Positions 1-62,922 of a stretch of 62,922 nucleotides of DNA are shown here, piece after piece (within the stretch, counting starts at the first letter, position 1; each line of letters begins with the position of its first letter). A model generated the notes under the pieces. That model was not told the DNA's origin. It made no database searches and saw only the letters and a list, made by a program, of their open reading frames with translations. The stretch comes from Spirochaetota bacterium (GTDB lineage Bacteria; Spirochaetota; Spirochaetia; Treponematales; Rectinemataceae), in the NCBI GenBank assembly GCA_029265615.1, contig JAJUIB010000017.1, positions 1-62,922 on the forward strand, written 5' to 3'. Both the position numbers and the translations under genes were made by a program.

Positions 1-2
1 AC

Positions 3-149
3 CCGCACCACCAGGACATCGTTGTCGAGCTCAGCCCGTACCGATACCAGGATCCGCACGCGTTGCTGGAGGATGCCGGCCCCGAGTCGATCTACTGCAT
101 CCTGGACGAAGTCCAGGATGCCACCAACCTGGGGTCGCTGATCCGCACG
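3..149 (+). pseudogene. Fragment of a SpoU/TrmH-type RNA methyltransferase
   Basis: The frame is open from the first bases of the window and encodes a segment ending in ILDEVQDATNLGSLIRT. This matches the start of the SpoU/TrmH (SPOUT) methyltransferase domain, where a motif like LDxVQDPxNLGAxxRTA is typical; a preceding HHQDIVVELSPY resembles the HQGVVAEV stretch of the same family. Real family members continue with A-D-A-x-G and the cofactor-binding knot, but here the sequence switches at position 150 to an unrelated protein. Nearly every third codon base is G or C, more extreme than the genes further on. It is a gene remnant or, more likely, foreign sequence joined during assembly. Confidence 0.6.
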
Positions 150-248
150 ATGGACTCCGAGGAGCTCGTCGCCGCGGTCGAGGGCCTCGACACCGATGAG
201 ATCGCGGAGCTCGCGCCCGACCTCCCCGACGAGGTCATCCAGGACGTG
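150..248 (+). pseudogene. Fragment of an MgtE-type magnesium transporter N domain
   Basis: These 33 codons continue in the same frame and encode MDSEELV, then GLDTDEIAELAPDLPDEV. This resembles the cytoplasmic N domain of MgtE Mg2+ channels, especially proteobacterial forms in which an LDTDE...APDLP segment recurs. No CBS domain or MgtE membrane domain follows; at 249 the frame passes into symporter sequence. The segment is too short to work alone and has the same extreme GC third positions as the preceding fragment. It is best read as the second piece of a three-part chimera. The family call rests on a short stretch and is moderate. Confidence 0.5.
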
Positions 249-1286
249 GGCTACTACCTTCTCACCTCGGCTCTCGCGGTGGTGATCGGCCTCGTTTTCG
301 CCAACATCTTAAAGCCCGGGCTTGGAATGAACATCGTCGGCGATGCGGCAGTGAAGGGGCAGGCCGCACAGGCGCCGACTATTGCGCAAATTCTCCTCAA
401 CATCGTCCCGACCAACCCCGTTGAGTCCCTGGCCAAGGGCGACGTCCTCCCAATCATTTTCTTCGCCTGCGTGTTCGGCATCGCGCTCTCTTTCCTCAAG
501 GACTCGAAAAACGAAGGTCTTTCGCGGAGCGCAGGCAGCTTATTCGATGTCTGCAGCGCGGCCGCGGAGACAATGTACAAAGTCGTTACGGGCATCATGC
601 AGTACGCACCCGTGGGCGTTTTCGTCCTCATCTCTATCGTGTTCGCCCAGCAGGGGCCGAAGGCTATCGGCCCCCTCCTCATGATCACGCTCACGGTCTA
701 CCTCGGCTTTGTTGTCCATCTTGTTGGCATCTATGGCGGCTTCCTCGCCATCTGGCAGCTCGGCATATTCCGCTTTTTCAAGCTTGCCAACGAGGCGATG
801 ATCACCGCCTTCGTGACGAGATCCTCGAGCGGGACACTTCCCGTGACGATGCGCGTGAGCGAAGAAAAGCTTGGCATACCGCGGACAATTTCCTCATTTA
901 CGCTCCCCTTAGGCGCAACGATCAACATGGATGGCACGGCGATCTACCTCGGCGTCTGCGCGATGTTCATTGGCTACGCGACAGGCAGCCCTCTCTCGTT
1001 CAACCAGCAGGTGACCATTGTCATCACGGCGACCCTCGCAAGCATCGGCACGGCGGGTGTCCCCGGTGCCGGTGCCATTATGCTGCTCATGGTACTCGAA
1101 GCGATCGGTGTTAAGGTCGCCGAAGGTTCGGCGAACGCCGCGGCCTATGCGATGATCCTCGGCATCGATGCCATCCTCGATATGGGGCGCACCTGCCTCA
1201 ATGTTTCGGGCGATATGGTCGGTAGCGCGATCGTCGCGAAGAGCGAAAAGGAGCTTACGCTCGGCAACTGGGGCAAGGCACAATAA
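249..1286 (+). CDS. Dicarboxylate/amino acid:cation symporter (DAACS/GltP family), 5' truncated
   Basis: A Na+- or H+-coupled uptake carrier for glutamate/aspartate or C4-dicarboxylates in the inner membrane. The 345 residues visible carry the family hallmarks: the SSSGTLP re-entrant hairpin, NMDGTA in TM7, GVPGAG in hairpin 2, and the substrate-binding DMGRTCLNVSGD of TM8. Family members are usually a little over 400 residues, so roughly the first 60-70 residues (TM1 and part of TM2) are missing. In their place the frame is fused to unrelated methyltransferase and MgtE fragments. The open frame from 63 therefore does not encode a natural 407-residue protein. A strong terminator follows the stop codon. 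The precise substrate cannot be read from sequence. Confidence 0.85.
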   Translation, partial: GYYLLTSALAVVIGLVFANILKPGLGMNIVGDAAVKGQAAQAPTIAQILLNIVPTNPVESLAKGDVLPIIFFACVFGIALSFLKDSKNEGLSRSAGSLFDVCSAAAETMYKVVTGIMQYAPVGVFVLISIVFAQQGPKAIGPLLMITLTVYLGFVVHLVGIYGGFLAIWQLGIFRFFKLANEAMITAFVTRSSSGTLPVTMRVSEEKLGIPRTISSFTLPLGATINMDGTAIYLGVCAMFIGYATGSPLSFNQQVTIVITATLASIGTAGVPGAGAIMLLMVLEAIGVKVAEGSANAAAYAMILGIDAILDMGRTCLNVSGDMVGSAIVAKSEKELTLGNWGKAQ

Positions 1287-1314
1287 GCGCCCTTTATACA
1301 TACCTCCTTACGCG

Positions 1315-1345
1315 CCGCCGCCCTGGCCTTGGGGCGGCGGTTTTT
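1315..1345 (+). terminator. Intrinsic terminator of the symporter gene
   Basis: A GC-rich stem CCGCCGCC/GGCGGCGG is followed directly by TTTTT, 28 bases after the symporter stop codon. Confidence 0.85.
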
Positions 1346-1378
1346 GTTTGCCCCTTCGACCCCCCACTCCCGTAAACG

Positions 1379-1399
1379 AAAAACCCGCCGAGCGGCGGG
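1379..1399 (-). terminator. Intrinsic terminator of tmRNA
   Basis: Read on the minus strand, CCCGCCG and CGGCGGG pair around a short loop and are followed by TTTTT, just beyond the 3' end of tmRNA. Confidence 0.85.
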
Positions 1400-1411
1400 C
1401 TTCTCTTTGAA

Positions 1412-1765
1412 TGGAGGTGGCGGGAGTCGAACCCGCGTCCTCGAGCGCGGAACTCGAGCGTCTACAGGTTTATCCGTCCTTTTAGATTGTCGAGGAGGGG
1501 GTGGCGGGGCGGCGCGCGTTCCCTCCCGTATTCCGGAGTGTGTCCCCAGTCCTATCCGGACCCCGGTCTGGGCAAGCCTCGATCGGTGTCGGACTCTCCC
1601 GCCGCTCGAGGCGGCGCGGCGGGGAATCCGTCGCTATCGGCGCTTACGCGGCGAGAGCGAGGGTGCCGTTATCGTTGGCACGTAAAAGGGTGCCGAATCA
1701 GGAGATCGGCGGCTCCACCTGCAACCCGCGAACCGGACCGCACGAGTCGAAACCGGTACACCCCC
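1412..1765 (-). ncRNA. ssrA: tmRNA (SsrA), trans-translation RNA
   Basis: A bacterial tmRNA of 354 bases in one piece. It rescues stalled ribosomes by acting as alanyl-tRNA and as a short mRNA. The 3' end has a T arm GCGGG-TTCGACT-CCCGC and the acceptor strand CACCTCC plus discriminator A; CCA is not encoded. The 5' end GGGGGTG at 1759-1765 pairs with CACCTCC through seven pairs, one of them G-U, and is followed by GGTTTCGACT, close to the conserved tmRNA D-arm region. A tag reading frame is in the expected place (1644-1679). It lies downstream of mnmA on the same strand with its own promoter. Confidence 0.95.
1644..1679 (-). other. tmRNA proteolysis-tag reading frame
   Basis: Starting at a GCC resume codon the frame reads ANDNGTLALAA followed by TAA. 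With the alanine carried by tmRNA the tag would be A-ANDNGTLALAA. The AN start and hydrophobic ALAA end are the usual features recognised by ClpXP-type proteases. Confidence 0.9.
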
Positions 1766-1825
1766 GAAGGGGTGATGGAAGACTGTCGCAACTAGGCTAC
1801 TCGCTACCTTCCACCGCTTAACGAA

Positions 1826-1855
1826 AGTATAGAGATTATCACAGCCTTCGGTCAA
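1826..1855 (-). promoter_or_regulatory. Sigma-70-type promoter for tmRNA
   Basis: On the minus strand TTGACC (1850-1855) and TATACT (1826-1831) are separated by 18 bases. The -35 box overlaps the mnmA stop codon. Transcription would start about 55 bases upstream of mature tmRNA, leaving a short leader for RNase P to remove. Confidence 0.7.
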
Positions 1856-3006
1856 GCCTCATCGAAACACGCCTCGTCGAGGTGCGCCTCATTGAGGCGC
1901 GCCTCATTGAGGCGAGGGATCGCGCGTGCGATGATGCCGCCACCAAGGACAAAGCCCTCTTCATCATAGAGCACCGCCGACTGTCCGGGCGCAACCGCGC
2001 GCTCGGCTGTTCCGAACGCAAGGAGATAATGGCCGGCATCATCGGGGTAGACGAGACATGGCGCGGGTTTGTGGTTTTGCCTGAGCTTTGCGCGGGCGCG
2101 GAACGGCGCTGTGGCAAGGCGTGGATCCTGCAGGCGAAAGTCCTCCGTCACAAGCCCCTCGGAAAAGAGGCCCGTATTGGGCCCGAGGACGATCCGGTTG
2201 GTCTCAGGCTCAAGCTTAAGCACATAGAGCGGCTCTGGCCCGATAGAGATGCCGATGCCGCGTCGTTGCCCGACGGTATAAAAGGGGAGACCGCGGTGTC
2301 GACCAAGGACGCGCCCCATTTCGTCGACGAATTCGCCTGGCTCGGGCGGCCGATCGGCAAAGAGCGGCGCATAGTCGCCCCCCGCGACAAAGTCCTGGCT
2401 CTCGGGCTTGTCGGCCGGTTCAAGACCGAGCCTCCGCGCGATCGCGCGAACCTCGTCTTTGGCGAGGTTTCCGAGCGGAAAGCGGATATGTGCAAGTCGA
2501 TCCGCGTCGAGGCCGTAGAGGAAATAGCTTTGATCCTTGGCCTCGAATGCGGCCTTTCTGAGGTGAAGAATGCCCTTACGCTCTTCGATGCGGGCGTAGT
2601 GGCCCGTGGCGAAAAAGTCAAAACCGAGGCCGGCCTCGCGCGCACGATCGACGAGGAAGCCGAATTTGAGTTCGCGGTTGCAGATGATACAGGGGTTGGG
2701 CGTCCGTCCAGCTCGATATTCGTGCCGGAAATAGTCAAGGACCCGCGATTCGTATTCGTCGGCAAGGTCAAGGATCCGGTACTCGATGCCGAGCTGGGCG
2801 GCCAGCCGCTCGCAGGCTGCAAGGTCCTCCGCTTCGCCGGGGCCGAAGCAGGCATGTTTCGGCCCTTCCTGGATGGCGATGCCGCCCTTCCAAATTTTCA
2901 TGGTTATGCCGACGACTTCGTAACCCGCCTCGAGGAGGAGCGCGGCGGTGACGGCCGAATCTACGCCGCCAGAGAGTCCGACGGCAACCTTGCCTAGAGA
3001 AACCAT
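1852..3006 (-). CDS. mnmA: tRNA-specific 2-thiouridylase MnmA
   Basis: Cytoplasmic enzyme that activates U34 of tRNA-Lys, -Glu and -Gln with ATP and inserts sulfur to form 2-thiouridine. The 384 residues begin with the PP-loop AVGLSGGVDSAV, contain the conserved NPCIICNRELKFG segment with its first catalytic cysteine, FFATGHYARI, KDQSYFLYGL, KPESQDF and the C-terminal beta-barrel. The second catalytic cysteine that normally lies near GGDYA is not obvious: the text reads SQDFVAGGDYAP, where many homologues have QDICF. The last 20 residues are four tandem five-residue units (RLNEA, RLNEA, HLDEA, CFDEA), an unusual tail beyond the family core. No clear ribosome binding site precedes the ATG. It is transcribed alone and followed by tmRNA. 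Confidence 0.95.
   Translation of the reverse strand: MVSLGKVAVGLSGGVDSAVTAALLLEAGYEVVGITMKIWKGGIAIQEGPKHACFGPGEAEDLAACERLAAQLGIEYRILDLADEYESRVLDYFRHEYRAGRTPNPCIICNRELKFGFLVDRAREAGLGFDFFATGHYARIEERKGILHLRKAAFEAKDQSYFLYGLDADRLAHIRFPLGNLAKDEVRAIARRLGLEPADKPESQDFVAGGDYAPLFADRPPEPGEFVDEMGRVLGRHRGLPFYTVGQRRGIGISIGPEPLYVLKLEPETNRIVLGPNTGLFSEGLVTEDFRLQDPRLATAPFRARAKLRQNHKPAPCLVYPDDAGHYLLAFGTAERAVAPGQSAVLYDEEGFVLGGGIIARAIPRLNEARLNEAHLDEACFDEA
1855..1914 (-). repeat. Four tandem 15-base repeats at the 3' end of mnmA
   Basis: A 15-base unit encoding five residues is repeated four times just before the mnmA stop codon, giving RLNEA, RLNEA, HLDEA and CFDEA. The units contain the palindrome GCCTCATTGAGGC, and divergence increases toward the stop. 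Confidence 0.85.
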
Positions 3007-3080
3007 GGACTAAAATCTATCATGGAAGGAGGCGCTTATGATAGGCGCTTGAGTTCACAGAGCACATATCTACCGCCCCT

Positions 3081-3108
3081 TTGCGCCCTGCTTCCGGCGT
3101 GCTATAGT
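3081..3108 (+). promoter_or_regulatory. Possible promoter for the exported protein gene
   Basis: TTGCGC and TATAGT with a 16-base spacer lie about 70 bases before the start codon of the next plus-strand gene. The -10 box is good; the -35 box and spacing are imperfect. Confidence 0.45.
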
Positions 3109-3179
3109 GATTCAATGTCAAAAACACGTCGGCATATATCATTCCCGCCCTGTTATGGGTATTTGATCATGGAGAGGTG

Positions 3180-4226
3180 ATGAATCTGCGCTCGACCGGC
3201 TTTCTGCTCGTCCTGTGTCTTGGTGTCGCGGCATTCGCCGCCGCCGAGCCCCCCCCCTCGTCTGTGTCGGCATATGTGCAGGGTCTTTCTGACAACGCAG
3301 CGCTCCGCCAAAAGTATTTTACGAGCCTCATCACCGCGCCCAAGGCAAGTGCGCTTTCTTTTGGTGAAAAAGTGTTTATCGGCGCAGAGACCACGACCCT
3401 CGTGCGTGCCCGTGCGCGGAACGCGGATTTCCTCATCGAATTTCTCAATGGCGGCGAAGGCGGCTTTGAAAAGCCGCGTGCGGGGAACTACATCATCCAG
3501 CGCGAGCCGGCAAAGGGCTACATCCTTCAGGCGAAGGTTCTGCTTCTCGATGATCCCACCTGCTATGCCCGGCTTTATCCTCAGGCGGAGAATACACGGC
3601 TCGACGTGGTGCTCTATGGCGCCGTGGTCAAAAAGGGGCTTTTCGTTCCGAATCTCATCTACTATGTGCTCTCAAAGCCCTTTGCCGAGACGATTGCTAC
3701 CGCAAAGGGCGCGCTCGACTGGGTGGCTTTGCTCGCGGCAAACGAGCAGGGTGCCGCGCTCGCCGCCGCACTCAGGGCGGACTCAGGTCTGCCGTCGCCC
3801 GCGCCGGCTCTTACGCTCGCCGCACTCATGCGCGCCGAGTCGCCTGAGGTGTACGCGGCGGAACTTTCCGCACGGGGGGTCCCCGTGTCGGAGCTCAAAA
3901 CGCCCTCGGGGGCCCTCGGGTTTTCGGACGACCGTGATCCTGCGGCGCCGCGTCTCCCCTACGGAGAGTTCCCCCGCTATGAGGCGGGGCGAGGCCTTCC
4001 CGCGGAGACTCTCCGCGCCGCGATCACCCTCGACCTTCTTGCCGCGCCGGCTCTGTCCTATGCTGTCTTCGGGGAGGACCGCCGTTTTCTCTTTGTTCCC
4101 GAAGTGGATGAAGAAGGGCGTTTTCGCCTTGCATGTTTCGGCGCCGATGGCGAGCTTGGCCGCACCGAGCTCGCCGCCCTTCTGCGCGGTGGGCGATTCC
4201 GCATCTTCCGCGTGCACCTGCGTTAG
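3180..4226 (+). CDS. Exported protein of unknown function
   Basis: A 348-residue protein with a clear Sec signal peptide: MNLRSTG, a hydrophobic core FLLVLCLGVAAF, then AAAEPP around the cleavage site. No lipobox cysteine is present, so it is probably periplasmic. I do not recognise a family. The mature part is a mix of alpha and beta with no visible repeats, no membrane helices and no metal-binding cluster. GGAG at 3171-3174 favours the ATG at 3180 over a GTG at 3177. It is preceded by a likely promoter and followed, after a separate promoter, by the decarboxylase beta subunit, so a functional link is not established. Confidence 0.75.
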   Translation: MNLRSTGFLLVLCLGVAAFAAAEPPPSSVSAYVQGLSDNAALRQKYFTSLITAPKASALSFGEKVFIGAETTTLVRARARNADFLIEFLNGGEGGFEKPRAGNYIIQREPAKGYILQAKVLLLDDPTCYARLYPQAENTRLDVVLYGAVVKKGLFVPNLIYYVLSKPFAETIATAKGALDWVALLAANEQGAALAAALRADSGLPSPAPALTLAALMRAESPEVYAAELSARGVPVSELKTPSGALGFSDDRDPAAPRLPYGEFPRYEAGRGLPAETLRAAITLDLLAAPALSYAVFGEDRRFLFVPEVDEEGRFRLACFGADGELGRTELAALLRGGRFRIFRVHLR

Positions 4227-4241
4227 CGCGACGAGGCCGCC

Positions 4242-4270
4242 TTGCCACAGGCCCTGCGCGAGCGTACTAT
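4242..4270 (+). promoter_or_regulatory. Promoter for the decarboxylase subunit genes
   Basis: TTGCCA and TACTAT are separated by 17 bases; the start codon of the beta-subunit gene is 37 bases downstream. Confidence 0.55.
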
Positions 4271-4307
4271 GACATAAACGTTCACTTCCTCGACTGGAGT
4301 ATCTACC

Positions 4308-5435
4308 ATGCAGGACGTCTTCATCGGGTTCACATCGGTGACCTGGCAAAACGCGGTCATGTACCTCGTCGGATTTGTGCTCATAGGGCTTGCGATCAAG
4401 AAGGAGTACGAGCCCATGCTCCTCCTCCCGATCGGCTTCGGCGCCATACTCGTCAATCTACCGCTCGCCGTGGTCTGGGAGCACGCCGGTGCCGCCGGCT
4501 TTCTCAAGGTATTCTACGAGGCGGGCATCGCCAACGAGGTGTTTCCGCTCCTCATCTTCGTGGCGGTCGGAGCGATGATCGACTTCGGACCGCTTTTCAA
4601 AAATCCGCTCATGATTTTCTTCGGCGCGGCTGCCCAGCTCGGCATTTTCGCGACGATGGTCATCGCGACGCTCCTCGGCTTCAGCCTCAAAGAGGCCGCT
4701 TCTATCGGCATCATCGGTGCGGCGGACGGTCCGACCTCTATTTTTGTGGCGAATATCTTTGCGCCGCAGCTGTTGGGCCCCATTTCGGTGGCGGCGTATT
4801 CCTACATGTCGCTTGTCCCGCTCATCCAGCCGCCCGTCATCAGGCTTCTCACCACCAAGAACGAACGGCGCATACATATGGAGTACCACGAGAGCTCGGT
4901 GCCCAAATGGCTCAAAATCGTCTTTCCAATTGCCGTGACGATGATCGCGGGCTTTGTCGCCCCGATCTCTGTGCCGCTCATCGGCTCGCTTATGTTTGGC
5001 AATCTCATCCGCGAGTCCGGTGTCCTTGAACGCCTCTCCAAGGCCGCGCAAAACGAGCTTGCCAACCTCGTGACTCTGCTCCTTGGCATCACGATCGGCT
5101 CGAGCATGAAGGCAGAGGCCTTCCTCACGCTCGAAACCCTCAAGATTATGGGCATGGGGCTCCTTGCCTTTGTTTTCGATACGGCGGGAGGCGTTCTCTT
5201 TGCCAAACTTGTGAATCTCTTTCTCCCGAAGGGGAAAAAGGTCAATCCCATGATCGGTGCCTGCGGCATTTCCGCATTCCCGATGTCGGGGCGCATTGTC
5301 CAGAAAATGGCAAACGACGAGGAACGGGGCAACATCATCCTCATGCCGGCTATCGGTGCCAACGTCTCAGGACAGCTCGGCTCGGTGATTGCGGGCGGCA
5401 TGGTGCTCGCACTTGTTCCCCTTCTTGTTAAGTGA
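4308..5435 (+). CDS. oadB: Na+-translocating decarboxylase beta subunit (OadB/GcdB/MmdB family)
   Basis: Polytopic inner-membrane subunit that decarboxylates carboxybiotin and couples this to Na+ export, in complexes using oxaloacetate, methylmalonyl-CoA or glutaconyl-CoA. The 375 residues are highly hydrophobic and include GIIGAADGPTSIFVA, matching the family's conserved Asp-containing helix, and the SAFPMSGRIVQK...ANVSGQLGSVIAGG segment near the C terminus that contributes to the Na+ path. Length is typical. Only a small putative gamma subunit follows; the biotin-carrying and carboxyltransferase subunits are not in this window, so the substrate cannot be assigned. GGAG about ten bases upstream of the ATG serves as ribosome binding site. 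Confidence 0.92.
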   Translation: MQDVFIGFTSVTWQNAVMYLVGFVLIGLAIKKEYEPMLLLPIGFGAILVNLPLAVVWEHAGAAGFLKVFYEAGIANEVFPLLIFVAVGAMIDFGPLFKNPLMIFFGAAAQLGIFATMVIATLLGFSLKEAASIGIIGAADGPTSIFVANIFAPQLLGPISVAAYSYMSLVPLIQPPVIRLLTTKNERRIHMEYHESSVPKWLKIVFPIAVTMIAGFVAPISVPLIGSLMFGNLIRESGVLERLSKAAQNELANLVTLLLGITIGSSMKAEAFLTLETLKIMGMGLLAFVFDTAGGVLFAKLVNLFLPKGKKVNPMIGACGISAFPMSGRIVQKMANDEERGNIILMPAIGANVSGQLGSVIAGGMVLALVPLLVK

Positions 5436-5450
5436 CGAAAGGACATGCAT

Positions 5451-5609
5451 ATGAACGACCTTATTGAGATTTTGCGGCAGAGTGGCACCACGATCCAGGC
5501 GCTTGGCGTTACGGCGGGCGGTCTTATCGGCGTCTTTGTCACCCTTGGCGCTTTTTTCTTGATCATTTGGCTTGCCGATAGGTTCGGCACGCGGCGCGGC
5601 GCGGACTAA
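5451..5609 (+). CDS. Small membrane protein, probable OadG-like gamma subunit
   Basis: A 52-residue product starting MNDLIEILRQ with one strong transmembrane helix (GGLIGVFVTLGAFFLIIWL) and a basic, polar C-terminal tail (ADRFGTRRGAD). It lies 15 bases after the beta subunit in an apparent operon. Gamma subunits of Na+-pumping decarboxylases are small single-helix proteins that anchor the complex, so size, topology and position fit that role, but there is no strong sequence signature. AAAGGA spaced seven bases from the ATG at 5451 favours that start over an in-frame ATG at 5445. Confidence 0.7.
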   Translation: MNDLIEILRQSGTTIQALGVTAGGLIGVFVTLGAFFLIIWLADRFGTRRGAD

Positions 5610-5634
5610 AGACCCCCCAGCCTGCGGAAACCCT

Positions 5635-5682
5635 AGCCCGTTCCGCCTGCCACCTTAGGTGGCTACGGAACGGGCTGTTTTT
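5635..5682 (+). terminator. Intrinsic terminator after the decarboxylase operon
   Basis: An 11-bp stem AGCCCGTTCCG/CGGAACGGGCT with a small inner hairpin is followed by GTTTTT. Confidence 0.9.
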
Positions 5683-5697
5683 GTATGCAGAAACCGC

Positions 5698-5726
5698 TTG
5701 ACCGCTTCGTGTTGTCGGTGTAAGAT
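5698..5726 (+). promoter_or_regulatory. Promoter of the trpB transcript
   Basis: TTGACC and TAAGAT with a 17-base spacer. The predicted start near 5733 leaves a leader of about 235 bases before trpB. Confidence 0.7.
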
Positions 5727-5744
5727 ACTACACGGAGTAACAAG

Positions 5745-5810
5745 ATGCGATATAGCCTCGCGGTACATGCTCTCCTTAGCCCTGTCCCCCTCCCACACTC
5801 GTGGGCGTAA
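5745..5810 (+). CDS. Possible trp leader peptide
   Basis: A 21-codon frame begins MRYSLAV and ends PHSWA-stop, preceded by GGAG seven bases before the ATG. The only Trp codon (5802-5804) is next to last and lies inside a hairpin that also contains the stop codon. Position, length and ribosome binding site fit an attenuation leader for trpB. Against it: there is one Trp codon rather than a run, and no classic terminator is seen downstream. The predicted transcription start would place the ribosome binding site almost at the 5' end of the RNA. Confidence 0.35.
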   Translation: MRYSLAVHALLSPVPLPHSWA

Positions 5811-5967
5811 GCCCACTACCTACCTTCCACCGCCCGCGCGACCCGGGATCGGTCGCATATCACACTGCGGCGCCGCTTGCACTAAGGCCCCAGGACCCTG
5901 TGAATGCGGCGCAATGCGGCCCCTTCGGGACCGCGCATGAGATACTTTTTACCCACAAGCGAGGACG
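5801..5967 (+). promoter_or_regulatory. Structured leader between the leader peptide and trpB
   Basis: The stretch 5610-5967 has no ordinary gene. After the terminator and promoter it holds several potential hairpins. The first is GTGGGC-GTAA-GCCCAC (5801-5816), with a GNRA-type loop overlapping the Trp and stop codons of the leader peptide. A GCGACC/GGTCGC pair follows around 5840. An imperfect ATGCG...CGCAT hairpin sits near 5911-5938, about ten bases before CTTTTT at 5952-5957. The last could act as a weak terminator or as a structure hiding the trpB start, but the gap before the T run is longer than usual. Confidence 0.4.
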
Positions 5968-7140
5968 ATGATGAAGCACGATGATGTGGATCTTTCGGTA
6001 AAGACCGGATTTTTCGGCCGCTTTGGCGGTCGATATGTTCCCGAGGCGCTCGAGGCGCGTCTTTCGGCGCTCGAGGCCGAGTTCGCACGTGCCCGCTGCG
6101 ACCCGGCTTTCGACGAGGAGTTTCGCTCGTACCTTAAGCATTATGTCGGGCGGCCGAGCCCCCTCTATCGAGCGGAGCGGCTTTCCGCGGAGCTTGGTGC
6201 GCGGGTTTATCTCAAGCGCGAGGACCTCAATCACACGGGCGCACACAAGATCAACAACACCATCGGGCAGATACTGCTCGCGCACCGCATGGGTGCGCAA
6301 CGTGTCATCGCGGAGACAGGCGCGGGACAGCACGGCGTCGCGACGGCGACCGCCTGTGCGCTTTTCGGGCTCTCCTGCACCGTCTACATGGGCGCCGAAG
6401 ATGCGCGGCGCCAGGCACTGAACGTCGAACGGATGCGGCTTCTTGGCGCCGAGGTAAAGACGACGGATGCAGGCACCGCCACCCTCAAGGATGCGGTTGA
6501 TGCGGCTCTCGGCGCCTATGCGGCAGATCCTGAGGCCTTTTACTGCCTCGGTTCGGCGGTTGGTCCCCACCCCTATCCCTCGATCGTGCGCCACTTCCAA
6601 TCCGTGATCGGACAGGAGGCGCGTGTGCAAATTCTCGAGGCCGAGGGGCGGCTCCCCGACGCGATTTTCGCCTGTGCCGGCGGCGGCTCTAATGCCATCG
6701 GTCTTTTTTCGGCCTTTCTGGCGGACGAGGGAGTGGCGATATACGGGGCGGAGGGTGGCGGCACCGACGTCGCAGGACTCAAAACCGCCGCTACCTTGAG
6801 CCGCGGCGCGCCCTGTGTCTTCCAGGGCACCTTCTCCTACTGCCTTGTCGACGAAGCGGGGCGGCCCGTGGATGCTTACTCGATTTCCGCTGGGCTCGAT
6901 TACCCAGGCATCGGGCCTGAGCACGCACATCTTAAAGAAACGGGTCGTGTCACCTATGCACCAATCATGGATGATGAGGCGGTCGAGGCGTTTCGTATGC
7001 TTTCGCGGCTCGAAGGGATCATCCCTGCGATCGAGAGTGCTCACGCTGTCGCCGATGCGATAAAGCGGCTACGGGGATCGGGCAAGCTCGCGATTATCAA
7101 CATATCGGGACGGGGTGACAAAGACCTTGGGCGGTTTTAG
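5968..7140 (+). CDS. trpB: Tryptophan synthase beta subunit
   Basis: PLP enzyme that joins indole and L-serine to make L-tryptophan. The 390 residues contain [11 protein letters not shown], the PLP lysine in [13 protein letters not shown], the catalytic glutamate in AETGAGQHG, the phosphate-binding [10 protein letters not shown] loop, [12 protein letters not shown] and the C-terminal ISGRGDKD. This is the TrpB1 type that normally partners TrpA. No trpA or other tryptophan gene is adjacent, so it may work on salvaged indole or with a TrpA encoded elsewhere. GAGG upstream allows the ATG at 5968 or the next codon at 5971. Its own promoter and long leader suggest separate regulation. Confidence 0.95.
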
Positions 7141-7181
7141 GCCATTCACACGGGGCTTTCGCCCCTAAGTCGGCGAATAAG

Positions 7182-7219
7182 AAAAGGGGGAAGAGCGCGA
7201 TAGGCTCTTCCCCCTTTTT
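7182..7219. terminator. Bidirectional intrinsic terminator
   Basis: A perfect 11-bp stem GGGGGAAGAGC/GCTCTTCCCCC is flanked by AAAA on the left and TTTTT on the right. It can serve both trpB (plus) and the converging flavodiiron gene (minus). Confidence 0.9.
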
Positions 7220-7234
7220 CGCGCAATGTGCGCC

Positions 7235-8449
7235 TTATGCCTCTTTCACCTTGCGGGCAAGCGCACGGCCTTTTTCGCGCAAGGCCGTAAGACGCGCCTC
7301 GTCCGGGGCGCCCGCCCACTCCTCAGGCTCAATACTCTCCCACTTGAGGGGCGCGACAAGTTCCTCATATTCCTTTTTCGCGCCGCCGACCCAGCCCCAG
7401 CTTCCGAGGCGCAGAGCCTTGCGGTTCCACACATGCTTTCGCTCGAAAAGCGAAAGCACATAGGCCATGGGGGGGAACATTTTGTACTCGTAGGTCGGCA
7501 TTGCGATGACAAGCCCTGCACTCTTATAGGCGTCGGCAAGGACATAAGACACATCCTCGTTCGGCACGCGGTGAATAGTGTAGGAAAGGCCCTCGTCTTC
7601 GATGCCGGCGATGACAGCGTCAAGTCCCTTCTTGGTGTTGCCGTACATCGATCCCCAGACGATGCAGATTTCCTTTTCCTGAGGGCCGTCGCTGTAGCTT
7701 GCGTATTTCAGGTAGCGCTCGATGATCGTCTTCGGGTTTGTGCGCCAAATGAGGCCGTGGCTTGGGGCGATGACCTTGATATCGAGGGCGGAGAGCTTTT
7801 GTATTGCTCGCTTTACGAAGAGGCCGAAGCTCGCGACAATGTTCGCGTAGTAGCGCAGACTCTCCTTTTCGAAAAAGGCGTGCTCCTCGGGGCTGAATTC
7901 GTCGTCGAAGACGCGGTCCCCGAGTTTGCCATAGCTTCCAAAAGCGTCGCAGGCGAAAAGAACGCCGGAACTTGGCTCGTAGGTCACCATCGTCTCGGGC
8001 CAATGGACGTTCGGCGCTTCCTCGAAGCGTAGCACCATGCCTTCGCCGAGGTCGAGACTGTCCCGCGATTGGACCGCCCGCAAGCCCTCCGTGATCTTGT
8101 AGAACGACTTTACGAGCTCAATACCCTTGGCTGTCGAAATGATCTCGACACGCGGGTTCCGTGCCTTGAAATCGGCGAGCCAGCCTGTGTGGTCGGGCTC
8201 GAGGTGGTTGAGGACAAGGTAGTCTATGTCGGCGAGCGCGATGCCGATGCCGGAAAGCTCCGCTTCGAGGACCTTAGGCGCCTCGGTCCAGTCGCGAACA
8301 AGGTCGATGAGGGCGGTTTTTGCGCCCTTCACGAGATAGGAGTTGAGGGAAACGCCCTCGGGTATGGGCCAAATCCCCTCGAACAGGTCGTCGGTTTCGA
8401 TGTCTGCGTGAAGGGCGTAGATGCGGTCGGTGATCGCGTGGGCTTTCAT
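7235..8449 (-). CDS. Flavodiiron protein (FprA-type A flavoprotein)
   Basis: Cytoplasmic enzyme that reduces O2 to water (or NO to N2O) and protects anaerobes from oxygen. The 404 residues consist of an N-terminal metallo-beta-lactamase-like diiron domain and a C-terminal flavodoxin domain. The diiron ligands are visible as LNHLEPDHTGW, the His in NVHWPETM, the Asp in LFACDAFGSYG and the His in APSHGLIWR. The FMN-binding loop is WGSMYGNTKKG. No rubredoxin domain is fused. The start is set by GGAGCGACGAC just before ATGAAAGCC; the frame is open 59 codons further upstream, but that part contains the promoter. It is monocistronic. Confidence 0.93.
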   Translation of the reverse strand: MKAHAITDRIYALHADIETDDLFEGIWPIPEGVSLNSYLVKGAKTALIDLVRDWTEAPKVLEAELSGIGIALADIDYLVLNHLEPDHTGWLADFKARNPRVEIISTAKGIELVKSFYKITEGLRAVQSRDSLDLGEGMVLRFEEAPNVHWPETMVTYEPSSGVLFACDAFGSYGKLGDRVFDDEFSPEEHAFFEKESLRYYANIVASFGLFVKRAIQKLSALDIKVIAPSHGLIWRTNPKTIIERYLKYASYSDGPQEKEICIVWGSMYGNTKKGLDAVIAGIEDEGLSYTIHRVPNEDVSYVLADAYKSAGLVIAMPTYEYKMFPPMAYVLSLFERKHVWNRKALRLGSWGWVGGAKKEYEELVAPLKWESIEPEEWAGAPDEARLTALREKGRALARKVKEA

Positions 8450-8500
8450 GTCGTCGCTCCCGCATGGAGTGGTAGAGCGGCCTGATGCCGCCCGCACACT

Positions 8501-8529
8501 AGTATACTTGCCGGAAGCGCCGAGGGCAA
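8501..8529 (-). promoter_or_regulatory. Promoter of the flavodiiron gene
   Basis: On the minus strand TTGCCC (8524-8529) and TATACT (8501-8506) are 17 bases apart, about 50 bases before the start codon. Confidence 0.65.
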
Positions 8530-8540
8530 CGTTACGCGCC

Positions 8541-8575
8541 AAAAAGAACAGGGCCACCCCTTTCGGTGTGGCCCC
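8541..8575 (-). terminator. Intrinsic terminator of rho-rpmE
   Basis: On the minus strand GGGCCACACC-GAAA-GGGGTGGCCC forms a hairpin followed by TGTTCTTTTT. Confidence 0.85.
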
Positions 8576-8622
8576 TCCCGTACGCCTTAAGGCGACGCCA
8601 TGAAGCGGCGCCCCGAAGCATA

Positions 8623-8835
8623 TCACTTCTCAGACGACTTGATGCCGTACTTCTTGTTGAAGCGCTCGATGCGTCCCGCGGTGTCGACGAGCTTCTGCTT
8701 GCCGGTAAAGAAGGGGTGGCAGGCCGAGCAAATTTCGACCTGGATATTCTTTACCGTCGAACGGGTCTCGATGACATTGCCGCAGGCGCAGGTGATCTTC
8801 GTCATCTCGTACTTGGGATGAATGTCAGCCTTCAT
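8623..8835 (-). CDS. rpmE: Ribosomal protein bL31
   Basis: Large-subunit ribosomal protein of 70 residues. MKADIHPKY is the usual L31 start, and [25 protein letters not shown] the usual end. Four cysteines (CAC and CSAC) form a zinc ribbon, so this is the zinc-binding (C+) type. The start is chosen because GGAGGAAAGCT directly precedes this ATG; an in-frame extension of 29 codons upstream has no such signal. It follows rho at 93 bases, a common bacterial arrangement, and ends at a strong terminator. Confidence 0.95.
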
Positions 8836-8928
8836 AGCTTTCCTCCGCGCGCGATGCATGCCTGAAAACCGGCCATGTGGACGGTGTTCGTACGTTTTTG
8901 GCGCCGACTTTGTCGACGGCAAGGTTCC

Positions 8929-10689
8929 CTAGTCGCCGCCGAGCGGGGTATTCATCGACTTGAGGAACGCTTCATTATTCTTGGATTTCATCATCTTGTC
9001 AATGAGGAGCTCCATGATCTCCGTATCCTCCATGGGGTTGATCACCTTGCGGAGCACCCAGATTTTCTGCAGTTCCTCGTCGGAGAGGAGGAGTTCCTCT
9101 TTTCGGGTACCGGATTTCTTGATGCTGATCGCGGGGAAGAGGCGGCGGTCGGAAAGCCTGCGATCGAGGTTGATCTCCATGTTGCCCGTGCCTTTAAACT
9201 CCTCGAAGATGACCTCGTCCATGCGGCTACCTGTGTCGATGAGTGCGGTCGCGATGATGGTGAGCGAGCCACCGCCTTCGATGTTGCGCGCCGCGCCAAA
9301 AAACCGCTTGGGCTTATGAAGCGCGTTTGAATCGACACCGCCTGAGAGGATCTTGCCCGAGGTCGGCACGGTCTGGTTGTAGGCGCGCGCAAGACGGGTG
9401 ATCGAATCGAGGAGAATGACCACGTCCTTTCCGTGCTCGACGAGGCGCTTCGCTTTGTCGAGCACCATCTCAGCTACCTGGACGTGACGCGTTGCCTGTT
9501 CGTCGAAGGTCGAGGAAATAACCTCGGCCTTGACGGTCCGTTCCATGTCGGTAACCTCCTCGGGCCGTTCGTCGATGAGGAGGACAATGAGGTAGACTTC
9601 GGGATGGTTTGTGGTGATCGCGTTGGCGATCTTTTGCATGAGGATGGTTTTGCCGGTGCGCGGCGGCGAGACGATGAGCGCGCGCTGTCCCTTACCGATC
9701 GGGCAAAAGAGGTTGATGATCCTGGTGGATATCTCCTTGGTGTCCGTTTCGAGGTTGAGTCGCTGGTTCGGGTAGAGGGGGGTGAGATTTTCGAAAGGTA
9801 TGCGGTTCTGTGCGACGGCCGGCTCGTCGAAGTTGACCTGCTCGACGCGGAGCATCGCGAAAAAGCGTTCGCCTTCCTTGGGGCTGCGGATCTGGCCGTA
9901 AACCGTGTCGCCGGTCTTGAGGTTGAAGAGCCTGATCTGCGAAGGGCTTATGTAGATGTCGTCGGAACCAGGGAGGTAGGAGTTCTGGGGGGAGCGAAGG
10001 AAACCGTAGCCGTCGGGGAGTATTTCGAGGGAGCCGTAGGCATAGATGATGCCGCCGCGATCCGTATGACCCTTGAGGATGTAGAAGATGAGCTCCTGCT
10101 TTTTAAAGGTGATCATCTCCTCGTGATTTATCCCGTACTTTGCGCCAAGTTCGCGAAGTTCCTTGATGCCCATTTCGGTAAGGTCGTTGATCGAGAGGCG
10201 TGCTCGATTTTCCGACCCTCCCTCTCGGCCGCTTGCTTCGGGAAGCCCCGGGCTGCGCTCAAAACTCTCCTGACGGCGCATAAAGCCCGGCTCGCGTTCC
10301 TCGTTCCGACCGGAGCCAAAGCCACCCGCGTAGCTCGCTGCGTAGGATGATGCGCTCCCATAGCTATGCCCATTGCCGTTTTCGCGGGCCGGGGCGAGGA
10401 CAGGCGATTCCGCACCGCTTTCGGGCCGCGCCGTTTCGGGCCGAATGGCCTTGCGCTTGACCCGGATGCGCACAGGCGTGCGATTTTCACCCTCTGCACC
10501 CGTTTCTGCGCCCTCGTCCGCGGTAGTGCCTGCGGACGCATCTCCGGGATACGCGCTTTCGAAGCCCAGGGCCTCGCCCCCCGTCTCTGCGGTTTCGCCA
10601 TCGAGCGAAAGCTCAGGTTGCGCCTCTCCCGCGAGCCGCTCAACGCCCTCAAGATCGCCCGAGGGCCGCTTTTTGCGAATGATCGCCAT
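8929..10689 (-). CDS. rho: Transcription termination factor Rho
   Basis: Hexameric RNA-dependent ATPase that ends transcription. From the ATG at 10689 the protein has 586 residues. The first 150 or so are a low-complexity Glu/Gly/Arg/Ala-rich extension. Then come the Rho_N helical domain ([17 protein letters not shown]), the cold-shock-like RNA-binding domain ([22 protein letters not shown]) and the ATPase domain with Walker [23 protein letters not shown] and the R-loop region. The arginine/threonine in PPRTGKT replace the KA of E. coli PPKAGKT. GGAG with seven-base spacing supports MAIIRKKRP as the start; the ATG 33 bases upstream has none. A 240-base leader precedes it. Confidence 0.96.
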
Positions 10690-10936
10690 GGGTTTCTCCG
10701 TGCGCTGCTCTGATGTGTCCATTGTTCAGTACGACGGGCGCTTCCTGGTCCGCCCGTTTTCTCGCTTTGCCAAAAATGTGGGGGTTGCGTGCGTCGCGTG
10801 AGAGTCCGCGGTTTTTAGACAACCGATCCGCGGCGGTCCCTGCGAGGCCCGCGCTACGCTCTCGCGAAAGGGGCCTTCCTGCGACCATGGGTTTCCGCTC
10901 ACCCAAGGTTGCGCCGCCGTTCGACGCTACGTAGCC
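10690..10936 (-). promoter_or_regulatory. Long untranslated leader of rho
   Basis: About 240 bases lie between the predicted transcription start near 10930 and the rho ATG. No ORF with a ribosome binding site was seen. CCGCGG copies at 10806-10811 and 10828-10833 can pair around a 16-base loop. Long leaders are known for rho in other bacteria, where Rho terminates its own transcript; that role here is inferred. Confidence 0.45.
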
Positions 10937-10965
10937 ACTATAGACTTGCCCCCCGGCCTTGTCAA
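10937..10965 (-). promoter_or_regulatory. Strong sigma-70 promoter of rho
   Basis: On the minus strand the exact consensus TTGACA (10960-10965) is 17 bases from TATAGT (10937-10942), placed just after the cinA-like stop codon. Confidence 0.8.
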
Positions 10966-10980
10966 TATCGGCCCTGGAGC

Positions 10981-11538
10981 TTAAAGGCCTTCGATGAACC
11001 GCACCGCCTCATCGAACGCCCACGTGACGGCGCGAAGGCGAATCATGCTCCGATCGCCTTCGAAGCGCCGCTGTGCCGTTTGTTCGGAAAGCGCAGCATG
11101 CGTGTCCTGTTGCTTTGCAGGGGGGGCTCCGTGTCTCTTGCCGACAAAGCCGAAGCAGACGCGGCCCGGCGCCGCCTCTCCCAAAGCCGCAAGAGGCCCT
11201 GCGAAGCCAGTTATCGCGACGGCAAGCTCTGCGCGGCTTTCGGCGATAGCGCCGCGCGCCATCGCGAGCGCCACCTCCAGAGACACCACACCGTAGGTCT
11301 CGATGTCCTGGCGCGCGACGCCAAGGAGGCGTTCCTTTGCGTCTTCGGTGTAGGTGACAAGCGAGGCCCAGAGCACCTGCGATGCGCCAGGCTGTTCCGT
11401 GAAGAGGGCTGCGGCAAGACCGCCTGTACACGACTCAGCAAGGACGAGGTGCTCTTTGCGCTCCGCGAGGAGGGTAAAGAGCCTCCGCGCCGCGCTTTCG
11501 GCGTCGCGCCAGGCCTCAGCCCAGTGCGCGTCGGTCAC
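10981..11538 (-). CDS. pncC: CinA C-terminal-type nicotinamide-nucleotide amidohydrolase
   Basis: A 185-residue stand-alone version of the CinA C-terminal domain, which deamidates NMN to nicotinate mononucleotide in the pyridine nucleotide salvage cycle. Visible features are LVLAESCTGGLAAALF with the active-site serine, WASLVTYTEDAKERLLGV, YGVVS and AVAITGFAGP, where homologues commonly have GIAGPGG. The N-terminal CinA domain is absent, as in E. coli YgaD. The GTG start at 11538 overlaps the bactofilin stop codon (GTGA), so the two genes are translationally coupled. No functional reason for the pairing with bactofilin is evident. Confidence 0.88.
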   Translation of the reverse strand: MTDAHWAEAWRDAESAARRLFTLLAERKEHLVLAESCTGGLAAALFTEQPGASQVLWASLVTYTEDAKERLLGVARQDIETYGVVSLEVALAMARGAIAESRAELAVAITGFAGPLAALGEAAPGRVCFGFVGKRHGAPPAKQQDTHAALSEQTAQRRFEGDRSMIRLRAVTWAFDEAVRFIEGL

Positions 11539-11927
11539 GTCCGATCCCGCGGGGCGAAGGGGCTAAAAGCTTCGGGGTTCCTTACCATCTCACATGCGCC
11601 TTCGAAAATCACGCCGTCCGCGATGCGGAGCTTTGCGGCGCGGATGTTGCCGTAGACCTTGGCGGTAGGGAGCATCTCGAGACGGTCTGCCGCCTCTATG
11701 TCCCCACGGACCGTTCCCCCGATGACGATGCTTGTTGCGCGTATGCGCCGGGCGGTGACGGTGGCGCCCGCATCAACGTAGAGCCTGCCCGTCGCATCGA
11801 TTTCGCCCTCGAAACTTCCCTTGATACGCAGCGAGTCCTTAAAGCGAAGCGTCCCTGAAAGGGCTGTTTCCACCCCGAGGGTCGTCGCGGCTTCGGTCGC
11901 GGCGTCGGATGGTTTTGTCTTGGACAT
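11535..11927 (-). CDS. Bactofilin, polymer-forming cytoskeletal protein
   Basis: A 130-residue protein with the bactofilin domain, a right-handed beta-helix that assembles without nucleotide into filaments under the membrane. The core LSGTLRFKDSLRIKGSFEGEI, GRLYVDAGATVTARRI and VRGDIEAADRLEMLPTAKVYGNIRA shows the regular rungs typical of the family. Short disordered N- and C-terminal tails flank it. In spirochaetes, bactofilins have been linked to cell shape and motility. It lies between a cyclase-type TPR peptide (13 bases upstream) and the CinA-like gene (4-base overlap), in an operon that seems to begin with the response regulator. Confidence 0.92.
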   Translation of the reverse strand: MSKTKPSDAATEAATTLGVETALSGTLRFKDSLRIKGSFEGEIDATGRLYVDAGATVTARRIRATSIVIGGTVRGDIEAADRLEMLPTAKVYGNIRAAKLRIADGVIFEGACEMVRNPEAFSPFAPRDRT

Positions 11928-11939
11928 CGAGTGCCTTTC

Positions 11940-12161
11940 TCACTTGGTTTTCATGACGAACACGCCGTCCCAGTCCTCGGGGGGCGGGTTGTCGATGTAG
12001 TGCTTGCAGCGGAGGTAGTACACTTTCGATGGGCCGTCATCCTTGTCGACTTTGAGCGCCTCTCCGAAGAACTTGAGCGCTTCGGAGAACTCCATGAGCT
12101 TGTAGAGTTTGCGACCCTGGGCGAAGAGCTCAAGGACCTTGCGCTTCTCCTCGGTGATCAT
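11940..12161 (-). CDS. Stand-alone TPR peptide like the C-terminal tail of nucleotide cyclases
   Basis: A 73-residue soluble protein. One TPR-like hairpin (GRKLYKLMEFSEALKFFGEAL) is followed by DDGPSKVYYLRCKHY and NPPPEDWDGVFVMKTK. This block is very like the tail found at the C terminus of many adenylate/guanylate cyclases in spirochaetes and cyanobacteria (PSKVYxxRCxxY...PPPEDWDGV). Here it is a complete small gene with no cyclase catalytic domain. It lies 22 bases after a receiver-domain gene and 12 bases before bactofilin. It may be an adaptor that binds partners the way the cyclase tail does; this is inference. Confidence 0.75.
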   Translation of the reverse strand: MITEEKRKVLELFAQGRKLYKLMEFSEALKFFGEALKVDKDDGPSKVYYLRCKHYIDNPPPEDWDGVFVMKTK

Positions 12162-12183
12162 GGCGGCTCCCTTGGCCCGGCCA

Positions 12184-12876
12184 CTAGGAGCGGAGCGTCC
12201 GCTTGAGCGTCGGCAGGGCGGTCTCGGATTCCTTGAGGCTCGCAGCCTCAGCCTTTAATGATGATACGGCGGCGTCGAGGTCGTCAAGTTTTGCGAGCGC
12301 GGCTTCCGCCTCGCGGCGTGCCTTTTCGACAAAGGGCCGCGCCGTACCGCATTCGGGTTCGATCGCCTTCGCCTCCTTGGCCAGGCTCTCAAGCGGCGCG
12401 CGGATGCCGTCGGCAAACGCGATGAGTTTTTCCGACATCGACTCGACGACGCGAAGCCGCGCTTCGCGCCGCTCGATCTGCCCAACCAGCTCATGGGCGC
12501 GAAGTACGGCACGGATGCGCGCGAGCACCTCGCTGAAGTTGAAGGGCTTGGTGATATAGTCGTCTGCGCCGAGCTCAAGGCCCTCGACCTTGTCCTTCAC
12601 GTCGTCCATGGCGGAAAACATGATGATGGGGATGTCGGCGTAGTCGCGATACTCCTCGCCCGTCTTAAGGAGCTTGGTCACCTCCCAACCGGAGAGCTTG
12701 GGCATCACGTTGTCGAGCATGATGAGATCGGGCTTCCAGCGCTTGACGAGCTCGAGTGCCTCGGCGCCATTGTCCGCCTTTTCGATCTCGAAGCCCAGCT
12801 TGGTGAGCATCACGTCGAAGAACTCGAGGTTGATCTGTTCGTCGTCGACGAGGAGTATGCGCTTCTTGGTCTCCAT
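12184..12876 (-). CDS. Response regulator with C-terminal coiled coil
   Basis: A 230-residue cytoplasmic protein. Residues 5-125 form a complete receiver domain: acidic pair VDDE, phospho-acceptor Asp in IMLDNVMP, Ser in MFSAMD and Lys in YITKPF. The remaining hundred residues are charged and heptad-like (LAKEAKAIE, ARREAEAALAKLDDLDAAVSSLKAEA), predicted coiled coil, with no DNA-binding or enzymatic domain. It probably transmits a phosphorylation signal by protein contact. No histidine kinase is adjacent. It is the first gene of the group with the cyclase-type TPR peptide, bactofilin and CinA-like amidase, behind a strong promoter. Confidence 0.88.
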   Translation of the reverse strand: METKKRILLVDDEQINLEFFDVMLTKLGFEIEKADNGAEALELVKRWKPDLIMLDNVMPKLSGWEVTKLLKTGEEYRDYADIPIIMFSAMDDVKDKVEGLELGADDYITKPFNFSEVLARIRAVLRAHELVGQIERREARLRVVESMSEKLIAFADGIRAPLESLAKEAKAIEPECGTARPFVEKARREAEAALAKLDDLDAAVSSLKAEAASLKESETALPTLKRTLRS

Positions 12877-12936
12877 GGCCTTCTTCCGTCGGTGATGGGA
12901 TGGGGCTCGCGTAAGGCGGGCTAGGGGACGGTAGTC

Positions 12937-12965
12937 ATTCTCCCATAGCGAAAAGCACTTGTCAA
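12937..12965 (-). promoter_or_regulatory. Promoter of the response regulator-bactofilin group
   Basis: On the minus strand TTGACA (12960-12965) is 17 bases from GAGAAT (12937-12942), about 60 bases before the start codon. Confidence 0.6.
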
Positions 12966-13012
12966 TGCGAGGCTTTCAGTGCATCCTCGCCGCCGCCATC
13001 GCCCACAAATGA

Positions 13013-13048
13013 CGAGGGCTACCGAGAACTCTGTCCCCGATAGCCCCT
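13013..13048 (-). terminator. Possible terminator after the HU gene
   Basis: On the minus strand AGGGGCTATCG can pair imperfectly with CGGTAGCCCTC. Only a weak T-containing tract follows, so this is tentative. Confidence 0.35.
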
Positions 13049-13072
13049 GATGCATGACGGCATTACGCCGCT

Positions 13073-13408
13073 TTAATCCTCGTTCACGGGTTTTTCCGGT
13101 TTGTCGGCCTCGGGGCGCAGTTCCCACGCCGCCTTTTTGAGTTCACGGCCGGGACGGAATGCGGCGACGCCATGATCCTCGACCGAGACGATGGCGCCCG
13201 TTTTGGGGTTGCGGGCGCGCTTTCGGCCCCGCCGCAGTTTTACCTCGAAGGTGCCAAAGCCACGAAGCTCCACGGTTTTGCCGGAGAGGATGGCCCCCTT
13301 GATTTCTTCAAAGAGGGAATCGATGAGGCCGTGAATGTCTTTACGGTTGAGCGTCGATGAGGCATGAAGCGCCTCAATGAGCTCGGCTTTCGTCACTTTC
13401 CCAGCCAT
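13073..13408 (-). CDS. HU/IHF-family nucleoid protein
   Basis: A 111-residue histone-like DNA-binding protein. It shows the dimerisation helices at the N terminus (MAGKVTKAELIEALHA), the GKTVELRGFGTFEV sheet and the DNA-wrapping arm ARNPKTGAIVSV ending in the FRPGRELKKA helix. It is about 20 residues longer than typical HU, with an acidic and proline-containing tail PEADKPEKPVNED. It may be HU or IHF-like; sequence alone does not separate these in spirochaetes. It follows rpsT on the same strand after a terminator. Confidence 0.93.
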   Translation of the reverse strand: MAGKVTKAELIEALHASSTLNRKDIHGLIDSLFEEIKGAILSGKTVELRGFGTFEVKLRRGRKRARNPKTGAIVSVEDHGVAAFRPGRELKKAAWELRPEADKPEKPVNED

Positions 13409-13457
13409 TTCCTTCTCTCTGCCGGAGCGGGCATAAACCGTCCATCGGGGATGGTGC

Positions 13458-13489
13458 GAAAATCGCCGCCACGCACATGGCGGGCGGCG
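13458..13489 (-). terminator. Intrinsic terminator of rpsT
   Basis: On the minus strand CGCCGCC and GGCGGCG pair and are followed by ATTTT, 20 bases after the S20 stop codon. Confidence 0.7.
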
Positions 13490-13509
13490 CGAATTTCAGA
13501 TCGGGCGTT

Positions 13510-13779
13510 TTACGCGCCGAGCGTGTTAACGAGCCGCTGCATGCGGGACTTTTTGCGCGCGGCGGTGTTTTTGGGAACGATACCCTTGCGGGCGGCAGTG
13601 TCGATCTTCTTGATCATGTCGAGGAGGGCCGCCTCGGCGACGGCTTTGTCCTTGCTCTGCGCCGCGAGGGTGACCTTCTTTGCGGCGGTGCGGATCGCGC
13701 TCTTCGCCATTTTGTTGCGGAGGCGCCGCTTTTCGTTCTGCCGCTGGCGCTTTTCGGCGGACCTATTCTTCGTTGCCAA
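13510..13779 (-). CDS. rpsT: Ribosomal protein bS20
   Basis: Small-subunit ribosomal protein of 89 residues that binds 16S rRNA early in assembly. The strongly basic N terminus MATKNRSAEKRQRQNEKRRLRNK and the helix pairs up to GIVPKNTAARKKSRMQRLVN are characteristic. It is a single-gene unit with a terminator after it and a promoter region shared back-to-back with the acyltransferase gene. Confidence 0.96.
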   Translation of the reverse strand: MATKNRSAEKRQRQNEKRRLRNKMAKSAIRTAAKKVTLAAQSKDKAVAEAALLDMIKKIDTAARKGIVPKNTAARKKSRMQRLVNTLGA

Positions 13780-13854
13780 AGGAACTACCCTCCATGTTAG
13801 GCATTCGCTGTATATTCGCGGCCGGCTCGGGGCCGGAGCATTGACTAGCTAAAA

Positions 13855-13883
13855 AAACTACCAGAAGACGGGGGGCATGTCAA
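13855..13883 (-). promoter_or_regulatory. Possible promoter of rpsT
   Basis: On the minus strand TTGACA (13878-13883) is 17 bases from TAGTTT (13855-13860). The -10 box is weak. The leader would be about 70 bases and contains a CCGGC/GCCGG hairpin. Confidence 0.45.
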
Positions 13884-13897
13884 TACGGAAGGCACGC

Positions 13898-13926
13898 TTC
13901 ACAGGAATGAGATTCCGTAGTATAAC
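13898..13926 (+). promoter_or_regulatory. Promoter of the acyltransferase gene
   Basis: TTCACA and TATAAC are separated by 17 bases, ending 16 bases before the ATG at 13943. It sits close to the divergent rpsT promoter. Confidence 0.55.
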
Positions 13927-13942
13927 GACTTACGGATTAGCC

Positions 13943-14704
13943 ATGATGAACTTCCTTATTCTCTTTGCGATACTGTTCGTGTTCGTCCAGTTCGAGTTTT
14001 GTCTCCGGCTCGGGCGTGTTTTCAACCGCGAGACGCCGATCGCGCTCTCTGAGCGGGTGCTCGCCCGAGCGCTCGAGATAATTTTCGCCCTTCTCCGGAG
14101 TTACCGCGGATTCCGCCTTGAGGTGGACGATCGGGTCGGCGACGCCTGCCCTCCGCGTTTTGTCCTTGTGGCGAACCACCAGAGTCTTGCGGATATTCCA
14201 GTGCTCGGCTTTGTGTTCAAGCCGCGCCGCCTGCGTTTTGTCGCGAAGAAGGAGCTCGGCGACGGCGTCCCCCTTGTCTCGCTCATTTTGCGGATGCAGG
14301 GGCATGCCCTCATCCGCCGCCATGGCGATCCCGGTCAGGCGCTCAAGGCGATCACGCGCTTCGCGCGCCGTTGCGCGCGGGAGGGGACCAATCCGGTGAT
14401 CTTCCCCGAGGGGACGAGATCCCGCTCGGGTGAGCTCATGGAATTTCATTCAGGCGGCTTTAGGCGTATTCATGCCGAGGGGGCGCTGCCGATTCTGGTC
14501 GTCGCCCTCGATGGAGGTCACAGGATCAGCACGGTACGCTCGATTCTTGCGAACCTCAAGGGTGTGCGTTATCGCGTGCGCATCGCTGCGGTTCTTCCGC
14601 CGCCCGGAACCAAGGCCGAGATTGTCGGGGCGCTTGCCCAAAGCCGTGCGATCATCGACGCAGCGATCGCCGAGATGCGCGCGGAGCCCGCCGCGGCATT
14701 TTAA
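13943..14704 (+). CDS. PlsC-type 1-acyl-glycerol-3-phosphate acyltransferase
   Basis: Membrane-associated acyltransferase, probably adding the second acyl chain to lysophosphatidate in phospholipid synthesis. The 253 residues begin with one hydrophobic helix (MMNFLILFAILFVFVQFEF). The catalytic block NHQSLADIP corresponds to the family's NHxSxxD, and FPEGTRSRSGEL to the FPEGTRS substrate-binding block. ATG 13943 is preferred because the likely promoter lies between it and more upstream in-frame ATGs, although no strong ribosome binding site is seen. A lysophospholipid or other acyl acceptor is possible. Confidence 0.85.
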   Translation: MMNFLILFAILFVFVQFEFCLRLGRVFNRETPIALSERVLARALEIIFALLRSYRGFRLEVDDRVGDACPPRFVLVANHQSLADIPVLGFVFKPRRLRFVAKKELGDGVPLVSLILRMQGHALIRRHGDPGQALKAITRFARRCAREGTNPVIFPEGTRSRSGELMEFHSGGFRRIHAEGALPILVVALDGGHRISTVRSILANLKGVRYRVRIAAVLPPPGTKAEIVGALAQSRAIIDAAIAEMRAEPAAAF

Positions 14705-14750
14705 AATCCGCGCCCCTACGCATGCGTGCGTCTCTTTGGGGGCGGGCCGA

Positions 14751-14806
14751 TAAAAAGCGGCCGCCCCGAATGCACTCCCTTTAGAGGGAGGACGTTCGGG
14801 GCGGCC
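14751..14806 (-). terminator. Intrinsic terminator of the zinc-ribbon gene
   Basis: On the minus strand GCCGCCCCGAA pairs with TTCGGGGCGGC around an inner CTCCC/GGGAG hairpin, and CTTTTT follows. Confidence 0.8.
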
Positions 14807-14832
14807 CTTCGTGTAAAAAGCCGTGCGCTTTG

Positions 14833-15003
14833 TTAGACGAAGTCGCTCGGGCGGCGCTCGGTCCGCTTGCACTTCTCGCACTCGGCGAGGTTCTTGACCT
14901 TGCCATTCTCGAGGAGCGTCTTCATCTTAATCTCGCCACCGCAGGGGCAGTAAAAGCGGTGGGTGGTGCTCGTCGTACGAGAGTTTTTGGAAACAGCTGC
15001 CAT
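14833..15003 (-). CDS. Small zinc-ribbon protein of unknown function
   Basis: A 56-residue basic protein. CPCGG and CEKCKR provide four cysteines that could bind one zinc ion, separated by the polar stretch EIKMKTLLENGKVKNLAE. The N terminus is Ser/Thr-rich and the C terminus basic (RTERRPSDFV). I do not recognise a named family; size and charge would fit a ribosome- or RNA-associated protein. GGAG at eight bases from the ATG supports the start at 15003; a 19-codon in-frame extension upstream lacks such a signal. It has its own terminator. Confidence 0.7.
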   Translation of the reverse strand: MAAVSKNSRTTSTTHRFYCPCGGEIKMKTLLENGKVKNLAECEKCKRTERRPSDFV

Positions 15004-15087
15004 GGATGACTCCTTCTCCTTTGGGGAAGATACTCGATTCCGCGATTTTCTGTCAATCACGCGGAATTCCAGCCGCTGTCGCGATGG

Positions 15088-15128
15088 TAAAAAGCGCTCC
15101 CGGGGGAAAGGAGGAAAACCCCGGGAGC
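15088..15128 (-). terminator. Intrinsic terminator of the TPR/phosphoesterase/ParB-like operon
   Basis: A perfect 10-bp stem GCTCCCGGGG/CCCCGGGAGC is followed on the minus strand by GCTTTTT. Confidence 0.85.
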
Positions 15129-15211
15129 TTCACCACAGTAAGGAGGGATCACAGAAGAGGCGCGTCGCCCTGCGCCTTATCTGAAAACTAAACCGCGCAT
15201 GACGGGAATGG

Positions 15212-16195
15212 TTACCGATTTTTCTCTTTTTTTTTCAGCATCCGCCGTGCTCGGAGGCCCAAGGTCGCCTTAAGCCCCCCTGCTCGGTCCAGCACCCATT
15301 CACGTAGCCGTGCAAGGATGGTGAGTGCGCGCGGCCGGGCTGCGCCAAAGCGCTCGCCGAAGTCGCGGGCGGCTTCGGCCGCGGGGTAGGTAAGGCCGTA
15401 TTTCCGCTTGAGCTCGTCCCAATGCCGCACTATGTAGACATAGAGATCGCTCACGGTGCGCCCCGGGAAGCGCCACAGAAGGCCGAACTCCTCGATGGCC
15501 GCTGCGATCGGGTTGTACACCGTTTCGTACCAGGACTTCACAGCCTCGGCGAGCGGCATTTCGCCTTTGCGGCTTTGGTTGAGGTAGTACTTATGGACGA
15601 GAATGTGTTCGAGCACCTCGTCATAGCGGCCCGGACTCGTGAAATCGAGGTTCTCGTTGCCAGTAAGTCGGCCAAAGTCCGTGCGTTCATAGAATCGCCG
15701 TTTTTCATAGGCGAGTACCTCGCGCTTTAGATCTTCGAGCGTCATGCCGGGTTTTAAGCGGATCTCTGCGTCGAGGCTCGACACTTCGGCGTCGATGGCG
15801 GCCTGTCCCCGCATTTTTGCGACCGACACCCGGTGATTACCGTCACGCACGAAGTACAGCCCGCCAATCTCGTAGAGCCGAACCGGGGGAAGGACGAGGT
15901 CGGCGTAGTGCGCTGCATCGATGCGGACCCAGCGCTGGCGGAGGTGATCGGAACGGGGCAAAAAGTGGCGGTTGAAGTCGCGGTAGCGCCCTTCGCTCCC
16001 GACGATGAGGTCGAGGGGGACCGCTTTGAGCCCCTTGTAGGTCTCTGCGCCAGGTTTAAGGAGGGCCCGCACCTCTTCAAGCGGAAGGAGTTCTCCCCGT
16101 GCGGGAATGAGGAGGCTCGAAAGCCGCGACAAGAGTTCCCGCGTGCGTGCTCTCGAGAAGTCCTCGTTCGCCATGGTCTCGTACCAGTCGCTCAC
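15212..16195 (-). CDS. ParB/Srx-like and DUF4032-like protein
   Basis: A 327-residue soluble protein of unknown function. The middle contains YFVRDGNHRVSVAKMRG, a typical ParB/sulfiredoxin-fold nucleotide-binding motif. The second half (RYDEVLEHILVHKYYL, SWYETVYNPIAAAI, FPGRTVSDLYVYIVRHW) resembles the conserved block of DUF4032 proteins described from Actinobacteria. The C terminus is basic (RARRMLKKKEKNR). GTG at 16195 is chosen because GGGGGAGGATCG precedes it and it overlaps the stop codon of the phosphoesterase gene; the open frame further upstream lies within that gene. It is the last gene of a three-gene coupled operon. Confidence 0.75.
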   Translation of the reverse strand: MSDWYETMANEDFSRARTRELLSRLSSLLIPARGELLPLEEVRALLKPGAETYKGLKAVPLDLIVGSEGRYRDFNRHFLPRSDHLRQRWVRIDAAHYADLVLPPVRLYEIGGLYFVRDGNHRVSVAKMRGQAAIDAEVSSLDAEIRLKPGMTLEDLKREVLAYEKRRFYERTDFGRLTGNENLDFTSPGRYDEVLEHILVHKYYLNQSRKGEMPLAEAVKSWYETVYNPIAAAIEEFGLLWRFPGRTVSDLYVYIVRHWDELKRKYGLTYPAAEAARDFGERFGAARPRALTILARLREWVLDRAGGLKATLGLRARRMLKKKEKNR

Positions 16196-16851
16196 CGATC
16201 CTCCCCCGTGTCGAGTAGCCAGTGGCCGAAGGCGTTTACCACCGTTGTGTCTCTCACGGCGCTCACGCGGACATCGGCAAGATCGTAGAGGTGGACGTGT
16301 CCGTGTATGAGCCAGCGGGGGCGCGCCGCTGCGATGAGCCACCTGAAGGAGCGAAAGCCGCGGTGGCAGGGGTCGTCGCGGTCGTGCACGCCGCGCGGTG
16401 GCGCGTGGCAGAGGACAATGTCGCAGGCGCGGCCGTGAACAAGGCGATTCCAGAGGAGCTGTGGCGCTAGCACAAGAAGCCGCAGGGCCATCCCCGCCTC
16501 GGAGAATTGATTGGGGCCGCCGTTATAGCGCATGGAACCAGGAAGGCCGAGGATGATGAGCCCCTCTTCGCGGGCGATCCTGAATCCGATGTCGGTTGAA
16601 CCGAATGAATCGGCATAACCACGCGGATCGTCGAAGCGCGCCTGTGCGCCACCTCCGAGCGCGAGGCGCCCAAGGTCATGGTTGCCTTCGACGTAGAGAA
16701 GCGGCTTGTTGAGCATCGATGCGATGAAGCCGAGGTACTCCATGGGGAGGTCTCCTGCGGCGAGCACGAGGTCGACATCGCCGAAGCGTTCCTTGAGTCG
16801 CGGCGAGTAGACGAGCGGATCGACCTGGTCGGAGACGCAGAGCACCCTCAT
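16192..16851 (-). CDS. Calcineurin-like metallophosphoesterase
   Basis: A 219-residue two-metal phosphoesterase. The five motifs are recognisable, some in variant form: CVSDQVD at the N terminus (DxH is replaced by DQV), AAGDLP, EGNHDLGR, VLCHAPP and IHGHVH. The loss of the first His in DxH may change metal binding. Substrates of the family include nucleotides, RNA/DNA ends and phosphoproteins; none can be chosen here. It overlaps the upstream TPR gene by four bases (ATGA) and the downstream ParB-like gene by four bases (GTGA), so all three are translationally coupled. Confidence 0.85.
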   Translation of the reverse strand: MRVLCVSDQVDPLVYSPRLKERFGDVDLVLAAGDLPMEYLGFIASMLNKPLLYVEGNHDLGRLALGGGAQARFDDPRGYADSFGSTDIGFRIAREEGLIILGLPGSMRYNGGPNQFSEAGMALRLLVLAPQLLWNRLVHGRACDIVLCHAPPRGVHDRDDPCHRGFRSFRWLIAAARPRWLIHGHVHLYDLADVRVSAVRDTTVVNAFGHWLLDTGEDR

Positions 16852-18230
16852 CGGCGGGAGGGGGCGGAAACCGGGCTCTTTTTGAGCATTTCCTGAAGCT
16901 GTTCCTTCTGGTACAGCTCTACCGACCGGTTCTCTGCAAACTCCATCGCCGAACGTGAAAAGCTCGAACTGGTTACGATGGCGCCGCGGACGACGCTGAG
17001 CTTTTTCATCTGGTCGAGGAGGGCGCGAATGGAGCTTTCGTCGAGGTTATCGGAAACGCGGAGAAAGCGTATAAGCCGGGGGATCTTTTTAGCGCCGAGC
17101 CACTTGTCGGAGTCGTTCTCCACCGCGATGATCTCGACGCCGTTTTGTATTTCCGCCGCGTCGCGAATGCTCAGCGTCATCGCCCCCTGGACGACCGATT
17201 TGCAGATATCCATGAATTCCTCCCGCCCGCAGGTGAGGAAGTCCTTCATGCGATCGTCGGTACGATACTCCTGGTATTGGGTGAGCTTTTCCGCAACATC
17301 GCGGAAGCCCGGTTTTTTCGCATAGATTTTTTCCCACTGCTCGATGGCGCGGTCGAGGTTCCTCGTCTTTTCATAGCACATAGCAAGGAAGTACCGCCCA
17401 TAGAGCGCTTCCGCAGCGCCTTCGTCCTTGATGAGCTTGACCGCACGCTCGAGTTCAGGCACCGCCTTGTCGAGCGCTCCCTGGCTCATGTAGCACCCGC
17501 CCCGCTCGACGAGCGCCTTCACCTTGAGGGCGGGATCGCGCGTCGCCTTTTCGAAGGCGACGAGGGCGGCCGTATAGTCGGAGAGCTCTTTGTAGATTTT
17601 GCCGAGATAAAAGAACGCCTCGTAGTTCTCAGGGTTCCACTTGATCGCGGCTTCGAATTCGGCCTTTGCCTCCATGGGGTGCTTGGTCCGGTAGAAAATA
17701 AGGCCGAGCTGGTGGTGTGCCGGGGCGAGCCGCTCGTCGAGTTCGATGGCCTTCCTGAGATAGTTGACGGCCACATCGGTCCGTCCTCGCGCCTCGAAAA
17801 GCCTGCCCGCGTCGTAGTAGTTTGCCGCGCCGCGCGGTTCGAGCTTGGTGAGGAGGATGCGCTCCTTGAGCGCCTCTTCGGTCTGTCCGAAGCGCTCGAA
17901 GAGGAGGGCTATCCTGCGGCGGAACTCCGCCTCGGGAATGTCCGGCCCGAACTGGCCAAGCTGGTTTACCTGCTTCCATTCCATGAGGGCGAGCTCGGGC
18001 TTACCGTCTGCCTCGTAGGCGAGGCCGAGATACCAGCGCGGGACAGGGTTGCGCGCGTCCTTTTGGATCATCGCCTTGGCGCTCCGGATCACGGTCTGCA
18101 AGTGCCCCTGTTTGAGCTGGTCGGCGATGGCCTTGGCGTGGCGCGGCGTGGCGATCATGCGCACGATGAACCAGATCAGAAAACCTACGAGCGCGCCGAG
18201 TAAAACGATAAGGATAATGATGAACGACAT
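16848..18230 (-). CDS. Membrane-anchored TPR protein with Mrr-like C-terminal domain
   Basis: A 460-residue protein. One N-terminal transmembrane helix (MSFIIILIVLLGALVGFLIWFIV) is followed by about eight TPR units running to around residue 310 (for example AHHQLGLIFYRTKHPMEAKAEFEAAI). The last 130 residues end in RGAIVTSSSFSRSAMEFAENRSVELYQKE, which resembles the C-terminal half of the Mrr/restriction-endonuclease-like fold. The usual catalytic D...ExK signature is not clear, so nuclease activity is doubtful. The start at 18230 matches the hydrophobic N terminus and GGGAAAGGG upstream. First gene of the operon with the phosphoesterase and ParB-like genes. Confidence 0.8.
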   Translation of the reverse strand: MSFIIILIVLLGALVGFLIWFIVRMIATPRHAKAIADQLKQGHLQTVIRSAKAMIQKDARNPVPRWYLGLAYEADGKPELALMEWKQVNQLGQFGPDIPEAEFRRRIALLFERFGQTEEALKERILLTKLEPRGAANYYDAGRLFEARGRTDVAVNYLRKAIELDERLAPAHHQLGLIFYRTKHPMEAKAEFEAAIKWNPENYEAFFYLGKIYKELSDYTAALVAFEKATRDPALKVKALVERGGCYMSQGALDKAVPELERAVKLIKDEGAAEALYGRYFLAMCYEKTRNLDRAIEQWEKIYAKKPGFRDVAEKLTQYQEYRTDDRMKDFLTCGREEFMDICKSVVQGAMTLSIRDAAEIQNGVEIIAVENDSDKWLGAKKIPRLIRFLRVSDNLDESSIRALLDQMKKLSVVRGAIVTSSSFSRSAMEFAENRSVELYQKEQLQEMLKKSPVSAPSRR

Positions 18231-18310
18231 CGGCCCTTTCCCGTCTGCGGCGGGGTGTGCGCCTGGCCGCTCCGTCCAGGCGGCTTCTGTTCCTCCGCCG
18301 CGATATCTTG

Positions 18311-18322
18311 CTATACTATAGC
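18311..18322. promoter_or_regulatory. Possible divergent promoter centre
   Basis: CTATACTATAG lies between two divergent TPR genes and supplies a -10-like box on each strand (TATACT plus, TATAGT minus). Matching -35 boxes are poor, so this is tentative. Confidence 0.3.
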
Positions 18323-18358
18323 TCGAATCGCGCACGAATGCGACACCTCGCAAAAAGG

Positions 18359-19078
18359 ATGGATAGCCTGAAACCCACGCTTCGGCGCCTTGCCGTACCG
18401 CTCGTTTTCCTTTTTGCCGCCCTCTCCCCGATCGCGGCGGGTCCTTTTGAGGAGGGGGAGCGCCTTTTTCGCGAAAACAAGCCCGCCGAGGCGGCTCCCG
18501 TCCTCGAGCGCGCCCTCCTTGAGCCGGCGGTCGATGAACGGGCCTACCTTTATCTTGCGCTTGCCTACGAACAACTTGGCCGCTATGACGCGGCCGTAGC
18601 GACGCTCCGGAAAGGCCTCCCCTCGGCCCGTCTCTATCGCCATCTTTTCTACTATAACCTCGGCAATGCATTTGTCCTTCTTGGCCGCAATACCTTCGCC
18701 GAGGAGAGTTACGATGAGTCCATCGCCGCGAATCCGAGCTACGCGCCCGCGCGCCTCAATCGGGCAAACGCCCGCCTTGCGCTGGGAAAGCTTGGCGGCG
18801 CTGCCGAGGACTACCGCGCCTATCTCGGCCTTGAGCCCGCTTCCGCCCAGAGATCGGCGATCGAGGCCCTCCTTGTGCGCCTCGAGGGGGCGCTTGCTGC
18901 CGAGGCCCAGCGTATCGCCGCCGAGTCGGCCGCCAAGGCCCAGGCCGAGGCGGCGCGCAAGGCGCTCCTTGACCAGGTTGCTGCCTCGCTTAAGGCTGCG
19001 GCCGAAGAGACGATGAGCCTTTCCGCGGGCACTGGCCAGATTCAGGGCTACGATGACACACTCGAGCTTGACGAATAA
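18359..19078 (+). CDS. Exported TPR protein
   Basis: A 239-residue protein starting MDSLKPTLRRL, with a signal peptide (VPLVFLFAALSPIAAG) and then at least four TPR-like helix pairs (GPFEEGERLFRENKPAEAAPVLERAL, AYLYLALAYEQLGRYDAAVATL, and so on). The last third is Ala/Glu/Lys-rich and coiled-coil-like. It is probably periplasmic and serves as a protein-binding scaffold. No enzymatic motif is present. The exact start is uncertain because no good ribosome binding site precedes ATG 18359 or the in-frame ATG at 18338. It lies 30 bases upstream of the next, larger TPR gene, likely in one operon. Confidence 0.75.
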   Translation: MDSLKPTLRRLAVPLVFLFAALSPIAAGPFEEGERLFRENKPAEAAPVLERALLEPAVDERAYLYLALAYEQLGRYDAAVATLRKGLPSARLYRHLFYYNLGNAFVLLGRNTFAEESYDESIAANPSYAPARLNRANARLALGKLGGAAEDYRAYLGLEPASAQRSAIEALLVRLEGALAAEAQRIAAESAAKAQAEAARKALLDQVAASLKAAAEETMSLSAGTGQIQGYDDTLELDE

Positions 19079-19108
19079 CGCATAAGCGAAACACGACGGA
19101 GATTGTCG

Positions 19109-21109
19109 ATGGAACAGCGCAGCACAGTGCTCCTTGCCGCGGTCGCCGCGGTTCTCGTTCTCGCCCTTGTCGCTACGGGCGTATTTTTTATCGCGCGGGG
19201 AAGTGCCTCGGGCGGGCGGGAGCGGACAAATGTTCTAAAGCTCGCGCGCGAGTATATGGAGCGGGGCGCCTACGAACGCGCCCTTGATCTCCTCGACACG
19301 CTGCTCATCAAAGACGCCGATGACGCCGAGGCGCGCGCCCTCCGCGACGAGGCGGTCGAAGAGGTGAAGCGGAGCCAGGCGGCGAGCGCTGCGGCCACCG
19401 CAGAAGCCGCAGCAGCCGCCGCCGAGGCTGCTGCGAAGGCCGGAGAAAGCGGCCAGAAGGCTATCGCGCAATCGCTTGAAAAGCTCGGCCAAAAACTTCA
19501 GACGCCGCCCGCTTCCGCGCCCGCCGCCTCCAAAGCCGCACAGGATGCAGAAGCCGCGCGCGAAGCCGAGGCGCGCGCAAAAAAGGCCGAGGAAGAGGCG
19601 CGCAAAAAGGCTGAGGCCGAGGCTGAGGCCGCGCGCAAAAAGGCGGAAGAGGCGGAGCTCGCCAAAAAGAGCCGTGAGCTCCAAGAGAAGATGCGTGCGG
19701 TGAGCGAGCTCGTCGAGCGGGGTAAAAAGGCCCTTGACTCTGGCGATTTCGACGCAGGCGGCAAGCTCTTCGCTGATGCAAAAAATGCCTTCCCCGCAGG
19801 CGAGGATAAATTTGCCGGCCAAAAACTCGCGGAGATCGCCGATGCGCTGTACAGCGCCGCGAAAAAGAACCCCGGCCCCTCGGGCGACGAGGCGCTCAAG
19901 GAGGCGATCCAGACCGCACGGGATGCCAAGAAGAAGGATGCCTCCAATCCGCTCCCGTACTACACGCTCGGAAAGATCAACGCCGACTTAAACCAGACGG
20001 AGAACGCGATAAGCGAACTTAAGGAGGCGACGCGGCTTGATCCTAAGAATTACCTGTATTCATTCGAGCTCGGCAAGGCCTATTTCAAGGCTCGCCGCTA
20101 CGAGGAGGCTCGGCAGGCCTTTGAGGCGGCGACGACCGTGAATCCGCGTTTCGAGCTCGGGTTCTTCAATCTCGGCGTCACCATGAAGGCTCTGGGTGAT
20201 CCGGGCAAAGCGCTCGACGCCTTTAGGCGCGCGACCCAGGTGAAGCCCGATTACGGCCGCGCCTACCAAGAGATCGGCAAGATCCAGGCGGCGCGGGGCG
20301 AGCGCGCGCAGGCTGTCGCGAGCTACACCAAGGCGATACAGCTTGAGCCTGACAACGCGCAGGCGATGCGCGAGCTTGCCGTCGTCCACGCCGAGTCGGG
20401 CGCCTTCAAGGAGGCGGAGGGGCTTTTCATGCGCGCCCTCGGCGTCAAGGACGATGCGCTCACGAACTACAACATGGCGACCGTTAAGCTCAAACTCGAA
20501 AAGCCTGCCGAGGCGCTTAAATACGCGGAAAAGGCCGTGCGCGACTCGCCCTCGACGGCGGCCTACCAGTATACGCTCGGCCTTGCGGCTGAGCTGTCCA
20601 ACGCTCAAGACCGAGCCATCGCCGCCTACGCCGAGGCGGCGAAGATCGACAAAAAGTACGCCGAGCCGCGCATCAACCTCGGGCGCATCTATCTCGACTC
20701 GGGCTTTGTCGACAAGGCTTTACCCTTCCTCGAAGAGGCCTACCGCATCGATCCGCGCTCCTTCGAGGCGAACAACAATCTCGGGAACGCCTACGGGAAA
20801 AAGGGGCTGTTCGAGAAGAGCGTCTTCCATTACGAGGCCGCTATGGCCCTCGCGCCGCGCGACACGACCGTCCGCCTCAATCTGGCGCGGGCCTACGTCT
20901 CTGCCGATCAAAAGGACAAGGCGCGCGAAGCCTATGGCGAACTCATAAAGCTCGCGCCGCAGGAGTGGGACGCCTACTTCGAACTCGGAAAACTCCTTGC
21001 CGCGGCGCAAGACGGCGCGGGTGCCAAAAAAATCCTCGCCGAGCTCCTTGCGAAGAAGCCCGATTATGCGAAAAGGGCCGATGTGGAGGCCATCCTCGGC
21101 GGCCTCTAG
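19109..21109 (+). CDS. Large membrane-anchored TPR protein with coiled coil
   Basis: A 666-residue protein. An N-terminal helix (LLAAVAAVLVLALVATGVFFIA) anchors it, with the bulk probably in the periplasm. A first TPR pair is followed by an Ala/Glu/Lys-rich coiled coil (roughly residues 90-200) and then about ten TPR units to the C terminus (for example YYTLGKINADLNQTENAISELKEATRLDPKN). It is a scaffold type; no enzyme motif is seen. GGAG seven bases before the ATG at 19109 decides the start over a TTG two codons earlier. A terminator hairpin overlaps its stop codon. Confidence 0.82.
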   Translation: MEQRSTVLLAAVAAVLVLALVATGVFFIARGSASGGRERTNVLKLAREYMERGAYERALDLLDTLLIKDADDAEARALRDEAVEEVKRSQAASAAATAEAAAAAAEAAAKAGESGQKAIAQSLEKLGQKLQTPPASAPAASKAAQDAEAAREAEARAKKAEEEARKKAEAEAEAARKKAEEAELAKKSRELQEKMRAVSELVERGKKALDSGDFDAGGKLFADAKNAFPAGEDKFAGQKLAEIADALYSAAKKNPGPSGDEALKEAIQTARDAKKKDASNPLPYYTLGKINADLNQTENAISELKEATRLDPKNYLYSFELGKAYFKARRYEEARQAFEAATTVNPRFELGFFNLGVTMKALGDPGKALDAFRRATQVKPDYGRAYQEIGKIQAARGERAQAVASYTKAIQLEPDNAQAMRELAVVHAESGAFKEAEGLFMRALGVKDDALTNYNMATVKLKLEKPAEALKYAEKAVRDSPSTAAYQYTLGLAAELSNAQDRAIAAYAEAAKIDKKYAEPRINLGRIYLDSGFVDKALPFLEEAYRIDPRSFEANNNLGNAYGKKGLFEKSVFHYEAAMALAPRDTTVRLNLARAYVSADQKDKAREAYGELIKLAPQEWDAYFELGKLLAAAQDGAGAKKILAELLAKKPDYAKRADVEAILGGL

Positions 21110-21124
21110 GTAAGGCCGCTTTTG
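21099..21124 (+). terminator. Intrinsic terminator overlapping the TPR stop codon
   Basis: GCGGCCT and AGGCCGC pair around a loop that contains the TAG stop, followed by TTTT. Confidence 0.6.
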
Positions 21125-21147
21125 CGCCGCTTTTGCGCCGCTTTTGC
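21115..21147. repeat. Three perfect 11-base tandem repeats
   Basis: GCCGCTTTTGC occurs three times without change between the converging TPR gene and mutL. The first copy shares bases with the terminator of the TPR gene. Confidence 0.9.
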
Positions 21148-21162
21148 GCATGGTAGCTGCGG

Positions 21163-22977
21163 TTAGACGATCCTGCGCACCATGCGGAAAAGCTCGTCAC
21201 GCGTCAGGCGCACCCACACTGGGCGCCCGTGGGGGCATCTGGGCTCAGGGAGCCTGAGCGCTCGCGCGGCGAGCTCCTGGGCCGCTTCAGGCTCGAGTGT
21301 GTCGCCGTCCTTCACCGCGGCGCGGCAGGACGCGAGCGCCCGGGCCGCGGCGGCGGCATCGCGCGCGCCCGCTGCGCCGAGCTCGACAAGTTCGCGCATC
21401 GCCTTGATCGCGGCGCCCGCGAGGATCGCAGGTGCCGCGGTCAGGCACCAGGCGCCCGCCTCGCGCTCGAGCCGGAATCCCGCCGCGGCAAGCTCCGGGG
21501 CGAGGCGGGCGATGCGCACGTCTTCGCTCTCGTCTTCCGGTTCATAGACCTCCGGCACGAGAAGCTCCTGCGTCGCGACGGGACGGGCGGAAAGCTCGTC
21601 GTAGATGAGCCGTTCGTGCGCCGCATGCTGGTCGATGAGGAAGAGTTCGTCGCCGCGCTCGGCGATCAGAAAGAGACCGAAGGCCGTGCCGAGGTAGCGA
21701 ACGCCCTCGGCCTCTTCAGGCCCGCCGCGTGTGGCTTCGGGGCGCGGAAGGGGTGCGGCGCGCTCGCGGAATGACGCAAGCGCCTCCCAGGACCAGCTAG
21801 GCCGCATACCCTCTCCGGCCCCCCTTGCGACATCGCCGTAATCGGCGCCGCCGTAATAAGCATCGTCATAATCGGCGCCGCCGTAATTGGCGCCGCCTAA
21901 CGCATCATTGTTCGCTGCGCCACCCCATTCGAACTCCGCAAGAGGATTTGACGCAACGTTATCTAAAGCTCGTCGTTCCGGCGCGTGTCGTGCAAGCTCG
22001 CCGAGAAAGCCCTGCACCGCCTGCACAAGGCTCCGCCTCAGGGCGCCTGGATCTTTCAGTCGGACCTCGCGCTTTGCAGGATGGATGTTGAAATCGGCGA
22101 GCTCGGGATCGACCTCTGCGAAGAGGAATGCACAAGGGTGCGCGCCGCCGGGGAGAAAGCCCGAGAACGCATAGTCGAGGGCCTGTACAAGCCCTGGATC
22201 CTGGACTCGCCGTCGGTTCACAAACACCTGCATGAGACGACGGTCGGCGCGGTAAAAGGCAGGCCCCGCGAGGACGACGCTCCCCGAAACGCCTTCTCCA
22301 GAGAAGCGCACGCGGTGAACGAGCTGTTGAGGCACTTCGTTATAGCAGGCGGTCACGCGGCTCTCGGGGCTGGCGGGAGCAAGCACGAGGGGCGACCTCC
22401 CTTCGCTTGTATAGCGGAATGCCAGGTCGGGATGTGCAAGCGCCTTGTCGATGAAGGTCTGGCGGCAGAGCGCGGCCTCGGCCTGCGGCCGTTTAAGAAA
22501 CTGCTTCCGCGCCGGAAAATTCTCAAAGAGGCGCGTCGCTTCGCACAGCGTGCCGCGGCGGCCCGGCGCAGCCTGGATGCTCGTTGTGGCCCCCGGTCCT
22601 GTGACAAGCCGGTGCGCAAGGGGCGCGCCCTCTTCCGCGGAGAGTATTTCGAGCCGCGCCGCCGCGGCTATCGACGCAAGCGCCTCGCCGCGGAAGCCCA
22701 GGCTTCGTGTGTGCAGAAGATCGTCGGCGGACGCGATCTTGGACGTCGCGTGCGGAAGGACCGCGAGTTCGAGGTCCTTGCGGCTCATGCCCACCCCATC
22801 ATCCGCCACGCGGATGAGCTCTATGCCGCCTCCGGCGATCTCCACGCGTATCGAGCTAGCGCCGGCATCGATCGCGTTGTCGAGGAACTCGCGGAGCACG
22901 GCCGCCGGCCGGTCGATGACCTCGCCTGCGGCGATAAGACGGGCGGTTTCAGGCGGAAGCAGATGGATCCGGGGCAT
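21163..22977 (-). CDS. mutL: DNA mismatch repair protein MutL
   Basis: Homodimeric ATPase linking MutS mismatch recognition to strand removal. The 604 residues start with IHLLPPETARLIAAGEVIDRPAAVLREFLDNAIDAG, followed by ADDGVGMSRKDL and the TSKI...LGFRGEAL ATP lid, the typical GHKL signature. The C-terminal part has LFLIDQHAAHERLIYDEL, matching the endonuclease motif DQHA(x)2E(x)4E except that the last Glu is Asp, and CPHGRP near the end. It is thus likely a nicking-type MutL, as in bacteria without MutH. The linker holds a Gly/Tyr/Asp repeat (GGANY, GGADY, GGADYGD). It converges on the TPR gene; no clear ribosome binding site is seen. Confidence 0.96.
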   Translation of the reverse strand: MPRIHLLPPETARLIAAGEVIDRPAAVLREFLDNAIDAGASSIRVEIAGGGIELIRVADDGVGMSRKDLELAVLPHATSKIASADDLLHTRSLGFRGEALASIAAAARLEILSAEEGAPLAHRLVTGPGATTSIQAAPGRRGTLCEATRLFENFPARKQFLKRPQAEAALCRQTFIDKALAHPDLAFRYTSEGRSPLVLAPASPESRVTACYNEVPQQLVHRVRFSGEGVSGSVVLAGPAFYRADRRLMQVFVNRRRVQDPGLVQALDYAFSGFLPGGAHPCAFLFAEVDPELADFNIHPAKREVRLKDPGALRRSLVQAVQGFLGELARHAPERRALDNVASNPLAEFEWGGAANNDALGGANYGGADYDDAYYGGADYGDVARGAGEGMRPSWSWEALASFRERAAPLPRPEATRGGPEEAEGVRYLGTAFGLFLIAERGDELFLIDQHAAHERLIYDELSARPVATQELLVPEVYEPEDESEDVRIARLAPELAAAGFRLEREAGAWCLTAAPAILAGAAIKAMRELVELGAAGARDAAAAARALASCRAAVKDGDTLEPEAAQELAARALRLPEPRCPHGRPVWVRLTRDELFRMVRRIV

Positions 22978-23082
22978 GGCTCTTTATAGACTCAGGATCC
23001 TTGCAGGGGCAAGCGGGCGTCGGGGTGGCTAGCCTTCCGTGTGATGGCGGCCCCGATCCCGGCGCTGACGGGGCCCGATTAC

Positions 23083-23114
23083 GAAAAAAGCCGGCGCCCT
23101 TAAGGGGCGCCGGC
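23083..23114 (-). terminator. Intrinsic terminator of the Lol-like operon
   Basis: On the minus strand GCCGGCGCCC and GGGCGCCGGC pair around a short loop and TTTTTT follows. Confidence 0.9.
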
Positions 23115-23134
23115 GCGAGAATCTGCGGAGGGCG

Positions 23135-24550
23135 CTAGAAGCTTCCCGACCCAAGGCTCGCTTTGAAGCCGAGGGTGAGGGCGGTGCCCTCGTTCAGGAC
23201 GACATACTCAGCGTCCGCGCCACCAAAAACGAAGGTTGCGGAAATCGAGAGGCTTGTCTTGTCGAAGAGCTTATACGCGATCGAGGGCGTCGCGAAACCC
23301 GAAAAATCAGAGAGATTCGCTATCGCGAAGACCGAGGCGGAGAGGTTCTTGGTGAAGAGCTCCGACTTTGAAAGGTTCAGGGCGGCGTAGTGCCGTCCTG
23401 AATCGTACATAAGGCCCTTGAGGAAGGCTGAGTATGCAGAGCTTGGCTGACCGGCGGCGCTCAGCTTTTGTGTGATATCCGTTTCGTTGCTGCGCGCCTC
23501 TTTGATGCGGGCCTCTCGCTCGGCGTCGGCATAACCCTCGCCGTTGTAGCGGTACTGGGCGGCGACGCTCCAATCGTACTCCGCATTCGAATACATGAAA
23601 CCAGCCGTGCCCGAGAAGAAGACTCCACTATCGTAGTCCGTGGTGATTACGAAGTCGGGTTGTGTTGCAGAGACAGTGGTGACAAAGGTCTTGTCGCTAC
23701 CCCAGCTTGCAACCGCCTCGCCAAAGACGTTGAGTTTCCAGATCGAGCCCGTCGCGGTGAGGACGGCACGGGGGGCGCTGTCATATTTGTAGTAGCCGCC
23801 AAGGCCGATTTCCCAGCTCCGCGCAAGGAGGAATTCGAGCTTCGCTGCACTGGCGATGTACTCAGGTTTGTCCCGCTCCGCCGCCTTCGAGGGCATGATC
23901 GCATAGGCCCAGATGTTGGTCTGCGTGCCGGGGACTGAGTAGTGAAGGCGGAGCGAGACAGGACCCTCGCGCTGGGCGGTGGGATCTTCTGGGTCGATGG
24001 CGCTGAGGTTGAGGACATCCGCGGGGCTGAAAAAGTAGCCGACGCCCCACTTTATCGTGTGCTTGCCGAAGCGGAGGAAGAGCGCGTCGTTCCAGTTCCA
24101 GTCGGCAAAGAGCTCGAAAACCTGGAGGTTCGGAACATCCACGGCGTTCTTGCGGCCGTCTGAATCGGCGCTCGTCGCAAAAGGATAGGCGGCCTTCATC
24201 TTGCCGTAGACCCGGAAGTCCTCTTCTGGCCGTGCGTCGAAGAAGAGCGTACCCGAGGCGACGCTGTCGAGCGCGTATGCGTCGAGAGCGGGAGCGGACC
24301 AGGGATCGCGCATCGTCCAGTTTGCGCCCACGGAACCCGTAAAGGAGCCGCCGATGCGGACGGTCTCGTTTTTGAGAAAAGTCGAAAGGGCCGACCCTGC
24401 GGTCGAGGTTTCGACACTTTCGATGATAGAAGCGGGGTCGTCCCCAAAGAGCGCCGACTCGTCGGTGACGATGCTTAAGTCTTCGGCGAACGAAGTGCCT
24501 GCGAAGGCCATAACTGCGAGTGCGGCCGCGAGAACTGTGCGTACTTTCAT
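23135..24550 (-). CDS. Outer-membrane beta-barrel protein of the Lol-like operon
   Basis: A 471-residue protein with a signal peptide (MKVRTVLAAALAVMAFAGTSFA) and a long series of alternating amphipathic strands rich in Tyr, Phe and Gly (for example RVYGKMKAAYPFA, LFLRFGKHTIKWGVGYFF, SLSISATFVFGG). The C-terminal strand ends GFKASLGSGSF with a terminal Phe, the usual signal for BAM-dependent insertion. I do not recognise a named porin family. It is the last of five genes in the operon, two bases after the LolA-like gene, suggesting it takes part in moving a lipid or lipoprotein to the outer membrane. Confidence 0.78.
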   Translation of the reverse strand: MKVRTVLAAALAVMAFAGTSFAEDLSIVTDESALFGDDPASIIESVETSTAGSALSTFLKNETVRIGGSFTGSVGANWTMRDPWSAPALDAYALDSVASGTLFFDARPEEDFRVYGKMKAAYPFATSADSDGRKNAVDVPNLQVFELFADWNWNDALFLRFGKHTIKWGVGYFFSPADVLNLSAIDPEDPTAQREGPVSLRLHYSVPGTQTNIWAYAIMPSKAAERDKPEYIASAAKLEFLLARSWEIGLGGYYKYDSAPRAVLTATGSIWKLNVFGEAVASWGSDKTFVTTVSATQPDFVITTDYDSGVFFSGTAGFMYSNAEYDWSVAAQYRYNGEGYADAEREARIKEARSNETDITQKLSAAGQPSSAYSAFLKGLMYDSGRHYAALNLSKSELFTKNLSASVFAIANLSDFSGFATPSIAYKLFDKTSLSISATFVFGGADAEYVVLNEGTALTLGFKASLGSGSF

Positions 24551-24552
24551 TG

Positions 24553-25302
24553 CTAGTTCACCTGCTCAAGGTAGGCCTTGGTGAAGACCTTGTCGGGGAG
24601 GCGCTCGGTGGAAAGCTCCGTCATGGTCACCTGGCTCTTTTCGCCCTCATTGATCTCGTCAATGATGAGCATCTGCGAGGGGAAGAACTTACCGTTCCCC
24701 ACGGGGCTGTATTTCGTGAAGGCCGTCGTCCGCATGAGGCGGCCCGAGGCGCCGTATTCCTCCTCCCGGAGGATGAGCGCCAGGTCCTTGTGGATGAAAA
24801 GCTTAACGCGGTTGTAGGACGATTCTCCGGTCTTGGCCTTCAGCGTGATGACATAGACCGGAATCTTTCCGAGGATGGACTCTTCGGTCTTTTCGATGAA
24901 GTAGTCCTCAAGGATGCTCTTCTTGGAAAAGTCGGAGTTCTTCGCCTCGGAGTCGTTGAGGTTCTGCTTAAGGCTCGAATGCGTGAACTTGCGGCTCGTC
25001 GGGTCGTAGAACCAGACGTTATCACCATCCTTGAGGTAGCCCTGGCCCTTTTGCGCCTCGGGGCGCTGTATGAGCATGAGGAACTGCTCCTTGGAGTCGC
25101 GGCGGAACATGCGCACCTGGGTGAGCGACTGCTTTTGCCCCGGCTTTTCGCTCACAATGGTAAAGACGCCCGAGAAGTCGCTCCCCGAAAAGTCCTGGAT
25201 CGCCTCGACCTTGCGGACCATCGCTTCGAAGTCGGGCGCCGCGAAGACGGGCGCAAGGGAAAGCGCGGCCACGAAGGCCGCAAAAAGCGTTATGCGCTTC
25301 AT
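24553..25302 (-). CDS. LolA-like outer membrane lipoprotein-sorting protein
   Basis: A 249-residue periplasmic protein with signal peptide (MKRITLFAAFVAALSLAPVFA). The rest fits the LolA/LolB-like half-barrel: FSGVFTIVSEKPGQKQSLTQVRMFRRD, GYLKDGDNVWFYDPTSRKFTHSS, YVITLKAKTGESSYNRVKLFIHKD and LMRTTAFTKYSPVGNGKFFPSQM. It resembles the LolA_like family often encoded beside transporters. It would shuttle a lipid or lipoprotein from the ABC complex toward the outer membrane. AGGAG before ATG 25302 decides the start over an ATG six codons upstream. It overlaps the end of the upstream permease gene only through its leader. Confidence 0.82.
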   Translation of the reverse strand: MKRITLFAAFVAALSLAPVFAAPDFEAMVRKVEAIQDFSGSDFSGVFTIVSEKPGQKQSLTQVRMFRRDSKEQFLMLIQRPEAQKGQGYLKDGDNVWFYDPTSRKFTHSSLKQNLNDSEAKNSDFSKKSILEDYFIEKTEESILGKIPVYVITLKAKTGESSYNRVKLFIHKDLALILREEEYGASGRLMRTTAFTKYSPVGNGKFFPSQMLIIDEINEGEKSQVTMTELSTERLPDKVFTKAYLEQVN

Positions 25303-25316
25303 AGCTGCTCCTTGGT

Positions 25317-26651
25317 TCATTTGGTCGACCGCAGGGCTACTGCAGGTTCAAGCCGCGAGGCCTTCCGCGCGGGAAGATATGCCGCGAGGAGGGTGAGGGC
25401 GAGAACGATGACGAAGTTGAGTGCCGCTTGGACGGGTCCCACTGCGAAGGTGAGGTGCCCGTTCCGCATGAGGAGGGAGAAGAAGGTTCCCGTGCCAAAG
25501 TCGAAAAGCGAAAGTATGAGCATGACGAGGCCCGCCGCGGCGAGGCCCGCGAGCGTGCCGCCCGTCGCGAGGAAACCTGCTTCGAGGAGGAAGAGGCGCT
25601 TGACGCTCGGCCTCTGCATGCCGAGGGCGCGCATCGTGCCGATTTCGCGGATGCGCTCGTACATAACCATGCGGAAGGTGTTCGAAATTCCGACCATGAT
25701 GATGACGAAGAGCACCGCGAGGATTACGAGGCTTGCGGAGTTGAGGACTTTGACAAGCTCCTCGACCTGCGAAATCATGTCGTTGATGGTGAAGACGCGG
25801 TACTTCGCGCCCTCCCAGCTTTCCTTTTTTGCAAGACGGTTGAGCTTGTAGTAGCGCGACTGCATGCCCGCGGCACCGGACGGGGACACTTCGGCCGCGG
25901 AGAGCTCGAAGACCTGCGCCCGCGCTTTGAGCGCGGCGACGAGGGCGTCGCGGGCTGGCTCAGCCTTGGAAAGGTCGTCGAGCATGATGCCGTAGAGCTG
26001 GAATTCCTCAGGTCCCAGGGCGAGGAGGCTGTTGAGGTCGTCCCTGCTTGCGTAGGCGAGCATGTTGGAGAAGAGCCCCATGTCGTGCGTGATGCCGCGG
26101 AGCGTGAATTCGCCGACGTTGTTTTGTCCGCTCACGGTCTTGAGTTGCACGAGCACCTTGTCGCCGAGCTCCGCCTTGAGCTTGCGCGCCACCTTCTCGG
26201 AAAGGACGAGGGAGTTCGGCGCAAGGAGGTCGTCGTAGCTTCCCTCCTTGAGAACAAGGCGGCGCTTCAGGTAGCTTTCATTCGCGAAATCGGCGCCCCA
26301 GATAGACTGGTTCGCTTTCTTTCCCTCGAAAACGAGCGTCGCGTCTGCGGCCGAGCGCTTTTGCACGAGGCGGCTGTCGACGCGCGAGGCGGCGAGCGCT
26401 TCGTTCAGCACGGTTGCGTCGCGGATCACTTCGACGGGCTTTCCTTTCGCACTCTTCTCAACCCCCTCGACGAAGACGTGGCCTGCGAAGAGATCGGCCA
26501 TGTTGCCGGCGATGTTTTTAGCGAAGGCGCCTGCGAAGCCGTTGATGATGGTGACGACCATAATGCCGAAGGCGATGGCCCCTCCGAGGAGGAAGCTCCG
26601 CTTTTTCTGCCGGTTTAAGTTCTTGAATGCTATCTTGACGAGCGTTTTCAC
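25317..26651 (-). CDS. LolC/E-like ABC transporter permease (first of two by position)
   Basis: A 444-residue inner-membrane permease of the FtsX/MacB/LolCE type. An N-terminal helix (SFLLGGAIAFGIMVVTIINGFA) is followed by a periplasmic domain of about 220 residues (MacB_PCD) and three C-terminal helices (VILAVLFVIIMVGISNTFRMVMYERIREIGTMRALGMQR, then two more). The RIREIGTMRALGMQ segment is the FtsX coupling region that contacts the ATPase. It pairs with the adjacent 501-residue permease and the LolD-like ATPase. Confidence 0.88.
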   Translation of the reverse strand: MKTLVKIAFKNLNRQKKRSFLLGGAIAFGIMVVTIINGFAGAFAKNIAGNMADLFAGHVFVEGVEKSAKGKPVEVIRDATVLNEALAASRVDSRLVQKRSAADATLVFEGKKANQSIWGADFANESYLKRRLVLKEGSYDDLLAPNSLVLSEKVARKLKAELGDKVLVQLKTVSGQNNVGEFTLRGITHDMGLFSNMLAYASRDDLNSLLALGPEEFQLYGIMLDDLSKAEPARDALVAALKARAQVFELSAAEVSPSGAAGMQSRYYKLNRLAKKESWEGAKYRVFTINDMISQVEELVKVLNSASLVILAVLFVIIMVGISNTFRMVMYERIREIGTMRALGMQRPSVKRLFLLEAGFLATGGTLAGLAAAGLVMLILSLFDFGTGTFFSLLMRNGHLTFAVGPVQAALNFVIVLALTLLAAYLPARKASRLEPAVALRSTK

Positions 26652-26660
26652 GTCGCTCTC

Positions 26661-28166
26661 CTAGTCGTTCTGCATTGCCCGGACGGGCTCGATTTTGAGC
26701 GCCACCGAGACGGGGTAGAGGTGGGCAAGGTAGCCCACGGCAAAGACCATGATGATCGTCGAGACAAAAGAGCCTGCGCGCGGCGTAAGGTGGAGCACCT
26801 TGCCGCCGAAGAGGAGCTCGACGAAGTTGTTGGTAGCCTGAATCGACAGGGCGTTGAGAAGGGCCGAAAGCCCGAGCGCGAGCGCCGAGCCCACGAGGCC
26901 AAAGAACAGCGTGAGCGCGAGGGTCTCCGCAAGGAACATCTTGCGGACGTAGCCGCGCTGGGCGCCCAGAGCGCGCATCGTGCCGATCTCGCCCGTGCGT
27001 TCGATGACCGACACGACAAGTGTGTTCATCATGATGATGACCGCAACGACAGCGATGACGATGATCGCGACGACGAACACGACACGGACTATGTCGGCGA
27101 ATTTGCCCGCGGGGCCTGCCGCGCCCTGCCAGTTCACGACGCGCGCATCGATACCCGATTCCGCGAGGCGGGCGGTCTGCGCCGCGATGAAGGCGGGGGC
27201 CGCCGCCGAGTTCTTGAGCCGGACGAGGATGAAGTGCCACGCGCCAGAATCGGCCTTGTTGAGCTCCTCGCGCCTTTCGGTACTGCCGAGGAGCTTCCCG
27301 ACGTCGGAGACGTCGACTTTGGCCGAGACGGCTGCGGACTCGATGAGGTCGCCGCCAAAGAGCGCGTCGAGGTCGCCGCTCGCCGAAAGGAGGGAGGTCT
27401 CTTCCGGCGTGAGGGAAAGGTCCTCGTCGGCGCCGAGGGTTAGGCCGCCAAGAACACGCGCCGTATCGACATCGACGAAGACGGTCGGTGCTTGGTCGCG
27501 TTCCTCATCGCCGCGCGTGTAGACGCCGACGATCTCGACCTCGCGGATTTTGAAGCCGGAGGTGCCGAAGCCGTTGACGAGTATCTTGTCGCCGACCTTG
27601 GGGCGTCTGCCGTAGCGCTTTTCGAGCCCAGTAAGCTGCTGTGCGGTCACCATGATGCGCGCGGTGTCGCCTGAAGCAAGGAAGCGGCCTTCAACCAGCT
27701 TGATCTGCGGGAACATGTCGAAGTAGGTCGAAGGGTCCACCCCGTTGACGAGCGCGAAACCGGCTTGCGGGCCTTGAGCCTCTTCGTCGGTCGTCTGCGG
27801 AAGTTCTTCCGCGTCGAGGGCGAGGCTACCGTAGGCCAGGGCGACGCTCGTCGCCTTGGCGACACCCGGGTCTGCCTTGACAAGTGCGAGCGTCTTTTCG
27901 TAGTCGGGGATGGTCGGTATCTCCATCTCGCCATCCATGGACTGCACGCCGAATATCGACACGGCACCCTCGGCGGGGCCGTGGATCATCGCGTCGCCTG
28001 TGTAACTTTCGATGAACTGGGCGCGGAGGCTCGCTTGGGCGGAGTCGATGAGCGAGTTGCCGAGCACGATGACGATAACGCCGAGCACGATGAGCGTCCC
28101 GATTATGAAGCTCTTCGCCTTGTGTTCCCAGATGTTGCGGAAGGCGATTCTCCAGATGACGGGCAT
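26661..28166 (-). CDS. LolC/E-like ABC transporter permease (second)
   Basis: A 501-residue permease of the same fold as its neighbour, with a larger periplasmic domain of about 300 residues. N-terminal helix SFIIGTLIVLGVIVIVLGNSLI; FtsX domain with VVFVVAIIVIAVVAVIIMMNTLVVSVIERTGEIGTMRALGAQRGYVRKM, the coupling segment again visible. Differences in the periplasmic domain suggest that the two permeases form a heterodimer, as LolC and LolE do. It lies three bases after the ATPase gene and ten before the other permease gene. Confidence 0.88.
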   Translation of the reverse strand: MPVIWRIAFRNIWEHKAKSFIIGTLIVLGVIVIVLGNSLIDSAQASLRAQFIESYTGDAMIHGPAEGAVSIFGVQSMDGEMEIPTIPDYEKTLALVKADPGVAKATSVALAYGSLALDAEELPQTTDEEAQGPQAGFALVNGVDPSTYFDMFPQIKLVEGRFLASGDTARIMVTAQQLTGLEKRYGRRPKVGDKILVNGFGTSGFKIREVEIVGVYTRGDEERDQAPTVFVDVDTARVLGGLTLGADEDLSLTPEETSLLSASGDLDALFGGDLIESAAVSAKVDVSDVGKLLGSTERREELNKADSGAWHFILVRLKNSAAAPAFIAAQTARLAESGIDARVVNWQGAAGPAGKFADIVRVVFVVAIIVIAVVAVIIMMNTLVVSVIERTGEIGTMRALGAQRGYVRKMFLAETLALTLFFGLVGSALALGLSALLNALSIQATNNFVELLFGGKVLHLTPRAGSFVSTIIMVFAVGYLAHLYPVSVALKIEPVRAMQND

Positions 28167-28169
28167 CGT

Positions 28170-28922
28170 CTAGCTCCTTCCGCCCTGGCCAGCTTCGGCG
28201 GCCTCCGCAGCTGTGGCGGCTATCGCGTCCTCGCCCTTGCGGACGTTTTCCACGACAAGTCCGTCCTGGAGTCGGATTACGTGGTCGGCGATGTTGACGA
28301 TGCGCGCGTCGTGGGTTGAGAAGATGAAGGTGGTCTCCATCTCGCGGTTGATCTTCTTCATGAGCTCGAGAATCTGTTCGCCAGTTTTGGAGTCGAGGTT
28401 CGCCGTTGGCTCGTCTGCGAGGACGATCTGCGGCTTGCCGACAAGAGCGCGGGCGATGGCGACGCGCTGGCGTTGTCCGCCCGAAAGCTCGTTGGGGCGG
28501 TGCTTGGCCCACTGCGTAAGGCCGACCTCTTCGATGAGGTAGTCGATCCACTCCTCGCGCTCCTTTTTCGAGCCGCGCTCCTTGCCGAGGAGGAGGGGGA
28601 ATTCGACATTTTCGCGCACATTAAGGACCGGCACAAGGTTGAATGTCTGGAAAATAAAGCCGAGGGTGTCGTGGCGCAGGGTTGTGAGGTCCTTGTCCTT
28701 GAGGTCCTTAGTTGGCGTGCCGGCGATCGTCACGATCCCCGAGGTGGGGCGGTCGACGCAGCCGATCATGTTGAGGATCGTCGTCTTGCCCGAGCCTGAG
28801 GGGCCGGCGATCGAGATGAAATCCCCTTTTTCGATGGCGAAGGAGACGCCCTTGACCGCTTCGACCTCCACCTTACCGAGTGGATAGACCTTGCGGACGT
28901 CGCTGAGTTCCACGATGACCAT
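28170..28922 (-). CDS. LolD-like ABC transporter ATP-binding protein
   Basis: A 250-residue ATPase of the MacB/LolD group. Walker A is GPSGSGKTT, Q-loop FIFQTFNLVPVLNVRENVEFPL, signature LSGGQRQRVAIARAL, Walker B IVLADEPTANLD and switch His in STHDARIV. The VxNVREN... segment after the Q-loop is characteristic of this family. The C terminus has an Ala/Glu/Gly tail (ATAAEAAEAGQGGRS). First gene of the five-gene envelope operon; it powers the two permeases. Spirochaetes carry many lipoproteins, so lipoprotein release is the most likely job, but other lipids are possible. Confidence 0.92.
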   Translation of the reverse strand: MVIVELSDVRKVYPLGKVEVEAVKGVSFAIEKGDFISIAGPSGSGKTTILNMIGCVDRPTSGIVTIAGTPTKDLKDKDLTTLRHDTLGFIFQTFNLVPVLNVRENVEFPLLLGKERGSKKEREEWIDYLIEEVGLTQWAKHRPNELSGGQRQRVAIARALVGKPQIVLADEPTANLDSKTGEQILELMKKINREMETTFIFSTHDARIVNIADHVIRLQDGLVVENVRKGEDAIAATAAEAAEAGQGGRS

Positions 28923-29106
28923 ACGGACTCCTTGGTTTCCCGCACGCCCCTGCCCGGGCCCGTAAGTCGGCCTCGATGCGAGCGCCGCTTTCCGGCCCGC
29001 GCACGCTCCCTGGCGAGGGCGCTGCGCGGTTGTACTGAAAGTAAAGATACCGACAAGGATGCGTATGTTTCAAGGATGGGCGACGAAAGGACAGGGAAAG
29101 GGCAAA

Positions 29107-29136
29107 GGCGCCGCCCGGAGGCCTCCAGGCGGCGCC
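29107..29136 (-). terminator. Terminator after tldD-tldE
   Basis: GGCGCCGCC and GGCGGCGCC pair around GGAGGCCTCC-like loop sequence; on the minus strand TTTGCCCTTT follows. On the plus strand TTCTTT follows, so it may work both ways. Confidence 0.6.
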
Positions 29137-29153
29137 TTCTTTCGAGGATAGAG

Positions 29154-30497
29154 TTACGATCCTGAGACGGAAATCGAATGGACGAGGAGGGAGGGGCTCC
29201 GCAAACGGCTCATACTGTCCGTCCTGAGGTCGGAGCCGCAGGCTTCGATGCCCGCAATGAGGTCGTAGAAGTTGCCCGAAACGGTGAAGTTGCGAAGTGC
29301 CTCGGCCCGCCGCCCTCCGCGGATACGGAAGCCGCGCGCCGAGCAGGAGAAATCGCCTGAGACGGGATTAAGTCCCGCATGGAGTCCTTCGACGGAGCAG
29401 ATGAGGATGCCGTCACTGAGTTCGGCTTCAAGCGCTTCCGGCGTGGCGTTTCCCGCGGGGATGTACGCATTGATGAGCGCAGCGGCGGGCGGCTCGGCCG
29501 GGTGGCGGCGGAAGGCGCGGCCGTTGGGCGTAGCATTCTCGCGGCGCGCCGAATACACAGTGTAGAGCGGTTCGAGAAACACGCCCTCGCGGAAGACTGC
29601 TAGCTCGGAAGCGGGGACGCCCTCATCGTCGAAGGCTGCATGAAACACGCCGGGACCATTAGGATTGTCGATCAGCGAAAAGAGCGGACTTGCGACACGC
29701 GTGCCGCGCTTCCCGACAAGCCGACTTTTGCCTTTTTGAATTGCCTCGGCGGAGATCGCGGACATGAAGGCGCCAAGAAGGCTTGATGCGGCGTCGTTTT
29801 CGATGATCGCACGATAGCTACCGCTTTCAGGTTCGCGGGCGCCGAGTTTGCCAAGCGCCTCCTCGACGGCCCGCTCGACGATGAGCGTGGCGTCGAGCCC
29901 GGAAAAATCGCTTGCGGCCTGAGCATAGCTCCCTGTCTCGGTCTCGCCGCCTGCGCTCGCCATGACATAGACATAGGCATAGCAAAGGGAATGCCGTTCG
30001 ACCTTCACAAGCCCGCGATTCGTTGCGACGAGGCGCGTGCTGTCACCCTCCCCATAGGCGGCGCCGGGCACGTTGACGATGCGCGCATCGCGTGCTCGGG
30101 CCGCCGCTTCGAGTGCGAGGGCAAAGCGCTTTTTATCTTCGGCCCCAAGGGAGTCGTTCTTCCACGCAGTATCGCAGCCGCGCGAAAGGCTTTCGACGCC
30201 TTCGTACAGGGCGTTGCCTTCGTCTTCATCCAAGAATGCGGCATTGCGTTCCGCGGCCGCACAGGCGGCGGCGAGGCTCTCCTCGTCGATGCGCTCCGTA
30301 AAGGCCGAACCAAGACGCCTCTGTGCGACCGCGCGGACTGAGGCGGCGACCGAACGGGAGTCGGTGAAGCTCGCCGTCTCCCCCCGGAATGCGCTTGTCT
30401 CAAGCTCGCGGCGTTCGACGTAGTAGATCTCGCGTCCGACTGATTGAGGAGCTTCCTGCGCGAAACGGCTCACAAGACCGATGGTGCTTTTGTTCAT
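29154..30497 (-). CDS. tldE: TldE/PmbA-family protease subunit
   Basis: A 447-residue member of the TldD/PmbA family. In other bacteria TldD and TldE form a heterodimeric metalloprotease that trims small modified peptides and CcdA-type antitoxins. As in other TldE proteins the HExxxH zinc motif is absent, and conserved stretches are GETASFTDSRSVAASVRA, GTRVASPLFSLIDNP, FDDEGVPASELAVFREGVF and DLIAGIEACGSDLR. GGAG seven bases before ATG 30497 fixes the start; the open frame upstream runs through tldD in another frame. It follows tldD by 29 bases, as usual for this pair. Confidence 0.88.
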   Translation of the reverse strand: MNKSTIGLVSRFAQEAPQSVGREIYYVERRELETSAFRGETASFTDSRSVAASVRAVAQRRLGSAFTERIDEESLAAACAAAERNAAFLDEDEGNALYEGVESLSRGCDTAWKNDSLGAEDKKRFALALEAAARARDARIVNVPGAAYGEGDSTRLVATNRGLVKVERHSLCYAYVYVMASAGGETETGSYAQAASDFSGLDATLIVERAVEEALGKLGAREPESGSYRAIIENDAASSLLGAFMSAISAEAIQKGKSRLVGKRGTRVASPLFSLIDNPNGPGVFHAAFDDEGVPASELAVFREGVFLEPLYTVYSARRENATPNGRAFRRHPAEPPAAALINAYIPAGNATPEALEAELSDGILICSVEGLHAGLNPVSGDFSCSARGFRIRGGRRAEALRNFTVSGNFYDLIAGIEACGSDLRTDSMSRLRSPSLLVHSISVSGS

Positions 30498-30526
30498 TCC
30501 GTGCTCCTTACCTGGACTGTCCCGCG

Positions 30527-31912
30527 TTAGGCGCGGCCGCCGACGACGAGGCCGCGGACAAGAACCGCTGGCTGACCGACGTTGGCTGGCACCGACCCCG
30601 ACGCAGAACCACACATGCCGGCGCCGTGCGCAAGGTTGTCCGCCACCGCCTCGATGCCCATGAGGATCTCCGAACCCTTTCCGATGAGCGAGGCGCCCTT
30701 CACGGCCTTGCCGATCTTGCCGCCCTCGATGAGGTAGGCTTCCCGCACGGAGAAATTGAAGTCTGTTGTGGCAGGATCGACCGAGCCGCCCCCCATTTTT
30801 GCGCAGTAGAGCCCGTGGTCGATCGCGGCTATGAGCTCCTCGCGCGTGTGGGGGCCCGGGGCGATGAAGGTGTTCGACATGCGGCTCGTCGGGGCGAATT
30901 GGTAGGATTCGCGGCGGCCGCAGCCGTTTGCGGCAAGGCCCATTTTCGCCTGCCCCAGTCGGTCGACCAGGTAATTGGTGAGGATGCCGTTTTCGATGAG
31001 GACGGTGCGCTGTGTCGGCCGCGCCTCGTCGTCGAAGTTCGCCGATCCCCACTCGTTTTCCAAGGTGCCGTCGTCGATCGCTGTGACCGCCTCGTGGGCG
31101 ATCTTTTGGCCGAGCTTGCCGGAGAAGACGCTTGCGTCGTCGGCGACGCTTGTGGCCTCAAGCGCGTGTCCGCATGCCTCATGGAAGATGACGCCGCCAA
31201 ATCCGGAATCGATGATCACAGGGAGTTTGCCTGTCGGCGCGTAGTCGGCATCGAGGGCGACAAGGGCTATCCGGGCTGCCTCTTCGCCGATCGATTCGGG
31301 AGAAAACTGGTCGAAGAGCTCAAAGCCGCGGCTCTTCCCCGCATCGGCGCTGCCGGTTTCCCGGAGCTCGCCGCGTGTCGCAACTGCCGTCGCAAAGAGG
31401 CGGAGGCGGTTCCGCTCATCGTTGACGTAGGCGCCTTCGCTTGTAGCGATCCAGACCTCTTGTAGCTTTTCCCAGTAGTTCGCCATGACTTGGCTGATTG
31501 CAGCGCCCTTCGCTCGCGCTGCGGCGTCAGCGCGGCGGAGGCAGTCGATCTTGTCGCCCAGCTCGATGCTCCGCGCATTCATGACGGCCCGATGCCGGGT
31601 TCCTCGGGCGGGGGAGGCGGGGAGCGGCCCGAGTTCGCCGCGCTTTCCCTGGGCGACGGCGTTCGCCACCGCTTGGGCGAGCTCGCGGAGTCGTTCCTCG
31701 GTCGGGTCTGAGGCATAGAGATAGACAAAATTGCGACCGGTTATGACGCGGATGCCCGCGCCCGCGATGCGTCCTGAGGAGATCGATTTTACTTTGCCGT
31801 CGTCGTAGGCGATAAAGGTGTCGTCGCTTTGCTCGATGAAGAGGTCGGCGTAGTCGCCGCCTTTGAGGAGCGCGGCGTCGAGGCATGCTTGGAGAAAGTC
31901 AGCTGAAAACAT
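30527..31912 (-). CDS. tldD: TldD-family metalloprotease
   Basis: The catalytic partner of TldE, 461 residues. The zinc-binding HEACGH motif (VIFHEACGHALEAT) is present, followed by TLENEWGSANFDDEARPTQRTVLIENGIL, the SRMSNTFI segment and the C-terminal GSASGSVPANVGQPAVLVRGLVVGG. The N-terminal half starts with the usual GGDYADLFIEQ and AGIRVITGRNFVYLYASDPTEE. It probably lies in the cytoplasm. It is upstream of tldE in the same operon; a terminator ahead separates it from the aminotransferase gene. Confidence 0.92.
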   Translation of the reverse strand: MFSADFLQACLDAALLKGGDYADLFIEQSDDTFIAYDDGKVKSISSGRIAGAGIRVITGRNFVYLYASDPTEERLRELAQAVANAVAQGKRGELGPLPASPARGTRHRAVMNARSIELGDKIDCLRRADAAARAKGAAISQVMANYWEKLQEVWIATSEGAYVNDERNRLRLFATAVATRGELRETGSADAGKSRGFELFDQFSPESIGEEAARIALVALDADYAPTGKLPVIIDSGFGGVIFHEACGHALEATSVADDASVFSGKLGQKIAHEAVTAIDDGTLENEWGSANFDDEARPTQRTVLIENGILTNYLVDRLGQAKMGLAANGCGRRESYQFAPTSRMSNTFIAPGPHTREELIAAIDHGLYCAKMGGGSVDPATTDFNFSVREAYLIEGGKIGKAVKGASLIGKGSEILMGIEAVADNLAHGAGMCGSASGSVPANVGQPAVLVRGLVVGGRA

Positions 31913-31940
31913 CGGTGCCCCCGCACAGTGCAGACTGTTG

Positions 31941-31975
31941 AAAAAGGGACGGCGGGTCTTGCCGCGCCGTCCCTT
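31941..31975 (-). terminator. Intrinsic terminator of the aminotransferase gene
   Basis: On the minus strand AAGGGACGGCG and CGCCGTCCCTT pair around a ten-base loop and TTTC follows. Confidence 0.8.
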
Positions 31976-32013
31976 GTCCTCGGTTGATGCGTCGTCGGAC
32001 GTCTTACGGAGCT

Positions 32014-33288
32014 TCAGAGTCCCTCAGGATGCGTCTGGCCGCGCGGGCCTGCGTCGTGGGCGGCGATTTCCGCGGCGACAACCTTGGCAAGCCGCTGGAT
32101 GCCAACCTCAATCTGTTCCTTGTTCGCGTAGGAGAAGTTAAGGCGCATGCAGTTGTGCTCGGGCTCGTCGAAGTAGAAGGCGGAACCGACGACGTAGGCG
32201 ACCTTTTCGGCGACCGCCTTGTGGATCATCGCATCGGTGTCGATGTACTTGGGTAGGCTGATCCAGAGGAAGAGGCCGCCCTCGGGCTTCGTCCACGTAA
32301 GGTCGAAGCGCTTGGGCATGTATTTTTCGAGCATTTCGACCATGTAGTTGCGCTTTTCGCGGTAGTTGTCGCAGGTGTGCTTGATGAGGTCGTAGATTTT
32401 GCCGGTCTTGAGGTACTCGGCGAGCCACATCTGGGAGAAGACGTTGGTGCAGAGATCCATAGCCTGCTTCGCGATGACGAGCTTGGCGATGATGTCGGGG
32501 CGCGCCATGATCCAGCCGACCCGCGCGCCGGGGACGAGGATCTTGGAAAAGGTCTTGAGGTTGATGACCGTACCGCGGTTTTCCGCCTGCTGGTCGAGCT
32601 GGTAGATGGAAGGAAGGGTCTCGCCGAGGAAGCGCACCTCGCGGTAGGGGGAATCTTCGACGATGAGGAGGTCGTTTCGGTACGAGAATTCAAGGAGGGC
32701 CTTGCGCTTTTCAAGGCTCCAGCAGATGCCGGTCGGATTCTGGAAATCGGGGATCACATAGATGTACTTGATCCGCTTGCCGTCACGCTTCGCTCGCGCG
32801 TAGCGCTTTTCGAGCTCGACGAGGTCAAAGCCGTCGTTTTCAGGGCTGAAGGGGATGCCGAGCACCCTTCCCTGGTAGGACTGGATGGCCTGAATGGCGC
32901 CGACATAGGTGGGGCTGCCGGCGATGACATAGTCGCCCGGATCGAGGAAGAGCTTGGGCATCATGTCGAGGGCCTGCTGGCTCGCTGAGACGACGAGGAG
33001 GTTGTCCGGTCCGAGTTTGACACCCTGCCGCTCCTCGAATTTGATGAGCTCGGCCTTGAGGTCGAGGTCGCCCTCGGTCGTACCGTATTGGAGCGCCTTT
33101 TTCGGGTTGGTGTCGAAGACGCGGTTTGCTGCCGCACGAAGCTCCTCCACCGGGAAGGTGTCGGGCGCGGGAAGGCCGCCTGCGAAGGAAATGATCTCGG
33201 GCTGCTGAGTGAGTTTGAGCAGCTCCCGAATGACGGACTTCCGCATGTTGTTCGCATTCTTCGAATAGATCGACTCGAGATTGAGCAT
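32014..33288 (-). CDS. PLP-dependent aminotransferase (class I, LysN/MocR-like)
   Basis: A 424-residue fold-type I aminotransferase. Conserved positions: FAGGLPAPDTFP, LQYGTTEGDLDLKAEL, VVSASQQALDM, PDFQNPTGICWS with the cofactor Asn, VEDSPYREVRF, the PLP lysine in KTFSKILVPGARVGW and C-terminal MRLNFSYA with the carboxylate-binding Arg. This subgroup includes 2-aminoadipate, aromatic and branched-chain aminotransferases, so the substrate is open. ATG 33288 is chosen because AAAGGAGTATTCGC precedes it; a 48-codon in-frame extension upstream contains no such signal and includes the promoter. Confidence 0.9.
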   Translation of the reverse strand: MLNLESIYSKNANNMRKSVIRELLKLTQQPEIISFAGGLPAPDTFPVEELRAAANRVFDTNPKKALQYGTTEGDLDLKAELIKFEERQGVKLGPDNLLVVSASQQALDMMPKLFLDPGDYVIAGSPTYVGAIQAIQSYQGRVLGIPFSPENDGFDLVELEKRYARAKRDGKRIKYIYVIPDFQNPTGICWSLEKRKALLEFSYRNDLLIVEDSPYREVRFLGETLPSIYQLDQQAENRGTVINLKTFSKILVPGARVGWIMARPDIIAKLVIAKQAMDLCTNVFSQMWLAEYLKTGKIYDLIKHTCDNYREKRNYMVEMLEKYMPKRFDLTWTKPEGGLFLWISLPKYIDTDAMIHKAVAEKVAYVVGSAFYFDEPEHNCMRLNFSYANKEQIEVGIQRLAKVVAAEIAAHDAGPRGQTHPEGL

Positions 33289-33424
33289 GCGAATACTCCT
33301 TTGTCCTGCGCCGGCCTTCCGAAGGGAGCCTGGTTCCGAGATGTACCCTCGGTGGTTCATGCGGCGCGCTTTCGATCGATGGTACACCGGCGGCACGATT
33401 CCGTAAAGGGGAAATTGCAGACAC

Positions 33425-33453
33425 AGTATCATTATTTAATCATCGTGTTTTAA
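33425..33453 (-). promoter_or_regulatory. Possible promoter of the aminotransferase gene
   Basis: On the minus strand TTAAAA (33448-33453) is 17 bases from GATACT (33425-33430), within an AT-rich patch that is unusual for this window. Confidence 0.45.
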
Positions 33454-33599
33454 TTTTTGAAATAAAGGCGCGCTGCCCTTGCGGTGCACTGCGCCCTGGC
33501 TCTTTCGAGCTACACCCTTCGTGATCCGAGCGTGCGGGTGTACGTTACCCGTAGCGTGGGCGTTCAGGCTTTGCCCACGTTTTGCGCTTGCGCGCGCGA
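33454..33599 (+). other. Intergenic stretch with an orphan terminator-like hairpin
   Basis: The gap 33289-33664 has no protein gene. Besides the two outward promoters it holds CGTGGGC/GCCCACG (33555-33579) followed by TTTT on the plus strand, although no plus-strand gene lies upstream. CGGGT/ACCCG pairing is also possible nearby (33535-33551). A small plus-strand RNA ending here is possible; I could not match it to a known RNA family. Confidence 0.35.
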
Positions 33600-33629
33600 T
33601 TGACCGGCCTGTGTTTTTGCCGCTACAGT
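33600..33629 (+). promoter_or_regulatory. Promoter of ychF
   Basis: TTGACC and TACAGT are separated by 18 bases, ending 36 bases before the ychF ATG. Confidence 0.6.
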
Positions 33630-33664
33630 GAAACGGTCCGGAAAAACATACGCGCGAGGTTCCC

Positions 33665-34774
33665 ATGCCCCTCAACTGCGGCATTGTCGGTCTGCCGAAC
33701 GTCGGCAAGTCCACCATTTTTTCCGCGCTCACCAGCGTCAAGGCCGAAGCGGCCAACTATCCCTTTTGTACGATCGATCCGAATGTTGGCATCGTGCCCC
33801 TCCCTGACGCTCGTCTTGCGCGGCTTTCCGCCATGTTCCGACCCAAAAAGACCATCCCTGCGGTGGTCGAGTTCATCGACATAGCCGGCCTCGTCAAGGG
33901 CGCGTCGAAGGGCGAAGGACGGGGCAATCAGTTCCTGTCTCATATCCGCGAGGTGGGCATGATCGCCCATGTCGTCCGCTGCTTCGATGACCCCGACGTC
34001 ATTCACGTTGCGAACCGCGTCGATCCCGCCGACGACATCGAGGTGATCCACACCGAGCTTGCGCTTGCCGATCTTGAGACGGTGGACAAGCGGCTTGAAA
34101 AGCTTCAGAAGCAACTCAAGGTGCAGGACCCCCTCATCAAAAAGGAGACGGAGCGCGAACTTTCCGCTCTCGCGAAGATCCGCCCCGCCCTCGAAGAGGG
34201 CCGTGCCGCGCGCACAGTTGCCCTCGAGCCGGATGAGGCGGAGGCCGTTAAGAAATCCTTTCTCATCACCATGAAAAAGGAGCTCTTGGTCTGTAACACC
34301 GATGAGGCGGGGATCAAAGCGGGCAATGCCCACATCGAGGCGGTGCGGAGAGCCGCGGCCGCGGAGGGCTCAGAGGCGGTGGTCATCTGCGGCAAATTCG
34401 AGGCCGAGCTCGCCGATCTTTCGAGCGATGAGGAGCGGGCCGAATTCCTTGCTGAGCTCGGGCTCGCCGAGTCGGGGCTTGCGACGCTCGCGCACGCCGC
34501 CTATCGCATTCTTGGTCTCCGCACCTTTTTCACCGCGGGCGAGGACGAGTGTCGCGCCTGGACGATCCGTGCAGGAGACAAGGCGCCCCAGGCCGCCGGC
34601 GTCATCCACAGCGATTTCGAAAAGGGCTTTATCAAGGCGGAGGTCTACCACGTGGAGGACCTCTTCGCCCTCGGTTCCGAAAAGGCCATCCGCGAGGCGG
34701 GAAAGCTGCGCCAAGAGGGCCGCGAGTATGTGGTCGCCGACGGCGATGTCATGTTCTTTAAATTCAACGTGTAA
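33665..34774 (+). CDS. ychF: Redox-regulated ATPase YchF (Obg family)
   Basis: A 369-residue cytoplasmic P-loop NTPase that associates with ribosomes; unlike other Obg-like proteins it prefers ATP. G1 is GLPNVGKSTIFSAL, G3 DIAGLVKGASKGEGRGNQFL, and the G4 position reads VCNTDE rather than NKxD, the known reason for altered nucleotide choice. A helical coiled-coil insertion (ELALADLETVDKRLEKLQKQL) and the C-terminal TGS-like domain (CRAWTIRAGDKAPQAAGVIHSDFEKGFIKAEVY) complete it. The length is typical. It is a single-gene unit with its own promoter. Confidence 0.96.
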   Translation: MPLNCGIVGLPNVGKSTIFSALTSVKAEAANYPFCTIDPNVGIVPLPDARLARLSAMFRPKKTIPAVVEFIDIAGLVKGASKGEGRGNQFLSHIREVGMIAHVVRCFDDPDVIHVANRVDPADDIEVIHTELALADLETVDKRLEKLQKQLKVQDPLIKKETERELSALAKIRPALEEGRAARTVALEPDEAEAVKKSFLITMKKELLVCNTDEAGIKAGNAHIEAVRRAAAAEGSEAVVICGKFEAELADLSSDEERAEFLAELGLAESGLATLAHAAYRILGLRTFFTAGEDECRAWTIRAGDKAPQAAGVIHSDFEKGFIKAEVYHVEDLFALGSEKAIREAGKLRQEGREYVVADGDVMFFKFNV

Positions 34775-34901
34775 GGCCGTAAGGCGGCCGTGCCTCTGCT
34801 CAAGGCGCGCGGCGATGCGGTTGTAAGGGGCGGCATGGTGTAACCCCGCCATGGCTGGGCCGCCCTTGCTGCACCTCGTTGGTTTGTGCTTAACGGATTT
34901 T

Positions 34902-34945
34902 AAGCATAAACCCCTTGCCGCCCCTTAGCAGGCGGCGTTATGCTT
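34902..34945. repeat. Inverted repeat upstream of uvrA
   Basis: AAGCATAA and TTATGCTT form perfect 8-base arms around a 28-base centre that itself contains GCCGCC/GGCGGC pairing. It lies 60 bases before the uvrA start in a gap of about 230 bases. It could be a hairpin in the leader or an operator; no LexA-type box of a known kind was seen. Confidence 0.55.
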
Positions 34946-35005
34946 CCCCCGCTATGGCCAAGCGCATCATTACGGGCGCGGTGGGCGCCCGCCGAGGATA
35001 GTCCG

Positions 35006-37834
35006 ATGGATAAACTCATCATCAAGGGCGCGCGCGAGCACAATCTTAAGAACATCGATCTTGAGCTTCCCCGCGACACGCTCATCGTAATATCGGGCCT
35101 TTCCGGATCGGGGAAGAGCTCGCTTGCCTTCGACACGATTTTCGCCGAGGGGCAAAGGCGGTATGTGGAATCCCTATCCGCCTATGCGCGTCAGTTCCTC
35201 GGGCGGATGGACAAGCCCGATGTCGACTACATCGAGGGGCTTTCGCCCGCCATCTCCATCGAGCAGAAAACCACGCATCGGAACCCGCGATCCACGGTGG
35301 GCACGGTGACGGAGATCTACGATTATTACCGCCTCCTCTATGCGCGCATCGGTGTGCCGCACTGCCCCCGTTGCGGCCGCGTCATCAAGGAGCAGTCGGT
35401 CGATCAGATACTCGATACGATACTGTCCTGGCCCTCGGGCACAAGGCTCCAGGTGCTTGCGCCGGTGGTGCGCGCACAGAAAGGCGAGCACAAGAAGATA
35501 CTCGAGGATGCGTCCCGTCAGGGCTTTACGCGTGCACGTGTCGACGGCGAGATGCGCGCGCTCGACGAGGACATACGGCTCGAAAAGCAGAAAAAGCATT
35601 CGATCGAGGTGGTGGTCGACCGGCTCAAGCTTGCCGATGACGCACGTAAACGCCTTTCCGAGGCGGTGGAGACCGCGCTCGAGGTGGGGGACGGCGCTGC
35701 GCTCGTTCTCCGCGGCGAGGGCGAGGAGCTCAAAGAGGAGCTTTTCAGCCAGAAGGGTGCCTGCCCCGAGTGCGGCATATCGCTTCCGGAAATGGAGCCG
35801 CGGCTGTTTTCCTTCAACGCCCCCCAGGGCGCCTGCCCGGTATGTTCGGGCCTCGGGCTTAAGCTCGAGTTCGATCCCGACCTCATCATTCCCGACCGCT
35901 CGCTCTCGTTCGAAGAGGGGGGCTGCGTGCCCTATAACCCCGAAGCCGCCTGGCATCGAAGCCGCTTTGAGGCGCTCGCGGCGCACTTCAAGTTCAAGCT
36001 CACGACGCCCTTTGAGGATCTGCCTGAGGAGGTTATGAGTGCCATCCTCTACGGTACCGATGAGCCGGTCCGCGTGAAGTACGAGAACCGCGAAGGCACG
36101 GGGCGCTTCGAGTACGAATCGCGGTTCCCCGGTATTCTCGCCGACTTGAAGCGGCGCTACCTCGAGACGCAGTCCGAGGGGATAAAACAGTGGCTCGAGC
36201 GCTTTATGACGGAACGGGCCTGCGAGGCTTGCGGCGGGAAGCGGCTCAGGCCCGAAGCCCTCGCGGTGACGGTGGGTGGCGTCAGCATCCATGAGCTTTC
36301 CTCCATGTCGGTGGAGGACAGCCTCGCTTTTTTCTCGCGCTTGTCGCTTTCCAAGACCGAGGCGGAAATCGCAAAGCAGATACTCAAGGAGATTACGGCG
36401 CGGCTTAGCTTCATGAAAAACGTCGGCCTCGACTACCTATCGCTCGAGCGCAAGGCGGCGACGCTTTCGGGCGGCGAGGCCCAGCGGATCAGGCTCGCGA
36501 CGCAGATCGGGAGCTCCCTCGTCGGCGTCCTCTATATCCTCGACGAGCCCTCGATCGGCCTCCACCAGCGTGACAATCAGCGCCTCATCGATACGCTCGT
36601 GTACCTGCGCGATATCGGCAACACCCTCGTCGTCGTCGAGCACGACGAGCAAACGCTGCGCACCGCCGACTACATCGTCGACCTTGGCCCCGGGGCGGGC
36701 GTCCACGGCGGCAAGGTCGTGGCCCAGGGCTCCCCCCAAGAAGTGATGCGAAACAAAAAGAGCCTCACGGGGCAGTTCCTCGCGGGCACGCTCAAGATCG
36801 ATGTGCCTGCGGAACGCCGTGCGGGCAACGGGCATCGCATAACCATACGGGGCTGTAGGGAGCACAACCTCAAGAACATCGACGTCTCGATACCGCTTGG
36901 CACCTTTACCTGCATCACGGGCGTCTCTGGTTCCGGAAAGAGCACACTTCTCACCGATCTTCTGTATCCCGTCATCGAGAACCGCGTCATGGGAACCTCG
37001 TGGCGGGAGGGCGACTACGACTCCATCGAGGGGCTCGAGGCCATAGACAAGATTATCAACATCGATCAGAGCCCCATTGGACGGACGCCTCGCTCAAATC
37101 CTGCGACCTACGTCGGCGTCTTTACCGCGATCCGCGACCTCTTCGCGAGTCTGCCTGAGTCGAAAAAGCGCGGTTGGAAGCCGGGGCGCTTCAGTTTCAA
37201 CGTGCGGGGCGGCAGGTGCGAGGAATGCCAAGGTGATGGCACGAAAAAGATTGAGATGAACTTTCTTCCGGACGTCTACATCACCTGCGAGGTCTGCCAC
37301 GGCCGGCGCTTTAATGCCGACACGCTCGACGTGCGCTACAAGGGTAAGAACATCGCCGAGGTGCTCGATATGACGATCGAGGAGGCGGCGGGCTTCTTCG
37401 AACGCGTGCCCCAGATCGCGCATCGTATGAACACCCTTCTTTCGGTCGGCCTTGGCTACATCAAACTCGGCCAATCGGCGCTCACTCTTTCAGGCGGCGA
37501 GGCTCAGCGCGTCAAGCTCGCCTTTGAGCTTGCGCGGCGCAGCACGGGTCGGACGCTCTATTTCATGGACGAGCCGACGACGGGGCTCCACTTCGCCGAT
37601 GTGAAGCAGCTCATGGAGGTGATCCAGCGCCTCGTCGATGCGGGAAACACGGTCGTGATGATCGAACACAACCTCGATGTGATCAAGCAGGCCGATTGGA
37701 TCGTCGACCTCGGGCCGGAGGGTGGGGCAAGGGGCGGCCAAATCGTCGCGCAGGGAACGCCCGAGGCGATCGCGGCTTCGAAGGCTTCGCACACGGGGCG
37801 CTACCTCAAGGAGGTCCTGGCGGTTCAGGGCTGA
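35006..37834 (+). CDS. uvrA: Excinuclease ABC subunit A
   Basis: DNA damage-recognition ATPase of nucleotide excision repair, 942 residues. Two ABC ATPase modules are visible: Walker [23 protein letters not shown] and later [10 protein letters not shown]; signatures [17 protein letters not shown] and [18 protein letters not shown]; Walker [16 protein letters not shown] and [15 protein letters not shown]. Zinc modules have CPRC...[17 protein letters not shown] and [39 protein letters not shown] is the UvrB-contact region. The start at 35006 begins [16 protein letters not shown], as in other UvrA proteins, preceded by AGGATAG. Confidence 0.97.
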
Positions 37835-37868
37835 TCGCGCGGATTCTCTGTGGCGGCACCTCGCGCGC

Positions 37869-37897
37869 TTTACCTCGTGCGCGACCCGCGGTATGAT
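37869..37897 (+). promoter_or_regulatory. Promoter of the LptD-like gene
   Basis: TTTACC and TATGAT are separated by 17 bases. The predicted transcription start (near 37904) is almost at the GTG start codon at 37906. Confidence 0.6.
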
Positions 37898-37905
37898 GCC
37901 CCATC

Positions 37906-40900
37906 GTGCGCTGTTCCTCCCGTCGCCTCGCGCTCCTTGTGCTCGCCCTTGCTTTTACTCAGGCTGTGCCGCTGTCTGCCGATGACGATGCGGCCGCAAG
38001 CCCCTCCCCGGGTGAGCTTTCGCGCGCGACGCTTGCGCTCGACATCGCTACCGCCTCGTTTTACGAGCTCGTTGCGTGGTGCGAGTCGCTCGGCCTTCCG
38101 ACCTCAGGCGGGATCGCTGAGCTCAGGGCGCGTCTCTACGAGCGCTATCGTATCGAAGCTCCGCCTGAGGTGAAGGGATCGGGTAGAACTGTCACGATCG
38201 AACACGCCGCGGCGGCTGAATCCTTCAGGCTTGAGGAGGTGCCCGGTTCCCTGGTTCGGCTCTCTGGCGGTGTCATTCTCACCGTGCGGGAGGAGGGTAG
38301 ATCCGAGCTACACCGCCTTGAAGCGGGCGAGGTGCTCTACGACCGCGAGCGCAACGCGCTCTCTGCCAAAGGCGGGGTCAGGTACCGACGGGAAGGGCCC
38401 TTGGGCCGCGAGGAGTTTTTCGGCGAGACCCTCGCGGTCGACCTCGACGACTGGTCCGGCGTCTTCCTTGACGGGAAGCTTCGGCGGCTGGGCGAAGGCG
38501 CAAAGGAGGGCGAACGGGGATTCGCCTTTACCGCCGAAACAATCGAAAAGCGCTCGAAGGATCTGGTGCTGCTTGAGCGCGCGGTGCTGAGCGCCTGCGA
38601 TGCGGATGCGCCCCACTATGCGGTGCGGGCCAAACGGGTCTGGCTCCTTGGCCCGGGCGAGTGGGCGATCGCGGATGCCGTCCTATCCGTCGGCGAGGTG
38701 CCGCTCCTCTGGCTCCCCTTCTTTTATTATCCCGGCGACGAACTCGTTTTTCATCCCGTCTTGGGCTACCGGAGCCGCGAGGGGCGCTTTGTCCAGACCA
38801 CCACCTATTTAGTCGGAAGAAAGCCTGCAAAGACCCAGACCGGCATTTTCGGGATGGCGAATTCGTCGCGGGGTAAGGCCGAACTCCGCGGCCTCTTTCT
38901 CCACCCGACGGGGGAGGCGGCGAGCGCCGATGCAAAGGACGCGCCGACCCTCAAATTGCTTGCCGACGTCTATTCGGGGCTCGGCGCTTTCATCGGCCTC
39001 GATGGACAGTTTGGTGCCGCGCCGCCCTTCGAACGACTTCAGTTTTCCGCAGGGCTCGGCGTCTCGCGTACGCTCTACCTCGTCGGCTCGTTTTATACGC
39101 CTTATGCAGAGGCAAGCGACTGGGAGAGCGCATGGAATGCTTCGCGCTTTCTTTCGCTCGAGCTCCCCTTGCGCTACGGCCTCGACCTCCAGACCTCGGT
39201 GCGCCTAGGCGGAATCCAGGCAAACCTCGCCCTGCCGCTCTATTCCGACCCCTTTTTCGAGCAGGATTTCCGCTATCGAAGCGAGGACATGGAATGGCTC
39301 CGCTTTGCCTCTTCTTCGACCGATACGACCGCTTCATCGACGACTTCGAGTTACCAGCCCTCGAAGCGCTCAAGCTATGCGCAGCGGCTCGACGTTTCGG
39401 GTAGCATCAAGCTCCCCGAGCTGTTTTCTCCCTGGCTTTCCCAGGTGAGCCTGTCTCGTTTTTCGTCCGCGGTGTCGTGGCTGTCGAAGGCGGCAACGCC
39501 CTCGCCCGGAGTCTACGATCCATCCCGCGAGTTTTTCTATCCTGACCTTGTACGGCCCTTCGATCTTGCTCTTTCGCTCAAAGGAAGCCTCATCCCGACC
39601 GGCAAGAAGGCCTCCGCCTCAGCGGATAAGGATGCGGATGGGGGCGCTACGTCGGGCCTTGCGGATGCGCTGAGCCCGAAGGCAGCGCGCGCGCCTTGGG
39701 CGAGCACGCCCTGGCAGGACGAAGCCGCGCCCCCTGTGCGTGAAAGGAGCGCAGACTCGGCCGACGCACCTAATGCGTTGAGCGAAGCTCCACGCGTGCC
39801 GCCGCGTGTCGGCGACCAAGAGGCGGCGCAAAACCGCAGGCCCTTCGATCTTCAGCTTGAGTGGAATCTCTCGCCTGCAGCCTTTCTGGAGGAGCGCTTT
39901 CTCTCGGAAATCTGGACTTCCTCCGCGGCCATCGATTTTGCGCGCATGTACCGCCTTTTGTCCTACAGGCTTTCGGGTGGGCTCTCGCTCTCGGCCAAGG
40001 TCTACGAGGAGCTCCTCTCCGCCTCGTTGGCGCTTGCCTGGACCTCGCAGGAACAGTGGAGGGAGGCCGGATCCTTGCCGCTCGCGGAGACAAGGACAAA
40101 AGCCTATGCGCTGTCGGACGCACAGTACCGTCAGGAGAAGTTGAGCGCGGGGCTTAAGCTTTCTACCCATCCTTTCGCCGACTCCTGGCTCTGGGGCCAG
40201 AGCAGTCTGGGCTACACGCTCGAGCTACCGCTTTACTCGCTCGTTTTTGCGGACATGGGGACAGACGGCCCAAGCTACACGACGAGCTACGCATCCTGGA
40301 GCGCGAATGGCGTGTCGAGCCACACGGCCTTTCTGACGCTTGCACTCAGGACGGGCGGTACGACGCAGAGCCTCGGTTTATCGATGAGTCTGCCGCCGAC
40401 CACAGAAGCCTACGCCGCGACGCTCGCCCTTGCGGCGGGGGAGGGGAGCGCTAAGGCGAGCCTGGGGCTCAAGGGTCGCATATACCGACCCGCTCTAGGA
40501 GGCTCGTTTTCCTTTGACCCCCTCGCTGCGACCCTGGCTGCGGAGGCGACGCCCGGCCTCAAGCTCAGCGACAGTCTTTCCTACGACATTGCGACGGGTG
40601 ACGTTCTTGCCAACAGCGCGACGCTTTCGCTCGGGCCGCTTTCCGCGACCCTCCTTGCCAAGCGGAGCAAGGCCTACAAGCTCAATCCTGCCTCGGGCTG
40701 GATCAGTACGGATGTAGAGCTCTTCCGCGCCACCGAACTCACGATGAACCTCAAGGCTGATTGGAAAAGCCCCGTGGCGGGCCCCGCGGCCTTGGACTGC
40801 GCTTTCAATGCAGTGTATGCGCAGAACCTGCTCCGCTTTTCGGAATCCTCCTTGAGCCTCAGCCTTTCCATGAGTCTCAAGGTGAACAAGTTTCTCGATA

Positions 40901-41283
40901 TCAGCTTTTCAAGCCTTTCGCAGAACTCCGCCGTCTGGCGCTACTGGCCCTGGGCCTTTCCCGCCGCGGCAGAGCTTCCGGGCGGCGCTACGCAATGGTA
41001 CAAAGACCCCGTCACGGATCTTGTCGAATCATTTTCACTGTGGGATCCTCAGGCGCGGAAGCGGAGCCTTTTCAAGCTGAAAAGCCTCTCGCTCAAGGCG
41101 ACCCATGATCTTCATGACTGGGATCTTTCCCTCGAACTCTCCGCCTCACCGACGCTTGATACATCGAAGAATCCCTACACCTACGTTCTCGAGCCGAAAT
41201 TTTCGATTCTCCTCGCCTGGCGGGATGTTCCGGAGATAAAAACCACGGTGAAACGCGATGCGACGAACGGTCTCAGCTATTGA
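37906..41283 (+). CDS. lptD: LptD/OstA-like outer-membrane assembly protein
   Basis: A 1125-residue outer-membrane protein. A signal peptide (RLALLVLALAFTQAVPLSA) is followed by a SAP-like helix pair (FYELVAWCESLGLPTSGGIAELRARLYERY, residues about 50-80). Then comes an OstA/LptA-type beta-jellyroll (LSGGVILTVRE, GEVLYDRERNALSAKGGVRYRR, AVDLDDWSGVFLDGK), the junction LPFFYYPGDELVFHPVLGYRSREGRFVQTTTYL and a large C-terminal beta-barrel. In Gram-negatives LptD inserts LPS; treponemes lack classic LPS yet keep LptD-like proteins, so the cargo is unknown. The GTG start has no ribosome binding site. An Asp/Ser/Pro-rich insertion occurs around residues 565-640. Confidence 0.88.
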   Translation: MRCSSRRLALLVLALAFTQAVPLSADDDAAASPSPGELSRATLALDIATASFYELVAWCESLGLPTSGGIAELRARLYERYRIEAPPEVKGSGRTVTIEHAAAAESFRLEEVPGSLVRLSGGVILTVREEGRSELHRLEAGEVLYDRERNALSAKGGVRYRREGPLGREEFFGETLAVDLDDWSGVFLDGKLRRLGEGAKEGERGFAFTAETIEKRSKDLVLLERAVLSACDADAPHYAVRAKRVWLLGPGEWAIADAVLSVGEVPLLWLPFFYYPGDELVFHPVLGYRSREGRFVQTTTYLVGRKPAKTQTGIFGMANSSRGKAELRGLFLHPTGEAASADAKDAPTLKLLADVYSGLGAFIGLDGQFGAAPPFERLQFSAGLGVSRTLYLVGSFYTPYAEASDWESAWNASRFLSLELPLRYGLDLQTSVRLGGIQANLALPLYSDPFFEQDFRYRSEDMEWLRFASSSTDTTASSTTSSYQPSKRSSYAQRLDVSGSIKLPELFSPWLSQVSLSRFSSAVSWLSKAATPSPGVYDPSREFFYPDLVRPFDLALSLKGSLIPTGKKASASADKDADGGATSGLADALSPKAARAPWASTPWQDEAAPPVRERSADSADAPNALSEAPRVPPRVGDQEAAQNRRPFDLQLEWNLSPAAFLEERFLSEIWTSSAAIDFARMYRLLSYRLSGGLSLSAKVYEELLSASLALAWTSQEQWREAGSLPLAETRTKAYALSDAQYRQEKLSAGLKLSTHPFADSWLWGQSSLGYTLELPLYSLVFADMGTDGPSYTTSYASWSANGVSSHTAFLTLALRTGGTTQSLGLSMSLPPTTEAYAATLALAAGEGSAKASLGLKGRIYRPALGGSFSFDPLAATLAAEATPGLKLSDSLSYDIATGDVLANSATLSLGPLSATLLAKRSKAYKLNPASGWISTDVELFRATELTMNLKADWKSPVAGPAALDCAFNAVYAQNLLRFSESSLSLSLSMSLKVNKFLDISFSSLSQNSAVWRYWPWAFPAAAELPGGATQWYKDPVTDLVESFSLWDPQARKRSLFKLKSLSLKATHDLHDWDLSLELSASPTLDTSKNPYTYVLEPKFSILLAWRDVPEIKTTVKRDATNGLSY

Positions 41284-41303
41284 AACGCCGGATGATGCGC
41301 GTG

Positions 41304-41332
41304 TTGATTTTTTCCCGACGGGCCGATAGAGT
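41304..41332 (+). promoter_or_regulatory. Promoter of the phoH-pgpH-ybeY-corC operon
   Basis: TTGATT and TAGAGT are separated by 17 bases, 18 bases ahead of the phoH start codon. Confidence 0.6.
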
Positions 41333-41349
41333 AAGCCGAAGAGGACTTC

Positions 41350-42312
41350 TTGGACGGCACTGCAGGCATTGTGCTTGAGAACACCGACATTCTCGCGGAT
41401 GTGTGCGGGGCGAACGATTACAACCTCCGCGTGATGGAGCGTCTCCTCGGCTGCCGCGTATATAGTCGCGGCAACGAGCTTTTTCTCGAAAGCGAAGACG
41501 AGGCTGCGCGAGCCCTGTTCCGCGCGCTACTCGATCGTCTCGTTGAATCGATGGCGGAGGGCATCCCCCCGAGCCCTGAGCTCATCATCGCCATACATGC
41601 AAGTCTCACGCCCGAGGGCTCATGTACCGCCTGGCGGGATGAGCCCGGCTTCCTCGAAACCTGCATCCAGATCCCCGGCGGACTCGGCAAGGTGTATCCC
41701 CGCTCGCGGAGCCAGGCCTTGTATCTGCGGGGCCTTGCCACGCATGACCTCACCTTCGCCGTCGGTCCCGCCGGTACCGGAAAAACGTATCTCGCCGTCG
41801 CGTGGGCGCTCCGCGAGCTCCTTGCGCGGCAAAAACGCAAGCTCATTCTGACAAGACCCGTCGTCGAAGCGGGGGAAAGCCTCGGCTTTCTTCCGGGCGA
41901 CCTTGTCCAGAAGATCAGTCCCTACCTCCGTCCGCTCTATGATGCGATGGAGGCGCTTGTCCCCTACGAGGCGATCAGGCGCCTCGAGGAAAGCCGCGCC
42001 ATCGAGATCGCTCCGCTTGCGTATATGCGCGGGCGGAGCCTTGCGAACTGTGTGGTGATCCTCGATGAGGCGCAAAACACGACCAAGGAGCAGATGAAGA
42101 TGTTCCTCACACGGCTCGGCGAGAACAGCCGCGCCGTTGTAACGGGTGATGTCACCCAGATCGACCTGCCGCGCAAGTCCGACTCGGGCCTCACGCACGC
42201 GCTCGGGCTCCTGTCCTCGGTGGATGAGATTTTTGTCTGCCGGCTCGATGCGCGGGATGTCGTGCGGAGCGGCCTTGTCCGGAGGATCATCGAAGCGTAT
42301 GAAAGCGAATGA
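41350..42312 (+). CDS. phoH: PhoH-like ATPase
   Basis: A 320-residue cytoplasmic ATPase, part of an RNA metabolism and rRNA-processing neighbourhood with YbeY. An N-terminal KH-like region (DYNLRVMERLLGCRVYSRGNELFLE) precedes the ATPase domain: Walker A GPAGTGKTYLAV, ILTRPVVEAGESLGFLPGDLVQKISPYLRPLYDAM, Walker B CVVILDEAQN and VVTGDVTQIDLP. The start is TTG at 41350 with AGAGGA six bases upstream. The last 14 bases overlap the start of pgpH. Confidence 0.93.
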   Translation: MDGTAGIVLENTDILADVCGANDYNLRVMERLLGCRVYSRGNELFLESEDEAARALFRALLDRLVESMAEGIPPSPELIIAIHASLTPEGSCTAWRDEPGFLETCIQIPGGLGKVYPRSRSQALYLRGLATHDLTFAVGPAGTGKTYLAVAWALRELLARQKRKLILTRPVVEAGESLGFLPGDLVQKISPYLRPLYDAMEALVPYEAIRRLEESRAIEIAPLAYMRGRSLANCVVILDEAQNTTKEQMKMFLTRLGENSRAVVTGDVTQIDLPRKSDSGLTHALGLLSSVDEIFVCRLDARDVVRSGLVRRIIEAYESE

Positions 42313-44512
42313 CGCGTTTGAGGCTTTCCGCGAGCGGATCGCGGGGCGTCGCGGCGACCGGCTCACCTTTTTCGCGCTTGCGGGGGCCTTTGTCGCGGGC
42401 TTCCTGCTTACGCTGTTCTTAGGGCCCGGCGCCGTCCTGTCTCGTAGCTCGCTCGACGAGGTTGAGGTCGGGCGTGTCGCCGAGAAGGATATTGTCGCCG
42501 AGCGGGAACTCTCCTTCATCGATGACAAGGCGACTGCGCTCCGCGTCGAGGCGGAGGAGCGCCTCGTCCTCCCGATTTTTGTTGTCGACGAAAAGGTGGG
42601 TGAGGCGGCCCTTGAACGGTTCCGTCTCTTCCAGGACCTCCTTACCTCGCTGACCGCAAAAAAGTACGCCGAGGACAGCCTGTACCTCAAAGTGCAGAGC
42701 CAATTCCCCGGCCTGCTTTCCCGCGAGGCTGTGCTCGATCTTGCCCGCTATCCCCTGCGCGCCCAGGCCTTTTCCCACGCCGACGCCGTCTTGAGGCGTC
42801 TACTTGAACGGGGAGTCGCCGCCGTGCCGAGTGCGGGGCTCGAACGCTACAACCCCGACTATGTCGAGCTTCGCCGCTGGCGCGGCGGCCGACTTGAGTA
42901 CGAGGAAGTGCCGGCGGGGCGGCTTGTGACGCTGAAGAGTGCCGCCCAGGCGGTGGAGGACGAGATCGCGGCGCGGCGCCTGCCCCGCCCGCTGTCTTCG
43001 TTTGTCGCCTCGCTTGCACGGAGTTTTTTGGTCGAAAACGCCTTTTTCGACGCCGATCAGAGTGAGCGGCGCCTTGAGTCGGTTGCAAAACGCGTCGAGC
43101 CGGTCGTCCGAACCATCGCGCGCGGTGAGCGCCTTGTGCGCAAGGGCTTTATTATTTCAGAGAGCGACTACGCTAAGCTCGCCGCGGCGCGGGCCGCCGT
43201 TTCGCGCGCCGATTGGGGCAGGATTGCCGGCGATGCCGGCTTTTACGCGGTTGTGTTTGCCCTCGCGCTCCTCCTCCTCGGCCCTTCGATCGCGGGCGTG
43301 AAGTTGCGCCGCGGCGAGGCCTTTCTCGCGGCGGCGGGTGGAATCGTCTATCTTGCCGCGGCCCTGCTCATCGCCCGCTTCGCCGGACTCGCCGAGCCGC
43401 TCATGCTTGCGCTCCTCCTGCCAACCCCGCTCTTTGCGATGCTCCTTGCGATCATCGTTGGCCAGCGTTTTGCCCTCCTCTACGGGCTCGTCCTCTCCCT
43501 CCTCGCGCTCCTCGCCGCGGGCTTCGACGCCCGTCCCTTCGCACTCGCCTTTTTGGGCGCGGCTGCCGGCGCATTCGCCGTCCGTCATGCGGATTCGCGC
43601 ATCGAACTCGTTCGCGCAGGGCTTTTCCTCGCCGGCCTCGAAGTTGCTGCCGCCATCCTCCTCGCGGCGCCGGAGGCGCGCCGCGCTACGGAGCTCATTC
43701 TTCCCGCGGCCGCGGCCGCCGCGAACGGCTTCCTCTGCGGCGTCCTCACGCTGGGCTTTCTGCCGGTGATCGAGCAGGCGCTCAACGCGCCGACGCGCTT
43801 CCGGCTCATGGAGCTTTCCGATCTCAACGCGCCGATCCTAAAGCGGCTTCTCACCGTGGCCCCGGGCACCTATAGCCATTCGGTGACGGTCGCTCACCTC
43901 GCGGAGTCTGCCTGCCGCGAGATCGGTGCCGATCCCCTGCTCGCGCGCGTCGGCGCCTACTACCACGACATCGGCAAGATCGAGCAGCCCGAGTATTTTG
44001 TCGAGAACCAGGCCGGATACAACAAGCACGACGAGCTTAACCCCCGGCTTTCGGCGACGGTGATCCGAAGCCATGTCAAGCTCGGCGTGGAAAAGGCGCG
44101 CGCCCTCGGCCTTCCCGAGGAAGTGGTAGACATCATCGCGGAGCATCATGGCAATAGCCTCATCGCCTGGTTCTACCATCAGGCAGCTAAGGATGACACC
44201 AGCGCCAAAGCCGAGGACTTCAGCTATCCCGGCACCCCTCCCTCAAGCCGCGAGGCGGCCGTCGTGATGCTCGCCGACACGGTCGAGGCCGCCACGCGCA
44301 CGCTCAAGAAGCCGACGCTCGCGCGGCTCGATCAGGCGATCAAGGACCTTGTGATGGACAAGGTGAAGCAGGGCCAACTTGATCGTTCCGAGCTCACCTT
44401 CCGCGACCTTGAGACGATCCGTGATACGTTCGCGCGCATCCTGGCGGGCCACTTCCATTCCAGGATAGAATATCCCAAGATCGCCAAGGAGGCGCGCGAT
44501 GAACGACGTTGA
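42299..44512 (+). CDS. pgpH: 7TMR-HD phosphohydrolase (PgpH-like, c-di-AMP phosphodiesterase)
   Basis: A 737-residue membrane protein. One N-terminal transmembrane helix, an extracytoplasmic 7TMR-HDED domain (to about residue 300), seven membrane helices (LLLLGPSIAGV... to GVLTLGFLPVIEQAL) and a C-terminal HD domain with YSHSVTVAHLAESA, YYHDIGKIEQPEYF and IIAEHHGNSL. In Firmicutes, PgpH degrades the second messenger c-di-AMP. ATG 42299 lies within the end of phoH (14-base overlap); the frame is open further upstream but only as a shadow of phoH. It overlaps ybeY by 14 bases. Confidence 0.9.
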   Translation: MKANDAFEAFRERIAGRRGDRLTFFALAGAFVAGFLLTLFLGPGAVLSRSSLDEVEVGRVAEKDIVAERELSFIDDKATALRVEAEERLVLPIFVVDEKVGEAALERFRLFQDLLTSLTAKKYAEDSLYLKVQSQFPGLLSREAVLDLARYPLRAQAFSHADAVLRRLLERGVAAVPSAGLERYNPDYVELRRWRGGRLEYEEVPAGRLVTLKSAAQAVEDEIAARRLPRPLSSFVASLARSFLVENAFFDADQSERRLESVAKRVEPVVRTIARGERLVRKGFIISESDYAKLAAARAAVSRADWGRIAGDAGFYAVVFALALLLLGPSIAGVKLRRGEAFLAAAGGIVYLAAALLIARFAGLAEPLMLALLLPTPLFAMLLAIIVGQRFALLYGLVLSLLALLAAGFDARPFALAFLGAAAGAFAVRHADSRIELVRAGLFLAGLEVAAAILLAAPEARRATELILPAAAAAANGFLCGVLTLGFLPVIEQALNAPTRFRLMELSDLNAPILKRLLTVAPGTYSHSVTVAHLAESACREIGADPLLARVGAYYHDIGKIEQPEYFVENQAGYNKHDELNPRLSATVIRSHVKLGVEKARALGLPEEVVDIIAEHHGNSLIAWFYHQAAKDDTSAKAEDFSYPGTPPSSREAAVVMLADTVEAATRTLKKPTLARLDQAIKDLVMDKVKQGQLDRSELTFRDLETIRDTFARILAGHFHSRIEYPKIAKEARDERR

Positions 44513-44954
44513 GGTTTCTCTTGAAGGCATCGACGAAGTTCCCTGGGTCGAGGCCGCGCGCGCCTTTGCGCTTTCCGTGCTCGATCGCCTCGGCGTGACG
44601 AACTGGGATCTTTCGCTTCTCTTGTGTGACGACGCCTTCATACGCGATCTCAACGGCCGGTACCGCGGCAAGGACGAGCCCACCGACGTTCTTTCTTTCG
44701 AGCAGGGCGAGACCTACCGCGACGAGAAGGGCGAGGAGCGCGTCCTCGCGGGCGACATTGTCATCTCGCTCGGCGGTCTTGCGCGCAACGTCGAGGATTT
44801 CGGCGTAAGCGCCGACGAGGAGCTCAAGCGGCTCATCGTCCACGGCATCCTCCACCTTTCCGGCATGGATCACGAGGACAACGATCCAGCGCGTCCCATG
44901 CTCCGTGCCCAGGAGGAGCTCCTTTTCTCCCTGGGCGGAGGACGCATCCTATGA
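44499..44954 (+). CDS. ybeY: Endoribonuclease YbeY (rRNA maturation)
   Basis: A 151-residue metal-dependent endoribonuclease involved in 16S rRNA 3'-end maturation and ribosome quality control. The defining zinc site is HGILHLSGMDHE (HGxLHxxGxDH), and DLNGRYRGKDEPTDVLSFEQGE is the conserved fold segment. The length is typical. It overlaps the end of pgpH by 14 bases and the start of corC by 4, an order (phoH, pgpH, ybeY, corC) widely conserved in bacteria. Confidence 0.95.
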   Translation: MNDVEVSLEGIDEVPWVEAARAFALSVLDRLGVTNWDLSLLLCDDAFIRDLNGRYRGKDEPTDVLSFEQGETYRDEKGEERVLAGDIVISLGGLARNVEDFGVSADEELKRLIVHGILHLSGMDHEDNDPARPMLRAQEELLFSLGGGRIL

Positions 44955-45757
44955 AGGAGCCTCTGTTCGCGCGGCTTAAGCGCCTTGCTCATGGCCGGCC
45001 AGCTTCCGAAGTGCTTCCGGATGCGCGTCCCGACGAGGGCGAAGAGGCCAAGGCCGAGCGCCGGGAAATGATCAAGGGCATCCAGGAACTCGCGCGGACG
45101 ACGGTTCGCGAGGTGATGATCCCGCGCATTGACACAGTCTTTCTGCCGCTCGATCTATCCCGCGATGAGCTACTTGAAAAGGTGGCCGCCTCGGGACACT
45201 CCCGCTTCCCCGTGTACCGCGACAGCATCGACGAGGTGGTCGGCGTGCTCTACGCGAAAGACCTCTTGCGCGCCCTCGTCCGGGGCGGCGAATTCTCCGC
45301 TGCCGAGATCGCGCGCAAGCCGTTTTTTGTGCCCGAATCCAAACGGCTCGACTCCCTTCTTCGCGAAATGCGCCGCCGCCGTGTCCACATCGCAATCGCC
45401 GTCGACGAATACGGTGGCGTGTCGGGCATCGTGAGCCTCGAAGATATTATCGAAGAGATCGTCGGCGACATTCAGGACGAGTTTGACGAGGAGCACGAGG
45501 AGCTTTCCTCGCTTGGTGAGGGCGTCTGGCTCTGCGACGCGCGCGCCGATCTCGACGACCTCAACGAGGAGCTCGGCCTTGAGCTTCCCGCGGAGGATTT
45601 TGAGACGCTTGGCGGATATGTGTTCGACCTTTTTGGCCGGATACCGGTTCGTGGCGAACGCATCGAGTCGGGCGGACTTGAGTTCTCCGTGCAGGAGATG
45701 GATGGGAATCGCATAACGCTCATCAAGGTCCAGAGGAGGCCGCACGATGAGGCGTGA
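44951..45757 (+). CDS. CorC/HlyC-type CBS-domain protein (TlyC family)
   Basis: A 268-residue soluble protein. After a short N terminus come two CBS domains (VREVMIPRIDTVFL..., ARKPFFVPESKRLDSLLREM...VDEYGGVSGIVSLEDIIEEIVGDI) and a CorC_HlyC domain (VRADLDD-type EELGLELPAEDFETLGGYVFDLFGRIPVRGE). It lacks the DUF21 membrane domain of larger relatives. Annotated as hemolysin TlyC in treponemes and as CorC (Mg2+/Co2+ efflux accessory) in E. coli; neither role is proven here. It overlaps ybeY by four bases (ATGA) and the following TPR gene by eleven. Confidence 0.92.
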   Translation: MKEPLFARLKRLAHGRPASEVLPDARPDEGEEAKAERREMIKGIQELARTTVREVMIPRIDTVFLPLDLSRDELLEKVAASGHSRFPVYRDSIDEVVGVLYAKDLLRALVRGGEFSAAEIARKPFFVPESKRLDSLLREMRRRRVHIAIAVDEYGGVSGIVSLEDIIEEIVGDIQDEFDEEHEELSSLGEGVWLCDARADLDDLNEELGLELPAEDFETLGGYVFDLFGRIPVRGERIESGGLEFSVQEMDGNRITLIKVQRRPHDEA

Positions 45758-47855
45758 AGGATACGGGTGCGGCGCGCGCGGTGTCGCCTCATTTCTTCGC
45801 TGCGCTTCTATGTCGGCGTGGCGCCTTGTGGCTTCGTCTCTGCTTTTTGTTGCGGCTGTGGCGGTGCCTGTCCGCCTCGCGGCCGCCGCGACGCCGCCTG
45901 CGACCGCGCTCGAGTTCGCAGCGCGCGCCGCCGAGCGCTCCTTCGCAGGCGACACCTACGGCGCCATCGAGGACTACCTTGCGGCCCTCGCGCTCAATCC
46001 TTCGTATTCTACCGCGCTACTTGGGCTCGCCGGCGCCTACTACGAGCTTGCAGAGTACGATCAGGCGGCCGCCTACGCCCGCCGCGCGGCGCCGCTCATG
46101 CGGGGCGACCCCGGGCTGCGTAACCTCGAGGGCTTCATCGCCCTGGGCCTAGGCGACCTCAAGGCGGCGCGCGAGGCCTTCTCCTCGGTCGTTTCAGGAC
46201 GCCCCAACGATCTCGACGCGCGCTTTGGCCTTGCGCTCCTCGATCTTGCGGCGGGGAAGAAGGGCGACGCGCGGCAGAAATTCGAGGAAAGCTTAAGGCT
46301 CTCCCCTGAAAACGCCCGAGCACTCCTTTCCCTTGCGCTTATCGCCGCGGAACAGGGCAGGTTCGACGAGGCGCGGGTCCTCGTCGAAAAGGCCTTACGC
46401 TTCCACGGCGAGGAACCGCGGGTGCAGTACACCGCGGCGCGCCTTGCCGCGCAGGCAGGCGAGCGCGAGCGGGCTGTGTTTCACGCCAGAAACGCCCTTA
46501 CCGCAAGCCCCTCCTACGCGGATGCGCGTCGTCTGCTTGCGGGCCTTATGTACGAGGCTGCCTCTTACGAGGAGGCGGTTGCTCTCATGCGCGAGGCCGT
46601 CGCGCGCAACCGCAAGGATGCCGCCGCATGGTTTACGCTCGGTCTCGCCGAGCGCGGCGCGGGCCGGCCTGCCGAGGCCGCGTACGCGCTCAAGCAGGCC
46701 GTTGCGCAGAAGCCCGACGATGAGCTTGCGCGCATCGCGCTCGAAAGCCTTGTGATGGACAGCTCGAGTGTGGAGGATCTTGCGCGCGAGCCCTATGCGG
46801 AGTGGCATTTTGCACGGGGGCTCGAGTTCGAGGAGCGTAGCCTTTATGACCAGGCGCTTTTCGAGTACCGCCGCGGCCTCCGCGTGTATCCCTATTCGAA
46901 GCGCGGCCGTGTCCTGTATGCCGAGCTCCTTGGACGGCGCGGTCTTCCCGGCAAAAAGCTCGCTGAGCTCCGTTTCCTCGAGGAGATCGGCACTGCCGAT
47001 CTTGCGGTCAAGGACGCCATCGAGATCTACGACAGCCTCCTTGAGAGCTCGGTTTCGCGTTCCTGGGGGGTCGATCAGTATGCGCTTCCGAAGCGGCCCT
47101 ATCGTGTGGCGCTTTTCACCTTGCCCGAGCGTGACGAGAGTGTCCACACCGCCGGACAGGCCGTCTTACTCCGCTACCTCGCCGATCTTTTGTCCTCCTC
47201 CTCGCGGCTTTTGCTCCTCTCCCTTGCGCCTGCGGTCTCTAGTCCCGCCGAGGCATATAGGCGTGCCCGGGAAGCGGAGGCCGATTACTATCTTGTCTTC
47301 CGCGTGCGGGAAAGCGAGCGCGATCTTGAGCTTTCCGCCGAGCTCCGCGTCGGTCGAACCGGTAGCCTTGCCGACAGCTTCCGCGCTTACCGGAGCGGCA
47401 ACGACCGGGTGAAAAACACCGCATCGCGGCTTTCCGCTCTCATCGAGGGAGCCCTTGCTCCCAAAGGGGCGGTGCTACGCCGTAACCAGGATCGTGCCCT
47501 GGCCGATCTTGGGGCGAACGACGGCATAAAAGTCGGCGAGCGGCTCCTTGTGGTGAAGCGCGGGAGCCTCGCGGTCAAACCGGAGGGGCTTGGGCCTGCC
47601 TATTCGCCTTCGGCCGTGGTTGGTGAGTTTCTCGTGAGCCGCGTCGACGAAGAGCTCTGCGAGGGGACGCTCAAAAGCGCGGGTTTTTTTGACACGATCA
47701 ATGTGGGCGACGAACTCATTGTGGCACCCCCTCAGGCGCCTGATGCGGGCAAGGCGACAAAGCCGCAGGTGGGGACGCAAGCGCCCCGCACATCGGCGCC
47801 CCCGCCTGAACCTGAGTACCCGGGTCTGTTCAACGCGATCAAAAAGCTCCGTTAA
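45747..47855 (+). CDS. Exported TPR protein with FlgT-like C-terminal region
   Basis: A 702-residue protein with a signal peptide (SAWRLVASSLLFVAAVAVPVRLAAAA). About nine TPR units follow (for example AYYELAEYDQAAAYARRAAPL, AWFTLGLAERGAGRPAEAAYALKQAV). Its last 250 residues contain VALFTLPERDESVHTAGQAVLLRYLADLL, EADYYLVFRVRESERDLELSAELR and then ADLGANDGIKVGERLLVVKRG, a beta-rich part reminiscent of FlgT or CsgG-like periplasmic domains. GGAGG precedes ATG 45747, which overlaps corC. Last gene of the phoH operon; probably periplasmic and protein-binding. Confidence 0.75.
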   Translation: MRREGYGCGARGVASFLRCASMSAWRLVASSLLFVAAVAVPVRLAAAATPPATALEFAARAAERSFAGDTYGAIEDYLAALALNPSYSTALLGLAGAYYELAEYDQAAAYARRAAPLMRGDPGLRNLEGFIALGLGDLKAAREAFSSVVSGRPNDLDARFGLALLDLAAGKKGDARQKFEESLRLSPENARALLSLALIAAEQGRFDEARVLVEKALRFHGEEPRVQYTAARLAAQAGERERAVFHARNALTASPSYADARRLLAGLMYEAASYEEAVALMREAVARNRKDAAAWFTLGLAERGAGRPAEAAYALKQAVAQKPDDELARIALESLVMDSSSVEDLAREPYAEWHFARGLEFEERSLYDQALFEYRRGLRVYPYSKRGRVLYAELLGRRGLPGKKLAELRFLEEIGTADLAVKDAIEIYDSLLESSVSRSWGVDQYALPKRPYRVALFTLPERDESVHTAGQAVLLRYLADLLSSSSRLLLLSLAPAVSSPAEAYRRAREAEADYYLVFRVRESERDLELSAELRVGRTGSLADSFRAYRSGNDRVKNTASRLSALIEGALAPKGAVLRRNQDRALADLGANDGIKVGERLLVVKRGSLAVKPEGLGPAYSPSAVVGEFLVSRVDEELCEGTLKSAGFFDTINVGDELIVAPPQAPDAGKATKPQVGTQAPRTSAPPPEPEYPGLFNAIKKLR

Positions 47856-47972
47856 GGCTCACCGCGAGCGCTCTCCGCGTTTCAACATGTGACCTTCCCC
47901 CTCTGCTGTCGGCTTATGGGGGCCCGTGCGTTTTGTATGATGAAACTATGTTTCGCATGGAGCATTTAGGCC

Positions 47973-47999
47973 TTGCCGTATTTCAAAAGTCGGTATAAA
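47973..47999 (+). promoter_or_regulatory. Possible promoter of gdhA
   Basis: TTGCCG and TATAAA with a 15-base spacer, about 75 bases ahead of gdhA. The spacing is short, so confidence is low. The gap 47856-48072 otherwise has no gene. Confidence 0.35.
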
Positions 48000-48008
48000 C
48001 TGCGCGAA

Positions 48009-48028
48009 GGACACCGGCACAGGTGTCC
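48009..48028. repeat. Perfect inverted repeat in the gdhA leader
   Basis: GGACACC-GGCACA-GGTGTCC, a 7-bp stem just after the predicted promoter, may be a 5' hairpin or an operator. Confidence 0.6.
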
Positions 48029-48072
48029 ACACTTTTCCGATGACGATGAGTCCCGGAAAAAGGAGGATTCAC

Positions 48073-49419
48073 ATGAACGCGTATATCAAGAGGGTCCTCG
48101 ATGACCTCAAGGCCCGTTATCCCTGGGAGACCGAGTTCCTCCAGGCGGCCGAAGAAGTTCTCGAGTCCATCGCCCCCCTCATCGAGGCGGAGCCCAAGTA
48201 TGAGCAGCAGCGCATTCTTGAGCGTATCACCGAGCCTGAGCGCTCGGTTATGTTCCGCGTTCCCTGGATGAACGACAAGGGCGAGTACTGCGTGAACCGC
48301 GGCTACCGCGTTCAGTTCAACAGCGCCATCGGCCCCTACAAGGGAGGCCTGCGCTTCCACCCGAAGGTGCAGCTCTCCACGCTCAAGTTCCTCGGCTTCG
48401 AGCAGATCTTTAAGAACTCCCTTACCGGCCTTCCCATGGGCGGCGGCAAGGGCGGTTCCGACTTCGACCCGAACGGCAAGTCCGAGAACGAGATCATGCG
48501 CTTCTGCCAGAGCTTCATGACCGAGCTCGTGAAGCACGTGGGCCCGGACACCGACGTTCCCGCGGGCGACATCGGCGTCGGCGGCCGCGAGGTCGGCTAT
48601 ATGTTCGGTCAGTACAAGCGCATCGCCAACGAGTTTACCGGCGTTCTCACGGGCAAGGGCCTTGCCTTCGGTGGCTCCCTCATTCGCCCCGAGGCGACTG
48701 GGTTCGGCGCCACCTACTTCGCCGAGGAGATGCTCAAGACCAAGGGCGACAGCATCAAGGGCAAGACCGTGTCCGTTTCCGGCTTCGGCAACGTCGCCTG
48801 GGGCGTCTGCATCAAGGCGAGCCAGCTCGGCGCCAAGGTCGTGACGATTTCCGGTCCCGACGGCTATGTGTTTGATCCGGACGGCATCGGCACGCAGGAG
48901 AAGTGGGACTACCTCAACGAGATGCTTGTCATCGACCGCAACAAGGTCGAGACCTACGTGAAGAAGTTCCCGAACGCGAAATTCTTCGCCGGCCGGAAGC
49001 CCTGGGAGCAGAAGGTCGACATCGCCATGCCCTGCGCCATCCAGAACGAGCTCAATGGTGAGGACGCGAAGACCCTCATCGCGAACGGCGTCAAGATCGT
49101 CGTCGAGGTTTCGAACATGGGCTGCACCCCCGAGGCCTGGAAGCTCTTTATCGAGAAGAAGATCCCCTTCGCGCCTGGCAAGGCCGCGAATGCGGGTGGT
49201 GTCGCGACGAGCGGCCTCGAGATGAGCCAGAACTCCATGCGCCTCTCCTGGTCCGCAGAGGAGGTCGACAAGCGCCTCCACGACATCATGGTCAACATCC
49301 ACAAGACCGCCTTCGACACCGCGAAGCAGTACGGCTTCGAGGGCAACTATGTGGTGGGCGCGAACATCGCCGGCTTCAAGAAGGTCGCCGACGCGATGAT
49401 CGCCCAGGGCCTTGTCTGA
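48073..49419 (+). CDS. gdhA: NADP-type glutamate dehydrogenase
   Basis: A 448-residue hexameric enzyme interconverting glutamate with 2-oxoglutarate and ammonia. The substrate-site motifs are YKGGLRFHP, GLPMGGGKGGSDFDPNGKS with the catalytic lysine, and PAGDIGVGGREVGYMFG; the nucleotide-binding region is SGFGNVAWG; ANAGGVATSGLEMSQNS follows. Length and the segment after GGREVG point to the bacterial hexameric GdhA group, usually NADP-specific. A perfect AAAAGGAGG precedes ATG 48073. Its codon use is strongly biased (many AAG, GAG, CTC), typical of a highly expressed gene. A strong terminator follows. Confidence 0.97.
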   Translation: MNAYIKRVLDDLKARYPWETEFLQAAEEVLESIAPLIEAEPKYEQQRILERITEPERSVMFRVPWMNDKGEYCVNRGYRVQFNSAIGPYKGGLRFHPKVQLSTLKFLGFEQIFKNSLTGLPMGGGKGGSDFDPNGKSENEIMRFCQSFMTELVKHVGPDTDVPAGDIGVGGREVGYMFGQYKRIANEFTGVLTGKGLAFGGSLIRPEATGFGATYFAEEMLKTKGDSIKGKTVSVSGFGNVAWGVCIKASQLGAKVVTISGPDGYVFDPDGIGTQEKWDYLNEMLVIDRNKVETYVKKFPNAKFFAGRKPWEQKVDIAMPCAIQNELNGEDAKTLIANGVKIVVEVSNMGCTPEAWKLFIEKKIPFAPGKAANAGGVATSGLEMSQNSMRLSWSAEEVDKRLHDIMVNIHKTAFDTAKQYGFEGNYVVGANIAGFKKVADAMIAQGLV

Positions 49420-49451
49420 TACAGACTAAGCCCTCGACCTCCTAAAGCTAC

Positions 49452-49482
49452 GGGGCCGTCCTTCGGGGCGGCCCCGGTTTTT
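49452..49482 (+). terminator. Intrinsic terminator of gdhA
   Basis: GGGGCCGTCC-TTCG-GGGCGGCCCC forms a stem with a stable tetraloop and GGTTTTT follows. Confidence 0.9.
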
Positions 49483-49510
49483 ATGCCTCGTAGTGCCCCT
49501 TGCTTGATGA

Positions 49511-49569
49511 GTGAATACGATGTACACTTACGCCGCTTATTTTAAGGCATAAGCGTACACCTTATTCAC
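49511..49569. promoter_or_regulatory. Large imperfect palindrome upstream of the chemoreceptor gene
   Basis: GTGAATA (49511-49517) pairs with TATTCAC (49563-49569), and inner arms GTACACTTACGCC and GGCATAAGCGTACAC pair partly around an AT-rich centre. GTACAC also occurs twice as a direct repeat. It ends 39 bases before the start codon, where a regulator could bind. No clear sigma-28 or sigma-70 promoter was identified. Confidence 0.5.
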
Positions 49570-49608
49570 AACCATCTACGCCCATCGTCGTAGTGCAGGG
49601 GTAAACAC

Positions 49609-51312
49609 ATGAAGCTCGGCATAGGCGGTAAACTTCTTACGGCTTTTGGCCTCATCCTCCTCCTCTGTTTCGCAATCGGATTAGTCGGTCTTATCCAAAT
49701 CGGGGTGATCGATGCGGCCGATACGCGCATGTACGAAAGGGGCGTGCGCAACCTCCAGAGCCTTGGAGCTCTCAATGAAAAAGTGAATCGCGCTCAATGG
49801 CGTCTTCGTGACCTCATGCTTACGACCGACCTCGCGCAAAATGCCCAATTTCAAGCAGAAATAGCCGAGCTGAGAAAAAGCGCCGCCGTTGATGCGGCAC
49901 GGCTTGAGCGCGGCGTTGACAGTGCCGAGGGACGGCGCCTTTTTGATGAATATGCGGCGGCAACCACTGCATTCACGCCGCTGTTCGACAAAATGCTCGC
50001 GCTTGCGGTCGAAAACCGCAAAGCGGAGGCGCTTTCACTGCTTTATGGCGATGCTGCACCTTTGTTTGAGAGGCGCCTGGCGGCGTTGAATGCGCTTACC
50101 ACCTATGAAACGCATGCGGCTGACGCTATTTCCACCGAAAATTCGCGAATTGCGGATGACGCGCGCAGGCTCGTTGTCGCGCTTCTTGCGCTCTGTGCAC
50201 TACTGGCCGCTGGTATCGCTATCATCATGGCGCGCTCCATCGTGCGGCCGATCCGCGAGGCGACGGAGATGGCCGGCCTCATCGCGGCGGGTGATATTTC
50301 CAACGAGGTTCCCGCGGTATATCTTGCCCGACGTGATGAGATAGGCGGTCTTGCGCGCGCCTTTGCCACGATGCTCTCGCGGCTTTCCTCTGTTGTCTCA
50401 AATATCAGAAGCGTGACAGAGAGTGTGGCCGAGGGGAGCGTGCAACTTTCTTCGACCGCTCAAGCGATGAGTCAGGGGGCCACCGAGCAGGCTGCGAACG
50501 CCGAAGAGGTTTCGAGCTCCATAGAGGAGATGGCGGCGATGATTCGGCAGAACACGGACAACGCCGAGGCGACCGAATCCATCGCTTCGAAGGCTGCTCG
50601 CGACGCAGAGCAGGGCGGCGTCGCGGTTGATGATGCCATGTCCGCTCTGCGCGAGATTGCTGCAAAGATCGGCATCATCGAGGAGATCGCGCGCCAGACG
50701 AATCTCCTTGCGCTGAATGCCGCTATCGAGGCTGCCCGCGCAGGCGAGGCGGGCAAAGGCTTTGCGGTCGTCGCAAGCGAGGTGCGCAAGCTCGCGGAAC
50801 GTTCGCAGAAAGCAGCCGGCGAAATAACGCTACTCTCCCGTGCTACGAACGAAAAAGCCCATGTGGCGAGCGGGCTTATTGCGGCCATTGTACCAGCGAT
50901 TAAGAAGAATGCCGACCTCACCCAAGAGATCTCGTCGTCGTCACGGGAACAGAGCGTCGGAGCGGAACAGATCGCCAAGGCGATGATGCAGCTCGACTCG
51001 GTTATTCAGCAGAATGCGGGCGCAAGCGAAGAGCTCGCCGGCATGGCCGAAGAACTTTCGGGGCAGGCGGCGCAACTCGAGCAGGCGGTTGCGTTTTTTT
51101 CGCTTAAGACCTCCGGGGATACTGCTTCACAGGTGGCTATATCCGGCGTACCGCAAAGTGTGGCGGTGTCTTCTGCGCGACATGTTCCCTCCGTTCGCGC
51201 TTTGTCGCATGTCACTACGACACACGCCGCCCCCCCTGCTATGCGGCACAGCCATTCTCTCGGAATACGGCCAACGAACGACGCGCATTATGAGGAGTTT
51301 ACGGAGTTTTAA
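49609..51312 (+). CDS. Methyl-accepting chemotaxis protein
   Basis: A 567-residue chemoreceptor. The first helix ([20 protein letters not shown]) is followed by a periplasmic four-helix-bundle domain (to about residue 185), a second helix ([21 protein letters not shown]), a HAMP domain ([23 protein letters not shown]) and a cytoplasmic signalling coiled coil with the conserved hairpin tip [42 protein letters not shown]. The C terminus is a flexible Ser/His/Ala tail ending EEFTEF, which could serve as a docking site for CheR or CheB. The ligand is unknown. No other chemotaxis gene is adjacent. Confidence 0.95.
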
Positions 51313-51373
51313 GCCCTGACCTTTTTTGTTCGACGAGCGCGCCCAACGGCACAAGTATGCCCTTGCGCCGCCG

Positions 51374-51403
51374 TTGCGGTCAAACCGCGCGCCGCGGTAT
51401 GCT
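51374..51403 (+). promoter_or_regulatory. Promoter of the receiver-PPDK_N gene
   Basis: TTGCGG and TATGCT are separated by 18 bases, about 20 bases before the start codon at 51426. Confidence 0.45.
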
Positions 51404-51425
51404 TTTGGTGCTAAGGGGGCATTGC

Positions 51426-54416
51426 ATGTTCTTCAACGAGCTTGTCGCCGCATACGACCAGGCCCGCCGCGAGCGGAACATTTTTCATGATCTCATGCGC
51501 TTTCGCGTCCGCGAGGTTCTTCTTGTCGGAAGCCTGTACGATTCCTTTGTCGTTGAATCCGACGGTGTCCTTACCGAGCAGATATACGGTGAATATTTCA
51601 AGCTCAACCTCAACACGGTGCCGCGGATCACCTGCGCCTACACAGATGAGGCCGCGCTCGCTCTTTTTTCCGAGGGGCGGTTCGATCTCGTCATCATCAT
51701 GGCGGGCCTCGATTTCGAACGGCCGCTCGCCCTAGCTAAGGCGATGAAATTATCCTGGCCCGGCATCCCGGTGCTCCTCCTCGTGACAAATAACACAGGT
51801 CTCGAGGCCCTTGCCCCCGAACGACCTGAGCTTCGGCATGTCGACCGGGTCTTCGTCTGGAACGGCTACTCGAAGCTCTTCGTCGGCATGATGAAATACG
51901 TTGAGGATGCGCGCAATGCCGAAGAAGACACCCGTACCGGTCTTGTGCGGGTCATCCTCCTCATCGAGGATTCGGTCCGCTATTACTCGCGCTACCTTCC
52001 TGTGCTCTACAAGGTAATCCTCAAGCAAACGCAGGCGCTCATCGAGGAGGAAAAGGCCGTCGAAACCTATAAGCTCCTCAGGATCCGCGCCCGCCCTAAG
52101 GTGCTTCTCGCCTCGAGTTACGAGGAGGCCGCGGAAATACTCGCGCGTTTCGAACCCTACCTTCTTGCCGTCATCACTGACCTTCGCTTCCCTCGCGAGG
52201 GAAAGCTCGACTGCGAGGCGGGGTTCGAGTTCCTTAAGATGGCAAAGGAGCGTATCGCCGACCTCCCCGTGATGATTCAGTCGAGCGAGATCGGCGTCCG
52301 TGAGCGGGCCTATGCGATGGGCGCAGCCTTCGCCGATAAGGAGTCGGAATCCCTTGAGCATGAGCTTGCGGTTTTTCTCCAGGAAAACCTCGGCTTCGGG
52401 CCTTTCCGCTTCCGTGCTCCCGCGCCCGAGGGGGGGGAGGGCGAGGTGATTGCCGAGGCGCGCAACATGCGCGAGTTCATCGAGCTTCTCGATCGTGTGC
52501 CGACCGAGAGCCTTCTCATGCACGCAGGGAGGAATCACTTTTCGGCCTGGCTCCTTGCTCGTGGCGAAATTCAGTTTGCGAAGCTTCTTAAAAACTACCG
52601 TATCGACGATTTTTCCTCGCCGCAGGAGATACGCAGGTTCATCCGCCGCGTGCTCGAGGGCGCGCGCCGCGACAAATCGCGGGGTATGGTGCCGAATTTC
52701 GACGAATCCATGTGCCGCGACGAGAACTGCATGATGCGCCTTGGCGACGGTTCCGCGGGCGGCAAGGGGCGCGGCCTCGTGTTCATCAAGAGTCTCCTTG
52801 AGCACCTTGAACTGGGGAACGAGCTTCCCGGCATCCAGGTGAAGATACCGATGACCGCCCTTCTCGGCATTGACGAGTTCGAGCGCTTTCTTGAATCGAA
52901 CGGGCTGTGGTCATTCGCCTACTATGAAGCCTCGCCCGAGGAGGTGCGTGCGCGCTTCCTCACGGCGCCGCTTTCGGCCGAGCTCGTCGAGCGGCTGCGG
53001 GCCTTTCTCGCCGTGGCCGAGCGTCCGCTCGCCGTGCGTTCTTCGGGGTTGTTCGAGGACATGCTCATGGTGCCCTTCTCCGGCATTTATGACACCTATG
53101 TCATTCCGAACGCTCATCCGATTCCAGAGCGCCGCCTCGCGCAGCTCTGCGACGCCATCAGGCTCATCTACGCAAGCCTGTTTTCGGCAAAGGCACGCGC
53201 CTATTTCGATGCCGCGCGCTACAAAATCGAAGAGGAGCGTATGGCCATCGTCATCCAGGAGCTCGTGGGAAGCCGCCGCGGCCGCTGGTTCTATCCGCAC
53301 GTTTCGGGGACGGCGCAGTCCTTCAATTATTACCCCGTTTCCTATGTCCGACCCGAAGACGGGCTTTGTGTCGCCGCCCTCGGCCTTGGTTCCTATGTTG
53401 TCGAGGGCGGCCCCGCTCACCAGTTCTGTCCCAAGTGGCCAAAGCTCGACGTCGTTGCGCCCGCGCGCGAGAGAGAGTCCAGCCAGCGTGTGTTTCGCGC
53501 CCTCGATATGGAGCTTCTTGAGCCCAATCTCGCCGCCGGTGAGGACGCGGCTCTCGCCGAGCTCGACCTCTCTGTCGCCGAGGCCGACCCCAAGTTCCGC
53601 CTCCTTGCCTCCACTTACGATCTTGAGAACGATCGCCTCGTTCCTGGAACGGGCGCGCGCGGTCCGCGCTTTGTCGACCTTGCGAACATCCTCAAACACG
53701 ATGCAATCCCCTTCGCCCGCGCGATCGACCTTGTGCTAGAGCTCGGCGCGCGGTCCATGGGAACGCCGGTGGAGATCGAATACGCGCTCAACCTCGATGA
53801 GAATTCGGGCACGCCGGCGCTCTATCTTCTGCAGCTTAAACCCCTCATTCGGACCGAGGATCGCGTCGAGGTGGACATCACCGAGGCGGAGCCTGAGGAC
53901 TGTTTTATTCTCTCAGAGCGAAGCATGGGCAATGGCCGCGACGCCACAATCTGCGATGTCGTCTGGGTCGACCCCCACACCTTCGATCGCGCCGCGACAG
54001 GCAAGATCGCCCGCGAGATCGAGGAACTCGACCGCGCCCTCGGCGAGGCAGGCCGGCGCTACCTGCTACTCGGTCCCGGGCGCTGGGGCACCCGCGATCC
54101 CTGGCTCGGCGTGCCTGTGACCTTTTCCCAGATTTCCCGCGCGCGCGTCATCGTCGAGGCTGATCTTCCCGGTTTCCAGGTGGAGTCCTCGCTCGGCAGT
54201 CATTTCTTTCATAACGTGACGAGTATGAATATCGGCTACCTCACCGTGCCTGGATCCGGGCTTTCCCGGGTGGACTGGGCCTGGCTTGCCGCCTTTCCGA
54301 CCGAGCGGCGGAGCGCCTACTGCGCCTGGACACGTCTTCCCGAGCCCCTCGAGATTCTCATGGATGGACGGCAAAGCCGCGCGCTCGTCAAAAAGCGGGC
54401 GCAGCGACGCGATTGA
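51426..54416 (+). CDS. Receiver-like domains fused to a PEP/pyruvate-binding (PPDK_N) ATP-grasp domain
   Basis: A 996-residue soluble protein. Residues about 30-150 form a receiver-like fold without the phospho-acceptor Asp (DLVIIMAGL). About 205-315 is a second receiver with VITDLRFP, QSSE and ADKES in the positions of the active Asp, Ser and Lys. The rest is a PPDK_N/PEP synthase-type nucleotide-binding part: GSAGGKGRGL (near 440), AVRSSGLFEDMLMVPFSGIYDTYV (near 535), MAIVIQELVG and GLGSYVVEGG. The C terminus carries LLGPGRWGTRDPWLGVPV (near 882) and SLGSHFFHNVTSMNIGYL. No phospho-His or PEP-catalytic domain is present, so it is not a complete PEP synthase. The ribosome binding site AAGGGGG sets the start. 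Confidence 0.85.
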   Translation: MFFNELVAAYDQARRERNIFHDLMRFRVREVLLVGSLYDSFVVESDGVLTEQIYGEYFKLNLNTVPRITCAYTDEAALALFSEGRFDLVIIMAGLDFERPLALAKAMKLSWPGIPVLLLVTNNTGLEALAPERPELRHVDRVFVWNGYSKLFVGMMKYVEDARNAEEDTRTGLVRVILLIEDSVRYYSRYLPVLYKVILKQTQALIEEEKAVETYKLLRIRARPKVLLASSYEEAAEILARFEPYLLAVITDLRFPREGKLDCEAGFEFLKMAKERIADLPVMIQSSEIGVRERAYAMGAAFADKESESLEHELAVFLQENLGFGPFRFRAPAPEGGEGEVIAEARNMREFIELLDRVPTESLLMHAGRNHFSAWLLARGEIQFAKLLKNYRIDDFSSPQEIRRFIRRVLEGARRDKSRGMVPNFDESMCRDENCMMRLGDGSAGGKGRGLVFIKSLLEHLELGNELPGIQVKIPMTALLGIDEFERFLESNGLWSFAYYEASPEEVRARFLTAPLSAELVERLRAFLAVAERPLAVRSSGLFEDMLMVPFSGIYDTYVIPNAHPIPERRLAQLCDAIRLIYASLFSAKARAYFDAARYKIEEERMAIVIQELVGSRRGRWFYPHVSGTAQSFNYYPVSYVRPEDGLCVAALGLGSYVVEGGPAHQFCPKWPKLDVVAPARERESSQRVFRALDMELLEPNLAAGEDAALAELDLSVAEADPKFRLLASTYDLENDRLVPGTGARGPRFVDLANILKHDAIPFARAIDLVLELGARSMGTPVEIEYALNLDENSGTPALYLLQLKPLIRTEDRVEVDITEAEPEDCFILSERSMGNGRDATICDVVWVDPHTFDRAATGKIAREIEELDRALGEAGRRYLLLGPGRWGTRDPWLGVPVTFSQISRARVIVEADLPGFQVESSLGSHFFHNVTSMNIGYLTVPGSGLSRVDWAWLAAFPTERRSAYCAWTRLPEPLEILMDGRQSRALVKKRAQRRD

Positions 54417-54441
54417 CGACTCGTGCGCTTTTCGCCACAAT
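54413..54441 (+). promoter_or_regulatory. Promoter of pheS-pheT
   Basis: TTGACG and CACAAT are separated by 17 bases. The -35 box overlaps the stop codon of the preceding gene. Confidence 0.55.
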
Positions 54442-54461
54442 GGGCGAAATTCTCGCGTTTT

Positions 54462-54479
54462 GCCCCCTCTTGCGGGGGC
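54462..54479 (+). promoter_or_regulatory. Hairpin in the pheS leader
   Basis: GCCCCC-TCTTGC-GGGGGC forms a 6-bp GC stem five bases before the ribosome binding region. No T run follows, so it is not a terminator; it may affect translation. Confidence 0.4.
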
Positions 54480-54502
54480 CGCGGATCATTCCGGAGCACT
54501 AC

Positions 54503-56062
54503 ATGGACGCACGTTCGATCGTGAAGAGCCTTCACCCGCTTGAGGTGAAGCTCATCCTGCGCTACGGTCCGGCCGACGAGCTCGATGCGGCGCGCCTTGC
54601 GCGCGAGCTTGGCTACAAGGAAGGCCAGGCTAATCAGGCCTTTTCCTGGCTGGCCGCCAAGGGCCTGGCTGCCGAGTCCTCCCGGAGCACCGCGGCTTTT
54701 TTTGAGCTCACGCCATTGGGCCGGGAAACTGCTGCCCGCGGCTTACCTGAAGAGCGCATCATCTCCCTTCTCGGCGAAAAAGGGGCGCTCCGCCTCCCCG
54801 ACATTTGTGCCGCCCTCGGACTTGAGCAAAAGGATGTGGGCTCGGCCTTCGGTCTCCTCTCAAAGGATGGTGTCGTTGCCATGGACGGGGAAAAGCGCGC
54901 CGCCCTGACGGGGGGTGCAGTTCTCCCCGCCCGTGTGCGGCTCCTTCGGGGGCTACTCGACAAGGCGCTCGCCGCCGATGGCGGGCTCCTCGAGGAGGCC
55001 GCCCTGTCCGCAGAGGAACAGGCTACGATGGCCGGTGTTGCGAAAAAACGCGGCGCCGCGGATGCGCTCTTCCGCGCCCTCGAGCGCGAGACGGTGCGTT
55101 ATCGACTTGCGCCCTCCATCGGCGAGCTCAAAACGGCATGCGAGGAGGCTGGCGTCACCGGTGAGGAGATCGGCGCCGTCACCCCCGAAGTGCTTGCGAA
55201 GGGAAGCTGGAAAACGGGTGTCTTCCGTCCCTATAACGTCCACAGCCCCACCGCCCGCCTCTATCCCGGCCGCCGCAATCCCTACTGTGAATTCCTCGAG
55301 GGCGTGAAAGACAAACTTGTCTCACTGGGTTTCCAGGAATTTGACGGGAGTCTTGTGGAAACCGAGTTCTGGAACGGCGACGCCCTCTTCATGCCGCAAT
55401 TCCACTCCGCCCGCGACATTCACGACGTCTATTATGTCGCCGAGCCGACCAAGGCCAAGGCCATTGAAGAGCCTTACCTTTCCGCAGTCGCCGCAACGCA
55501 CGAAAACGGCGGTGCTACGGGGAGCCGCGGATGGGGCTACACCTTTGATCGCGAATTTACGCGGCGCCTCCTTCTTCGGAGCCAGGGGACGGTGCTTTCT
55601 GCTCACCAGCTTGCCAAGGCGGAGATTCCCGGAAAGTACTTCGGCATTGCACGCTGCTTCCGCTACGACAAGGTCGATGCCACGCACCTCTCGGACTTCT
55701 ATCAGACCGAGGGAATCGTCCTGGGCGAAGAGGTAAACCTCCGTACCCTCCTTGGCTTTCTCGAGATGTTCGCCGTCGAGGTTGCGGGCGCCAAAGAGGT
55801 AAAGTACGTTCCCGGCTATTTCCCCTTTACCGAGCCCTCGGTCGAGGTTCACATCAAACATCCCGTCCTCGGCTGGTTCGAACTCGGCGGCGCCGGCATC
55901 TTCCGACCCGAGGTGACCGAACCTTTCGGCGTAAAGGTGCCCGTCCTTGCCTGGGGCATCGGAATCGATCGCATGGCCCTCATGGCTCTTGGTCTCAACG
56001 ACCTCCGCGAGCTTTTTAGCTCGGATATCGAGAGCGTGCGGCTGCGCCGCGCAAAGCTTTAG
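54503..56062 (+). CDS. pheS: Phenylalanyl-tRNA synthetase alpha subunit, archaeal/eukaryotic type
   Basis: Class II tRNA synthetase subunit, 519 residues, that charges tRNA-Phe. The first 200 residues hold winged-helix DNA/tRNA-binding-like domains (LEVKLILRYGPADELDAARLARELGY), found in archaeal and eukaryotic PheRS alpha rather than the coiled coil of ordinary bacterial PheS. The catalytic core has motif 2 around GKYFGIARCFRYDKVDATHLSDFYQTEG, PGYFPFTEPSVEV and motif 3 GIGIDRMALMALGLNDLRELF. This type is a known trait of spirochaetes. GGAG six bases before ATG 54503 sets the start. It is in an operon with pheT. Confidence 0.94.
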   Translation: MDARSIVKSLHPLEVKLILRYGPADELDAARLARELGYKEGQANQAFSWLAAKGLAAESSRSTAAFFELTPLGRETAARGLPEERIISLLGEKGALRLPDICAALGLEQKDVGSAFGLLSKDGVVAMDGEKRAALTGGAVLPARVRLLRGLLDKALAADGGLLEEAALSAEEQATMAGVAKKRGAADALFRALERETVRYRLAPSIGELKTACEEAGVTGEEIGAVTPEVLAKGSWKTGVFRPYNVHSPTARLYPGRRNPYCEFLEGVKDKLVSLGFQEFDGSLVETEFWNGDALFMPQFHSARDIHDVYYVAEPTKAKAIEEPYLSAVAATHENGGATGSRGWGYTFDREFTRRLLLRSQGTVLSAHQLAKAEIPGKYFGIARCFRYDKVDATHLSDFYQTEGIVLGEEVNLRTLLGFLEMFAVEVAGAKEVKYVPGYFPFTEPSVEVHIKHPVLGWFELGGAGIFRPEVTEPFGVKVPVLAWGIGIDRMALMALGLNDLRELFSSDIESVRLRRAKL

Positions 56063-56094
56063 CCTTAGGCGCGAACACTAGCGAGGAGAGCAAT

Positions 56095-57831
56095 ATGCCG
56101 AAGATCGAAGTCAACGAAAGCCTCTTCTTCAAGCTCCTCGGCCGCAGCTGTGACGCCTGCGCGCTTGAGGATATGCTACCCGTCGCGAAGGCAGAGCTCG
56201 ACGGCTGGGATCTTGCAGGCGCCGCGCCCGGTGACTCAGGCGCCGAAGGACGTAGCATCAAGATCGAGTTGAACGACACCAACCGCCCCGATCTTTGGTC
56301 GACGGCGGGATTGACACGCCAGCTTAAGCTCGCCGCAGGCGGCTTAAGGCCCGAGTATCCCTTCTTTTCCCGGGAGGGAGAGCTTAAACCCGCTTCGAAA
56401 CGGGTGCTCGTCGAAGAGTCCGTGAAATCGGTCAGACCTTACCTTGCGGGCTTCGTGGTTCGCGGCGCGGGGGTAACCGACGCAATTCTCAAGGATCTCA
56501 TCCAGACCCAGGAAAAGCTCGCCTGGAATTTCGGCCGCAAGCGCCGCACGGTCTCCATGGGACTCTACCGCTCCGCCCAAATCACCTGGCCCGTGACCTA
56601 CAAGGCGGTCGATCCGGAGGTCACGCGCTTCGTCCCACTCCAGGAAACGCGGATGATGAGCCTTCGTGAAATTCTCAAGGAGCACCCAAAGGGGAAGGAG
56701 TACGCCTTCATCCTGGAACAGGAGGCGCGTCATCCCCTCCTCGTTGACGCCAAGGGCGGCATCCTTTCGTATCCGCCCATCATCAATTCTGCTGATTTGG
56801 GCGCCGTCCAGGTTGGCGATTGCGAGCTCTTTGTCGAACTCACCGGCACCGACCTCCCCTCGGTCGTGCTTTCCGCTTCCATCGCCGCCTGTGACCTTGC
56901 AGATTTAGGCTACGCTGTCGAGCCTGTGGCTGTCGATTATGCCTTTGACACCCCCTTTGGTCGTCGACTTGTGACGCCCTACTATTTCCAGAAACCTGTC
57001 TCGGTGGATGCCGCGCGGGTATCGCGCCTTCTCGGCAAGACCTTTTCGCCCCAGGCCGTGGCGGAGGCGGCAGCCCGCATGGGGAGCCGCGTCGAAATCC
57101 ACGGTCAGTATATTGCCATTTCCCCTGCCGAATACCGGAACGATTTTCTCCATCCCGTCGATGTGGTCGAGGATGTGATGATTGGCGTCGGCATGGCGAA
57201 TTTCAGTCCGGAGCGGCCCCGCGATTTCACCATCGGCCGACTTTCGCCTATTGAGGCGTTTTCCCGCAAGGCGAAGAATGCGATGGTCGGCCTCGGCTAC
57301 CAGGAGATGATCTACAACTACCTGGGCTCGGGGCGCGATTTCGCGGAAAAGCCCCGGGTGCCGCTTTCTTCCCTTGTGCGGATCGCGAATCCCATGTCGG
57401 AAAACTACGAGTATCTCCGGAATTCGCCTTTGCCCGCGCTATTCGCCTCCGAGTCCGTCTCCTCGAGCGCCGCATTCCCGCATCGTATTTTTGAGGTGGG
57501 AAAGGTGGCGCTCAAAGATCCCGAGGACAATCTCGGCGTGGCCACCCGGCAGTTTCTCGGCTTTCTCTCCTGTCATGCTGGTGCTGACTTCAACGAGGTG
57601 GCCGCGCACGTCGCCACGTTGCTCTATTATCTTAATAGGGAGTTTTCAGTGGCTGAGCCCTTTGCGGGATCGGAAGATCCGCGGTTTATCCCAGGCCGCC
57701 AGGCTTTCATCATGTACAAGGGGCGCAAGGTGGGTATCTATGGTGAGGCCCATCCCCAGCTCCTTGAAAACTTCGGCATAATGATGCCCGCCGCCGCCGC
57801 CGAGATCGATCTCGACGCCCTCATCGCCTAA
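56095..57831 (+). CDS. pheT: Phenylalanyl-tRNA synthetase beta subunit, archaeal/eukaryotic type
   Basis: The partner of PheS, 578 residues, far shorter than the roughly 800-residue bacterial PheT because the EMAP/OB-type tRNA-binding and anticodon-binding modules are missing. B1 and B3/B4 domains (NDTNRPDLWSTAGLTRQLKL, FILEQEARHPLLVDAKGGILSYPPIINS) contain the region for editing mischarged tyrosine, and B5/B6-B7 contain YRNDFLHPVDVVEDVMIGVGM and MVGLGYQEMIYNYLGS. GYGEAHP-like VGIYGEAHPQLLENFGI ends the catalytic-like core. The gene starts 33 bases after pheS with GAGGAGAG upstream. Confidence 0.94.
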   Translation: MPKIEVNESLFFKLLGRSCDACALEDMLPVAKAELDGWDLAGAAPGDSGAEGRSIKIELNDTNRPDLWSTAGLTRQLKLAAGGLRPEYPFFSREGELKPASKRVLVEESVKSVRPYLAGFVVRGAGVTDAILKDLIQTQEKLAWNFGRKRRTVSMGLYRSAQITWPVTYKAVDPEVTRFVPLQETRMMSLREILKEHPKGKEYAFILEQEARHPLLVDAKGGILSYPPIINSADLGAVQVGDCELFVELTGTDLPSVVLSASIAACDLADLGYAVEPVAVDYAFDTPFGRRLVTPYYFQKPVSVDAARVSRLLGKTFSPQAVAEAAARMGSRVEIHGQYIAISPAEYRNDFLHPVDVVEDVMIGVGMANFSPERPRDFTIGRLSPIEAFSRKAKNAMVGLGYQEMIYNYLGSGRDFAEKPRVPLSSLVRIANPMSENYEYLRNSPLPALFASESVSSSAAFPHRIFEVGKVALKDPEDNLGVATRQFLGFLSCHAGADFNEVAAHVATLLYYLNREFSVAEPFAGSEDPRFIPGRQAFIMYKGRKVGIYGEAHPQLLENFGIMMPAAAAEIDLDALIA

Positions 57832-57840
57832 GGAGTTTCT

Positions 57841-59634
57841 GTGGCTCATTCCTGCGCATCGCGCATCCCCGAACATCAGTATCCCGACTTCAAGGCGTTT
57901 CTCACCGCTGCCGGCGCGCGGGGAATTCCTGCGGCGGCGGGTGCTGACTCTCCGTACGCCGCTCTGCAGCCGGCCTTTCGCTGGCGGCCCGAGGGGGCCG
58001 ATGCCGAGCGCTTCGTGAGCTTTCCCGAGCTCGAAGCCCGCGCCACGGGGCTTGGCTCTTTTTTTCTTGCAGCGGGCCTGTCTCGGGGCGACCGCATCGC
58101 CATCCTTGGGGAAAATCGGCCTGAGTGGTGCGTGTCCTACCTTGGCATCGTTGCCGCCGGCTTTGTCGCGGTTCCGCTCGACGCCTCCCTCGACGAGGCG
58201 GGACTTGTGCGAAATCTCGAGGCCGCCCATGTTCGCGCGTTGTGCATCTCCTCGAAACTCGCGCGGCGTTATCCCGCCCTTACCGAGAAAGGCGGGATAA
58301 TCCTCGATTTCGACCTCCCCGCGGGTGCAGTCGAGGAGGGACGGCGCTCCTGGCTCGAGGCGACGGCGACTCCTGCCTCTCCTGCGCTTCCCCGACCCGG
58401 CGAGCTTGGACCCGATCAGCCTGCGGTCGTATTTTTTACCTCGGGGACCACGGGCATCGCGAAGGGGATCGAGCTCAGCCATGGCGCGGTCATCGAAAAC
58501 GTGCTCGCGTCGCGTGCTGCCCTCTATGTCGATGAGCGCGACGTGTTTGTCGCGCTTCTGCCGCTACACCACACCTATGCAACTACCTGCTCATTTCTCT
58601 CCGCCGTCGAAGCGGGCTGCACTGTCGTGGTCGTCGACCGCATCGCCCCCTCCGCAGTCTTGCGCTCGATTCGCGAGGGTGGAGTCACCTTCGTGATCGG
58701 CGTGCCGCTGCTCTTCGACAAGATCCGCTCAGGCATCGAGGCGGAACTGGCACGGCTCCCCGCGCCACTTTGTGGCGCGATCCGCGCCGCGCTCGCGGTG
58801 TCGCGTTTTTCGACCCTTAGGCTTAAGGTGCCGCTCGGCCGTCCTCTCTTTCGCGCAATCCGCGAAAAGGCCGGCCTTGGGACCGTGCGTCTCGCCGTCT
58901 CAGGCGGCGGCCCCCTTGCGCCCGCGACTGCGGACTTTTTTGATGCGCTCGGCATTAACCTCGTTCAGGGCTACGGGATGAGCGAGAATGGTCCGCTCAT
59001 TTCCGTGAATCTGCCCGGGCGCAAGGACAACCGCTCCGTGGGCTTCCCCGTCCGCAAGACCGAGGTACGCATCGCGGAGCCCGATCTCGACGGCATTGGC
59101 GAGATTCAGGTAAGGAGCCCCTCGCTCATGCGCGGCTACCTCGACGCGCCCGAAGCCACGCGGGCTGCCATGACCGAGGATGGGTGGCTTAGGACCGGCG
59201 ACCTTGGCCGCATCGATCGTCGCGGCTATCTTTTCATCACCGGCAGGCGCAAGAGCCTTATTGTCACCGAAGGCGGAAAAAACGTCTATCCTGAGGAAAT
59301 CGAGAGCCGTTTCGAGGGCTCGCCCTGGATAAAGGAAGTTCTCGTCGTTGGGCGGCCCTCGCGGGCGGGGCGCCCGGGCGAAGAAGTGGTCGCCGTGCTT
59401 GTGCCCGATTACGAGAAGATCGCACTTGCCCATCCCGGCAGGGAAGGCGAGGCGGAGTTTGTCGCCTCGCTACTCCGCGACGAGGTGTTCAGGATTAATA
59501 AAAGTCTTCCGCCCTATATGAAAATGGTCGATTTTCTCGTCCGCGCCGAAGAATTTGAGAAGACGAGCACGCGAAAGATCAAGCGCTTTCTCTACAAGGA
59601 GTATGCCTACAAGGATGCGCGAGATCGGCGCTAG
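57841..59634 (+). CDS. Long-chain acyl-CoA synthetase / AMP-binding protein
   Basis: A 597-residue adenylate-forming enzyme that activates fatty acids with ATP and CoA. The P-loop reads FFTSGTTGIAKGIELSH (IAKG instead of the usual PKG), followed by LPLHHTYATTCSFLSA, GYGMSENGPLISVN, TGDLGRIDRRGYLFITGRRKSLIVTEGGKNVYPEEIE and the catalytic lysine in TSTRKIKRFLYKE. No peptidyl carrier or membrane helix is seen. GTG 57841 has AGGAG in good position, overlapping the pheT stop. It probably supplies acyl-CoA for phospholipids. The stop codon overlaps that of the convergent spermidine-synthase-like gene. Confidence 0.9.
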   Translation: MAHSCASRIPEHQYPDFKAFLTAAGARGIPAAAGADSPYAALQPAFRWRPEGADAERFVSFPELEARATGLGSFFLAAGLSRGDRIAILGENRPEWCVSYLGIVAAGFVAVPLDASLDEAGLVRNLEAAHVRALCISSKLARRYPALTEKGGIILDFDLPAGAVEEGRRSWLEATATPASPALPRPGELGPDQPAVVFFTSGTTGIAKGIELSHGAVIENVLASRAALYVDERDVFVALLPLHHTYATTCSFLSAVEAGCTVVVVDRIAPSAVLRSIREGGVTFVIGVPLLFDKIRSGIEAELARLPAPLCGAIRAALAVSRFSTLRLKVPLGRPLFRAIREKAGLGTVRLAVSGGGPLAPATADFFDALGINLVQGYGMSENGPLISVNLPGRKDNRSVGFPVRKTEVRIAEPDLDGIGEIQVRSPSLMRGYLDAPEATRAAMTEDGWLRTGDLGRIDRRGYLFITGRRKSLIVTEGGKNVYPEEIESRFEGSPWIKEVLVVGRPSRAGRPGEEVVAVLVPDYEKIALAHPGREGEAEFVASLLRDEVFRINKSLPPYMKMVDFLVRAEEFEKTSTRKIKRFLYKEYAYKDARDRR

Positions 59635-60476
59635 GCTTTGGCGAAGAGTTCCGCTTCATACTGCGGCAGGGCAAAGGCCGCCGCATGGATGGCGGGGTTG
59701 TAATAGGTGGTCGCGATGCCGCGTTTACTCCATGTTTCGTCATCGAACGCGGCGGGCACCGGTTCGTAGCGCTTCGATGCAAAGCCAAGAAGTAGCTCGC
59801 CGGGTTCGCAGGCGGGGCGGGCTGCGCGATAGAGACGGTAGATCGGGAAGAGGCGCTTAAGCCGCCCCGCCGAGCGCAGCACGTCGCGGCGTTTGCCAGG
59901 GAAAAGCGCATCTCCCGCGCGGTTGACCAGGATGCCGTCGCCTGCGAGTATTCGGAAGCAATCGCAGTAAAACGCCTGACCGAGTTCGCCTGCGCCCTCG
60001 TCTTCGGGCCGGTCGACGATGACAAGGTCGAAGCGCTCGCGCGTCTGTCGCGCATAATCCGCAGGCTCGGCGGGTTCGATTTCCACGCGCGGATCGCGGA
60101 TCGCGGCCGCCGTTTCGGGGAACCAGCGGCGTGCGGTCTCGATGACGCCATCGTCCGCCTCGGCGACCACGATGCGCTCGATCTCGCTGTACCGTGCAAG
60201 TTCGGCGACCACGGCGCCGTCGCCACCCCCGATGATGAGCACTGACCTGACTGCGGGATGTGCGTTGAGCGGCACATGGACGGCCATCTCCCGATACGCC
60301 GCGCCGTCGGATTCCGCAAGCGCGATCCGCCCGTCGACGACGAGTATGCGGCCGAAGTCCTCGGTCTCGAACACGTCGATCCTGCGCCGCCCGCTTTCTG
60401 CGGAGAAGAGCGGCTTCCGCACCTTGACGCGATAGTCGGCGCCAGGGCTTTCCGTCCGGCTGTACCACAAATCCAC
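59631..60476 (-). CDS. Spermidine synthase-like methyltransferase-fold protein
   Basis: A 281-residue member of the polyamine synthase (SpeE) family, which transfers aminopropyl from decarboxylated AdoMet to putrescine. The order of motifs fits: GRILVVDGRIALAESDGAAYREMAVHVPLNAHPAV, VLIIGGGDGAVVAELARY, then VDRPED and GQAFYCDCFRILAGDGILVNRAG. The position of the usual acidic DSTDPxGPA putrescine loop reads VDRPEDEGAGELG, so the substrate may differ. GTG 60476 is preferred because AGGAGG stands seven to eight bases ahead; a longer in-frame ATG exists at 60518. No speD-type gene is nearby. Confidence 0.8.
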   Translation of the reverse strand: MDLWYSRTESPGADYRVKVRKPLFSAESGRRRIDVFETEDFGRILVVDGRIALAESDGAAYREMAVHVPLNAHPAVRSVLIIGGGDGAVVAELARYSEIERIVVAEADDGVIETARRWFPETAAAIRDPRVEIEPAEPADYARQTRERFDLVIVDRPEDEGAGELGQAFYCDCFRILAGDGILVNRAGDALFPGKRRDVLRSAGRLKRLFPIYRLYRAARPACEPGELLLGFASKRYEPVPAAFDDETWSKRGIATTYYNPAIHAAAFALPQYEAELFAKA

Positions 60477-60599
60477 GGTCGTCCCTCCTGATGTTGCGGC
60501 ATCGTCGCGGCCGCGCACTCGACGCGATCACTCCTGTTCGTTGTAGGGCCGCCTCCTCCTCCTGTCAAGAACGCCTTGTCCCCTGCCGATACTCCGAGC

Positions 60600-60899
60600 A
60601 TGGGTCTAGGCACGCTCGCGTATCTCGTTTCCCGCCTCGTCGTCGTTGCCACGACCGCGTTTCTTGCGATCGTGCTCTGGTCGCGGACGCGTGACATTGC
60701 CTGGATGCTGATCGTTATCGGTGCGATCGCAAGCTACGCAGACATTCTGTTCGATCTTCTCGTGCGATTCGGACTTGTCGACGAGGGGCGTTTTTCTTTC
60801 TTTGGGCTGCCCCTCGGCCGGATTCTTTTTGCCAACCTGCCCTACCTCTTTCTCTCCGCGGCGTTTCTCGTGATGATTCTGCGCCGGCGAACGCGATAG
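60600..60899 (+). CDS. Small membrane protein of unknown function
   Basis: A 99-residue hydrophobic protein starting MGLGTLAYLVSRL, with about three transmembrane helices (VVVATTAFLAIVLW, IAWMLIVIGAIASYADILFDLLV, ILFANLPYLFLSAAFLVMIL) and a basic end (RRRTR). No family recognised. ATG 60600 has no ribosome binding site; a GATACT box six bases upstream might place the transcription start at the ATG. An in-frame TTG exists eight codons earlier. It sits between a divergent spermidine-synthase-like gene and comM. Confidence 0.6.
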   Translation: MGLGTLAYLVSRLVVVATTAFLAIVLWSRTRDIAWMLIVIGAIASYADILFDLLVRFGLVDEGRFSFFGLPLGRILFANLPYLFLSAAFLVMILRRRTR

Positions 60900-61006
60900 C
60901 CGCAACGGGATCTCACGCGGCATCCCCTGTCGTCGGGAAGCACCGTAGGACGCCTCAAGCGTCTCCGCGTTTCCGCGGACGTTAGGTTCATAGAAGAGGG
61001 GGGGCC

Positions 61007-62548
61007 ATGCATGTCCTCGCGCACGAGCCTGCGGGCTTCGAAGGCTGTCTTGTTCATGTCGAGGTGGATATACGCCGGGGCATACCGCAGATCGATCTTG
61101 TGGGACTTGCGGAGGGGGCGGTGCGCGAGGCCCGCGAGCGTGTCCGTGCGGCGGTCAGAAACGCCGGTTTCGAGTTCCCCCTGGACCGCGTGCTCGTGAG
61201 CCTTGTGCCTGCGGATCTTCCCAAAGAAGGCGCCGCTTACGATCTGCCCATTGCACTTGCAGTGCTTGGTGCCGCTGGCAGCCTCCCCGATCCGGGGAGG
61301 CCCTTTCTCGCGCTTGGCGAGCTCGGGCTCGATGGGTCGGTGCGGTCGGCCCGGGGCGTTTTGCCGGCGGTGGCCGCAGGACTTGCGGCGGGTCTTGAGG
61401 ACTTCATCGTTCCCGAGGCCAACATCTTTGAAGCCCGGTCGCTGGGGCGCGGCAAAGTGTTCGGCATTGCCTCGCTTGCCGAAATAGCGCCGCTTTTGCT
61501 CGCGCTCAGGGAAGGGAGGCAGCTGCCATCCTGCGTGTCTGTGCAATCGGTGCAGACTCAGGACGAGGACAATGCCGAGGGCGATCTTCGCGACGTACGC
61601 GGGCTCGCCCGCGCTCGCCGTGCGCTTGAGATTGCCGCCGCAGGAGGACACCACCTTCTGCTCTTCGGGCCGCCAGGATCGGGCAAAACCATGCTTGCCC
61701 GTCGGCTTCCTTCAATTCTACCCGATCTTTGCGAGACGGATGCCATCGCTGTCGCCTCTCTGCGCTCAATTGCCGGGCTACTCGCCCCCGGCGAGGCGCC
61801 TTCGCCTCGCCCTCCCTTTCGCGCTCCGCACCATTCCGCAACCCTCGAGGGGCTTATCGGCGGAGGGCGCCTTTTAAAACCGGGGGAGGCCAGCCTTGCG
61901 CATCGGGGAGTACTCTTTATCGATGAGGCGCCGGAATTTCGGCGCGATGCGCTCCAGGCGCTTCGCGAGCCGCTTGAAGAGGGTAGGGTGTCCATCGCCC
62001 GTGCGGGGCGGGCTATCCGGCTTCCTGCGGACTTCCAGCTGGTGGTCGCGGCGAATCCCTGCCCCTGCGGCAACCTGGGGCGTGAGGGCCGTGTCTGCTC
62101 CTGCTCCCTTCCCGATATCCAGCGCTACTGGCGAAAACTTGGCGGCCCGCTCCTTGACAGGATCGATCTGCGTGTCCCTTTGCGGCCGGCCGAGTCCCGC
62201 GAGCTTCTCGGGCCTCCTGAGGAGCCATCGTTGTCGGTGCGTAACCGTGTTGTGAATGCGCGGCGGCTTCAGGCGGCGCGGTATGCGGGGAGGGATTTTG
62301 CGCTCAATGGCCGAATTCCCGCGGGTCTTGTCGAGCGATTTTGCGTGCTTGACCGAAAAGCTGCCACGGTTTTGCAGCTCGCCGCGGAGAAGCTCTCGCT
62401 GTCTTCGCGCGCCTGTCATGCCGTCCTCAAGGTTGCCCGAACAATCGCCGACCTCGCCGGAGAGGCGTCCATCGGCGAGGAAGCGCTACTCGAGGCTGTC
62501 CAGCATCGCCGATATGGGGATGGTGACTATTTTTGGCGTGAATCATGA
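61007..62548 (+). CDS. comM: ComM/YifB family Mg-chelatase-like AAA+ ATPase
   Basis: A 513-residue AAA+ ATPase; ComM is a branch-migration helicase that helps integrate DNA taken up during transformation. The N-terminal domain resembles Lon-type S5 folds (VDIRRGIPQIDLVGLAEGAVREARERVRAAVRN). The ATPase region has Walker A LLFGPPGSGKTMLARRLPSILP, FRAPHHSATLEGLIGGG, Walker B HRGVLFIDEAPEF and AANPCPCGNLG, and the C-terminal Mg_chelatase_C domain is present (LSLSSRACHAVLKVARTIADL). Length is typical. AGAGGGGGGG precedes the ATG. No other competence gene is in the window. Confidence 0.94.
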   Translation: MHVLAHEPAGFEGCLVHVEVDIRRGIPQIDLVGLAEGAVREARERVRAAVRNAGFEFPLDRVLVSLVPADLPKEGAAYDLPIALAVLGAAGSLPDPGRPFLALGELGLDGSVRSARGVLPAVAAGLAAGLEDFIVPEANIFEARSLGRGKVFGIASLAEIAPLLLALREGRQLPSCVSVQSVQTQDEDNAEGDLRDVRGLARARRALEIAAAGGHHLLLFGPPGSGKTMLARRLPSILPDLCETDAIAVASLRSIAGLLAPGEAPSPRPPFRAPHHSATLEGLIGGGRLLKPGEASLAHRGVLFIDEAPEFRRDALQALREPLEEGRVSIARAGRAIRLPADFQLVVAANPCPCGNLGREGRVCSCSLPDIQRYWRKLGGPLLDRIDLRVPLRPAESRELLGPPEEPSLSVRNRVVNARRLQAARYAGRDFALNGRIPAGLVERFCVLDRKAATVLQLAAEKLSLSSRACHAVLKVARTIADLAGEASIGEEALLEAVQHRRYGDGDYFWRES

Positions 62549-62567
62549 CTTTCTGCCAGAAAGTCGC

Positions 62568-62596
62568 TTGACAAAAAAATCCTCCTTGGGTATGTA
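62568..62596 (+). promoter_or_regulatory. Promoter-like site 1 at the right edge
   Basis: Exact TTGACA and TATGTA separated by 17 bases, directly after comM. Confidence 0.65.
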
Positions 62597-62660
62597 TTCA
62601 CCCGCGTCGCGCCTTGCGTGTGACGTGCGACAGTAAAGTGATGGAAAGCGCGCTAGGGGC

Positions 62661-62690
62661 TTGACCAAGTTAGTGAACGATGAGTAAACT
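62661..62690 (+). promoter_or_regulatory. Promoter-like site 2 at the right edge
   Basis: TTGACC and TAAACT separated by 18 bases. Confidence 0.55.
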
Positions 62691-62775
62691 AACAGAGCGT
62701 CGTGAGCTTTTGGCTAAAAGCCAAAGGGCTTCCGCCCTGCAAAAATGCAAACTTCTAAAAAAAGTTTGCGGGCGC

Positions 62776-62805
62776 TTGACACGCTGGGCACGAAAGTGCT
62801 ACAAA
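62776..62805 (+). promoter_or_regulatory. Promoter-like site 3 at the right edge
   Basis: Exact TTGACA and TACAAA separated by 18 bases, preceded by an A-rich stretch that could act as an upstream element. Confidence 0.55.
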
Positions 62806-62922
62806 GCGATGTCTTCTGGCATGGAAGTTGCTGGGGGCATGGAAAGAGATCTTCCACAGTGCATTAGGGATGGGGATAGAGCGAGGTAAGGCTATTCTTA
62901 TGCGGAAGCGTAAGAGTGGTTG

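Follow-up and report, generated by a model that had tools for sequence, protein, structure and literature searches.

What does a protein phosphorylate when it carries receiver-like domains ahead of the ATP-grasp domain of PEP synthase and ends before the PEP/pyruvate barrel? The question is raised by an open reading frame on contig JAJUIB010000017.1 of a Rectinemataceae spirochaete, of which a stretch of 62,922 nucleotides, henceforth referred to as the window, was analyzed. The first-pass annotation had proposed that the encoded protein, referred to here as the dikinase, acts on an unknown target in response to a two-component signal.

Domain organization of the dikinase

The reading frame at 51426–54416 is real and encodes a protein of 996 aa. 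An in-frame ATG lies upstream at 51357, and Met1 at 51426 is conserved in 17/17 spirochaete orthologues by alignment. The domain order is pseudo-receiver, intact receiver, helical linker, PPDK_N ATP-grasp domain and C-terminal module, as listed below with the evidence for each feature. Residue conservation was counted over 47 homologues, and a full-length AF2 model was built from a 47-row alignment (pLDDT 84.5, pTM 0.71).

51426..54416, + strand: REC-REC-PPDK_N-phosphoHis-like protein (996 aa, open reading frame)
51510..51935, + strand: pseudo-receiver, aa ~29-170 (model secondary structure; tandem-receiver match 3luf; residue counts)
51942..52406, + strand: intact receiver, aa 173-327 (Z 12-14 to solved receivers; conserved residues)
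52446..52679, + strand: helical linker with conserved HFS.WL.ARGE motif, aa 341-418 (alignments; model)
52728..53849, + strand: PPDK_N ATP-grasp domain, aa 435-808 (Pfam E=1.9e-31; Z 26.7 to PEP synthase 2ols)
53859..54401, + strand: probable divergent phospho-His-like swivelling domain, aa 812-992 (AF2 of the domain alone; fold matches Z 5.6-7.3; His invariant)

Both N-terminal domains had been described as receiver-like, with an apparent phospho-acceptor in the second only, and the residue counts bear this out. The acidic pair and Asp acceptor of a receiver active site were sought in the first domain over the 47 homologues and are missing; Met92 lies near the acceptor position in 42/47. The second domain has the complete receiver set of acidic pair (E181, 46/47; D182, 42/47), Asp acceptor (D252, 47/47, encoded at 52179-52181), Ser/Thr (S286, 47/47) and Lys (K305, 46/47). 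As a receiver it is matched only weakly by Pfam, at E=0.0016 and short of the curated cut-off, and the same residues of the AF2 model, aa 173-327, align with many solved receivers. A putative two-component input through the pseudo-receiver and the intact receiver is supported by the conserved residues. The linker that follows shows a weak DUF5752 match in a single homologue (L107).

The ATP-grasp half of PEP synthase/PPDK is kept, as first annotated, with little or no variation in its catalytic residues. No ATP-binding residue has been lost in the alignment: K447, R538, E544, D545, E783, E785 and Q803 are each present in 47/47 homologues, and residue 805 is K or R. The AF2 model from aa 435 to 992 was the portion aligned with the Neisseria PEP synthase (2ols) at the Z listed above, and a search of the PDB with a profile of the core matched PEP synthases in two collinear stretches with E down to 7e-17. 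The C-terminal GPGRWG and SLGSHFF blocks, earlier called well defined, are conserved in the alignments, with VAGRLG replacing GPGRWG in one family. Such conservation supports the earlier view that the protein is probably active.

A predicted phospho-His-like fold in the C-terminal module

The first-pass annotation had held that both the phospho-His domain and the PEP domain are missing. The absence of the PEP/pyruvate barrel stands, as the C-terminal module is the last part of the chain, which stops at aa 996, and no further domain is recognized by Pfam. For the phospho-His domain, a predicted structure contradicts the annotation in terms of fold: phospho-His domains are the top matches, and the module includes His926 (codon 54201-54203), which is invariant in the homologues.

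Folded alone by AF2, aa 812-996 gave a confident model (pLDDT 91.4, pTM 0.90). The best fold matches were the His domain of rifampin phosphotransferase (5fbu, 755..867; Z 7.3) and PPDK (5jvj, 381..509; Z 7.1), followed by the isolated phosphoryl carrier domain of PPDK (2fm4, Z 7.0) and the C-terminal domain of pyruvate kinase (Z 6.8); values of Z near 7 are moderate, and these matches are mutually consistent and cover the whole domain. Enzyme I domains scored Z 5.6-6.2, and other swivelling folds (chaperonin apical domains, aconitase) about 5. Full-length fold alignments stop at chain residues 467 of PEP synthase, 510 of PPDK and 866 of rifampin phosphotransferase, which we take to be the ends of the phospho-His domains of those enzymes. 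Searches of the module for PF00391 by hmmscan, hmmsearch and hhalign returned no match, nor did Pfam, and Foldseek by itself returned nothing significant; phospho-His domains ranked first only after structural re-alignment (VIA). The module is very probably a divergent phospho-His domain that is invisible to sequence methods. Judged from the order of secondary structure in the model, His926 would be at the beginning of the helix on which PPDK has its catalytic His.

Genomic linkage to glutamate dehydrogenase

A relative of the dikinase is encoded in 328 stretches of the genome collection, from which 78 loci were retained. Most relatives carry an orthologue with 61-86% identity; Rectinema subterraneum is among the named close carriers, all of them spirochaete assemblies, which places the source of the window near Rectinema. 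Among the 78 retained loci, the full architecture also occurs in Bacteroidales, Myxococcota and Sumerlaeota. In the window, a gene for glutamate dehydrogenase (GDH) lies 2 kb upstream of the dikinase:

48040..49419, + strand: hexameric GDH (Pfam; closest solved relative Clostridium symbiosum GDH 1bgv)

A GDH gene is near the dikinase in 20/78 retained loci, mostly upstream on the same strand in spirochaetes and divergent in Bacteroidales. In close relatives of the window's genome the two genes are often on one contig, 71 bp to about 13 kb apart. Linkage was then counted outside the window's family, over 33 dikinase copies from 30 genomes and with a limit of 3 kb. GDH was found within that distance of 24/33 copies, representing 23/30 genomes where about 0.17 would be expected by chance; p-values for this enrichment are only indicative, because related genomes are not independent. 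The remaining 9/33 copies had no GDH within the stretch examined. GDH is the only neighbour common to most of these sampled loci.

All four possible relative arrangements of GDH and dikinase occur among the linked copies, and a quick tree, read with two aberrantly long-branched rows ignored (L233 and L234, probably wrong translations), spreads the partner GDHs over several GDH clades. This variety of arrangements and partner clades is a stronger argument for the link than the p-values. Among 149 Bacteroidia genomes, the 6 that carry the dikinase are exactly the 6 with two GDH genes, and 5 of them have a GDH in divergent or convergent orientation less than 2 kb from the dikinase on its contig. 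The genomic link between dikinase and GDH is strong. What had been left as an unknown target can be narrowed accordingly to the one gene that repeatedly adjoins the dikinase family, with GDH as the presumed rather than demonstrated acceptor.

Tandem dikinase copies interleaved with GDH genes were observed at three loci (L026, 2914-14435; L189; L190), in the order GDH-dikinase-GDH-dikinase in L026 and L189. A chemotaxis receptor gene at 49609-51312 of the window separates GDH from the dikinase; it is absent from this position in relatives and appears to be a local insertion, and it was dropped as a functional partner since its position is not conserved.

Paralogues with other N-termini

Paralogues in Spirochaetota share the ATP-grasp domain and C-terminal module at about 25% identity and keep the key residues, His926 among them. 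Their N-termini were judged by eye to be either GAF-like or KaiC-like without a Walker motif; a Pfam search of both kinds of N-terminus found no named family. Within the sample of 33 copies, GDH is linked to 10/14 of the receiver type, 11/16 of the KaiC-like type and 3/3 of the GAF-like type. The GDHs paired with GAF types are only 31-34% identical to the GDH of the window.

The KaiC-like N-termini without Walker motif were seen on the same core mostly beside GDH (L119, L122, L127; loci L161-L171 and L192-L198). The GAF-like paralogues, as in L128:148-3339 and L120:151-3336 (minus strand), have the core fused to a C-terminal nucleotidyltransferase domain, a type found in other regulators of nitrogen enzymes, and are encoded immediately downstream of a distant GDH (L163, L164, L172).

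Proposed mechanism and alternatives

The reading that we favour, tentatively, is that the protein is a receiver-gated two-domain dikinase in which His926 is phosphorylated by ATP and the phosphoryl group is passed to GDH or a GDH-bound acceptor, setting GDH activity. Homology and conserved residues suggest a reaction like the first half-reaction of PEP synthase/PPDK, in which the ATP-grasp domain would use ATP to phosphorylate His926 of the swivelling C-terminal domain. Because the substrate barrel, or substrate domain, of PEP synthase is absent, the phosphoryl group would leave to a separate acceptor. Genomic linkage points to the partner GDH, or something bound to it, as the most likely acceptor. 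A two-component signal at D252 would gate the reaction and may set the activity or direction of GDH. In the paralogues, GAF-like or KaiC-like N-termini take the place of the receivers, and the catalytic core and the GDH neighbour are retained. With slightly less assurance, this may extend to an undescribed system, widespread in Spirochaetota, Bacteroidota and other groups, in which a PEP-synthase-derived dikinase with interchangeable receiver, GAF-like or KaiC-like inputs controls GDH by phosphotransfer.

The chief alternative, though we consider it unlikely, is that the acceptor is a small molecule. The dikinase would then be a regulated metabolic enzyme that passes the phosphoryl group of His926 to a GDH-related compound (glutamate, 2-oxoglutarate or a derivative), with GDH as a pathway neighbour and not the target. 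Central metabolic neighbours in some lineages (2-oxoacid:ferredoxin oxidoreductase, SerC/SerA, membrane pyrophosphatase) would suit such an enzyme, as would the fact that, to our knowledge, all characterized close relatives phosphorylate small molecules (pyruvate, rifampin). However, neither Pfam nor the model shows a substrate-binding domain between or after the two catalytic domains, and the core and GDH are retained across different regulatory N-termini.

Since a single chain bears an intact receiver and a phospho-His-like domain, the protein might instead be an unusual histidine kinase in which His926 phosphorylates its own D252 or another receiver in an internal His-to-Asp relay. This is quite improbable given paralogues that have the same core and no receiver, and a normal histidine kinase that adjoins the tandem copies in L065 could supply the receiver. 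The model of the first-pass annotation, direct phosphorylation of the target by the ATP-grasp domain with no phospho-His intermediate, agrees with the lack of a PF00391 sequence match in the C-terminal module but is very doubtful in view of the phospho-His fold match, the invariant His926 and the phospho-His route by which PPDK_N-type enzymes work. Equally doubtful is the view that the two genes adjoin because their order was inherited or their expression is shared, with no direct contact in function: the Rectinemataceae neighbourhood (PheS, PheT) is largely inherited together, but a linkage that recurs in four arrangements, with GDHs of different clades and in three paralogue types, and that goes with two GDH genes in Bacteroidia, needs repeated maintenance, and divergent or convergent pairs are not one operon.

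Relation to known systems

None of the domain types in the dikinase is new. The literature, within an incomplete coverage, yielded no account of their combination in a protein that lacks the PEP barrel, of the hidden phospho-His-like domain or of a GDH-dikinase link. PEP synthase (PpsA, pyruvate, water dikinase) and PPDK share the catalytic residues and an ATP-grasp domain with a swivelling phospho-His-type domain directly after it. The dikinase differs from them in having no PEP/pyruvate barrel, a His domain unrecognizable by sequence, N-terminal receivers and a GDH neighbour. Rifampin phosphotransferase (RPH) likewise combines an ATP-grasp domain with a C-terminal His domain and has no PEP barrel, and its structure 5fbu is the best single-domain fold match, whereas the dikinase is without the rifampin-binding domain; the NCBIfam RPH model scored 28 on the dikinase against a cut-off of 999, which does not place it in that family.

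In the Desulfovibrio 'nitrate cluster' DVU0245-0251, the gene for a PEP-synthase-like protein is accompanied by those for a histidine kinase and a receiver protein (PMC4001038). The receiver there is a separate protein, the dikinase has a recognized mobile (phospho-His) domain, and the cluster as described includes no GDH (PMC4001038). DVU0245-0251 is the closest parallel found.

The linkage suggests that a central enzyme joining carbon and nitrogen metabolism is controlled in a way that has not been described. If the favoured reading is true, GDH would be controlled in a new manner, by a phosphotransfer partner of its own that receives two-component or other signals, a dikinase core would have been reused for regulation and not for PEP synthesis, and a large group of proteins now known by the PPDK_N domain alone would gain a testable role.

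Baggio and Morrison reportedly described in 1996 one or more trans-acting genes downstream of gdhA in Bacteroides thetaiotaomicron that affect GDH activity. The likeness lies in a gene neighbouring GDH that is said to act on it. The dikinase family was set aside as this factor, and the gene is probably something else, because a wider core profile found no family member in 143 of the 149 Bacteroidia genomes, including 50 with one GDH.

Other neighbours of the dikinase

PheS and PheT, encoded downstream of the dikinase, are common to close relatives only and were for that reason set aside as conserved partners. In some Bacteroidota, receiver-type dikinases lie next to a 2-oxoacid:ferredoxin oxidoreductase or a membrane pyrophosphatase, both named by eye, instead of GDH (L069, L070, L072, L080, L084, L088, L093; L074, L078, L079, L097, L098). 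At five KaiC-like loci (L165, L167, L194, L197, L198), an apparent glutamate synthase small subunit / NfnAB pair, also named by eye, was observed near the dikinase.
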